IMG/VR virus record: IMGVR_UViG_3300037961_005511
Coordinates: 1 to 27,080 of that record
Origin: a virus
Reading direction: 5' to 3' (one strand)
Length of the DNA stretch: 27,080 nucleotides
Part shown: piece after piece, positions 1 through 27,080 of the stretch
Numbering within the stretch: position 1 is the first letter of the stretch
Layout of the letters: each line of letters opens with the position of its first letter
The notes under the pieces: generated by a model
The model's input: the letters and a program-made list of their open reading frames with translations, nothing else
The model's database searches: none
What the model was told of the DNA's origin: nothing
Program-made: the position numbers and the translations under genes

Positions 1-2
1 TC

Positions 3-77
3 GCTGGGATCGTATCCCTTGGTTCTGTAGCATTTCTATCACTGATATACGGAGAGATTAAAGTTCTCACCAAATAG
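3..77 (+). CDS. C-terminal end of a small membrane-like protein (partial)
   Basis: Reading frame entering from the left edge and ending at TAG. The visible 24 residues begin AGIVSLGSVAFLSLIYGE and then carry a lysine-containing tail (IKVLTK). The first 16 or so residues are hydrophobic and could form a membrane span with a cytoplasmic tail. An intrinsic terminator follows a few bases after the stop, which supports this being a real gene end. The family cannot be recognised from this fragment. It could be a phage-carried photosynthesis or stress membrane protein, or an unrelated small hypothetical. Confidence 0.45.
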   Translation, partial: AGIVSLGSVAFLSLIYGEIKVLTK

Positions 78-81
78 TAAA

Positions 82-111
82 GAGAGAGGTTTCAAAACCT
101 CTCTTTTTTTA
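82..111 (+). terminator. Rho-independent terminator
   Basis: Perfect 9-bp stem (83-91 with 96-104), 4-nt loop TCAA, followed by a run of seven T (104-110). It lies just after the stop of the partial gene at the left edge, separating it from the following gene. Confidence 0.9.
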
Positions 112-250
112 TACTTTTATGTCCTTTTAACAAATGTTAGTGAATTAACACAAACTGTACTACATAATACAGAATTAAGGATTCCGCTTATGCTCTGAAA
201 TTCTATTCATATTATGTTCAACAATATCAAAAATTGCGTTGGAGGTGTGA
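112..250. other. AT-rich leader without a gene
   Basis: 139 bases between the terminator and the next gene. ATG codons here open frames of at most about 23 codons, and no tRNA-like cloverleaf is apparent. The only clear signal is GGAGG at 241-245, the ribosome binding site of the gene at 251. A weak TATTAT box (210-215) is present but has no good -35 partner. Confidence 0.5.
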
Positions 251-430
251 ATGCACAATCTCTTATCACGCAATCAATTAGCTGAATGGGTACACATTGA
301 CGCCAATTTAAACAGATGTAATGAAGAGTTAGATCTGGTCAACGATTACTTTGACTGCTTAATTGAATGCGATGAGGACCAAGCTACATGTAAGCGAATC
401 TGCAGAATTCTTTTAAACGATGAGGGTTGA
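251..430 (+). CDS. Small cysteine-rich protein with twin CX3C motif
   Basis: 59 codons, starting at ATG 251 behind a strong GGAGG (241-245) with 5-nt spacing, the best Shine-Dalgarno site seen in this part of the window. The protein is acidic and probably helical, with cysteines at about 23, 36, 40, 47 and 51. The last four form C-x3-C, six residues, C-x3-C, a pattern typical of helical hairpins held by two disulfides or binding a metal. A terminator overlaps the stop codon, so the gene appears to be a monocistronic unit. Similar short proteins occur in cyanophages as far as I recall, but no function is known to me. Confidence 0.75.
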   Translation: MHNLLSRNQLAEWVHIDANLNRCNEELDLVNDYFDCLIECDEDQATCKRICRILLNDEG

Positions 431-444
431 TCACCCTCTTTTTT
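421..444 (+). terminator. Rho-independent terminator overlapping the stop codon
   Basis: Stem 422-427 (GAGGGT) with 433-438 (ACCCTC), 5-nt loop, then six T (439-444). The stop codon TGA (428-430) lies in the loop, so the ribosome reaches the hairpin as it terminates. Confidence 0.8.
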
Positions 445-454
445 ATGTTATAAT
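427..454 (+). promoter_or_regulatory. Probable sigma-70-type promoter for the thyX operon
   Basis: TATAAT at 449-454, a perfect -10 box, with TTGATC at 427-432 (4 of 6 matches to TTGACA) and a 16-nt spacer. The -35 box lies inside the preceding terminator hairpin. Transcription would start near 461, about 15 nt before the ATG at 476. The -10 is convincing and the -35 only fair. Confidence 0.5.
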
Positions 455-475
455 ATATTCAGTGTATACTTTGAC

Positions 476-643
476 ATGGACAGAGAACGATTAAAACTTA
501 TGGTAAGAAACCTTGAGTTATTGGTTGATAGTCTCAAAGCAGAAGTTTATTCTGATCCGCAAGCATACAAAACACCAGAGAATAATACTCTGATTGGTGA
601 TTATGATGAAATCTTTGACGACGACGATGGTTATCCAGACTAA
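476..643 (+). CDS. Small acidic hypothetical protein
   Basis: 55 codons, ATG 476, no clear Shine-Dalgarno sequence. An N-terminal amphipathic helix (MDRERLKLMVRNLELL) is followed by a proline-containing middle and a strongly acidic tail with five Asp around residues 48-51 and the C-terminus. The stop overlaps the next start (TAATG), so it is the first gene of a translationally coupled set leading into thyX. I recognise no family. The helical N-terminus and acidic tail suggest a small binding or regulatory protein, which is inference only. Confidence 0.7.
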   Translation: MDRERLKLMVRNLELLVDSLKAEVYSDPQAYKTPENNTLIGDYDEIFDDDDGYPD

Positions 644-804
644 TGACAAGTAGAGGAAAAAAGTTGGTCAAAATGCTTGAGCGTTTGATCAAACAAGAAC
701 ATCTTTATACAAGCGAACAGTTGATAAAGATGAAAAAGCAACTTCGCTCTCTTAAAGAGCAACTAAATGAACTAGATGTATTGGACAAGAAAGGTTTTAA
801 ATGA
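643..804 (+). CDS. Small basic coiled-coil hypothetical protein
   Basis: 53 codons. ATG 643 overlaps the previous stop (TAATG) and the stop TGA overlaps the thyX start (ATGA at 801-804). The protein is lysine-rich and almost wholly helical, with leucine heptads from about residue 8 to 45 (LVKMLERL, LIKMKKQL, LRSLKEQL). It is positively charged where its upstream neighbour is acidic, so the two could interact, but that is a guess. No family recognised. Confidence 0.7.
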   Translation: MTSRGKKLVKMLERLIKQEHLYTSEQLIKMKKQLRSLKEQLNELDVLDKKGFK

Positions 805-1436
805 GCGTTAAACTGATCAGCGTAACTCCCGATGCGGAGAAGATGATGGCATACGTTGCTCGTGTGTCAAACCCAAATAACCAGGAAAACCCAAACTATG
901 CAAAACTGTTGGGTTACTGCATTAAGCACAACCACTGGTCTGTGTTTGAGCAGGCATTTATGACTCTGGAACTTGAAACTACCAGAGGTGTGGCAGCTCA
1001 AGTGCTTCGGCACCGTTCGTTCACATATCAAGAATTTTCGCAACGGTATGCTGATAGTTCTATGCTGGCAGACCAAGTTCCTATGTTTGACCTTCGTCGT
1101 CAAGATAATAAGAACCGTCAGAACTCTATTGACGACATTGACCCGTTTGTGAAGCAAGAGTTTGAAATCAAGATTCGTCGTCACTTTGACGAAGCAATGG
1201 TTCTGTATCAGTCCATGCTAGACTCTGGAATCGCAAAGGAATGTGCTCGTTTTGTGCTTCCTTTGGCAACTCCAACCCGCATCTATATGTCTGGTTCTTG
1301 CCGCTCCTGGATTCATTACATCAACTTGAGGACCGCCAATGGCACTCAGAAGGAGCATATGGACCTTGCAGAGGGTTGTAAGAAGGTCTTTATCGAACAG
1401 TTCCCCACCTGTGCAGAAGCACTTGAGTGGGTCTAA
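801..1436 (+). CDS. thyX: Flavin-dependent thymidylate synthase ThyX
   Basis: Makes dTMP from dUMP using methylene-tetrahydrofolate, FAD and NADPH, supplying thymidine for phage DNA synthesis in the infected cell. The 211-residue length is normal for the family. The signature RHR-x7-S is present as RHRSFTYQEFS at residues 70-80, followed by QRYAD. The usual Ser within the motif is replaced by Thr (T75). The C-terminal block around residues 165-180 (CRSWIHYINLR) matches the conserved nucleotide and flavin-binding segment. The start is fixed by the ATGA overlap with the preceding small gene. A CTAAATA late-promoter motif overlaps its stop codon. ThyX is a common cyanophage metabolic gene and the identification is secure. 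Confidence 0.95.
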   Translation: MSVKLISVTPDAEKMMAYVARVSNPNNQENPNYAKLLGYCIKHNHWSVFEQAFMTLELETTRGVAAQVLRHRSFTYQEFSQRYADSSMLADQVPMFDLRRQDNKNRQNSIDDIDPFVKQEFEIKIRRHFDEAMVLYQSMLDSGIAKECARFVLPLATPTRIYMSGSCRSWIHYINLRTANGTQKEHMDLAEGCKKVFIEQFPTCAEALEWV

Positions 1437-1439
1437 ATA
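1433..1439 (+). promoter_or_regulatory. CTAAATA late-promoter motif
   Basis: CTAAATA overlapping the thyX stop codon, 21 nt before the ATG at 1461. In T4-like cyanophages this motif takes the place of the T4 late -10 box TATAAATA, read by gp55 with gp33 and the clamp. It would switch on the 1461 gene, and possibly phoH, late in infection. Confidence 0.6.
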
Positions 1440-1460
1440 CATCACATTGAAATTATAACT

Positions 1461-1706
1461 ATGGCTACATATCCAGTAAGAAATAAAGAAACTGGTGAAA
1501 CGAAAGACGTTGTTATGAGCGTTCATGCTTGGGATCAGTGGAGGGAAGATAATCCCGACTGGGAAAGATATTACACTCCAGACAACGCACCAGGTGTTGG
1601 TGAAGTTGGGGAGTGGAAGGATAAACTCCGTAAAAAGAATCCTGGTTGGAATGATGTTCTCCACAGGGCTCAAAAAATGCCTGGTTCACGAATTAAGAAA
1701 CTTTAA
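1461..1706 (+). CDS. Small FmdB-like hypothetical protein without zinc cysteines
   Basis: 81 residues, beginning MATYPVRNKETGETKDVVMS. The N-terminal beta-hairpin resembles the start of FmdB-type putative regulatory proteins (usually MPTYDYRC...), but the CxxC zinc-ribbon cysteines are missing and there is no cysteine at all. The rest is tryptophan-rich and charged, ending in a basic tail (RIKKL). Proteins of this shape are frequent in cyanomyoviruses next to phoH as I recall. The ATG has a CTAAATA motif 21 nt upstream and no obvious Shine-Dalgarno. Function unknown; the FmdB link is by appearance only. Confidence 0.65.
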   Translation: MATYPVRNKETGETKDVVMSVHAWDQWREDNPDWERYYTPDNAPGVGEVGEWKDKLRKKNPGWNDVLHRAQKMPGSRIKKL

Positions 1707-1708
1707 GT

Positions 1709-2467
1709 ATGCCTAGAAGAAAAAGAGCATCTGCAGAGCAACCCATTGGGGTTGGACTCACAGCAAAGCAGATGAAGAGGAGAAAGCCTCTTAGTTCAGA
1801 TTATCTGGTTGATATTGATCCATTATCAGATAACCAAAAACGTTTATTTGAGTCATACCAAGAAGGTAAACATATCGTCGCTTATGGGTGTGCAGGCACC
1901 GGTAAGACCTTTATTACCCTCTACAATGCGCTTCGTGACGTTTTGAGTGAAACCACGCCATATGAGCGTATTTACCTTGTACGCTCTCTGGTGGCGACTA
2001 GAGAGATTGGTTTCCTTCCTGGTTCTCATGAGGACAAGGCAGATATCTATCAGATCCCATATAAGAACATGGTCAAATACATGTTCCAGATGCCTAGTGA
2101 TGCTGATTTTGAGATGCTCTATGGTAACCTGAAGTCTCAGGAAACCATCAAGTTTTGGTCTACCTCATTCTTGCGTGGTACAACTCTTGATAATGCCATT
2201 GTTATTGTTGATGAGTTTCAGAACCTGAACTTCCATGAACTTGATAGTATTATCACTCGTGTGGGTGAAAATACAAAGATCTGTTTCTGTGGAGATGCTA
2301 GGCAGTCTGACCTTCAGAAATCAAATGAACGCAATGGTATTGTTGACTTTATGAACGTCTTGCGTAAAATGACATCATTTGATATAATTGAATTTGGGGT
2401 AGATGATATTGTCCGCTCTGGTCTAGTCAAAGAATACATTCTCGCCAAAATGGAAGCTGGTTTTTGA
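1709..2467 (+). CDS. phoH: PhoH-like P-loop ATPase
   Basis: 252 residues. After a basic N-terminal tail of about 40 residues comes the PhoH ATPase core: Walker A GCAGTGKT at residues 60-67 and Walker B AIVIVDEF at about 162-169, then a C-terminal region with the CGDARQSD sensor-like block near 195-202. PhoH is one of the commonest marker genes of marine phages. In bacteria it belongs to the phosphate-starvation regulon, and an RNA-helicase or RNA-metabolism role has been proposed, but the phage role is unsettled. It starts 2 nt after the previous stop, and its TGA overlaps the ATG of the nuclease gene, so the three genes form a unit. Confidence 0.93.
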   Translation: MPRRKRASAEQPIGVGLTAKQMKRRKPLSSDYLVDIDPLSDNQKRLFESYQEGKHIVAYGCAGTGKTFITLYNALRDVLSETTPYERIYLVRSLVATREIGFLPGSHEDKADIYQIPYKNMVKYMFQMPSDADFEMLYGNLKSQETIKFWSTSFLRGTTLDNAIVIVDEFQNLNFHELDSIITRVGENTKICFCGDARQSDLQKSNERNGIVDFMNVLRKMTSFDIIEFGVDDIVRSGLVKEYILAKMEAGF

Positions 2468-3147
2468 TGTTTAAACATGTTGAAGTTGACTTACCCAAAC
2501 TTGATAGAGAAACTATTGATGGGGTAAGATATTATAAAGTTCCTGATGATGAAGAACTCCTCCGACTGGTCTCCATTACTTCGGTGACCAGTCATTTTAA
2601 TAAGGAGATTTTTGTAAAATGGAGAAAGAAAGTCGGTAACGAAGAAGCAGATCGTATCACCAAGGCTGCAACAGGTCGTGGCACGGATATGCATACTCTC
2701 ACTGAGCACTATCTCAAAAATGAAGATCTTCCAAAGGTCAGACCCATATCCGACTTCCTTTTCAAGATCTCTAAAGAAAAACTAAATCTTATAAATAATA
2801 TTTACGCACTTGAAGGTTCCCTATATAGTAAGGTATTAGGGATTGCAGGAACTGTTGACTGTATCGCTGAATATGACGGCGAGTTAGCAATAATCGATTT
2901 CAAAACATCAAAAAAACCAAAACCCAGAGACTGGATTGAACATTACTTTGTTCAGTGTATGGCATACGGATGTATGCTCTACGAACTTACTGGCATTTCA
3001 GTCGAAAAACTTGTAATCATCATGGCTTGTGAAAATGGAGAGTGCGTCGTCTATGAAGAACGAAACAAATCAAAATACATCAAACTGCTCACAGAGTACA
3101 TTAGAAAGTTTGTTGGAGATAAACTGGAACTCTATGGAACCAAATAA
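2467..3147 (+). CDS. PD-(D/E)XK exonuclease, RecB/Cas4/MGME1-like
   Basis: 226 residues from ATG 2467, which overlaps the phoH stop (TGATG). The motifs of the RecB-type nuclease core appear in order: GRGTDMH near residue 70 (motif I with His), GTVDCIAE around 126-133 (metal-binding Asp), AIIDFKTSKK around 141-150 (the D...K catalytic pair) and QCMAYGCMLYE near 163 (the QxxxY motif). This architecture matches mitochondrial genome maintenance exonuclease 1 and related phage exonucleases acting on single-stranded or flap DNA. The position among replication genes suggests DNA processing during replication or recombination, possibly also host DNA breakdown. The 3' end overlaps the gp33 start by 14 nt. 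Confidence 0.88.
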   Translation: MFKHVEVDLPKLDRETIDGVRYYKVPDDEELLRLVSITSVTSHFNKEIFVKWRKKVGNEEADRITKAATGRGTDMHTLTEHYLKNEDLPKVRPISDFLFKISKEKLNLINNIYALEGSLYSKVLGIAGTVDCIAEYDGELAIIDFKTSKKPKPRDWIEHYFVQCMAYGCMLYELTGISVEKLVIIMACENGECVVYEERNKSKYIKLLTEYIRKFVGDKLELYGTK

Positions 3148-3394
3148 AGAACTAGAACGGGCAATAGAAAACAAGTTTCTGACTCCAACAAAGTTTGCTT
3201 TGGAGATAGAAAAGATCGTCGCGCAAGAAAAGTTGAACTATATTGACGCCATCTGTCACTATTGCGAAACTAACGAACTTGATGTAGAATCTGTCACGAA
3301 GCTCATTTCAAAACCATTGAAAGAGCGTCTGAAGTGGGATGCTATTCGTCTCAACTTCATGAAGAAAACATCGAGAGCGAAACTGCCTTTATGA
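3134..3394 (+). CDS. 33: gp33-like late transcription coactivator
   Basis: 86 residues. In T4, gp33 bridges RNA polymerase and the gp45 sliding clamp so that gp55-dependent late promoters fire. The central block here (EIEKIVAQEKLNYIDAI ... KPLKERLKWDAI) lines up by eye with T4 gp33 (EKMVEEFGMSYLEATTAF ... SGIIEKIQSEAI), the polymerase flap-binding part. The T4 clamp-binding tail (DFLL) is not conserved; the protein ends SRAKLPL, whose last hydrophobic residues may do that job. ATG 3134 is chosen because it gives the conserved length; an in-frame start at 3029 would lie deep inside the nuclease gene. The stop overlaps the gp59 start (ATGA). Confidence 0.82.
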   Translation: MEPNKELERAIENKFLTPTKFALEIEKIVAQEKLNYIDAICHYCETNELDVESVTKLISKPLKERLKWDAIRLNFMKKTSRAKLPL

Positions 3395-3999
3395 TTGTGA
3401 CACCCTTTGAAACTTACCAACATTATTTGTCACTCAAAAATCATTTCACAAACCCAAAATATGACTTCTTTCGTTACGGTGCTCGAACACGGGCTACCGT
3501 AACGTCTTTTAATAAGAGGAAAGATAAGTATTGGTTTGAGAAAACTTCTAGAAAGTATAATGACCGAGAGGTTGTTGACTTTTTGGTGTCTAACTTTGTA
3601 TCCGCTGATAACCCCCAAAGTTTATGGATTGGAGAAATTATCAATTCTGGAGAAAGGACCTACGCAGACTGGATGCGAAGGAAACAGAGTTTGACTTACT
3701 TGTTCAAAGAACAAAGCAACGAATTGCTATCGAATCACGAATTGGACAGTTTATTCGATTGCACGAAAGGACATCCCCCCATCTTAAAAGCATATTTGGG
3801 CGGAAAACTAACACTTGAAAATTTCATCATTTATGATAGAATATTTGAGTTCAGAAAGCGGTTTGACAAGAAACTCACGGACCCAGTGTGGGAAACCGTA
3901 AGTTTGAAAATTAAAAAATATTTACCCTTTCTAAATATTGATGTGTTTCAATTTAAAAAGATTCTAAAGGAGATTATTGAAAATGGCACTGGAAAATAA
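3391..3999 (+). CDS. 59: gp59-like loader of the replicative helicase
   Basis: 202 residues from ATG 3391 (ATGA overlap with gp33), close to the 217 of T4 gp59. In T4, gp59 binds fork DNA and gp32 and loads the gp41 helicase. The N-terminus (MIVTPFETYQHYLSLKNHFT) has the typical P-F-x-x-Y-x-x-Y-x-x-L-K-x-H-F pattern, with YDFFRYG following, as in gp59 proteins. The rest is basic and helical, fitting a DNA-binding fold. Neighbours gp33 and gp32 are the same as in T4, although the order of genes is rearranged. A CTAAATA motif lies near its 3' end. Confidence 0.85.
   Translation: MIVTPFETYQHYLSLKNHFTNPKYDFFRYGARTRATVTSFNKRKDKYWFEKTSRKYNDREVVDFLVSNFVSADNPQSLWIGEIINSGERTYADWMRRKQSLTYLFKEQSNELLSNHELDSLFDCTKGHPPILKAYLGGKLTLENFIIYDRIFEFRKRFDKKLTDPVWETVSLKIKKYLPFLNIDVFQFKKILKEIIENGTGK
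3931..3937 (+). promoter_or_regulatory. CTAAATA motif within the end of gp59
   Basis: CTAAATA, 45 nt before the ATG at 3983. It could give late transcription of the two small genes before gp32. It lies inside coding sequence and is farther from the start than the other copies, so it is less certain. Confidence 0.35.
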
Positions 4000-4180
4000 A
4001 GAGGTACTGGAGAACCTCACTAAGCAGCGGGAAGAAGCGGTCAAGCAACTTGAGCAACTTCGTGCCACTGTTTTGAAACTTGACGGAGCGATCGACGTTC
4101 TGAGTCAAATTGAGGAGGCTAATAACCCCACTGAAGAAGGTGAAGTTGAAACATCTGAAACTGAAGTGGTAGAAGGTTGA
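3983..4180 (+). CDS. Small coiled-coil hypothetical protein
   Basis: 65 residues, ATG 3983 behind AAGGAG (3967-3972) with 10-nt spacing. A TTG at 3977 is too near that site to be preferred. Residues 5-47 form a continuous coiled coil with leucine heptads (VKQLEQLRATVLKLDGAIDV), followed by an acidic, Glu-rich tail. It overlaps the end of gp59 and its TGA overlaps the next ATG (TGATG). Similar short coiled-coil proteins sit at this place in other cyanomyoviruses as far as I recall. Function unknown; the acidic tail might contact gp59 or another DNA-binding protein. Confidence 0.7.
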   Translation: MALENKEVLENLTKQREEAVKQLEQLRATVLKLDGAIDVLSQIEEANNPTEEGEVETSETEVVEG

Positions 4181-4509
4181 TGAGTTTTTTCGATTCTGAC
4201 ATCATCCAAGAGGAGTTGAAGGAAATTAATCGCCTTCAAGAATCGATCTATTCTAGCGTATTGTCTTTCGGAATGATGTCAAAGGAAGACAAAATTGAAC
4301 ATGTTGATATGCTAAGTGACTTGCTAGAAAAGCAAAGAGTAATGTATACTAGGTTATCTCTTTCAGACGATCCAAAAGCGATTGAGATGAAAGAGAACCT
4401 AGTCAAATCTGTCGCAATGGTGGGGTTTCCAAAAGAAACTGACATCAATGTTTTATTCAATAGTATGAATGCCACAATAGAATCTCTCAAAGACTACATT
4501 GACAGTTGA
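4180..4509 (+). CDS. DUF1825-like protein
   Basis: 109 residues from ATG 4180, overlapping the previous stop. The N-terminus MSFFDSDIIQEELKEI closely resembles the start of the cyanobacterial DUF1825 family (MGFFDSEIVQQEAK... as I remember it). The later layout also agrees: a KEDKIEHVDMLSDLLEKQRVMYTRLSLSDD block and a C-terminal helix around a short hydrophobic loop (MVGFPKET). The protein is entirely helical and soluble. DUF1825 proteins are nearly universal in cyanobacteria and have no assigned function. A phage member between gp59 and gp32 suggests a replication or host-takeover role. The assignment is from memory and needs a profile search. Confidence 0.6.
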   Translation: MSFFDSDIIQEELKEINRLQESIYSSVLSFGMMSKEDKIEHVDMLSDLLEKQRVMYTRLSLSDDPKAIEMKENLVKSVAMVGFPKETDINVLFNSMNATIESLKDYIDS

Positions 4510-4527
4510 GAGCATCTTCGTTATACT
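4499..4527 (+). promoter_or_regulatory. Strong sigma-70-type promoter of gp32
   Basis: TTGACA (4499-4504), 17-nt spacer, TATACT (4522-4527): a perfect -35 box and near-consensus -10 box at optimal spacing. Transcription would start near 4534, giving a leader of about 37 nt before gp32 at 4571. The -35 overlaps the end of the preceding gene. It would let the host polymerase make gp32 early, independent of late factors. Confidence 0.8.
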
Positions 4528-4570
4528 ATCCGAGTAAATCCAAAAAATCCAAACATCCGAGGTATCTAAA

Positions 4571-5515
4571 ATGTCTTTTGCTGACCTTAAAAAGCAATCT
4601 AAGCTTGGTTCCCTGACTCAAAAACTGGTCAAGGAAGTCGAGAAGATGAACAACACTGGCGGTTCTGGTGACGAACGTGTCTGGAAACTGGAGTGTGACA
4701 AGAGTGGTAACGGTTATGCCGTCATCCGCTTCCTGCCTGCACCCAACGGTGAAGACCTGCCATTCGTGAAACTGTACTCCCACGCCTTCCAAGGTCCTGG
4801 TGGTTGGTACATTGAGAACTCTCTGACCACTTTGGGTCAGAAAGATCCTGTCTCTGAGTACAACACTCTGCTGTGGAACAACGGCACTGATGCTGGAAAA
4901 GATGCAGCACGGAAACAGAAGCGCAAACTGACCTACTACAGCAACATCTATGTTGTGAAGGATCCTGCTAACCCTGCCAACGAAGGTAAGGTTATGCTGT
5001 TCAAGTATGGTAAGAAGATCTTTGACAAACTCACTGCTGCTATGCAACCTGAGTTTGAAGATGAGGAAGCAATCGATCCGTTTGACTTCTGGCAGGGTGC
5101 CAACTTCAAACTGAAAGCGAAGAACGTTGCTGGTTATCGCAACTATGACTCTTCTGAGTTCGCTGCTCAGTCTGCTCTGCTGGACGACGATGATGCCATG
5201 GAGGCTATCTGGAAGAAGCAATACTCACTCGCTGAGATTGTTGCATCTGATCAGTTCAAGGACTACGACGCACTGAAGAAGCGTCTTGACTATGTTCTGG
5301 GTAACAAGGGCACTCCTCGTTTCCAAGACCAAGAGTCTGTCCAAGAGGAAGAAGAGTTCCGCGCTGCTAACCGTGGAACCCCTGTTCCACAGTCCATGAA
5401 GGAAGAACTGGATGCTCTGTCTAGTAGCAGTGGTGGTTTCAATGACCCTGACATCACCCCATCTTCCAATGATGATGACGACGCACTCTCTTATTTTGCC
5501 AAACTGGCTGAGTGA
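4571..5515 (+). CDS. 32: gp32 single-stranded DNA-binding protein
   Basis: 314 residues, near the 301 of T4 gp32. It coats single-stranded DNA in replication, recombination and repair and organises gp59/gp41 loading. The order is as in T4: a basic N-terminal cooperativity region (LKKQSKLGSLTQKLVKEVEK), an OB-fold core with VIRFLPAPNGEDLPFVKLYSH and YSNIYVVKDPANPANEGKV, then FKLKAKNVAGYRNYDSSEF, and an acidic Ser/Asp-rich tail (about 270-314) for protein contacts. The His of the T4 zinc site survives (H72 region) but the three Cys ligands are absent. It has its own sigma-70-type promoter. Only 6 nt separate it from the converging gp53. Confidence 0.95.
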   Translation: MSFADLKKQSKLGSLTQKLVKEVEKMNNTGGSGDERVWKLECDKSGNGYAVIRFLPAPNGEDLPFVKLYSHAFQGPGGWYIENSLTTLGQKDPVSEYNTLLWNNGTDAGKDAARKQKRKLTYYSNIYVVKDPANPANEGKVMLFKYGKKIFDKLTAAMQPEFEDEEAIDPFDFWQGANFKLKAKNVAGYRNYDSSEFAAQSALLDDDDAMEAIWKKQYSLAEIVASDQFKDYDALKKRLDYVLGNKGTPRFQDQESVQEEEEFRAANRGTPVPQSMKEELDALSSSSGGFNDPDITPSSNDDDDALSYFAKLAE

Positions 5516-5521
5516 GTCTGA

Positions 5522-6172
5522 TTACTGTGGTGAGGTATTTCTAGTATTCTCTACTCTGATAGTATTTCTATTTACGAACTGAGAAGACTTTTGATACTTC
5601 ATCGTTCTTCTAAAGTCCTCCAAGAAAATTCCCAAATAGGATGGTCTTAGAAGATAAATCCCTCTTCTTTGATTGTTGAGTTCAGTCTCATACTCAAAGT
5701 TAGTAACACCACCAGTTGGATTTAATGTTGCTGTTGGATCACCAGGTTTGGGAATAGTAAAACCCTGGTCAACTACTTTTCCTTTAGGTAAGATAAGTCT
5801 TCCATCAGCATCTTTTACTTCAGTGGTTACATAATGTCTGATAGCATTTAGATGAACACCATACTTATCTTCAGCATATTTGTAGACCTCTCTATCTGAT
5901 ATTGGCCATTCGTGCCTTACATTAATAATACCAGAACTTATGAGCACAACGAAGTCATACTCAGTAGAACCATAAACTTCTTCTGCTACTTGTTCTGGTC
6001 TAAAACCATCTCTAATATTGTACTTATCAAATAAGGTCAATACATTTTGGAGATCATCACGAAGTTTCATCCTTCTGAATATATTTTTTACTAAAATATA
6101 CTCTCTAGAGGAGTTTCTCTCTTTAAATGGTGATTGTATTAGTAAGTTTGGTAGTTCTCTAAAATAAGACAT
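5522..6172 (-). CDS. 53: gp53 baseplate wedge protein
   Basis: 216 residues (T4 gp53 has 196). It is the outer wedge component that joins baseplate wedges around the hub. The region around residues 50-110 (YNIRDGFRPEQVAEEVYGST followed by EYDFVVLI and HEWPISDREVYKYAEDKYG) follows the T4 pattern PEELANAIYGNPQLYWVLLM ... GWITSQEAAYQASIQKY. The start ATG overlaps the gp48 stop (TAATG on the minus strand). It is the last gene of the minus-strand late operon and runs to within 6 nt of the end of gp32. Confidence 0.87.
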   Translation of the reverse strand: MSYFRELPNLLIQSPFKERNSSREYILVKNIFRRMKLRDDLQNVLTLFDKYNIRDGFRPEQVAEEVYGSTEYDFVVLISSGIINVRHEWPISDREVYKYAEDKYGVHLNAIRHYVTTEVKDADGRLILPKGKVVDQGFTIPKPGDPTATLNPTGGVTNFEYETELNNQRRGIYLLRPSYLGIFLEDFRRTMKYQKSSQFVNRNTIRVENTRNTSPQ

Positions 6173-7386
6173 TAGTAACCTACACCTCCAGTTGGTGGTG
6201 TGGTGACTGCTTCATCTGGATTTGCAAGTGGACCCACAAACTGTTCCTCCTCATAATAGTTCTCTTCGTAAATTGGGTTGAGTTCTTTAAAACTTAGTTC
6301 CATTATCATATGAGTTGGTGTTCCGTCGTAAAATGTTGAATATACATTTGACGCTGTATAGTTGACATTTACATTTGTGAGAACAGTCGGTTTAAATGTG
6401 TTTAAGAATGGGTGAGGGTTACTACCTTTTCTGTATGAAAGTTGAAAAATATCTGGTGCACTTAAGAATATACCACCATTTTTCTTTGGAGCGGAGTGTG
6501 TTTTAAAGCAGCGAATTATCTTCATCACTACTTCCGCTTCTTTTCGATTACGAGGAAAAAATTCAAAAGAAAATTTAAATGATCTCAAAGTCACATTTTC
6601 AAATAATAATTCTAAGTTAGGGTTCAATACTTGTCCTGTTGCTCTGGATATTAAATCGCCAGGTCTTACTTGACCTCCTAACGCACTAATTGCTTGAGCA
6701 GAGACAGTATTAATGAAAGCAGTACGTATATCTGACGAAAACGTCGAATCTCCGAATGCATTTTGACCTGCTTCAAAAGCAACTCTCGCTGCTTCTAAAG
6801 GTCCCGTATTAATGAAGTCTTGACCAAACTTAAGACCAAATGCTTCAAGAGCATTTACACCTGCACCTCCCCACTTAATTTCATTGTTATCAGATATATT
6901 TTTTGGAATAGGTAAGAATATAGTTTCCAATAAGTCTTCTATATTGCCTGTTGTATTTGCAGATGTTCCATCTGGAACATTGAAATATTCTAAAGCAGAT
7001 CCATCATATACTCTTTTGGGTTTTTCACCTGAGTAATCGATATAAGAAAAATCTTCTAAGTCTTTTATACCAAAATTTCCACCATCAATTCCAGGAGGAT
7101 TATATTTCTTAATTTGAATCTGCAAAAAGTCAGATTCTTCATTCATAATGTCATATGGATATCTTAATATTTCACCACTAGTCGGTCTATTTTTTCTACC
7201 ACCTTTTCGTTTTTGTATTTCAGTTCTTTTTTCGCCAGGAGATGTCGTGGGATTGGCTTGTTCCTGTCTTACTTGTGAGTCGGTTTTATTTTGAGCTCTC
7301 CGAAAAGTTGCTGCTTCTCTAAAAGCAGAATCCTCACTTTTTTTATAATTATTATAAAAACTTTGATCCCCACCTGCAGGTATCAT
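6172..7386 (-). CDS. 48: gp48 baseplate tail-tube cap
   Basis: 404 residues (T4 gp48 has 364). It forms the ring on the hub from which, with gp54, the tail tube polymerises. The N-terminal 60 residues are polar and Lys/Arg/Gln-rich. The C-terminal half has the tube-like fold: FKFSFEFFPRNRKEAEVVMKII, LSAPDIFQLSYRKG, and a final TPTHMIMELSFKELNPIYEENY, the conserved MxLxFKEL block of T4 gp48/gp54 and tube proteins. A CTAAATA motif on the minus strand precedes the start by 19 nt, overlapping the upstream stop, so it can be transcribed late separately from the two genes before it. Confidence 0.85.
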   Translation of the reverse strand: MIPAGGDQSFYNNYKKSEDSAFREAATFRRAQNKTDSQVRQEQANPTTSPGEKRTEIQKRKGGRKNRPTSGEILRYPYDIMNEESDFLQIQIKKYNPPGIDGGNFGIKDLEDFSYIDYSGEKPKRVYDGSALEYFNVPDGTSANTTGNIEDLLETIFLPIPKNISDNNEIKWGGAGVNALEAFGLKFGQDFINTGPLEAARVAFEAGQNAFGDSTFSSDIRTAFINTVSAQAISALGGQVRPGDLISRATGQVLNPNLELLFENVTLRSFKFSFEFFPRNRKEAEVVMKIIRCFKTHSAPKKNGGIFLSAPDIFQLSYRKGSNPHPFLNTFKPTVLTNVNVNYTASNVYSTFYDGTPTHMIMELSFKELNPIYEENYYEEEQFVGPLANPDEAVTTPPTGGVGY

Positions 7387-7404
7387 TATCGACCTCTTTT
7401 CTTT

Positions 7405-7752
7405 CTATTTAGTACGGTAATAAGCAGTTGGGAGTTCCATAGCATCAGCAAGTTCACTTGGATATATTTCGTAAAGACCACCAACCATTTCTTGCCAAGT
7501 ATATTGTCTCATTTCACGCCAGTGGAAACTAAAAGCCTTGAAACCCCATTGGAATACTTCCTCCATACGAACAAGAGGATGTTGGTCATAACGTAATGCA
7601 GGAGTCTTAGCAAAGTAGACAAAAGTGTAGATGCCACCGATGGTAGGTGATGCACCCTCTTCAAGGACTTCAAGTAAGTCTTGCATTACATCATCAGGAT
7701 GAATGCGCTCACCTACGTTTAAGTTGTCTACGACTTGCCTGACTCTGTTCAT
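7405..7752 (-). CDS. Hypothetical protein between gp4 and gp48
   Basis: 115 residues. The start overlaps the gp4 stop by 4 nt (ATGA), so the two are coupled. An acidic N-terminal helical part with PDDVMQDLLEVLEEGA (about 19-34) is followed by a compact domain rich in aromatic residues: GGIYTFVYFAKTPALRYDQH at about 39-58, FQWGFKAFSFHW, and RQYTWQEMVGGLYEIYPSEL. I recognise no family. Its place among head-completion and baseplate genes suggests a virion or assembly role. The aromatic block may be a binding surface. Confidence 0.75.
   Translation of the reverse strand: MNRVRQVVDNLNVGERIHPDDVMQDLLEVLEEGASPTIGGIYTFVYFAKTPALRYDQHPLVRMEEVFQWGFKAFSFHWREMRQYTWQEMVGGLYEIYPSELADAMELPTAYYRTK
7406..7412 (-). 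promoter_or_regulatory. 48: CTAAATA late-promoter motif for gp48
   Basis: CTAAATA on the minus strand, overlapping the TAG of the upstream gene, 19 nt before the gp48 ATG at 7386. Confidence 0.6.
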
Positions 7753-8186
7753 TTGATGCCGAGTTCTTTCTCAGTGAATACTTTGAAAATGTAACTCCTA
7801 TCCTTACACCACTCTGATGCTGCTTCCCATTTCGCTTGGTTCTTAGCATACTCATACGCCTCACGAAGATATCCAGAGGTTTGGCGTTTTGGTTTTTTGG
7901 GTGGTGCTGTTTGTTTCTTTGGTTTGATTTCAATAATATATTTCTTCGTATATCCTGTTGACTCTCTTACTTTGATGTAGAAGTCTGGGAAGTAACGATG
8001 AACTTTACCATCAACTGGTGAACGATATGGGATAATGATCTCTTCACTTCCCCACTCAAGAATGTTTTCGTTTAGATCACAGTAAACCATAAACTTACGC
8101 TCCCAGAGGGAACGGTATATGATGTTTGATGGATTACCTTTATACTTTCTAGGATGTGACGGTTGATATTTTCCCTTATATGCCAT
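7749..8186 (-). CDS. 4: gp4 head-completion protein with PD-(D/E)XK-like core
   Basis: 145 residues (T4 gp4, also called gp50, has 150). In T4 it finishes the packaged head before tail joining. The N-terminus is basic (YKGKYQPSHPRKYKG) and the core reads RSLWERKFMVYCDLN, then YFPDFYI at 65-71 and YIIEIKPKKQ at 83-92. The PD and ExK pair (P67-D68, E86-I87-K88) with the upstream E29 is the arrangement of TnsA/PD-(D/E)XK nucleases, so an endonuclease activity is likely. Translation begins at the very edge of the divergent promoter region, 29 nt from a minus-strand CTAAATA motif. Confidence 0.87.
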   Translation of the reverse strand: MAYKGKYQPSHPRKYKGNPSNIIYRSLWERKFMVYCDLNENILEWGSEEIIIPYRSPVDGKVHRYFPDFYIKVRESTGYTKKYIIEIKPKKQTAPPKKPKRQTSGYLREAYEYAKNQAKWEAASEWCKDRSYIFKVFTEKELGIK

Positions 8187-8193
8187 CTAAATA
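8187..8193 (+). promoter_or_regulatory. 54: CTAAATA late promoter for gp54
   Basis: CTAAATA on the plus strand immediately outside the gp4 start codon, 30 nt before the gp54 GTG at 8224. Mirror image of the minus-strand copy at 8216-8222. Confidence 0.7.
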
Positions 8194-8215
8194 ATAATAA
8201 CGAAACCATATTAGG

Positions 8216-8222
8216 TATTTAG
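8216..8222 (-). promoter_or_regulatory. 4: CTAAATA late promoter for the gp4-gp48-gp53 operon
   Basis: CTAAATA on the minus strand, 29 nt before the gp4 start at 8186. It ends one base before the GTG of gp54 on the other strand. Confidence 0.7.
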
Positions 8223-8223
8223 A

Positions 8224-9015
8224 GTGGTAAGACCCAGAAAGATATCGAGTTTTAAACCCACACTCACCAACCTCGCACAGACTTCACATTACTTGGTACA
8301 GTTTGGTGGTCTTGATGTTCAGTTAAGAAAGCATCTTAACGTTAGAGGTATCGACTATCGTTTTATTACTAACACTTCTGGAATACTCTGCCAGTCTGCT
8401 GTTCTTCCTGGAAGTGGAATGGCTACTGTTCAGATCAATGGTAACAGAATGGGTGTAACAGAAAATATGGTTCACTCAAGAATTTTTACTCCTATTCAGC
8501 TAGAATTTTATGTTGATAATGAATACAAGGCATTGAAGTTTCTTGAGCATTGGATGGAATTTATTGCTAACGGTGCAACATCACGAGAAAATAACCAGTC
8601 GAAGAAGAATTATCATATGAGAATGCAATATCCTGATGATTACAAATGTGATGAGACTCGTATTATTAAATTTGACAGAGACTATAGAGAAGAGTTAGAA
8701 TATAAGTTCATTGGTATGTTTCCTAGTGATCTTACATCTGTTCCTGTAAAGTATGATAACTCTCAAATATTGAAGGTTAATGCTACATTCAAGTTTGATA
8801 GATACGTTGTGGGTAGGTTTGATAGTTACTCTGTCAATAGAGGAACTGCTAACAATATTGCAGGATCAAGTAAAGTCCCTAGTAAAAACAGAGACACCAG
8901 AGATGATGGAAATATTTTTGGAATCGAAATGAAATCAAAAGTAGATTCCTCAGCATATAATAGACTTAGTGATACTCTTGATACATTTACTCTTACACAG
9001 GGGCGTAAAATTTGA
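8224..9015 (+). CDS. 54: gp54 baseplate tail-tube initiator
   Basis: 263 residues (T4 gp54 has 320). It sits on the gp48 ring and nucleates the tail tube. The N-terminus (KISSFKPTLTNLAQTSHYLV) and the following block with VRGIDYRF and GSGMATVQINGNRMGVTENM have the tail-tube-like fold of cyanophage gp54. The downstream IFTPIQLEFYVDNEYKALKFLEHWMEF is also typical. The start is the unusual GTG at 8224: the next ATG is about 65 codons in and would remove conserved sequence. The likely leader is only about 20 nt with no strong Shine-Dalgarno. Confidence 0.85.
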   Translation: MVRPRKISSFKPTLTNLAQTSHYLVQFGGLDVQLRKHLNVRGIDYRFITNTSGILCQSAVLPGSGMATVQINGNRMGVTENMVHSRIFTPIQLEFYVDNEYKALKFLEHWMEFIANGATSRENNQSKKNYHMRMQYPDDYKCDETRIIKFDRDYREELEYKFIGMFPSDLTSVPVKYDNSQILKVNATFKFDRYVVGRFDSYSVNRGTANNIAGSSKVPSKNRDTRDDGNIFGIEMKSKVDSSAYNRLSDTLDTFTLTQGRKI

Positions 9016-9018
9016 CCT

Positions 9019-9025
9019 CTAAATA
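9019..9025 (+). promoter_or_regulatory. CTAAATA late promoter for the gp26/gp51 region
   Basis: CTAAATA three bases after the gp54 stop, 21 nt before the gp26 ATG at 9047. Confidence 0.65.
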
Positions 9026-9046
9026 AAAATATGAATTGAAAACGTT

Positions 9047-9763
9047 ATGCCATTACCAAAGATTGCTACTCCAACATATGAGTTGGTATTGCCTTCATCA
9101 GGAAAGAAAATAAAGTATAGACCTTTTCTGGTAAAGGAAGAAAAGGTTCTCATCATTGCTATGGAAAGTGAAGATGAGAAACAAATTGCTCAAGCAGTTA
9201 CTGATGTTATCAAGAGTTGTATTGTAACTCGTGGTGTAAAGGTTGATGACCTTTCTACTTTTGATATCGAGTATCTCTTCCTCAACATTAGAGGTAAGTC
9301 AGTTGGTGAAGATGTTGAGGTTCTTATTACCTGCCCCGATGATGGAAAGACTCAAGTTCCTACTTTGATTAGTCTTGATGATATCAAGGTAATCAAATCG
9401 AAAGAGCACAAGAGAGATATCAAACTTGATACTGAACTCACTTTGAGAATGAAGTATCCATCAATGTCTGAGTTTATCAAAACTAACTTTAGTGGTGGTG
9501 AAGTATCTGTTGATGAGACCTTTGATCTTATCTCAGTCTGTATTGAACAAGTCTTCAATGAAGAAGAGTCTTGGACTGCCTCTGACTGCACCAAGAAAGA
9601 ACTGAGAGAGTTTTTGGAGCAACTTAGTTCTGCACAGTTCAAACAAATTGAGAAGTTCTTTGAGACGATGCCGAAACTTTCGCACACTGTGAAAGTTACT
9701 AATCCAAAGACTGGTGTTGATAATGAAGTTGTACTTGAGGGTCTAACAGCTTTTTTCGCGTAG
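9047..9763 (+). CDS. 26: gp26 baseplate hub / tail assembly chaperone, zero-frame product
   Basis: 238 residues (T4 gp26 has 208). T4 gp26 is needed for building the baseplate hub with gp51, and the family resembles tail-assembly chaperones. The N-terminus (PLPKIATPTYELVLPSSGKK) followed by IKYRPFLVKEEKVLIIAMES is the conserved opening of cyanophage gp26. The central part gives FDIEYLFLNIRGKSVGE, and the C-terminal part is helical and acidic (EQLSSAQFKQIEKFFETMPKL). The last codons GCT TTT TTC GCG TAG contain the slippery heptamer at 9751-9757 followed by a hairpin, so a fraction of ribosomes probably continues into the gp51 frame as a 300-residue fusion. Confidence 0.87.
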   Translation: MPLPKIATPTYELVLPSSGKKIKYRPFLVKEEKVLIIAMESEDEKQIAQAVTDVIKSCIVTRGVKVDDLSTFDIEYLFLNIRGKSVGEDVEVLITCPDDGKTQVPTLISLDDIKVIKSKEHKRDIKLDTELTLRMKYPSMSEFIKTNFSGGEVSVDETFDLISVCIEQVFNEEESWTASDCTKKELREFLEQLSSAQFKQIEKFFETMPKLSHTVKVTNPKTGVDNEVVLEGLTAFFA

Positions 9764-9794
9764 GTATGGCTCATGAAAACCTTGAGTCATACTT
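9751..9794 (+). promoter_or_regulatory. Predicted -1 programmed ribosomal frameshift signal joining gp26 to gp51
   Basis: Slippery heptamer T TTT TTC at 9751-9757, in the exact X XXY YYZ register of the gp26 frame, four nt before its TAG. A 12-bp hairpin (9762-9773 with 9783-9794, including two G-U pairs, 9-nt loop) starts 4-6 nt after it. After a -1 slip the frame reads TTT TTT CGC GTA GGT ATG and runs open through the gp51 gene to 9948. The hairpin also covers the gp51 ATG (9766), which has no properly spaced Shine-Dalgarno. Confidence 0.8.
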
Positions 9795-9948
9795 CAAAGT
9801 CAACTTTGCCTTGATGCAGCATCATAAATACTCACTAACAGAGCTTGAGAATATGATTCCGTGGGAGCGTGAAGTGTATCTCACATTCCTTCAACAATAT
9901 ATTGAAGAGGAAAATCTCAAAGCAAAACATGCGGAAATGAATGGCTAA
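9766..9948 (+). CDS. 51: gp51-like hub assembly catalyst, probably the C-terminal part of a frameshift fusion
   Basis: 60 residues if started at ATG 9766, far shorter than T4 gp51 (249). Cyanophage genes in this place are annotated gp51. The sequence is a small helical unit: LESYFKVNFALMQHHKYSLT, ELENMIPWEREVYLTFLQQY, then IEEENLKAKHAEMNG. The PWER-x-VY-x-x-L-x-x-Y-I-x-E-E pattern is what is usually seen in the frameshifted C-terminal part of tail-assembly chaperones. Its frame is -1 relative to gp26 and joined to it by a slippery site, giving a fusion with RVG ahead of the Met. Its own start lies in a hairpin. The stop overlaps the next gene by 8 nt. Confidence 0.75.
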   Translation: MAHENLESYFKVNFALMQHHKYSLTELENMIPWEREVYLTFLQQYIEEENLKAKHAEMNG

Positions 9949-11329
9949 CCTTCCTATCATTAGAAGACCTACAGTAAGGGTATCAAGTTTTTCTTTCTTG
10001 AATCGTCCTCAACTTCCTCCAAGGGAGGGAGTGGAGACTGCTAGGAATACTAATACGATAAGACAGCAGCAGCAAGCACTTGTAAATATTAATTCTGGGT
10101 TAGCAAGTTTAAGTCTTCAGTTACAAGCACTCAATCAGTCAATAACTGATATTAGCATCCAAATAAAAGGAGATGCTGTACTTGATGATATAAGAGAGCA
10201 AGAGAGACTTAAAAGAGAAAGAAGATTAGCAGAACAGAAAATAAGACAGGGTAAAGAAGGCACTATAGAAAGAAAGTTACAGGCTGTCCTTCAGAAACCA
10301 CTGCAGAAAATAGCAGCAAAAGCAAACTTCACTCTTGCTAAACTTGGACAGTTCTTTACTATCCTTCTGGGTGGTTTCTTAGCGAACAGAGCAATTCAAT
10401 TCATCAGTGCTCTAGCACAAGGAAATAAAGAAAAGTTAAAAGAGATAACTGATAAGATAGTAGGAGAGTTAGCACAGGTCGCTGCGCTATTTGTATTAAT
10501 TAATGGCGGTCTTAGTCTTGCACTTATTGGACTGTTAAGGTTTGCTGGATTTGTAACAAGATTTGCCGGTAGAAATCTCATTTCTCGTCCTTTTGGAGCT
10601 GCTTTAAGATTTCTTAGGAATAGAATAAATTTATTCAGAGGTCTTACACCAGGTGTTGGAGGAGCAGCTGGTGGTGGTTTCATGGAATTTTTAAAGAACG
10701 TGGTTAGAAACTTTAAAGCCTTTCCGACAGATAATTTAGGTGGAGGAACTACAACAACACGAGGATTAATTACTGGTTCGAATACAAACCCACCAGTAAC
10801 TAGACCTAATTTTAGTTTTGGGGGAATGTTTGCTAGTATGGGATTCGATACTATTTTAGGTAGACCCCTTGGTGAAACTGTATCTGGTAATGCTTTAGCA
10901 TCGGTAGGTACTCTTGCTCTTTCACCCCTTATAGCAAAACTTGCATTACCTGGTTTGATTGCAGGTGGTATAACAGTTGGTGCTTATATGGGGTTAAATG
11001 CCCTTGGTGGATTTCTTTTCAACCAAACAGGTCTTCAAAATACTGAGTTGGGTGGATTTAGGTTACAAACTCCTATTTCAGATTTTGTTGATGATTTTAT
11101 TGGTCGAAACTCGCAAAATATGCAGAGACAACAACTGATCAGTCAGCAACCAGATAACATGAACCCTGCTCCAGTTGTTATCAACAATAGTAGCACTGAT
11201 ACTTCTGCTGTTCAGCAGGCAAGTGCTGCTAACAATGGTAGTGCAACCAATATCCCATTTATTCCAAGTGGGAACCCTGCAAATTTCCATTTGTTATATT
11301 CTCAACTTCAGTATAACGTTGTCGGATGA
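9941..11329 (+). CDS. Tail structural protein, tape-measure candidate
   Basis: 462 residues, ATG 9941 overlapping the gp51 end by 8 nt. Basic, Pro-rich N-terminus, then a long coiled coil from about residue 40 to 130 (ALVNINSGLASLSLQLQALN, DIREQERLKRERRLAEQKIR). Hydrophobic segments follow at about 134-156 (LGQFFTILLGGFLANRAIQF), 177-206 and 318-360. The C-terminus is Asn/Gln/Ser-rich. Coiled coil plus membrane-active segments just downstream of the gp26/gp51 pair is how tape-measure proteins usually look and sit. T4 gp29 itself has 590 residues, and I see no direct sequence match. Inferred role: part of the tail's inner core or the tape measure. Confidence 0.6.
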   Translation: MANLPIIRRPTVRVSSFSFLNRPQLPPREGVETARNTNTIRQQQQALVNINSGLASLSLQLQALNQSITDISIQIKGDAVLDDIREQERLKRERRLAEQKIRQGKEGTIERKLQAVLQKPLQKIAAKANFTLAKLGQFFTILLGGFLANRAIQFISALAQGNKEKLKEITDKIVGELAQVAALFVLINGGLSLALIGLLRFAGFVTRFAGRNLISRPFGAALRFLRNRINLFRGLTPGVGGAAGGGFMEFLKNVVRNFKAFPTDNLGGGTTTTRGLITGSNTNPPVTRPNFSFGGMFASMGFDTILGRPLGETVSGNALASVGTLALSPLIAKLALPGLIAGGITVGAYMGLNALGGFLFNQTGLQNTELGGFRLQTPISDFVDDFIGRNSQNMQRQQLISQQPDNMNPAPVVINNSSTDTSAVQQASAANNGSATNIPFIPSGNPANFHLLYSQLQYNVVG

Positions 11330-12936
11330 ACTCACCTATTCTATCAAACATCACGAAAACATTAACTGGTCTTAAGTCAATTGCGTCTAAGACTCTAGAG
11401 TCATCGAAGACTCTGGGTAAAATTGTGGAAGATAATATTATAAAGAAGAAAAGAACTATATCTCGTTCAAGTATACTTGCAAGACGTAGAGCGGAGGCAA
11501 CAAAGAGGAAAGATAGAGAAGACTTGCTTGAAGCTTCTGGTGTTCGTGGTGTAGTAAGGCAGACTAAAAATGCAGTAGTAAGAAGTACCAAAGGTTTCTT
11601 AGGAAGAATAATGGACTTCCTCGGCACACTTTTGATAGGATGGGCATTAATTAACCTTCCAAAAATTATTAAGTTTGCTGAAGATCTTATCAAAAGAATG
11701 AGAGCATTTTTTGGAAGAATGAATCAAATTGTCACTGGTATTTTTGATATATTGGGTGGGTTTGGAACAATGTTAGGTGCTGTTTTTTCAAGCATCATTT
11801 CGTTTAACTTTGCTGCAGAAAAACCTAAGTTTCAATCCGCACTTCAACAGATAAACTTAGGTATTGATAAACTTACTAATAATGCTCAATCAGAAGTAAA
11901 CAAAGAAATTGCTCTTCATAATGAGTTTATGAGGGAAGTGGAGAAAGAGGATGAGATATTAAGACAACAATTAACTCCCGAAGAAACTCAAAGCACACAG
12001 ACTCAACCACAAACAGGTAATGCTAATGCTGGTGGTACAGCACCAACTAGTGCTGCAGATCAGTCTGGTGGTTTGGGAACACCAGACACACCTCCATCTC
12101 AACCTTCATCATCTGCTCCAAGTGCACCTTCAGTCTCTGGTGCAGCAACATTGTTTAGTGTAATATCAAGAGGTGAAGGTGGAGTAAACTCTGTTAATAG
12201 AGGAAATGCTGGTGATACTCCAGGTGGTGCTAAATCTATCTTCGGAAAAAATCTTACTGACATGACTGTTAGTGAGATTTACAACGCACAACAAAGTGGT
12301 CGGGTATTTGCAGTAGGTAAGTATCAGATAATTGATATTACGATGCCAGGTTTTATAAGTTACTTGAAGAGAAAAGGTGTTGATCCTGATACTACAAAAT
12401 TCACAGAAGGTGTTCAAGATTATTTCAAATCGTATGTTATAAATGAAAAGAGACCCATTGTTGGTAAATATCTACGTGGTGAAACTGATAATAAAGTAGA
12501 GGCGGCACAGGCACTTGCTAGAGAATTTGCTTCTATTGGTCTATCATATCCTGAAGCTGGAAGACAAAAAGGTCAATCAAGATACGCTGGAACAGGTAAT
12601 AATGCTGCGAGCATAAGTCCAGAGGAAATACAATCAGCACTTGAAAGATCTAGGTCAAAACGTTCAACTAAAACAAATCAAAGTAATTTACAGTCAAATA
12701 ATACGGGAAATAAATCATCAAACATTGCACAAAGTTTAAGTCCAAGTCCGATAAGAAGATCTAACTTAGCAGGTGGTAAACCAAAACCAAAAACTCAACT
12801 CATTGCCACTAATAATACTGTAACAAAGTTAGTTCCAGTCCCTGTTGGTAATGGAAACTCTAACAGTGGTCCTGCTCGTGTAAATAGTGGTGGAGCAACA
12901 TTACCAGATATTCAACTAACTTCACTAACGACATAA
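11326..12936 (+). CDS. Tail protein with hydrophobic segments and a lambda-R-type lysozyme domain
   Basis: 536 residues, start in an ATGA overlap. Residues 1-70 are very basic, and about 90-165 contain hydrophobic stretches (FLGRIMDFLGTLLIGWALIN, FGTMLGAVFSSIISF). Residues 165-215 are helical and 215-272 a Ser/Pro/Gln linker. Residues 274-422 look like the lambda endolysin fold (GH104): catalytic-type Glu284 in VISRGEGGVNS, the AVGKYQI signature at 329-335, and a closing LSYPEAGRQKGQSRYAG. The rest is a low-complexity tail. It would cut peptidoglycan during DNA entry, the job done in T4 by the lysozyme domain within gp5. It is also a second tape-measure candidate. Confidence 0.68.
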   Translation: MNSPILSNITKTLTGLKSIASKTLESSKTLGKIVEDNIIKKKRTISRSSILARRRAEATKRKDREDLLEASGVRGVVRQTKNAVVRSTKGFLGRIMDFLGTLLIGWALINLPKIIKFAEDLIKRMRAFFGRMNQIVTGIFDILGGFGTMLGAVFSSIISFNFAAEKPKFQSALQQINLGIDKLTNNAQSEVNKEIALHNEFMREVEKEDEILRQQLTPEETQSTQTQPQTGNANAGGTAPTSAADQSGGLGTPDTPPSQPSSSAPSAPSVSGAATLFSVISRGEGGVNSVNRGNAGDTPGGAKSIFGKNLTDMTVSEIYNAQQSGRVFAVGKYQIIDITMPGFISYLKRKGVDPDTTKFTEGVQDYFKSYVINEKRPIVGKYLRGETDNKVEAAQALAREFASIGLSYPEAGRQKGQSRYAGTGNNAASISPEEIQSALERSRSKRSTKTNQSNLQSNNTGNKSSNIAQSLSPSPIRRSNLAGGKPKPKTQLIATNNTVTKLVPVPVGNGNSNSGPARVNSGGATLPDIQLTSLTT

Positions 12937-12937
12937 A

Positions 12938-14263
12938 ATGCCAGCAGCGATAGATCCATCGATATATGAAGTAATTACATTAGAGTCTTCTGCAACTGGG
13001 AAGTCTATTGATGTAAGATTGGGTATTGTAAATATTCAATATTTTGAAGATGTATTTTCACCAACCATCACAATGAAGATGGCTATTGTGAACAGTGGTC
13101 CAACTATCAAAGATGAACAAGGAAAGTCACAATCAATATACTCTGGTCTTCCTCTAAGAGGTGGTGAGAGAGTAGCAGTAAAGATTACGAATAAAAGTGG
13201 CACACTTGACTTCACTACTCCTGAAAAATATTTCTATGTGTCAAGTATAAGTGGTATTTTAAGAGATGGTAAAAGAGAGTTCTTTACATTAGAGTTGTGT
13301 TCAAAAGAGGCAATCGCTAACGAGACAAGTGTCATCCAACGAAGGTTTTCAACCGACTTGAATATGATTGATAGTGTTAAGATTATTTTAGAAGACTATC
13401 TAAAAGTTGATCTTGCAGAGAAACCTCTGATTGCAGACAAGACAAAACACTCTTATGGTTTCATTGGTAATCTTAAAAAACCATTCAGCACTCTTGTTTG
13501 GTTAGCGTCAAAAGCAATGCCTGAACGAGGTCTTGCAGGGTTTTTCTTCTTTGAAACAAAGAGAGGTTTCAACTTCAGGTCTATCGACTCTCTCATCAAG
13601 AATGGAATTGATAGAGATGCAAAAAATAAAATTACTACCTATACTGAAATCAATGCATCTGACAATATAGCAAAGGACGACTTCAGGATTCTCAACTATA
13701 GTATTACGAGGAATAATGATTTACTTAAAAAGTTGAGATACGGGACGTTTGGAACAGTCTTTACGATGTTCAACCCATTAGATTATAGTTTCACTCCCGC
13801 ACCAAAAACACCTTTCAGCAGCACACAACGTCTTACAGAAGATGATGTAACCACATTAGGTGAAGAATATGTATCTCCAGAGATTAGAAATGATGCTGGG
13901 ATAAGTGTTCAGGATATTCCAACAAGAATCATTAGTGCAGTTTCTGATGTTGGTGCTGTTGAAAAAGATGCTAAAGATAGGAATATAAACGGTAGACCTG
14001 ATGAACATTATAAAGAGTCACTTTTGAGATATAACTTACTATTCACTCAGGTTCTCAACTTGACAGTGCCCCTCAATTTAACTCTATGTGCTGGTGATGT
14101 CATAAAATGTAAGTTCCAGAAAGTTTCGGAAATGAAAGATTTTGACCGTGAGCAAACGGGACTATATATGATTAAGGAAATATGCCATTCATTCGACCCA
14201 GAGAGGTCGGTGACATCAATGAAATTGGTTAGAGATACATTTGGTCAAGCATTCAAAGATTAA
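12938..14263 (+). CDS. gp27-like baseplate hub protein
   Basis: 441 residues (T4 gp27 has 391). Hub proteins of this type form a trimeric torus linking the tail tube to the spike. The N-terminal tube-like domain reads GKSIDVRLGIVNIQYFEDVF with SPTITMKMAIVNSGP and LRGGERVAVKI. A middle region with SYGFIGNLKKPFSTLVWLAS and FFFETKRGFNFRSIDSLI fits the D-like hub modules of gp27 and gpD proteins. The C-terminus has LTLCAGDVIKCKF and GLYMIKEICHSFDPER, the typical end of the second barrel. It starts one base after the preceding stop, and its stop overlaps the next ATG (TAATG), directly before the OB-fold spike gene as in T4-type hub cassettes. Confidence 0.78.
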   Translation: MPAAIDPSIYEVITLESSATGKSIDVRLGIVNIQYFEDVFSPTITMKMAIVNSGPTIKDEQGKSQSIYSGLPLRGGERVAVKITNKSGTLDFTTPEKYFYVSSISGILRDGKREFFTLELCSKEAIANETSVIQRRFSTDLNMIDSVKIILEDYLKVDLAEKPLIADKTKHSYGFIGNLKKPFSTLVWLASKAMPERGLAGFFFFETKRGFNFRSIDSLIKNGIDRDAKNKITTYTEINASDNIAKDDFRILNYSITRNNDLLKKLRYGTFGTVFTMFNPLDYSFTPAPKTPFSSTQRLTEDDVTTLGEEYVSPEIRNDAGISVQDIPTRIISAVSDVGAVEKDAKDRNINGRPDEHYKESLLRYNLLFTQVLNLTVPLNLTLCAGDVIKCKFQKVSEMKDFDREQTGLYMIKEICHSFDPERSVTSMKLVRDTFGQAFKD

Positions 14264-16287
14264 TGGATACAAATAACTTTTTCAAAAACCATTTTTTAGG
14301 CAGAGACGGGTTCATTTGGTGGATCGGTCAAGTTGCTAAAGAAGAGTCTTGGTCAAACCAAGCTGGTGATGGTTGGTGTAATAGAGTAAAAGTAAGAATA
14401 CAAGGGTATCATCCATACAGTGTTGAAGAACTTCCTGATGATGATCTTCCCTTTGCACATATTATGTTACCACCAACCGCTGGTACAGGTGGTGGTCAAT
14501 ATGCTGAAACTGCAATTTACCGTCAAGGTGATGTAGTCATTGGTTTCTTTATGGATGGAACTGATGCACAACAACCTGTTATCATGGGTTCTCTGGGCAA
14601 GTCAAGATATAAAGCTGTTGACAATAAGGAAAGACTTCCATTCACAGTATTTTCTGGGTTCAGTGAAAATATCAAACCTGCCTCTGGTGCCATTACTCCA
14701 AATGAGGTAAATGATAACTCAGAGGAAGCACAACCAACTAATGTATCTCAGTCTCCTACTCAAGCACAACAGAGAGGTAAAAAATCATTTAATTCCACTG
14801 ATGGTTTAGTTGATGCAAATCCTGAGTGTCACAAGAGTGCCATGGAGGGGACCGTAAATGAAATATCAACCACCATTGAAAACTTTATGACAACCATAAG
14901 GAATTTCAAGGCTAGTTTTGATGAAGGCACTGAGTTCTATAGGGATCTATTAAAAACTGAGATTGATTCTGTGACAGAGAAAATAAAAACCTGGTCATCA
15001 GGAATCATTGGACCAATGTCTGCTGGAACTTATGAAGGTTTGATACCAATATTCAAAGGTGGCATCAAGATGCTATATGATACTGTGTATGCTACTGTTC
15101 TTGCTGCTACTGGTCAACCACCTATAGCACACAAGGCAGGAGTTGCTGCACAAACAGCGATGGTAGGTCCAGTTCAGGCAGTCGAAGACCTATTCAAATG
15201 TATCGTAGGACAGATACAAGATAGAATAGTTGATGTTGTTAAAGGTATGCTTGAGTCAATCGTTGATAATGCCGTCAACTTTGTCGATTGCATGGTCGAT
15301 CAGTTTGTTGGTGGTATCATGAATGGTATCATTGATCAAATATCAGGGTTGATGAGTGGAGTTTTGGGTGGAGTCACAAAAATTCTTCAGTTCTTTGGCA
15401 ACTTTAGTGTTGACAATATGCTTAGAAATGGAATTGATACTCTTCTAGGTTTAATTGGATTCCAAGCATGTAATAAAAATGTCAAGAAAAACAAAGGTAA
15501 TTGTAAGTATATAATGGGTGTTGGTGAAGTTTCTCCAAACGACACTGACTTGGAAAGAATACTTGGAAATGCAAATGTTGCAAAGGCTGCATCTGTTGCA
15601 GCATCTGTTGCAGGGTTCCCTCTTGATGGTGTTCAGGATGTCGTTGGTGCTCTTGATATGTTTGACCCTAACTTCAAAGTCCCAGGTTTCCAGAGTGCTC
15701 TTGGGAGTTGTTATGGTGGAGTACCACAACTTTGTGGAGGACCAAAGATCAATATATTTGGTGGAAGAGGAAGTGGTGGTTCTGCTGTTCCATTACTTGG
15801 TAACATTGTTGGTTCAGGTTCATCGAGAACTGGTGGTATTATAAGTGTTAAGGTGACTGACCCTGGTAGTGATTATATGTTCCCACCTTTCGTTGAGGTT
15901 GTTGATGAGTGTGGACAGGGATATGGTGCACATGCTCATGCTATTATCAAAGATAATAAGATTGACTCCATTTATATTGTAAGTGAAGGAGAAAATTATC
16001 CAGTAGAGGAGGCACCTCCATTGTTTATTGATAATGTAACCATTGTCAATCCTGGCACTGGATACGATGATGATACTACTATCACAGATGATCTTGGAAA
16101 CGAATATGTTCCAACAATAATTGCTGGTTCTATCGTTAAGGTAACCCCAATAAATAATAAGGAAATAACTTCTATCCCCGTATTTAATATTATCGGCACA
16201 GGTGATGGTGCTCAGTTATCTGCAGTATTGACTGATGATGTGCCACCACAAGGAGAGGTTAAACAAGTTATCGACTGTGTTAGCTAA
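14263..16287 (+). CDS. gp5-like hub protein with OB fold but no lysozyme domain
   Basis: 674 residues. Residues 13-125 are the gp5/VgrG OB fold: IWWIGQVAKEESWSNQAGDG, VKVRIQGYHP, LPFAHIMLPPTAGTG, GDVVIGFFMDGTDAQQPVIMG. Then come a Gln/Ser linker, a long helical region (about 190-400) with amphipathic segments such as MLESIVDNAVNFVDCMVDQF, and a Gly-rich stretch. The C-terminal 150 residues are beta-rich with repeats of the V-x-[DN]-P-G-[ST]-x-Y type (VTDPGSDY, VNPGTGY). T4 gp5 has a lysozyme and a beta-helix after the OB fold. Here both are missing from this gene and appear in the flanking ones. TAATG overlaps at both ends. Confidence 0.78.
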   Translation: MDTNNFFKNHFLGRDGFIWWIGQVAKEESWSNQAGDGWCNRVKVRIQGYHPYSVEELPDDDLPFAHIMLPPTAGTGGGQYAETAIYRQGDVVIGFFMDGTDAQQPVIMGSLGKSRYKAVDNKERLPFTVFSGFSENIKPASGAITPNEVNDNSEEAQPTNVSQSPTQAQQRGKKSFNSTDGLVDANPECHKSAMEGTVNEISTTIENFMTTIRNFKASFDEGTEFYRDLLKTEIDSVTEKIKTWSSGIIGPMSAGTYEGLIPIFKGGIKMLYDTVYATVLAATGQPPIAHKAGVAAQTAMVGPVQAVEDLFKCIVGQIQDRIVDVVKGMLESIVDNAVNFVDCMVDQFVGGIMNGIIDQISGLMSGVLGGVTKILQFFGNFSVDNMLRNGIDTLLGLIGFQACNKNVKKNKGNCKYIMGVGEVSPNDTDLERILGNANVAKAASVAASVAGFPLDGVQDVVGALDMFDPNFKVPGFQSALGSCYGGVPQLCGGPKINIFGGRGSGGSAVPLLGNIVGSGSSRTGGIISVKVTDPGSDYMFPPFVEVVDECGQGYGAHAHAIIKDNKIDSIYIVSEGENYPVEEAPPLFIDNVTIVNPGTGYDDDTTITDDLGNEYVPTIIAGSIVKVTPINNKEITSIPVFNIIGTGDGAQLSAVLTDDVPPQGEVKQVIDCVS

Positions 16288-16850
16288 TGGCAAAAGAAAA
16301 TTGGTTGCGAAGATATTATAAAATTTGTGGATCTTTTTGGAGACAAATAATTAACGATCCAACCATTGGTGCTGGTGGTGCTGCAGTATCATCCACTATG
16401 AGTGTTGCTGATAGTGGAAGTAAGTTTTCTATCGTTCATCGTCAAGATGGAAGGGCACAGATTAACTGTGATAATATGATAGAAATGGTTGCTGGTGGTG
16501 CTAGACCAGAGGAAGAAGGATGTGATATTATGATCAAGTCCATTAAGGGCAATATTGAAATAAAATGTGATAAGAATGGTAATGTTATTATCAAAGGCAC
16601 AGATGTATATGTGAAAGCTGGTGGAGATCTGGATTTAGATGCTGGTGATACCATCAGAATGTATGCTGAAAATAGAATACATATCAAAGCACCAGTTCTT
16701 GATGTTGATGGTATTAGTGGTTCTGGTATTCCTAAAGAACTTCATTTTACATCGAGATCATTTGAAGGTTCTTTTGTTGGCGATGATGTTATATCAAAAT
16801 CAGTTAACGCTGCTAAGTTAGGAAAACCAACCTTGAAAGTAGGTTTCTAA
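16287..16850 (+). CDS. Beta-helix needle protein, gp5 C-terminal-like
   Basis: 187 residues, start overlapping the gp5-like stop (TAATG). The N-terminus is a short helical and basic part (NWLRRYYKICGSFWRQI), then a Ser/Thr/Gly linker. Residues about 65-150 are a run of 8-residue units with alternating small and beta-branched residues (GNVIIKGT, DVYVKAGG, DLDLDAGD, TIRMYAEN, RIHIKAPV), the pattern of the triple-stranded beta-helix needle of T4 gp5 and VgrG proteins. The C-terminus is a short cap. It probably trimerises into the membrane-puncturing needle on the tip of the gp5-like OB ring. Confidence 0.72.
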   Translation: MAKENWLRRYYKICGSFWRQIINDPTIGAGGAAVSSTMSVADSGSKFSIVHRQDGRAQINCDNMIEMVAGGARPEEEGCDIMIKSIKGNIEIKCDKNGNVIIKGTDVYVKAGGDLDLDAGDTIRMYAENRIHIKAPVLDVDGISGSGIPKELHFTSRSFEGSFVGDDVISKSVNAAKLGKPTLKVGF

Positions 16851-16854
16851 AAAT

Positions 16855-19800
16855 ATGGCAAGACAAGATCCAGATCCTAATGTAAATCCTAATATAACAG
16901 GTCAGGAGTCCTGGTTCAATAGTGATGCAAGATTTTATGAAGATGTATACATCTACGGAGATCTGTATCTAGAAGACTTAGATGTTGATGGACAAACTGA
17001 GTTAAATAACCTGAATGTAGCAGGTATATCCACACTCAAGGATTCTATCACAACTGGCATTGCTACCTTTAGAGGTGATGTCTTTATTGATAAACCACTT
17101 GATAACCTTCAGGTTGGTATTCTCACAACAACAGATAGATTTTATGTTGGTGAGAACAGGGACATTTCGATGTTTGGTAGCGGTCCTAGGCAGGGTCGCG
17201 TTGGTATCGGCACCACACAACCTGATAGGTTAATTGATGTTGCTGGTGATATCAAGATTGACCAGAACATCTATGACTCTGATAACAATCCAGGTCAAGA
17301 TGGATTTTTCTTATCAAGAGATATCAATGGTATCCGCTGGGTTCAAGCTGCTCCAGATGCCTTAACTGATGGTTTCTTTGTAAAGAACGAAGGTGTCAAT
17401 GTTGGTGTAGGTTCATTCACCATAATGAACTTCATCGGTACACGCTCTGGTGGAGATCTTGTCAATGCTACGGTAAACCCCAGCAACCCTCTACAGGTTG
17501 ATGTTGATATTATCGATCATTGGGTAAAGACAAATGCTGGTATTCATACCACAGTCAATGTTGGTATTAATATCAACAACCCCACTGTTCCTCTTGATGT
17601 AAATGGTCAGGCTCTGTTTAGGGGAGAAGTTGAGTTTGAAAGAGAAGTATTCATCGATAGTGGTCTGATCGTATCAGGTTTTGCCACAGGAACTATCTCT
17701 ACCGCTAGAATAGCAGGTTTTGCTCTTACGGCTGGTATTGCTACCTTTACACCTACTGCTGGTTTTGCACTCACGGCAGGAATCGCTACCATCGCTGGGT
17801 TTGCCCAGACTGCTGGTATTGCAACCTTCACACCCACTGCTGGTTTTGCCCTTACCGCTGGTATCTCTACCTTTGCTATTAAGGCAGGTATTGTTACTTT
17901 CGCAGAGATAGCAGGATACTCAACATTCTCTGGTTTATCTACAAGTGCTGGATTTGCTCAGACTGCTGGTATTGCTACATTCGCTAACCGTGCAGGATTT
18001 GCCCAGACTGCCGGTATCTCTACGTTCGCAAGAACTGCTGGTTTTGCTCTTACTGCTGGTATCTCTACGTTCGCAAGAACTGCTGGTATTGGAACAACTG
18101 CCCTGAATATTAGAACTGTTCAAACAACCAGTGATCAGTTTTTCTTCTTACCATTTGTTGAAAACTCTACAAGCACAGATGGTGAGATATTAAGAGTTGA
18201 CCCTGGTATCAGATATAACTCATTTAGAAACTCTGTAGAAATAGATGGTGACTTAGATGTTGATGGTGTATCAGAACTGGACACCACCAATATTTCTGAA
18301 AATTTAAACGTTGTTGGTCTCGCAACTTTTGGTGGAATCACGACAGTCACAGGTCCAACACTGTTCACTAAACAATTAAACGTATCTGGACCTTCTACCT
18401 TCTCTGGTTCCGTAGACCTTGATGGTCCTGTATTTGATATCAATGATAGTGCAGGTGTAGGCAAGACTGACTATCGCTTGGCTACTGTAGGTACTGGTGT
18501 ATCTTGGAGACCACCAGGTGTTCAGACAAAGAATATTCTATACGTTACCAAAGATGGTAGTGATAATAATACAGGTTTACTTGAGGGTGATGCTAAAGCA
18601 ACTATCGGAGGTGCTTGTGAAGCAGCACAAGATGGTGATACCATCTATGTAAGACCAGGTGTGTATTTTGAGAATAATCCTGTTGGAATGAGAACTGACG
18701 TTTCTATCACTGGTCAGGATCTTAGACTTGTTACTGTCGTTCCACGTAATCCAGGAGATGATATCTTCCACGTAAGAAGAGGATGTCTGGTTGAGAACTT
18801 GAACTTTGCTGCTGAAACCTTTGGTGTTGACCACGCACCAGGTGGTTGTGTTGCATTCCCACCGACATCAGAAGGTGTTCTTGCTGGTGTTACCAGTGCC
18901 AGAAGTGGATATATTGGACTTGGACCTATCAACGAAGGACCAAGTGGAAGGTGGAGGTCACCATATGTAAGAAACTGCACCAACTTTATCACCGGTAGTG
19001 TTGGTATGAGAATCGATGGAAACTTTGCCATCGCAAACTACACAGGAACAAATAACTTAGGTCAAGACCTTCGCAGTATGGTCTGCGACTCATTCACTCA
19101 ATACAATGAGGCGGGTATTGGTGTCTCCATCACCAATAAAGGATACGCTCAGTTGGTTTCTATCTTCACTATCAACTGCGATATTGCTATCTTCTGTGCT
19201 TCTGGTGGACAATGTGACCTTACAAACTCAAACTCATCATTTGGTAATGTTGGTCTGATGGCTGACGGCACCAGTAATGCAGAGTTTACTGGAGTCACAA
19301 CCACCTCAGTCATCGCTGGAGTTGATACCTTTGAGTTTGATGATGTAAGAGATGAGTTCAATAATCCCAGAAAACCATTTGATGGTCAGGGTTGTTTCTT
19401 CAAGGTAGACCTTGCAGACTACAATGATGTTGGCGGTGCTACAGGTATTGTTACACAACCAATGAGAACTCTCCGTAGAGTCGAGATAACAAATGGTGGT
19501 TCTGGATATACTGTTGGAGCTCCACCTAACGTTCTTATTGATACTCCACAAGGACCAGAGTCAATCGTTGCAGAACTATCTGCTAATGTAAGTGCTGCAG
19601 GAACCATTAGTTCTGTAGATATCATTGCAAGTGGTAGAAACTTCCTCCCCAACCAACCAATGAATATCACCTTCTCTGAAGGTAATGCTGTTGCGATTGC
19701 TGTCACTGATCCTATCCTGTTTACTGTTGATACTGCAACAGAACCAACAACTGCTGGACTCACTACAGTTACATTCAATGAGTTTATTCCATACTCTGTA

Positions 19801-20112
19801 TCTGCTGGAACTGATATTGAAATGAGAAGGTTGAGTCGCATCATCACAAGCTCCCATTCCTTCGAATACGTCGGTGCGGGTACGGACATAAATAGAGCAA
19901 ACCCCTTCCAGGGCGGTATTCCTATACCTGAAAATGAGATCATCGCGATCAATGGTGGACAAGTTCCGTTCACCAGCACTGACCAAAAAGGAAACTTTAG
20001 AATTGGTCAGGGACTTGTCATTGACCAAACAACCTCAACAATTTCTGGAAGAGATTTCAATAGAGCGATACAAGCTAACCTTACACCATTGATACTTGCC
20101 CTGGGAGGATAA
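16855..20112 (+). CDS. Large tail appendage protein with beta-helix and GIATF repeats
   Basis: 1085 residues, the largest gene in the window. Residues 1-280: N-terminal baseplate-like part with units such as VDGQTELNNLNVAGISTLKD and GVGTTQPDRLIDV. Residues about 284-420: ten or more copies of an AGFALTAGIATF-like unit. Residues 420-555: more ELNV and GISTF modules. Residues about 557-780: a pectate-lyase-type right-handed beta-helix opening with ILYVTKDGSDNNTGLLEGDA and GDTIYVRPGVYFENNP. The C-terminus ends QKGNFRIGQGLVIDQTT. This composition is that of a fibre or structural appendage; cyanophage genes in this place are annotated as structural proteins. No catalytic residues are evident. Confidence 0.72.
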   Translation: MARQDPDPNVNPNITGQESWFNSDARFYEDVYIYGDLYLEDLDVDGQTELNNLNVAGISTLKDSITTGIATFRGDVFIDKPLDNLQVGILTTTDRFYVGENRDISMFGSGPRQGRVGIGTTQPDRLIDVAGDIKIDQNIYDSDNNPGQDGFFLSRDINGIRWVQAAPDALTDGFFVKNEGVNVGVGSFTIMNFIGTRSGGDLVNATVNPSNPLQVDVDIIDHWVKTNAGIHTTVNVGININNPTVPLDVNGQALFRGEVEFEREVFIDSGLIVSGFATGTISTARIAGFALTAGIATFTPTAGFALTAGIATIAGFAQTAGIATFTPTAGFALTAGISTFAIKAGIVTFAEIAGYSTFSGLSTSAGFAQTAGIATFANRAGFAQTAGISTFARTAGFALTAGISTFARTAGIGTTALNIRTVQTTSDQFFFLPFVENSTSTDGEILRVDPGIRYNSFRNSVEIDGDLDVDGVSELDTTNISENLNVVGLATFGGITTVTGPTLFTKQLNVSGPSTFSGSVDLDGPVFDINDSAGVGKTDYRLATVGTGVSWRPPGVQTKNILYVTKDGSDNNTGLLEGDAKATIGGACEAAQDGDTIYVRPGVYFENNPVGMRTDVSITGQDLRLVTVVPRNPGDDIFHVRRGCLVENLNFAAETFGVDHAPGGCVAFPPTSEGVLAGVTSARSGYIGLGPINEGPSGRWRSPYVRNCTNFITGSVGMRIDGNFAIANYTGTNNLGQDLRSMVCDSFTQYNEAGIGVSITNKGYAQLVSIFTINCDIAIFCASGGQCDLTNSNSSFGNVGLMADGTSNAEFTGVTTTSVIAGVDTFEFDDVRDEFNNPRKPFDGQGCFFKVDLADYNDVGGATGIVTQPMRTLRRVEITNGGSGYTVGAPPNVLIDTPQGPESIVAELSANVSAAGTISSVDIIASGRNFLPNQPMNITFSEGNAVAIAVTDPILFTVDTATEPTTAGLTTVTFNEFIPYSVSAGTDIEMRRLSRIITSSHSFEYVGAGTDINRANPFQGGIPIPENEIIAINGGQVPFTSTDQKGNFRIGQGLVIDQTTSTISGRDFNRAIQANLTPLILALGG
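17710..18100 (+). repeat. Degenerate in-frame tandem repeat encoding AGFALTAGIATF units
   Basis: About ten imperfect copies, mostly 36-45 bp, in the 1085-residue gene. They encode 12-15-residue units such as AGFALTAGIATFTPT, AGFAQTAGIATFANR and AGFALTAGISTFART. The copies differ mainly at third codon positions, with some units almost identical (18034-18060 region). Confidence 0.8.
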
Positions 20113-20121
20113 TAAGATAAG

Positions 20122-21090
20122 ATGGCAGTCGCACCAGTCAATAAGTTTCTTACAATTGCTGTCCCTGTTGCACCAGGAGAGCAAAAACTTTATGAGGTTC
20201 CTACGGGAACGTCTGCTATTTTGTTGTATGCACAAGTATCTAACGTTGGAGTCGGCACATATCCCACTGCTACATTAATTCATAGAAGAGAGTCAAGAAG
20301 CACAGGAAATTTAAGAGATATAAGAGTCATTAAAGATATTGAGATTCCACCTAATGATGCTGCTATTCTTATTGATGGTAGACTTGTACTAGAAAAAACT
20401 GCACTGACAGTTGATAGACTGTTTATGACTGCTAACCAGTCTGGTGTAGGGACTATTACTAATGTAGAATACTATGAACCTTCTGGTGTCGCTACTGTCA
20501 CCACAATGGATCCTCATGGTTTTGAAGCAGGACAGCAGGTAACAATGGCAGGTATTGCCTTTACTTGTTTTGGTAACACAGGTATTACGACAACAATATT
20601 TCCAGACCCTCAACAGTCTTATGAGGTTGATAGCATCACTGGAAATGTGGGTGTATCTAGAACATTTACATCCTTCATCGGTCGATCAAAAGGTTATAGA
20701 CATGTCTACAATCCTGCTATTCATTACTTCATTCGCTCTGATAATGACGCTGTAACAGATAATAATGCAACATCCCACACACCAACTGCTGCATCTTACG
20801 ATGGAAGAACAGGTGAACTCGTTTTAACCATTCCTTCTCATGGGTTAAATAATAGCAACACAGTTAGCATTGCTACCGAGTCATTGACATTTACCTGTTC
20901 TCAAGACAATAATGCATCTAAGAAAAAGTATCCTAGAGCGACAGACCCTGTTGCTGGTATTCAAACCGCTATCACTGCATTCACCGTTGATACATTGACA
21001 GTGAATGTAGGAGTCTCTCCTAGTGGTGGTTTGGTTGCACCTTTACAAATGGAATTCATTGCGAGCATCCTCGAAAATACGACGGCGTAA
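20122..21090 (+). CDS. Tail structural protein with two TFTC modules
   Basis: 322 residues, beginning MAVAPVNKFLTIAVPVAPGE. The first 115 residues form a beta-rich domain with conserved VGTYPTATLIHRRESR and PPNDAAILIDGRLVLEKTAL. Two similar modules follow: PHGFEAGQQVTMAGIAFTCF (about 133-152) and SHGLNNSNTVSIATESLTFT with CSQDNNASKKKYPRATDP. The paired HG-[FL]...FTC pattern is common in marine phage tail proteins. No catalytic site is visible. It lies directly between the beta-helix protein and the collagen-like genes and probably belongs to the same appendage. The stop is 6 nt before the next ATG. Confidence 0.72.
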   Translation: MAVAPVNKFLTIAVPVAPGEQKLYEVPTGTSAILLYAQVSNVGVGTYPTATLIHRRESRSTGNLRDIRVIKDIEIPPNDAAILIDGRLVLEKTALTVDRLFMTANQSGVGTITNVEYYEPSGVATVTTMDPHGFEAGQQVTMAGIAFTCFGNTGITTTIFPDPQQSYEVDSITGNVGVSRTFTSFIGRSKGYRHVYNPAIHYFIRSDNDAVTDNNATSHTPTAASYDGRTGELVLTIPSHGLNNSNTVSIATESLTFTCSQDNNASKKKYPRATDPVAGIQTAITAFTVDTLTVNVGVSPSGGLVAPLQMEFIASILENTTA

Positions 21091-21096
21091 TGATAG

Positions 21097-23160
21097 ATGG
21101 CAGAACAAAGAAAACCGACGCAGCGATATTTAAGTGGTAGAACGAAGGTTACATCCTTCGCAGGACTCCATACTGACCGCCATCTATATGTTCATCCTGG
21201 TGAAGTAGAACCCAACCTTGGTTATCCAGGTGAAAAAAGCATACCAATTTCAAATACTTACTACCGTCTTGTAACTATTGACGGTGCTGGTCCTTATGAT
21301 AGATACTGGCAGGCTATTCCCCCTGCTACTCTTGTTAGTGGTATCAGTATTTTTGATGAAGGAAATCTTGTTGGAACAGCAAATAGTATATCAAAGATAG
21401 ATTTTGTTGGTGCAGCAATATCTGCTACAGCAAGTGGTTCTATTTCCACCGTTACTGTTCAGGTTGTTTCTATATCCACTGCCGCACCTGCTGGATCAAA
21501 GCATGGTGATCTTTGGTGGGACAGTGATGAAGGTGAACTCAATGTTTATTATAACGATGGTAACTCATCTCAGTGGGTCTTAGCAAACAGTGGTATTAGT
21601 TCTGGTCCGCAAGGTGGTGGTGGATCTGGCACTGGTGCTAATGTAACTATATCATCTAGTCCACCATCAAATCCAAATGATGGTGACCTTTGGTGGGATG
21701 AAGATATTGGTGAACTATTCATTTACTATGATGATGCTTCTGGTATTCCATCTGCTCAATGGGTTGAAGCATCGTCTGGTTCAAACACTGTAAACATATC
21801 CGATAGTGCTCCACCTTCACCAAATAATGGTGACCTCTGGTGGGAAAGTGACACTGGAACACTAAAAATATATTATCAAGACGCTGACGGTGCACAATGG
21901 GTTGACTCCAACTCTGGTATTCTCCAGAATATGGTCAACTACTGGCAACCAAATTTTCTTGGTATCCATACTGCTGGTAACGTTGGGATAGGAACAACAT
22001 TAGCAACAGACAAACTTTTTGTTGGCGGTAATGTCAATATTACTGGTGTTGTTACTGCTGCTAGTTTTTATGGTGATGGTTCCAATCTAACTGGAGTCGG
22101 AGGAACTGTAGCTATATCTACAACTGCTCCCTCTGCTCCTGATGTTGGTGACCTCTGGTGGGATAGTGACACTGGTAAGTTAGCAATTTATTATCAGGAT
22201 ATTAATTCATCACAATGGGTTACTGCATCAGGTAACTCTGGACCAACTGGTCCTGCTGGTGCTCAAGGTGCTGCTGGTGCAGCAGGTGCTCAAGGTGCTC
22301 AAGGTGCAGCAGGTGCCGCTGGTGCTCAGGGTGCAGCAGGTGCCGCTGGTGCTCAGGGTGATCAAGGACTTACGGGTGCTCAAGGCAATCCTGGTGCAGC
22401 AGGTGCCCAAGGTGCAACAGGTTCTGGAGCACAGGGTGATCAAGGACTTACAGGTGCCCAAGGTGCTGCTGGTTCAACTGGAGCACAAGGTGCAACAGGT
22501 TCTGGAGCACAAGGAGCGGCAGGTGCCCAAGGTAATAATGGTGCTCAAGGTGCCACTGGTTCAACTGGTGCTCAAGGTGCTCAAGGACATCAGGGAAATA
22601 CTGGTTCCACAGGCGCTCAAGGTGGTACTGGAGGGACAGGTGCACAAGGATCTCAGGGGCATCAGGGAAATACTGGGTCAACTGGTGCTCAGGGTGGACT
22701 ATCAACATATGCTGTTCCACAAGGTTTTATAGGTCTATGGTCTGGAGCAGCAAATGCTATTCCAAGTGGTTGGGTATTATGTAATGGTTCTAATGGAACT
22801 CCAGATTTAAGAGATAGATTTGTCGTTGGTGCTGGTAGTGGATATTCTGTTGGTGCTACTGGTGGTAGTGCTAATGCAACACTTGTATCTCACAGTCATG
22901 GTAGTGGAACGCTTAGTGCTGCCGATCACACTCACAATTTCAAAGCATCGAACAGAGCGGGTGATGAAGATGCTTGGAGTAATACTAATAAAGCATTTAT
23001 TGGTGACTTAGATAATGCGGCTTTTACACAGTCTGGCACTAATAAAATATATGGTTCTGGTTCTTTAAGCGTCTCAGGATCAACCGCATCTCAAGGTTCA
23101 TCTGCAACTAATGCTAACTTACCTCCATATTATGCTTTGTGTTATATCATGAAGACCTAA
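21097..23160 (+). CDS. Collagen-like tail fibre with phage tail collar domain
   Basis: 687 residues. The N-terminus ([20 protein letters not shown]) is the probable attachment part. Four copies of a ~40-residue module with [16 protein letters not shown]-like cores and SSQWV endings lie between about 126 and 380 (cores near 137, 195, 243 and 350). A fibre segment with VGIGTT and [16 protein letters not shown] follows module three. Residues 381-535 are collagen-like Gly-X-Y, mostly GAQ and GAA. The end (about 545-687) is a phage tail collar domain: [37 protein letters not shown], and closing [13 protein letters not shown]. This looks like a trimeric fibre with a C-terminal receptor-binding or trimerising tip. 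Confidence 0.82.
22240..22705 (+). repeat. 9-bp-phased collagen repeat (Gly-Ala-Gln type)
   Basis: About 50 Gly-X-Y triplets, dominated by GAQ and GAA with some GDQ, GST and GNT. The triplets use many near-identical GGTGCTCAA-type 9-mers, so the DNA is a periodic repeat. Gln usually occupies the Y position and proline is rare. Confidence 0.85.
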
Positions 23161-23166
23161 TAAATA
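23159..23166 (+). promoter_or_regulatory. Possible late promoter AATAAATA
   Basis: AATAAATA, 7 of 8 to the T4 late box TATAAATA, overlapping the previous stop and 15 nt before the ATG at 23182. The spacing to the start is shorter than for the CTAAATA copies. Confidence 0.35.
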
Positions 23167-23181
23167 TTCAAAAAATAGATA

Positions 23182-24639
23182 ATGGCAGGTATAGATTTTC
23201 CAAGTAATCCTAACGTTAACCAACAGCATACTGCTTTTGGTAATGTATGGTTTTGGAATGGAGAATCTTGGAGAAAAGCAGGACCAATACAAACACAAGG
23301 AGCACAAGGTAACGCAGGAACACCAGGTGCTCAAGGTCATCAAGGTGTAACTGGTTCAGGAGCACAAGGTGCTGCAGGTGCTCAAGGTGATAATGGTGCT
23401 CAGGGTGCTATTGGAACTCAAGGAGCACAGGGTCATCAAGGGTTTCAAGGCACCACTGGAGCACAAGGTGTTCAAGGTCAAGTAGGTGGTGGTGCTAGTA
23501 TTACATCACAAGCAAACCCACCAACTGGAGCTAACGATGGTGACCTTTGGTGGGATAGTGATGAAGGACCATTACTTCTTTATTATAATGACGGTAACTC
23601 ATCTCAATGGGTTGATATATCAACTGGACCAATGGGTGCACAAGGTGCACAAGGAACGCAAGGTTCTAGAAATAACTTAGAGGTTTCTGAGAACGCTCCA
23701 TCATCACCCAGTGCTGGTGACTTATGGTGGGAAAGTGATACGGGAATATTATCAGTTTATTATGATGATGGAGTTGGATCACCATCTTCACAATGGGTAG
23801 AAATTGGTGCTGGACCAACAGGTGCTCAAGGTGCATCTGGTGCTCAAGGTGCTCAAGGAACTCAGGGCACTGCTGGTGCACAAGGTTCTCAAGGCAATCA
23901 GGGTCTTGCTGGTGCACAAGGTAATGATGGTGCTCAAGGGGACAACGGTGCTCAAGGCTCACAGGGGCATCAAGGTCACCAAGGTCATCAAGGTCATCAG
24001 GGAGATCAAGGTCTTACGGGAGCACAGGGTAACGTTGGTGCTCAAGGCGATGATGGTGCACAAGGTTCTCAAGGAAATCAAGGAACACCAGGAACTAATG
24101 CTGGTCAAGGTGCTCAAGGTTCTCAAGGACATCAAGGAAGTGTAGGTGCACAAGGTGATGATGGAGCTCAAGGTGCTCAGGGTCATCAGGGACATCAAGG
24201 TCATCAAGGACATCAAGGTCATCAAGGACATCAAGGACATCAGGGTCATCAAGGAACACCAGGAACTAATGCTGGTCAAGGTGCACAAGGTGATACTGGT
24301 GCTCAAGGTGCTCAAGGACATCAGGGACAAAATGGAACTAATGCTGGTCAAGGTGCTCAGGGTCACCAAGGTCATCAGGGTCATCAAGGAACACCAGGAA
24401 CTAATGCTGGTCAAGGTGCTCAAGGTGCTGTTGGTGCACAAGGCGATACAGGTGCCCAGGGTGCAAATGGAACATCATCAGTTACAGTTACTCAAACAAA
24501 TTATGGTGGAACAGATCCAATTACAGAGTCTGGTTCTACTATAACTATTGGAACTGCTAGTAATGCTTATGGTAGAAAAACTGTTTCTACGAGTAATCCT
24601 AGTGGTGGTAATAACGGAGATATTTGGTATAAGGTATAA
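23182..24639 (+). CDS. Collagen-like tail fibre rich in Gly-His-Gln
   Basis: 485 residues. The N-terminus IDFPSNPNVNQQHTAFGNVW followed by FWNGESWRKAG is the short FPSNP/W module also found at the start of the gene at 26555. Then come a collagen-like stretch (about 38-98), two GDLWW-type modules (about 103-144 and 165-208) like those in the previous gene, and a long collagen-like region (about 210-450) full of GAQ and GHQ triplets, including eight GHQ in a row, with three GTPGTNAGQGAQG blocks. The C-terminus ends NNGDIWYKV, resembling a half GDLWW module. Its stop overlaps the next start (TAATG). Probably a trimeric side fibre. Confidence 0.82.
   Translation: MAGIDFPSNPNVNQQHTAFGNVWFWNGESWRKAGPIQTQGAQGNAGTPGAQGHQGVTGSGAQGAAGAQGDNGAQGAIGTQGAQGHQGFQGTTGAQGVQGQVGGGASITSQANPPTGANDGDLWWDSDEGPLLLYYNDGNSSQWVDISTGPMGAQGAQGTQGSRNNLEVSENAPSSPSAGDLWWESDTGILSVYYDDGVGSPSSQWVEIGAGPTGAQGASGAQGAQGTQGTAGAQGSQGNQGLAGAQGNDGAQGDNGAQGSQGHQGHQGHQGHQGDQGLTGAQGNVGAQGDDGAQGSQGNQGTPGTNAGQGAQGSQGHQGSVGAQGDDGAQGAQGHQGHQGHQGHQGHQGHQGHQGHQGTPGTNAGQGAQGDTGAQGAQGHQGQNGTNAGQGAQGHQGHQGHQGTPGTNAGQGAQGAVGAQGDTGAQGANGTSSVTVTQTNYGGTDPITESGSTITIGTASNAYGRKTVSTSNPSGGNNGDIWYKV
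23815..24475 (+). repeat. Long Gly-X-Gln repeat with GHQ runs and 32-bp direct repeats
   Basis: About 75 Gly-X-Y triplets. Eight consecutive GHQ triplets occupy 24181-24252 and four occupy 23968-24003. Three identical 32-bp segments at 24082-24113, 24253-24284 and 24388-24419 encode GTPGTNAGQG. A shortened relative is near 24332. Confidence 0.85.
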
Positions 24640-25667
24640 TGTCTTTACATGTAAATGATGGTGGAACGTGGAAAGAAGTTCAGAACTTATCTGTTCATGA
24701 TGGAGGTTCTTGGAAAGATGTTGCTCAGGCTTGGATAAAAGATGGTGGAGAGTGGAAAATATTTTATCCACCAGAGTCTGGTTATGGATGGTTTGGTGGA
24801 AATTTTGACTACTCAGCAAACGGTTTGAATCATGTGCAAAGAAAAGATTTTACTACAGACTCAAATAACTTTGCATCAAGAACATCACTTCCCTCTGGTA
24901 GAGGACAAAATGCTGCTGCGGGTAATGTAAACTTTGGATACTATTGTGGTGGTGTTGATGGGTCTTTTAACTCTCAAGATGATATGTTTAGAATACAATT
25001 TTCCAATGACTCTGCTACTCCAAGCAATAGAGGCAACTTGAATCAAAACAAGTCTGCATTTGCTGGTGTATCTGATGAGAAACTAGCATTCTTCCTTGGT
25101 GGAAATAATACTGTTGCAAAACTAACATTTTCCAGTGATACTTCAACAAGCACCTTTACAGTTTCTTGGACAAACAGATCGTTTTTGAGTGCAGTTAATA
25201 GTCCAACCAATGGATATTTTGGTGGAGGATATGTTTCCTCAAATACTTGGACTAGACAAATAACAAAAATACAATTTACAAATAACACTAGTAGTAATTT
25301 GACTGGTCAACTATCAGAACAAAGAGATAGTACGGGTTCTGTAGAGAGTCGCACCAGAGGATATTGGTGTGGTGGATATACAAATGATGCTGCAACTGCA
25401 AATAGTGATAGAGTTGACAGACTTGAGTTTTCAAATGATACTATGTCTAGTCTTGGTGATATTATGCCAGATGCTATTGGTCAGTCTGGTGGTGTATCAA
25501 ATGATAGTAGAGGGTTTATTTGTGGTGGAAGAACAAATGGATTTGGTCCTGGTCAGGTAACAACGGTAAGAAGACTGTTGTTTTCTAATGAAACGATGAC
25601 ATCATCATCTCAAGGTGCGTTAAATAATGCAGGGGTATCCCTTGCTGGTCATGAAGGTATTACATGA
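24639..25667 (+). CDS. Predicted beta-propeller tail adhesin
   Basis: 342 residues. Three N-terminal 14-15-residue repeats, LHVNDGGTWKEVQN, LSVHDGGSWKDVAQ and AWIKDGGEWKIFYP (residues 3-46), form a small attachment module. From about residue 48 on come five or six imperfect blade-like repeats, each with an FGG or CGG turn (YGWFGGNF, GYYCGGV, AFFLGGN, GYFGGGY, GYWCGGY, GFICGGR) followed by an R-[IL]-x-FSNDT strand. The layout resembles a Kelch-like beta-propeller. It has no enzymatic motif; binding a host surface glycan or protein is the likely job. It starts in a TAATG overlap with the collagen-like gene, and its stop overlaps the next start (ATGA). Confidence 0.72.
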   Translation: MSLHVNDGGTWKEVQNLSVHDGGSWKDVAQAWIKDGGEWKIFYPPESGYGWFGGNFDYSANGLNHVQRKDFTTDSNNFASRTSLPSGRGQNAAAGNVNFGYYCGGVDGSFNSQDDMFRIQFSNDSATPSNRGNLNQNKSAFAGVSDEKLAFFLGGNNTVAKLTFSSDTSTSTFTVSWTNRSFLSAVNSPTNGYFGGGYVSSNTWTRQITKIQFTNNTSSNLTGQLSEQRDSTGSVESRTRGYWCGGYTNDAATANSDRVDRLEFSNDTMSSLGDIMPDAIGQSGGVSNDSRGFICGGRTNGFGPGQVTTVRRLLFSNETMTSSSQGALNNAGVSLAGHEGIT

Positions 25668-26407
25668 AGATACAACAAATTAAAACAGAACAGGTTCTGT
25701 GTGATGATGACAATGCCATACTTCAAAAAGCATCTGAGGAAGCACTTCGTTGGCATGAAGAGTCAGTAGAACTCGCACAGTCAAGAAGCAACTTTCAGAT
25801 TGAGAAATTTATTGCTCACGATAGTCCAAGTATTCCAGCATCATTTCATTCACTTCTGGTGAATAGGAGAGTGCTTGGACAAAATATTTTGGAGTTGGTT
25901 GTTGAAATAAAAGAGAAGACTAGGGAGTTTGATTATAAGTGGGCAAAGGGTGAAGAACCTTTGATGTGGGATGGAAAGTTGTGTTGGAAAGATTTAGATG
26001 AGACCAAACTAGAATATTATTTAAAGTCTTGTGAGATAAAGTTCAAAGATTATTATCAACAAATGATGTTCTTTGATAGATTAATGAACAAACTAATTGA
26101 AAAGAATGGTGGTCCAATAACAAGAGAGCAGTTTGAACAAGAAGATCATATCTATTGGGAGCGTCGTTTTGCGAATCAGGCATTTGATAACATGGTAGGT
26201 GGTCGCACTGGTGTTGGTGCTGGTGATGTGTCTTCCATTCGCAGAGCTACAGCACCCACTATTCTTGACGATGATGTTAATAGGGTAAAGTCTTTCCCAA
26301 CAAATCAAAGTGCTGTAACAAATCCTATGGAATATCTTGATGAACTAGATAGAGTTATTAATGAAGGAATTGAATCTTTGTCTCATAAATACCTAAAACC
26401 AGAATAA
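25664..26407 (+). CDS. Conserved cyanomyovirus hypothetical protein
   Basis: 247 residues, start within an ATGA overlap. Mostly helical and charged: ILQKASEEALRWHEESVELA near the start, SRSNFQIEKFIAHDSP, IKEKTREFDYKWAKGEEPLM, LCWKDLDETKLEYYLKSCEI, and KNGGPITREQFEQEDHIYWE with RRFANQAFDNM later. A Gly-rich linker (GGRTGVGAGD, about 183) precedes a short C-terminal part. I recall near-identical layouts in several cyanomyoviruses, always hypothetical and beside tail fibre genes. It could be a fibre-assembly chaperone, since such proteins are often helical and lie just after fibre genes, but that is inference. Confidence 0.75.
   Translation: MKIQQIKTEQVLCDDDNAILQKASEEALRWHEESVELAQSRSNFQIEKFIAHDSPSIPASFHSLLVNRRVLGQNILELVVEIKEKTREFDYKWAKGEEPLMWDGKLCWKDLDETKLEYYLKSCEIKFKDYYQQMMFFDRLMNKLIEKNGGPITREQFEQEDHIYWERRFANQAFDNMVGGRTGVGAGDVSSIRRATAPTILDDDVNRVKSFPTNQSAVTNPMEYLDELDRVINEGIESLSHKYLKPE
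26385..26391 (+). promoter_or_regulatory. Possible late promoter ATAAATA
   Basis: CATAAATA inside the end of the preceding gene, 20 nt before the ATG at 26412, the same spacing as the CTAAATA copies. It lies in coding sequence and matches 7 of 8 bases of the T4 box. Confidence 0.3.
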
Positions 26408-26411
26408 ATAT

Positions 26412-26555
26412 ATGGTCTGGCAACTTAAAAATGAAGTCGCTATCATGCGCCGCAGAAGTCTTGGATTGACCGAGGAAGAACTTGAAGAGAGACTTCAAGA
26501 TGCGGACTTTCGTGAAGAATTTGGACTGCAGTATATTGAAGATGTAGAAGAATAA
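26412..26555 (+). CDS. Small acidic hypothetical protein
   Basis: 47 residues, ATG 26412, stop TAA overlapping the next ATG (TAATG). The core MRRRSLGLTEEELEERLQDA followed by DFREEFGLQYIEDVEE reads as a basic patch and then an acidic helix-turn-helix-like segment. The coupling on both sides and clean coding character support a real gene. I recognise no family. Similar short proteins next to cyanophage tail fibre genes may exist, but I cannot name one. Confidence 0.65.
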   Translation: MVWQLKNEVAIMRRRSLGLTEEELEERLQDADFREEFGLQYIEDVEE

Positions 26556-27080
26556 TGTCGGTATTTAATTTTCCAAATAGTCCAGCACTTAATGATATCT
26601 ACACGGAGAATGGTGTTACTTTCAAGTGGACTGGATTAATTTGGGAAAGATTTTCTGCTAGTCAAGGTTCTCAAGGTTTTCAAGGACATCAAGGTGTTCA
26701 AGGTGCCCAGGGTGTTCAAGGTGTTCAAGGTAACCAAGGTGTCCAAGGTGGTATTGGTCCTCAAGGTGTTCAAGGAGCACAAGGTGTTCAGGGTGCCCTC
26801 GGACCTCAAGGTCATCAAGGTGTTCAAGGAGCTCAAGGACATCAAGGACATCAGGGAGTCCAGGGTTCTCAAGGACATCAGGGTGTTCAAGGATCTCAAG
26901 GTAATCAGGGTTTTCAAGGACAATCTGGTGTACTAGGTCCTGGTGGACCTCAAGGTGCTCAAGGTGTCCAAGGTGCTGATGGAAACTTCGGTGGAGCAAC
27001 TTTTGATTATACTTTTGATACCTCAACAACGGATGCTGACCCTGGACAGGGGAATTTGAGGTTTAACAATACAGATTTAT
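26555..27080 (+). CDS. Collagen-like tail fibre rich in Gly-Val-Gln (partial, runs off right edge)
   Basis: 175 codons visible. The N-terminus MSVFNFPNSPALNDIYTENG followed by VTFKWTGLIWERFS is the FPNSP/W module shared with the gene at 23182. Then come about 36 Gly-X-Y triplets (residues ~36-145), dominated by GVQ with GHQ, GAQ and GSQ. After GNFGGATFDYTFDTSTTDAD the sequence becomes beta-rich (PGQGNLRFNNTDL), the start of a C-terminal domain that continues outside. A third collagen-like fibre of the cluster, coupled by TAATG to the small gene before it. Confidence 0.82.
   Translation, partial: MSVFNFPNSPALNDIYTENGVTFKWTGLIWERFSASQGSQGFQGHQGVQGAQGVQGVQGNQGVQGGIGPQGVQGAQGVQGALGPQGHQGVQGAQGHQGHQGVQGSQGHQGVQGSQGNQGFQGQSGVLGPGGPQGAQGVQGADGNFGGATFDYTFDTSTTDADPGQGNLRFNNTDL
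26661..26985 (+). repeat. 9-bp-phased collagen repeat (Gly-Val-Gln type)
   Basis: About 36 Gly-X-Y triplets with many GGTGTTCAA-type 9-mers. The X position is most often Val, then His, Ala or Ser; Y is nearly always Gln. Confidence 0.82.

Follow-up and report, generated by a model that had tools for sequence, protein, structure and literature searches.

Putative late promoters facing each other at the gp4 junction of T4-like phages

The late promoter of T4 reads TATAAATA at positions -13 to -6, and that of Aeh1 reads CTAAATA, starting at -12 (PMC1524935). The motif of the cyanomyoviruses S-PM2 and Syn9 is NATAAATA (PMC2984593). The bubble of T4 late complexes extends from -12 to +2 (PMC7892883) and these complexes carry the sliding clamp upstream (PMC2988020). 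The T4 late promoter (gp55/gp33/gp45) resembles the locus described here in that it consists of a single -10-like box with no -35 element, upstream of late virion genes. Face-to-face promoters of another kind are found in temperate phage 186, where the sigma-70 promoters pR and pL form a lysis-lysogeny switch together with a repressor. Searches of an open-licence library, judged by titles and abstract openings, brought up no paper on a facing or overlapping late-promoter pair at gp4; much T4 work lies outside that library, so a description of the T4 pair may well have been published already. A study of Syn9 start sites has reportedly been published.

The window, the whole stretch of 27,080 nucleotides that was analysed, is part of a 29.7-kb virus fragment whose nearest annotated relatives are T4-like cyanophages, e.g. 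S-SKS1, P-SSM2 and S-SRM01. The local gene order is gp32 on the plus strand, then gp53, gp48, a gp2-like gene and gp4 running leftward, and a gp54-like and a gp26-like gene running rightward. The first-pass annotation had given the leftward operon as gp4-gp48-gp53 and had omitted the gp2-like gene (7752-7405). The name gp54 comes from the same annotation; the family match of this gene reads 'tail tube'. The features around the junction were:

5522-6172, minus strand: gp53, baseplate wedge subunit (phrog_232, E 2.3e-68)
6172-7386, minus strand: gp48, baseplate tail tube cap (phrog_230, E 8.4e-74)
7412-7406, minus strand: extra CTAAATA, 19 nt upstream of the gp48 start, candidate separate late promoter for gp48-gp53
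7405-7752, minus strand: gp2-like gene, DNA end protector family (phrog_429, E 1.8e-15, partial match), overlapping the end of gp4
7749-8186, minus strand: gp4, head closure/head completion protein (phrog_218, E 7.5e-61), leading the leftward operon, start codon 8186-8184
8187-8193, plus strand: CTAAATA, putative late-promoter box of the gp54-like gene, directly after the gp4 start codon; the first base of its octamer TCTAAATA lies within the complement of that codon; pair in 205/219 relatives
8194-8215, no strand: 22-nt spacer between the boxes, containing both starts predicted from T4 numbering, 8199 (plus) and 8210 (minus)
8213-8215: weak AGG within the spacer
8222-8216, minus strand: CTAAATA, putative late-promoter box of gp4, separating the AGG of the gp54-like gene from its GTG; pair in 205/219 relatives
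8224-9015, plus strand: gp54-like tail-tube-related protein with a GTG start (phrog_45 tail tube, E 9.2e-42), leading the rightward operon
9019-9025, plus strand: extra CTAAATA, 21 nt upstream of the gp26-like start, candidate separate late promoter for the gp26-like gene
9047-9763, plus strand: gp26-like baseplate hub protein (phrog_150, E 2.7e-81)

The junction (8184-8227) reads CAT CTAAATA (22 nt) TATTTAG A GTG, and the octamer TCTAAATA is present on both of its strands. The whole gap between gp4 and the gp54-like gene (8187-8223) is 37 bp and holds both boxes. The distance from the plus box to the GTG of the gp54-like gene is 30 nt and that from the minus box to the ATG of gp4 is 29 nt, as the first-pass annotation had described. 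Its view that the boxes face inwards, each predicted transcript running across the other box, was supported. Transcripts from the predicted starts 8199 and 8210 would overlap by 12 nt at their 5' ends if T4 numbering holds. T4 itself also has two facing TATAAATA boxes, at its gp4/gp53 junction. However, their heptamer gap is 7 nt and their predicted starts do not cross, whereas the window has the heptamer CTAAATA, a gap of 22 nt and overlapping predicted transcripts. Aeh1 shares the heptamer, the C at -12 and the position of the pair at the gp4 junction, but its boxes are back-to-back with no gap. The cyanomyoviruses S-PM2 and Syn9 belong to the same clade, have their motif at the same site upstream of late genes and both carry a facing pair. 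As in phage 186, the predicted transcripts would run through each other and interference would be expected; unlike pR-pL, the boxes of the window precede two late structural operons of a lytic phage, with no known regulator.

CTAAATA is no commoner in the window than chance would have it (6 seen, 4.65 expected), but its placement is not random. Five of the six lie 19-30 nt upstream of a called gene start on the same strand, and when ATAAATA was also counted, the two minus-strand boxes of the window both preceded leftward genes (gp4 and gp48). For comparison, P-SSM2 has a minus box at 4803-4797 and a gp48 start at 4769. The minus strand of Syn9 could be used as a control because nearly all Syn9 genes are on the plus strand. 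Plus- and minus-strand counts in this genome were 37 and 1 for ATAAATA, 23 and 2 for CTAAATA, 27 and 16 for GTAAATA, and 14 and 12 for TTAAATA. Thus C also serves here, whereas the published cyanomyovirus motif has A at octamer position 2 (PMC2984593). Strand counts of [AC]TAAATA in ten marine T4-like phages were 83/11, 60/3, 69/11, 64/1, 59/5, 16/83, 64/4, 61/3, 60/6 and 112/14, among them Syn9 (60/3), P-SSM4 (64/1) and HTVC008M (59/5). Outside the marine set there was weaker or little bias (T4 51/45, KVP40 39/19, Aeh1 30/36).

P-SSM4 has one minus-strand [AC]TAAATA in 178 kb, with its facing pair at the gp4 start. The sole minus-strand ATAAATA of Syn9 is the junction box ahead of the leftward gp48-gp53 island, and the Syn9 facing pair is the only [AC]TAAATA/TATTTA[GT] pair with a gap of 8-40 in that genome. 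The median distance from box to gp4 start at the junctions was 27 nt, against 25 nt for single Syn9 promoters (those within 40 nt). Without the A/C condition, the facing-pair pattern was not enriched over a reversed control in every whole genome (T4 4 vs 8, S-SRM01 2 vs 6, S-SKS1 2 vs 5), so this pattern by itself is not enough to locate promoters. A scan of 7300-9200 found no sigma-70-like site overlapping the junction, and early sigma-70 promoters at the junction were rejected for this reason. The annotation of Syn9 includes gp55, and that of HTVC008M includes a late sigma factor. Every box of the conserved pairs described below begins with A or C, and these letters are strand-biased genome-wide; the boxes are therefore very probably gp55-type late promoters.

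Relatives were gathered by similarity to gp4 and the gp54-like gene (160 loci, best 80 per scan), and a further 159 loci were added through gp4 of S-RIM2 and ACG-2014f (best 80 per scan), together with named phages. A gp4 start with enough upstream sequence was present in 315 of 326 loci, and the other 11 were left out. S-SKS1 (L162) was also removed, as its gp4 start was mis-set, though its junction does carry the facing pair. The final 314 loci gave 219 distinct gp4-upstream sequences, including the window and five named phages; this set is biased to close relatives because the best 80 loci per scan were taken.

Facing boxes were found in 205 of the 219 distinct junctions, one box in 11 and none in 3. 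When each sequence was resampled in 200 rounds, the mean number of facing pairs among the 219 junctions was 1.2 and the maximum 6. Position 1 was A or C in all 410 boxes of the 205 pairs, and the spacers were unconserved (148 distinct sequences) while the boxes were kept. When 216 of the 219 gp4 proteins were clustered at 80% identity, 29 of the 35 clusters contained the pair; at 70% identity only 6 of 9 did. This conservation and the genome-wide strand bias support the first-pass reading of the boxes as late promoters. A fixed 37-bp spacing, which had been suggested as a trait to look for in relatives, was rejected, as the heptamer gap ranged from 12 to 27 nt and was once 39. The expectation that relatives with the same gene order would always have the pair held for most junctions, but some gp4/gp54 junctions were without a second strict box.

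Three junctions scored as having no box (L107, L152 and L253) are probably insertions or mis-set starts, and L152 has a CTAAATA further along the stretch. The beginning of gp4 is interrupted or displaced in S-SKS1 (near 18216-18460), L107 and L253, and a stretch common to all three precedes the shifted start. This stretch looks like the DNA-binding end of a homing endonuclease.

Among the 14 junctions without a strict pair, 8 had a partner-directed box inside gp4 (first 150 nt), compared with 16 of the 205 with a pair (Fisher's Exact Test, 1.3e-5; the rows are related and fall into four gp4 groups, so this P overstates). In these 8 exceptions the partner-directed box is an ATAAATA, 65 nt into gp4, formed by the codons of a conserved Ile-Ile-Tyr. 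The site, on the other strand at gp4 offset 65 (L266, L278, L288, L289, L298, L311, L318 and L328), is a promoter candidate within a conserved protein segment. In L278, L298 and L311 the displaced box is 83-88 nt from the partner start. No clear substitute box was found on the gp54 side of L023, L282 and L292, which have no strict pair. From these sequences, a partner-directed late promoter seems to be required, and closeness to the junction does not.

The partner of gp4 is the gp54-like gene in the window, P-SSM2, S-PM2 and ACG-2014f; gp48 in Syn9, S-RIM2, P-SSM3 and P-SSM4, and also in KVP40 and Aeh1, where the boxes are back-to-back; gp53 in T4; and the gp2 gene in HTVC008M. The box pair tracks the gp4 junction and not the particular genes around it. 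The boxes face each other at the gp4 junctions of T4 (heptamer gap 7) and RB49 (gap 8), and are back-to-back in KVP40 (gap 8), Aeh1 (gap 0) and HTVC008M (gap 2). In RB49 (L376, about 2426-2490), near-identical stretches in mirror image, GGGTGCTAAAATG in either direction, lie on both sides of the facing boxes, so that the junction is nearly a palindrome.

A wider sample of 80 further gp4 loci was taken with T4, HTVC008M and KVP40 proteins as queries. One 33-residue fragment (L429) was omitted, and with duplicates merged the 79 loci used came to 55 distinct upstream sequences. A divergent neighbour of gp4 was found for 45 of the 55. The boxes were facing in 21, back-to-back in 16 and in both arrangements in 1, while 9 had one box and 8 had none. 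All 13 pairs with a box no more than 9 nt from the gp4 start were back-to-back, and all 21 with a distance of at least 22 nt were facing, among rows that are related; three pairs at 18-20 nt were back-to-back. Facing geometry as a conserved trait was rejected, given the back-to-back boxes of Aeh1, KVP40 and HTVC008M and the way that geometry tracks the box-to-start distance. Near 20 nt this distance alone does not set the geometry, as the KVP40-type junctions (18 nt) are back-to-back.

Chance matches in AT-rich DNA agree with the raw CTAAATA count of the window, but they were refuted by conservation (205 of 219 junctions, 1.2 expected), and we give them practically no weight. Less negligible, though still very improbable, is that TATTTAG beside the start codons is a translation or RNA-processing signal in the mRNA and not a promoter of the opposite strand. 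Of the 205 pairs, 125 do have the box directly against the gp4 start codon (0 nt), and 63 have it overlapping that codon. However, the whole-genome strand bias of the heptamer, on which a translation signal was rejected, runs in the promoter sense; other late genes of the window have CTAAATA on the sense strand 19-21 nt upstream; and in T4 and RB49 the facing box stands at a greater distance from the start codon. The inverted repeat could also be a hairpin, a terminator or an operator for a single symmetrical protein, with perfect 8-bp arms (8186-8193/8216-8223) and a fold of the whole 44-nt strand at -6.2 kcal/mol (z -1.8). We hold this to be marginally less probable again than an mRNA signal: neither predicted transcript holds the two arms together, folding of the predicted leaders does not surpass that of shuffled sequences (z -1.05 and -0.10), the gap varies (12-27), and the arms are unlike (CTAAATA vs ATAAATA) in 71 of 205 pairs, including 62/71 with gp48 as partner. 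A hairpin or terminator was rejected on leader folding, varying gap and unlike arms.

The first-pass annotation had proposed that the pair is selected as a mutually exclusive promoter with a single slot, at which polymerase competition couples the output of the two operons. We consider this unlikely, though it deserves some weight, as the gap leaves no room for two complexes, whether in the named phages (0-22, with either geometry) or in 204 of the 205 pairs (12-27), and the pair is retained after gene shuffling with gp54, gp48 or gp53 as partner. Against it, compactness by itself predicts the same arrangement, and the box gap varies. In addition, the separate boxes of gp48 and gp26 would leave the greater part of each operon unlocked. 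In 8 rows a gp54-directed box lost from the junction reappears about 85 nt further back, and these rows can therefore do without closeness. The claim that the whole operons exclude each other was therefore too wide (gp48 minus box 7412-7406, gp26 plus box 9019-9025), and a 'balanced output' was unsupported, since exclusion makes the starts compete without setting a ratio.

It is highly probable, in our judgement, that the two heptamers are true late promoters of the T4 type (gp55-dependent), each serving one of the divergent late operons meeting at gp4, and that the mirror image is a result of packing. T4-type late promoters require just a -10-like box, so two of them fit into a junction of about 35-45 bp. 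With a late leader of about 20-35 nt, each box would come to lie within the leader of the other gene and the boxes would face; with no leader, the same junction would carry them back-to-back. An obligatory pair of late boxes in an extremely compact junction would thus give the mirror image as a packing result, and it needs no special selection, because each box lies at an ordinary distance from its gene and the two cross over at about 40 bp. The 17 of 55 junctions in the wider sample with one box or none count against this explanation.

The downstream edge of the T4 late complex lies near +20. Two complexes of T4 extent would overlap at 8199 and 8210, which makes exclusion likely, and steric exclusion of the two polymerases is probably a by-product of the arrangement. 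The first-pass statement that polymerases cannot sit there together stands insofar as open complexes at both sites are implausible together; we infer the exclusion itself, as well as the start sites and the gp55 dependence. The first genes affected by exclusion would be gp4 and the gp2-like gene on one side and the gp54-like gene on the other.

In HTVC008M (L370-L372, NC_020484), 12 late boxes sit precisely 5 nt upstream of annotated start codons, 10 on the plus and 2 on the minus strand. An ATG was found at offset 5 in 13 of 64 boxes and in no more than 4 at any other offset from 0 to 44. This spacing would place the transcription start on the A of the ATG, and leaderless late mRNAs are predicted. 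Seven marine contigs (L281, L285, L303, L307, L312, L316 and L323) combine both spacings within one phage: the gene that follows gp4 has a box 5 nt upstream of its ATG, and the gp4 junction has a facing pair with a leader.

Late-promoter prediction failed in pelagimyophages in an earlier search (PMC7029224), and the HTVC008M boxes supply a late-promoter signature for this group. For the T4 superfamily, it is improbable that the junction is a conserved one-slot late promoter at which one clamp-loaded gp55 polymerase could sit in just one of two directions, the choice of operon being made by the replication fork through clamp polarity; this polarity is set by the nicked or primed strand (PMC2988020). 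If so, the ratio of the two gene groups would be tied to fork direction. T4, RB49, Syn9, P-SSM2, S-PM2, KVP40, Aeh1 and HTVC008M form a natural series for two clamp-activated polymerases sharing one site. The analysis also yields a testable rule, by which the T4-like gp4 divergence would keep two late boxes within about 40 bp, facing or back-to-back according to the length of the late leader.

Follow-up and report, generated by a model that had tools for sequence, protein, structure and literature searches.

Spikes of the VgrG and P2 gpV/Mu gp45 type combine an enzyme-free OB base with a beta-helical needle, both parts lying in a single chain. The T4 gp5–gp27 device (1K28; PMC3004832) is built from a gp27 hub, a gp5 OB fold, and an octapeptide-repeat needle below. 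Its OB fold, T4L-type lysozyme, and needle form one chain that is cleaved at Ser351/Ala352 (PMC3004832). Wall-cutting domains can also lie off the spike. The Anabaena phage A-1(L), which is not T4-like, has a spike of an OB and a beta part; its lysozyme, endoglucanase, and peptidase domains are borne by the hub protein gp15 itself (PMC10966104). Hydrolase-bearing tape-measure proteins, for example those of enterococcal phages (PMC10194240), are long tail proteins equipped with an entry hydrolase.

The window (the whole stretch of 27,080 nucleotides analysed here) comes from a phage that is T4-like and of Kyanoviridae type, the kind that infects cyanobacteria. Its hub cassette follows the order gp26, (gp51), GC13, GC14, gp27, gp5, needle, which is also that of S-CAM7, S-SRM01, and P-SSM2. 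GC13 and GC14 are referred to below as the slot proteins, as they sit between gp51 and gp27 across loci. The open reading frames and coordinates given in the first-pass annotation are correct, and the features, all on the plus strand, are as follows.

9047..9763, plus strand: gp26 baseplate hub protein, the first gene of the cassette (Pfam T4_baseplate, E 3e-75; phrog_150)
9766..9948, plus strand: gp51 hub assembly catalyst (phrog_634, E 7e-26)
9941..11329, plus strand: first slot protein of the paralogous pair, GC13 (462 aa), tape-measure-like (synteny, paralogy to GC14, identity profile)
11326..12936, plus strand: second slot protein, GC14 (536 aa), the lysozyme carrier (phrog_37890, E 4e-72; synteny, paralogy)
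12148..12663, plus strand: predicted lambda-R-like lysozyme domain, GC14 residues 275-446
12175-12177, plus strand: Glu284 codon of GC14
12316-12330, plus strand: GKYQI, GC14 residues 331-335
12938..14263, plus strand: gp27 homologue, hub (phrog_350, E 1e-89; gp27 position in isolates)
14263..16287, plus strand: gp5 homologue, 674 aa, without lysozyme
14314..14595, plus strand: gp5 OB fold, residues 18-111 (strands in the AF2 model; hhalign match to the OB domain of T4 gp5)
14839..15474, plus strand: gp5 long-helix region, residues 193-404, at the place of the lysozyme in T4 gp5 (AF2)
15745..16233, plus strand: gp5 beta-rich C-terminal domain, residues 495-657 (AF2)
16287..16850, plus strand: putative needle protein, a gene of its own, 187 aa
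16470-16736, plus strand: putative beta-helix repeats of the 187-aa protein, about residues 62-150

In contrast to the T4 device, the window thus has a gp5 devoid of lysozyme, a needle gene that stands apart, and a lambda-R-like enzyme on another protein. Related loci were gathered by alignment scans; scanning with a single sequence had yielded just one contig. Comparable hub cassettes with varying slot enzymes are found in Kyanoviridae and their relatives (S-CAM7, S-SRM01, P-SSM2, S-SKS1, and ACG-2014f). The arrangement is general among relatives and not specific to the window phage.

The 674-aa protein had been proposed to open with an OB fold followed by no lysozyme, and both parts of this proposal are borne out. 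The gp5 family profile aligns with T4 gp5 over the OB domain only (residues 17-115 to residues 8-104; hhalign 92%, E 6e-7). In a fold search of the PDB (Foldseek) with the AF2 model (mean pLDDT 84.5), only T4-type gp5 structures fall below 1e-3, with 1k28 as the top match (E 8e-6), and lysozyme-only structures are absent among the listed matches. A single-sequence PDB search gave no match. A lysozyme hidden within residues 190-400 was looked for; the AF2 model shows long helices at residues 193-404, a region also present in other Kyanoviridae gp5s. Gp5_OB is matched by 43 of 64 gp5 relatives and a lysozyme Pfam model by none of them, T4 gp5 serving as a positive control in which the OB, lysozyme, and needle models were all matched. 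The needle profile matches no gp5 open reading frame, and the needle has a frame of its own. The beta-rich C-terminal domain that the model shows in gp5 is a possible dock for the needle. This enzyme-free spike protein is still named “tail lysozyme” in databases, a misannotation of a widespread arrangement.

The lambda-R-like lysozyme that had been assigned to the 536-aa protein two genes upstream is likewise recovered. Both E284 and GKYQI (331-335) were verified from the DNA, and a 29-sequence profile of the family of GC14 residues ~275-446 matches lambda R (96.2%, E 2.3e-9). A profile of 7 sequences reaches only 37% against lambda R, with the catalytic Glu aligned to the EG motif of lambda R, and yields one weak partial match in the PDB (11mn, E 0.039), and the single sequence matches nothing in PDB or Pfam. 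Residues E284, Y333, and Q334 are invariant in 7 relatives, and the closest lysozyme is that of S-CAM7 (63% identical). By these sequence criteria, the domain is a lambda-R-like lysozyme rather than one of the T4L/gp5 type, and it is predicted to cleave peptidoglycan.

In relatives, the slot harbors an M23, Phage_lysozyme2, SLT, VanY/M15, glucosaminidase, CHAP, or T4L-type domain, and in some of them none of these. S-SRM01 has a lysozyme together with M23, S-SKS1 has Phage_lysozyme2, and no recognised hydrolase is found in the slot of P-SSM2 and some other relatives. Between the window and its nearest relative, L004, the slot domain differs although gp5 and the needle are almost identical, and the identity profile shows that the middle part of GC13 (about 10500-11150) is also replaced in this near-identical phage. 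A further exchange sets Phage_lysozyme2 in one locus (L154) against SLT_3 in another (L159). Across 41 close pairs, the median identity is 0.57 for the GC14 middle compared with 0.94 for the needle and 0.97 for gp27; the ends of GC14 are conserved, and its enzyme part varies without matching change in gp5 or the needle. It is well supported by sequence comparison that the predicted wall-cutting domain is exchangeable among phages with nearly identical gp5 and needle.

The N-terminal segment of GC14 is paralogous to GC13, the relationship being distant. The lengths of the two proteins are correlated across 14 phages (Spearman 0.94; controls 0.25 and 0.40), and this paired variation extends to about 1500 residues; S-N03 was left out of the length comparison, the search used having located no gp27 in its record. 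Slot-protein length and tail length are in perfect rank order, in four phages only. The tail per residue is near 0.15 nm in three of the four, and S-CREM2 fits only when both proteins are summed, its 418 nm tail exceeding either slot protein alone as one helix. S-CREM2 virions contain both slot proteins, with 73 and 71 unique peptides (PMC10665884), and the S-SZBM1 proteome lists gp27 and not the slot proteins. Glycine-rich motifs of the tape-measure type occur in the slot proteins of several relatives and are absent from the window's own pair. PHROG tape-measure matches of slot proteins are weak or arise via hydrolase domains, and GC13 has no detectable relation to T4 gp29.

GC14 looks more like a tail-lumen protein of the tape-measure type than like a spike component, and a location of the slot proteins in the tail lumen is inferred. 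In contrast to the described hydrolase-bearing tape measures, the window encodes a length-matched paralogous pair with a putative role in tail length, for which a T4 gp29 relation was not detected. A bolder proposal, which is tentative and rather doubtful as a whole, is that GC13 and GC14 constitute a two-protein tape measure, sharing the tube, either intermixed in one bundle or placed one behind the other, jointly setting tail length, and acting as an ejectable rack for interchangeable enzymes above an enzyme-free hub and a separate needle.

A tape-measure-like pair is also favored by an annotation in HTVC008M, where a protein near gp51 is named as a putative tail tape measure. In S-CREM2, gp124 was considered as an alternative for this role (2668 aa × 0.15 nm, about 400 nm) and set aside as a beta-rich protein without hydrophobic segments that belongs to phrog_358; its composition alone does not exclude such a role.

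The reading that is favored, with reasonable if far from full confidence, is that of a hub-spike that lacks an enzyme and has its needle as a separate protein, together with a tape-measure-like tail-lumen pair that delivers an exchangeable wall-cutting domain, such that wall cutting is separated from puncturing in this hub cassette. The first-pass annotation had described T4 gp5 as split into three genes, together forming a puncturing device of three subunits. This is only partly borne out. The three parts do reside in three genes; a split of T4 gp5 itself is not supported, the enzyme being lambda-R-like and not of the T4L/gp5 type. Were the three proteins nevertheless one device, the lysozyme would be bound to the hub or needle, as in T4 gp5, or to the hub, as in A-1(L), whose hub bears its enzymes. 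The three genes are neighbors in one operon, and the divergence of the GC14 N-terminus parallels that of gp27 (r 0.95, driven by one divergent locus). However, the independent change of the enzyme argues against this arrangement, as does the paralogy of its carrier to GC13, and proteins whose lengths co-vary to about 1500 residues are hard to fit on a spike. Such a device is accordingly unlikely, and the three-subunit claim is not upheld where it includes the lysozyme.

That the needle is encoded by a gene of its own, as had been proposed, is well supported at the sequence level. Of 163 loci, 159 have the needle as a separate open reading frame, and in 134 its start overlaps the gp5 stop or lies within 2 nt of it; in the window the two frames have one base in common. 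Because the frames are separate, the OB hub and the needle have to come together as distinct subunits. The 8-residue repeat claimed for the 187-aa protein is real (lag-8 autocorrelation, p 0.005), and in 68% of 73 needle relatives the autocorrelation peaks at lag 8 or 16; 40 of the 73 match the VgrG-type DUF2345 model. AF2 predicts a confident extended chain without intrachain hydrogen bonds at residues 62-150, as expected of one strand in an intertwined trimer. In Foldseek, the top ranks go to contractile-injection-system spike proteins, with all E-values >0.1, and a single-sequence PDB search gave chance-level matches only. The needle assignment is supported but not proven, and the AF2 chain is compatible with a trimeric beta-helix. 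The lack of a significant fold match, together with the weak match of the needle profile to the T4 needle (P 0.003, probability 10%), would also suit some other small baseplate protein, in which case the spike would end with gp5. This is improbable given the octad repeat, the DUF2345 matches, the AF2 signature, and the position directly 3′ of gp5 in 159 loci.

Slightly less probable still is that the 536-aa protein is a late-lysis endolysin or an ejected head protein that lies in the hub operon by chance. Related slot proteins carry an endolysin annotation, and the S-CREM2 authors class the slot proteins as lysis proteins, with the capsid interior suggested as a possible location. Nevertheless, the fixed position between gp51 and gp27, the paralogy to GC13, the conserved GC14 ends that flank a changing enzyme, and the peptides of both slot proteins in S-CREM2 virions speak against this reading, and S-CREM1 has another gene annotated as lysozyme elsewhere. 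A frameshift or assembly artefact at the gp5/needle junction, conceivable for a metagenomic contig with overlapping frames, has next to no probability and is ruled out by isolates with the same split, which recurs in 159 of the 163 loci with the ends of both proteins conserved.

According to the favored reading of an enzyme-free spike below a tail-lumen pair, gp27 and gp5 trimers would form the hub, and the 187-aa protein would trimerise into a beta-helix that docks end-on beneath gp5. GC13 and GC14 would occupy the tail tube atop the hub, like tape-measure proteins. The needle would pierce the outer membrane and, after contraction, detach, allowing the slot proteins to enter the periplasm, where the slot enzyme domain would open the peptidoglycan for DNA passage.

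T4-like cyanophages belong to the ocean's most abundant viruses. Their tape measure has been reported as unidentified, and wall cutting has been ascribed to gp5 (PMC7029224). If the slot proteins carry the wall-cutting function, many “tail lysozyme” annotations would be wrong, the entry enzyme and the likely tape measure would gain named, testable genes, and the exchange of enzymes between near-identical phages would become measurable in metagenomes.

The virus record is 29,657 bases long, and the window, its first 27,080, carries thyX- and phoH-like genes, a single-strand binding protein, gp53, gp48, gp4 and the tail tube, followed by a hub part of gp26, gp51, GC13, GC14, gp27, gp5, a needle gene and fibres. 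Gene content and order agree with T4-like cyanophages: P-SSM2 has a nearly identical gene run, S-SRM01 and S-CAM7 share the hub part, and almost all gp27 and gp5 relatives come from Synechococcus and Prochlorococcus phages. As slot names, GC13 and GC14 follow the "T4-GC" numbering of the P-SSM2 record. At 22200-24640, two fibre-like genes harbor long collagen-type GAQG / HQG repeats. The features of the hub part are as follows:

9941-11329, GC13, slot protein of 462 residues
11326-12936, GC14, slot protein of 536 residues, with a lysozyme domain at residues about 275-446
12938-14263, gp27 homologue
14263-16287, gp5 homologue of 674 residues; in the AF2 model, OB strands at residues 18-111, long helices at 193-404 (window 14839-15474) and a beta-rich end at 495-657
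16287-16850, needle protein of 187 residues

The first-pass annotation proposed that T4 gp5 is split here into lysozyme, OB-fold hub and needle genes, and its account of the hub protein holds. The 674-residue protein aligns to T4 gp5 over the OB fold only. Gp5_OB is matched by 43 of 64 relatives and a lysozyme model by none of the 64, while T4 gp5, treated identically as a positive control, matches OB, lysozyme, and both needle models. In the AF2 model (pLDDT 84.5; 87-sequence alignment), residues 193-404 are helical, and the check for a lysozyme hidden within residues 190-400 is negative. In a Foldseek search of the PDB, six T4-type gp5 chains are the only hits below 1e-3; had a T4-lysozyme-like fold been present, the many T4 lysozyme entries would be expected among the hits. 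The helical region in place of the lysozyme is common to Kyanoviridae, matches no solved structure, and has weak PHROG matches, to tape-measure families. Compared with the T4 "gp5 tail lysozyme", the OB part is homologous but the defining enzyme feature is absent. Many RefSeq records with gp5 matches give the protein the name "baseplate hub subunit and tail lysozyme", of which the "lysozyme" part appears to be wrong for the sampled group. In S-CAM1, a 315-residue gene after gp5 (L185, 12629-13576) is annotated "putative baseplate lysozyme". Near the gp5 end (window 15830-16250) lies a beta-rich repeat, PGSGY..PP..EI.D.C..GYGA, which seems to reappear in the 1085-residue fibre protein (window 19450-19720) as well as in other structural families of cyanophages.

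The needle is encoded by its own gene, as had been claimed. A separate ORF is found in 159 of 163 loci, a proportion that describes the collected group and not all Kyanoviridae, since similarity to gp5 and the needle was what defined the collection. In 134 loci, the needle start lies at most 2 nt from the gp5 stop or overlaps it; in the window, the two ORFs have one base in common. By these counts the split is old. It is not universal, since the 910-residue gp5 of P-RSM6 ends in needle-like repeats (by eye) and is followed by no ORF of the window-type needle family. The needle family shows an 8-residue periodicity, and 40 of 73 members match DUF2345 (VgrG). Residues 62-150 of the AF2 chain are confidently modeled, yet without intrachain hydrogen bonds. 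Foldseek E-values all exceed 0.1, with the AlgoCIS spike and T4 gp5 ranked highest and VgrG, the Mu spike, and the R2 pyocin spike lower. The protein is likely a trimeric beta-helix.

The enzyme is of a different kind. GC14 does harbor the proposed lambda-R-like lysozyme: a 29-sequence profile matches lambda R over the G-x-YQ half (96.2% probability, E 2.3e-9), and E284, Y333, and Q334 are invariant across seven relatives. The T4 gp5 lysozyme is of the T4L type (PMC3004832; the positive-control run of T4 gp5 agrees). The window enzyme is not a piece of that protein, and its slot accommodates many enzyme families. Among 76 GC14 proteins, Pfam, to which the lambda-R-like type is invisible, detects (with overlapping counts) M23 in 36, Phage_lysozyme2 in 12, SLT_3 and SLT in 6 each, VanY in 4, M15_3 and Hydrolase_2 in 3 each, glucosaminidase in 2, and T4L-type and CHAP/Amidase_5 in 1 each. 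Two domains occur in S-SRM01 (lysozyme and M23) and S-CAM7 (lysozyme and CHAP/Amidase_5). Depositors label single slot proteins "M23 family metallopeptidase", "transglycosylase domain-containing", "lambda lysozyme", "endolysin", or "NlpC/P60". Sixteen loci (including L025, L028, L034, L036, L114, L117, and L132) have a short GC14 of 360-440 residues; no recognised hydrolase is found in those scanned singly, nor in P-SSM2 (L001, 6191-7741).

Sequence comparison shows that the enzyme domain is exchanged among phages with near-identical gp5 and needle. Compared with the window in 150-nt bins, contig L004 shows 86-100% identity in the flanks, gp27, gp5, and needle. In the lysozyme domain (12150-12700), identity drops to about 0.6, and in the GC13 middle (10500-11150) to 0.57-0.81, before recovering to 92-98% directly afterwards. 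Loci L154 and L159 are 98% identical in gp5 and 99% in the needle, yet one carries Phage_lysozyme2 and the other SLT_3. Across 41 close pairs of distinct loci, median identity is 0.97 for gp26 and gp27, 0.99 for gp5 OB, 0.94 for the needle, and 0.93 for the GC14 N-terminus, versus 0.57 for the GC14 middle and 0.74 for the GC13 middle. The GC14 middle falls below 0.5 in 20 pairs (7 in a set of 20 disjoint pairs), the needle in none of either set. Between L106 and L099, the entire gp26-to-gp27 block is 0.24-0.78 identical, with gp5 at 93% and the needle at 100%; compared with L099 and L060, this block, GC13 and GC14 included, looks swapped as one unit beside the same gp5 and needle. Individual cases might be imitated by chimeric metagenome assemblies, but these are unlikely as a general cause, because near-identical sequence resumes downstream and the pattern repeats across samples. 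An enzyme bound to the spike or hub has a precedent in phage A-1(L) (PMC10966104); we consider this arrangement rather unlikely here.

A segment of 153 columns at the N-terminus is common to the GC13 and GC14 families (hhalign 98.6%, E 1.4e-15). Across 14 phages, the two proteins lengthen together, spanning roughly 500 to 1500 residues (Spearman 0.94, with a p-value not to be taken literally because the phages are related), whereas gp27 (0.25) and gp5 (0.40) do not follow GC13 length; the correlation is weaker, 0.46, in 99 length pairs mostly from metagenomic loci. Slot-protein lengths follow tail-length rank in the four phages for which both were found (S-SRM01 ~100 nm, S-SZBM1 ~114 nm, S-CREM1 ~165 nm, S-CREM2 ~418 nm). 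In three, tail length per residue of GC13 or GC14 deviates from 0.15 nm by no more than about 20%; the fourth fits only with both lengths summed. Several relatives carry a glycine-rich motif typical of tape-measure proteins, and an HTVC008M protein near gp51 is annotated by its depositors "putative tail tape measure". In the two slot proteins of S-CREM2, gp208 and gp209 (L178, 6484-15555), several enzyme types seem present along with glycine-rich tape-measure-type motifs; gp208 seems endolysin/chitinase-like and gp209 lambda-R-like with a second endolysin-type domain. Both slot proteins were identified in purified S-CREM2 virions, with 73 and 71 unique peptides, as were gp27, gp5, and the products of the two genes that follow; the authors class both slot proteins as lysis proteins (PMC10665884). 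Two results point the other way: the smaller S-SZBM1 proteome lists gp27 and neither slot protein, and a relationship to T4 gp29 could not be detected. That a slot protein is an endolysin or head protein is very improbable.

The division of the parts between genes, the relation to lambda R, and the enzyme exchange are firm; the mechanism as a whole is somewhat probable. In it, gp27 and gp5 would form the hub, a needle trimer would dock beneath the beta-rich end of gp5, and the slot proteins would sit inside the tail tube, releasing the enzyme after the needle detaches. The cassette would work like a T4 hub with an entry enzyme borne on the tape measure. Enzyme-free spikes are already known. 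So are hydrolases on tape measures (PMC10194240). One study states that it could not identify the tape measure and links gp5 to cell-wall degradation (PMC7029224). The literature searched describes neither a paired, length-matched carrier with an exchangeable enzyme in T4-like phages nor the misannotation resulting from an enzyme-free gp5, although, coverage being partial, an earlier description is possible. With the enzyme carried in the tube and released after the needle, wall cutting would follow puncturing and could be retuned to the host peptidoglycan without change to the spike.
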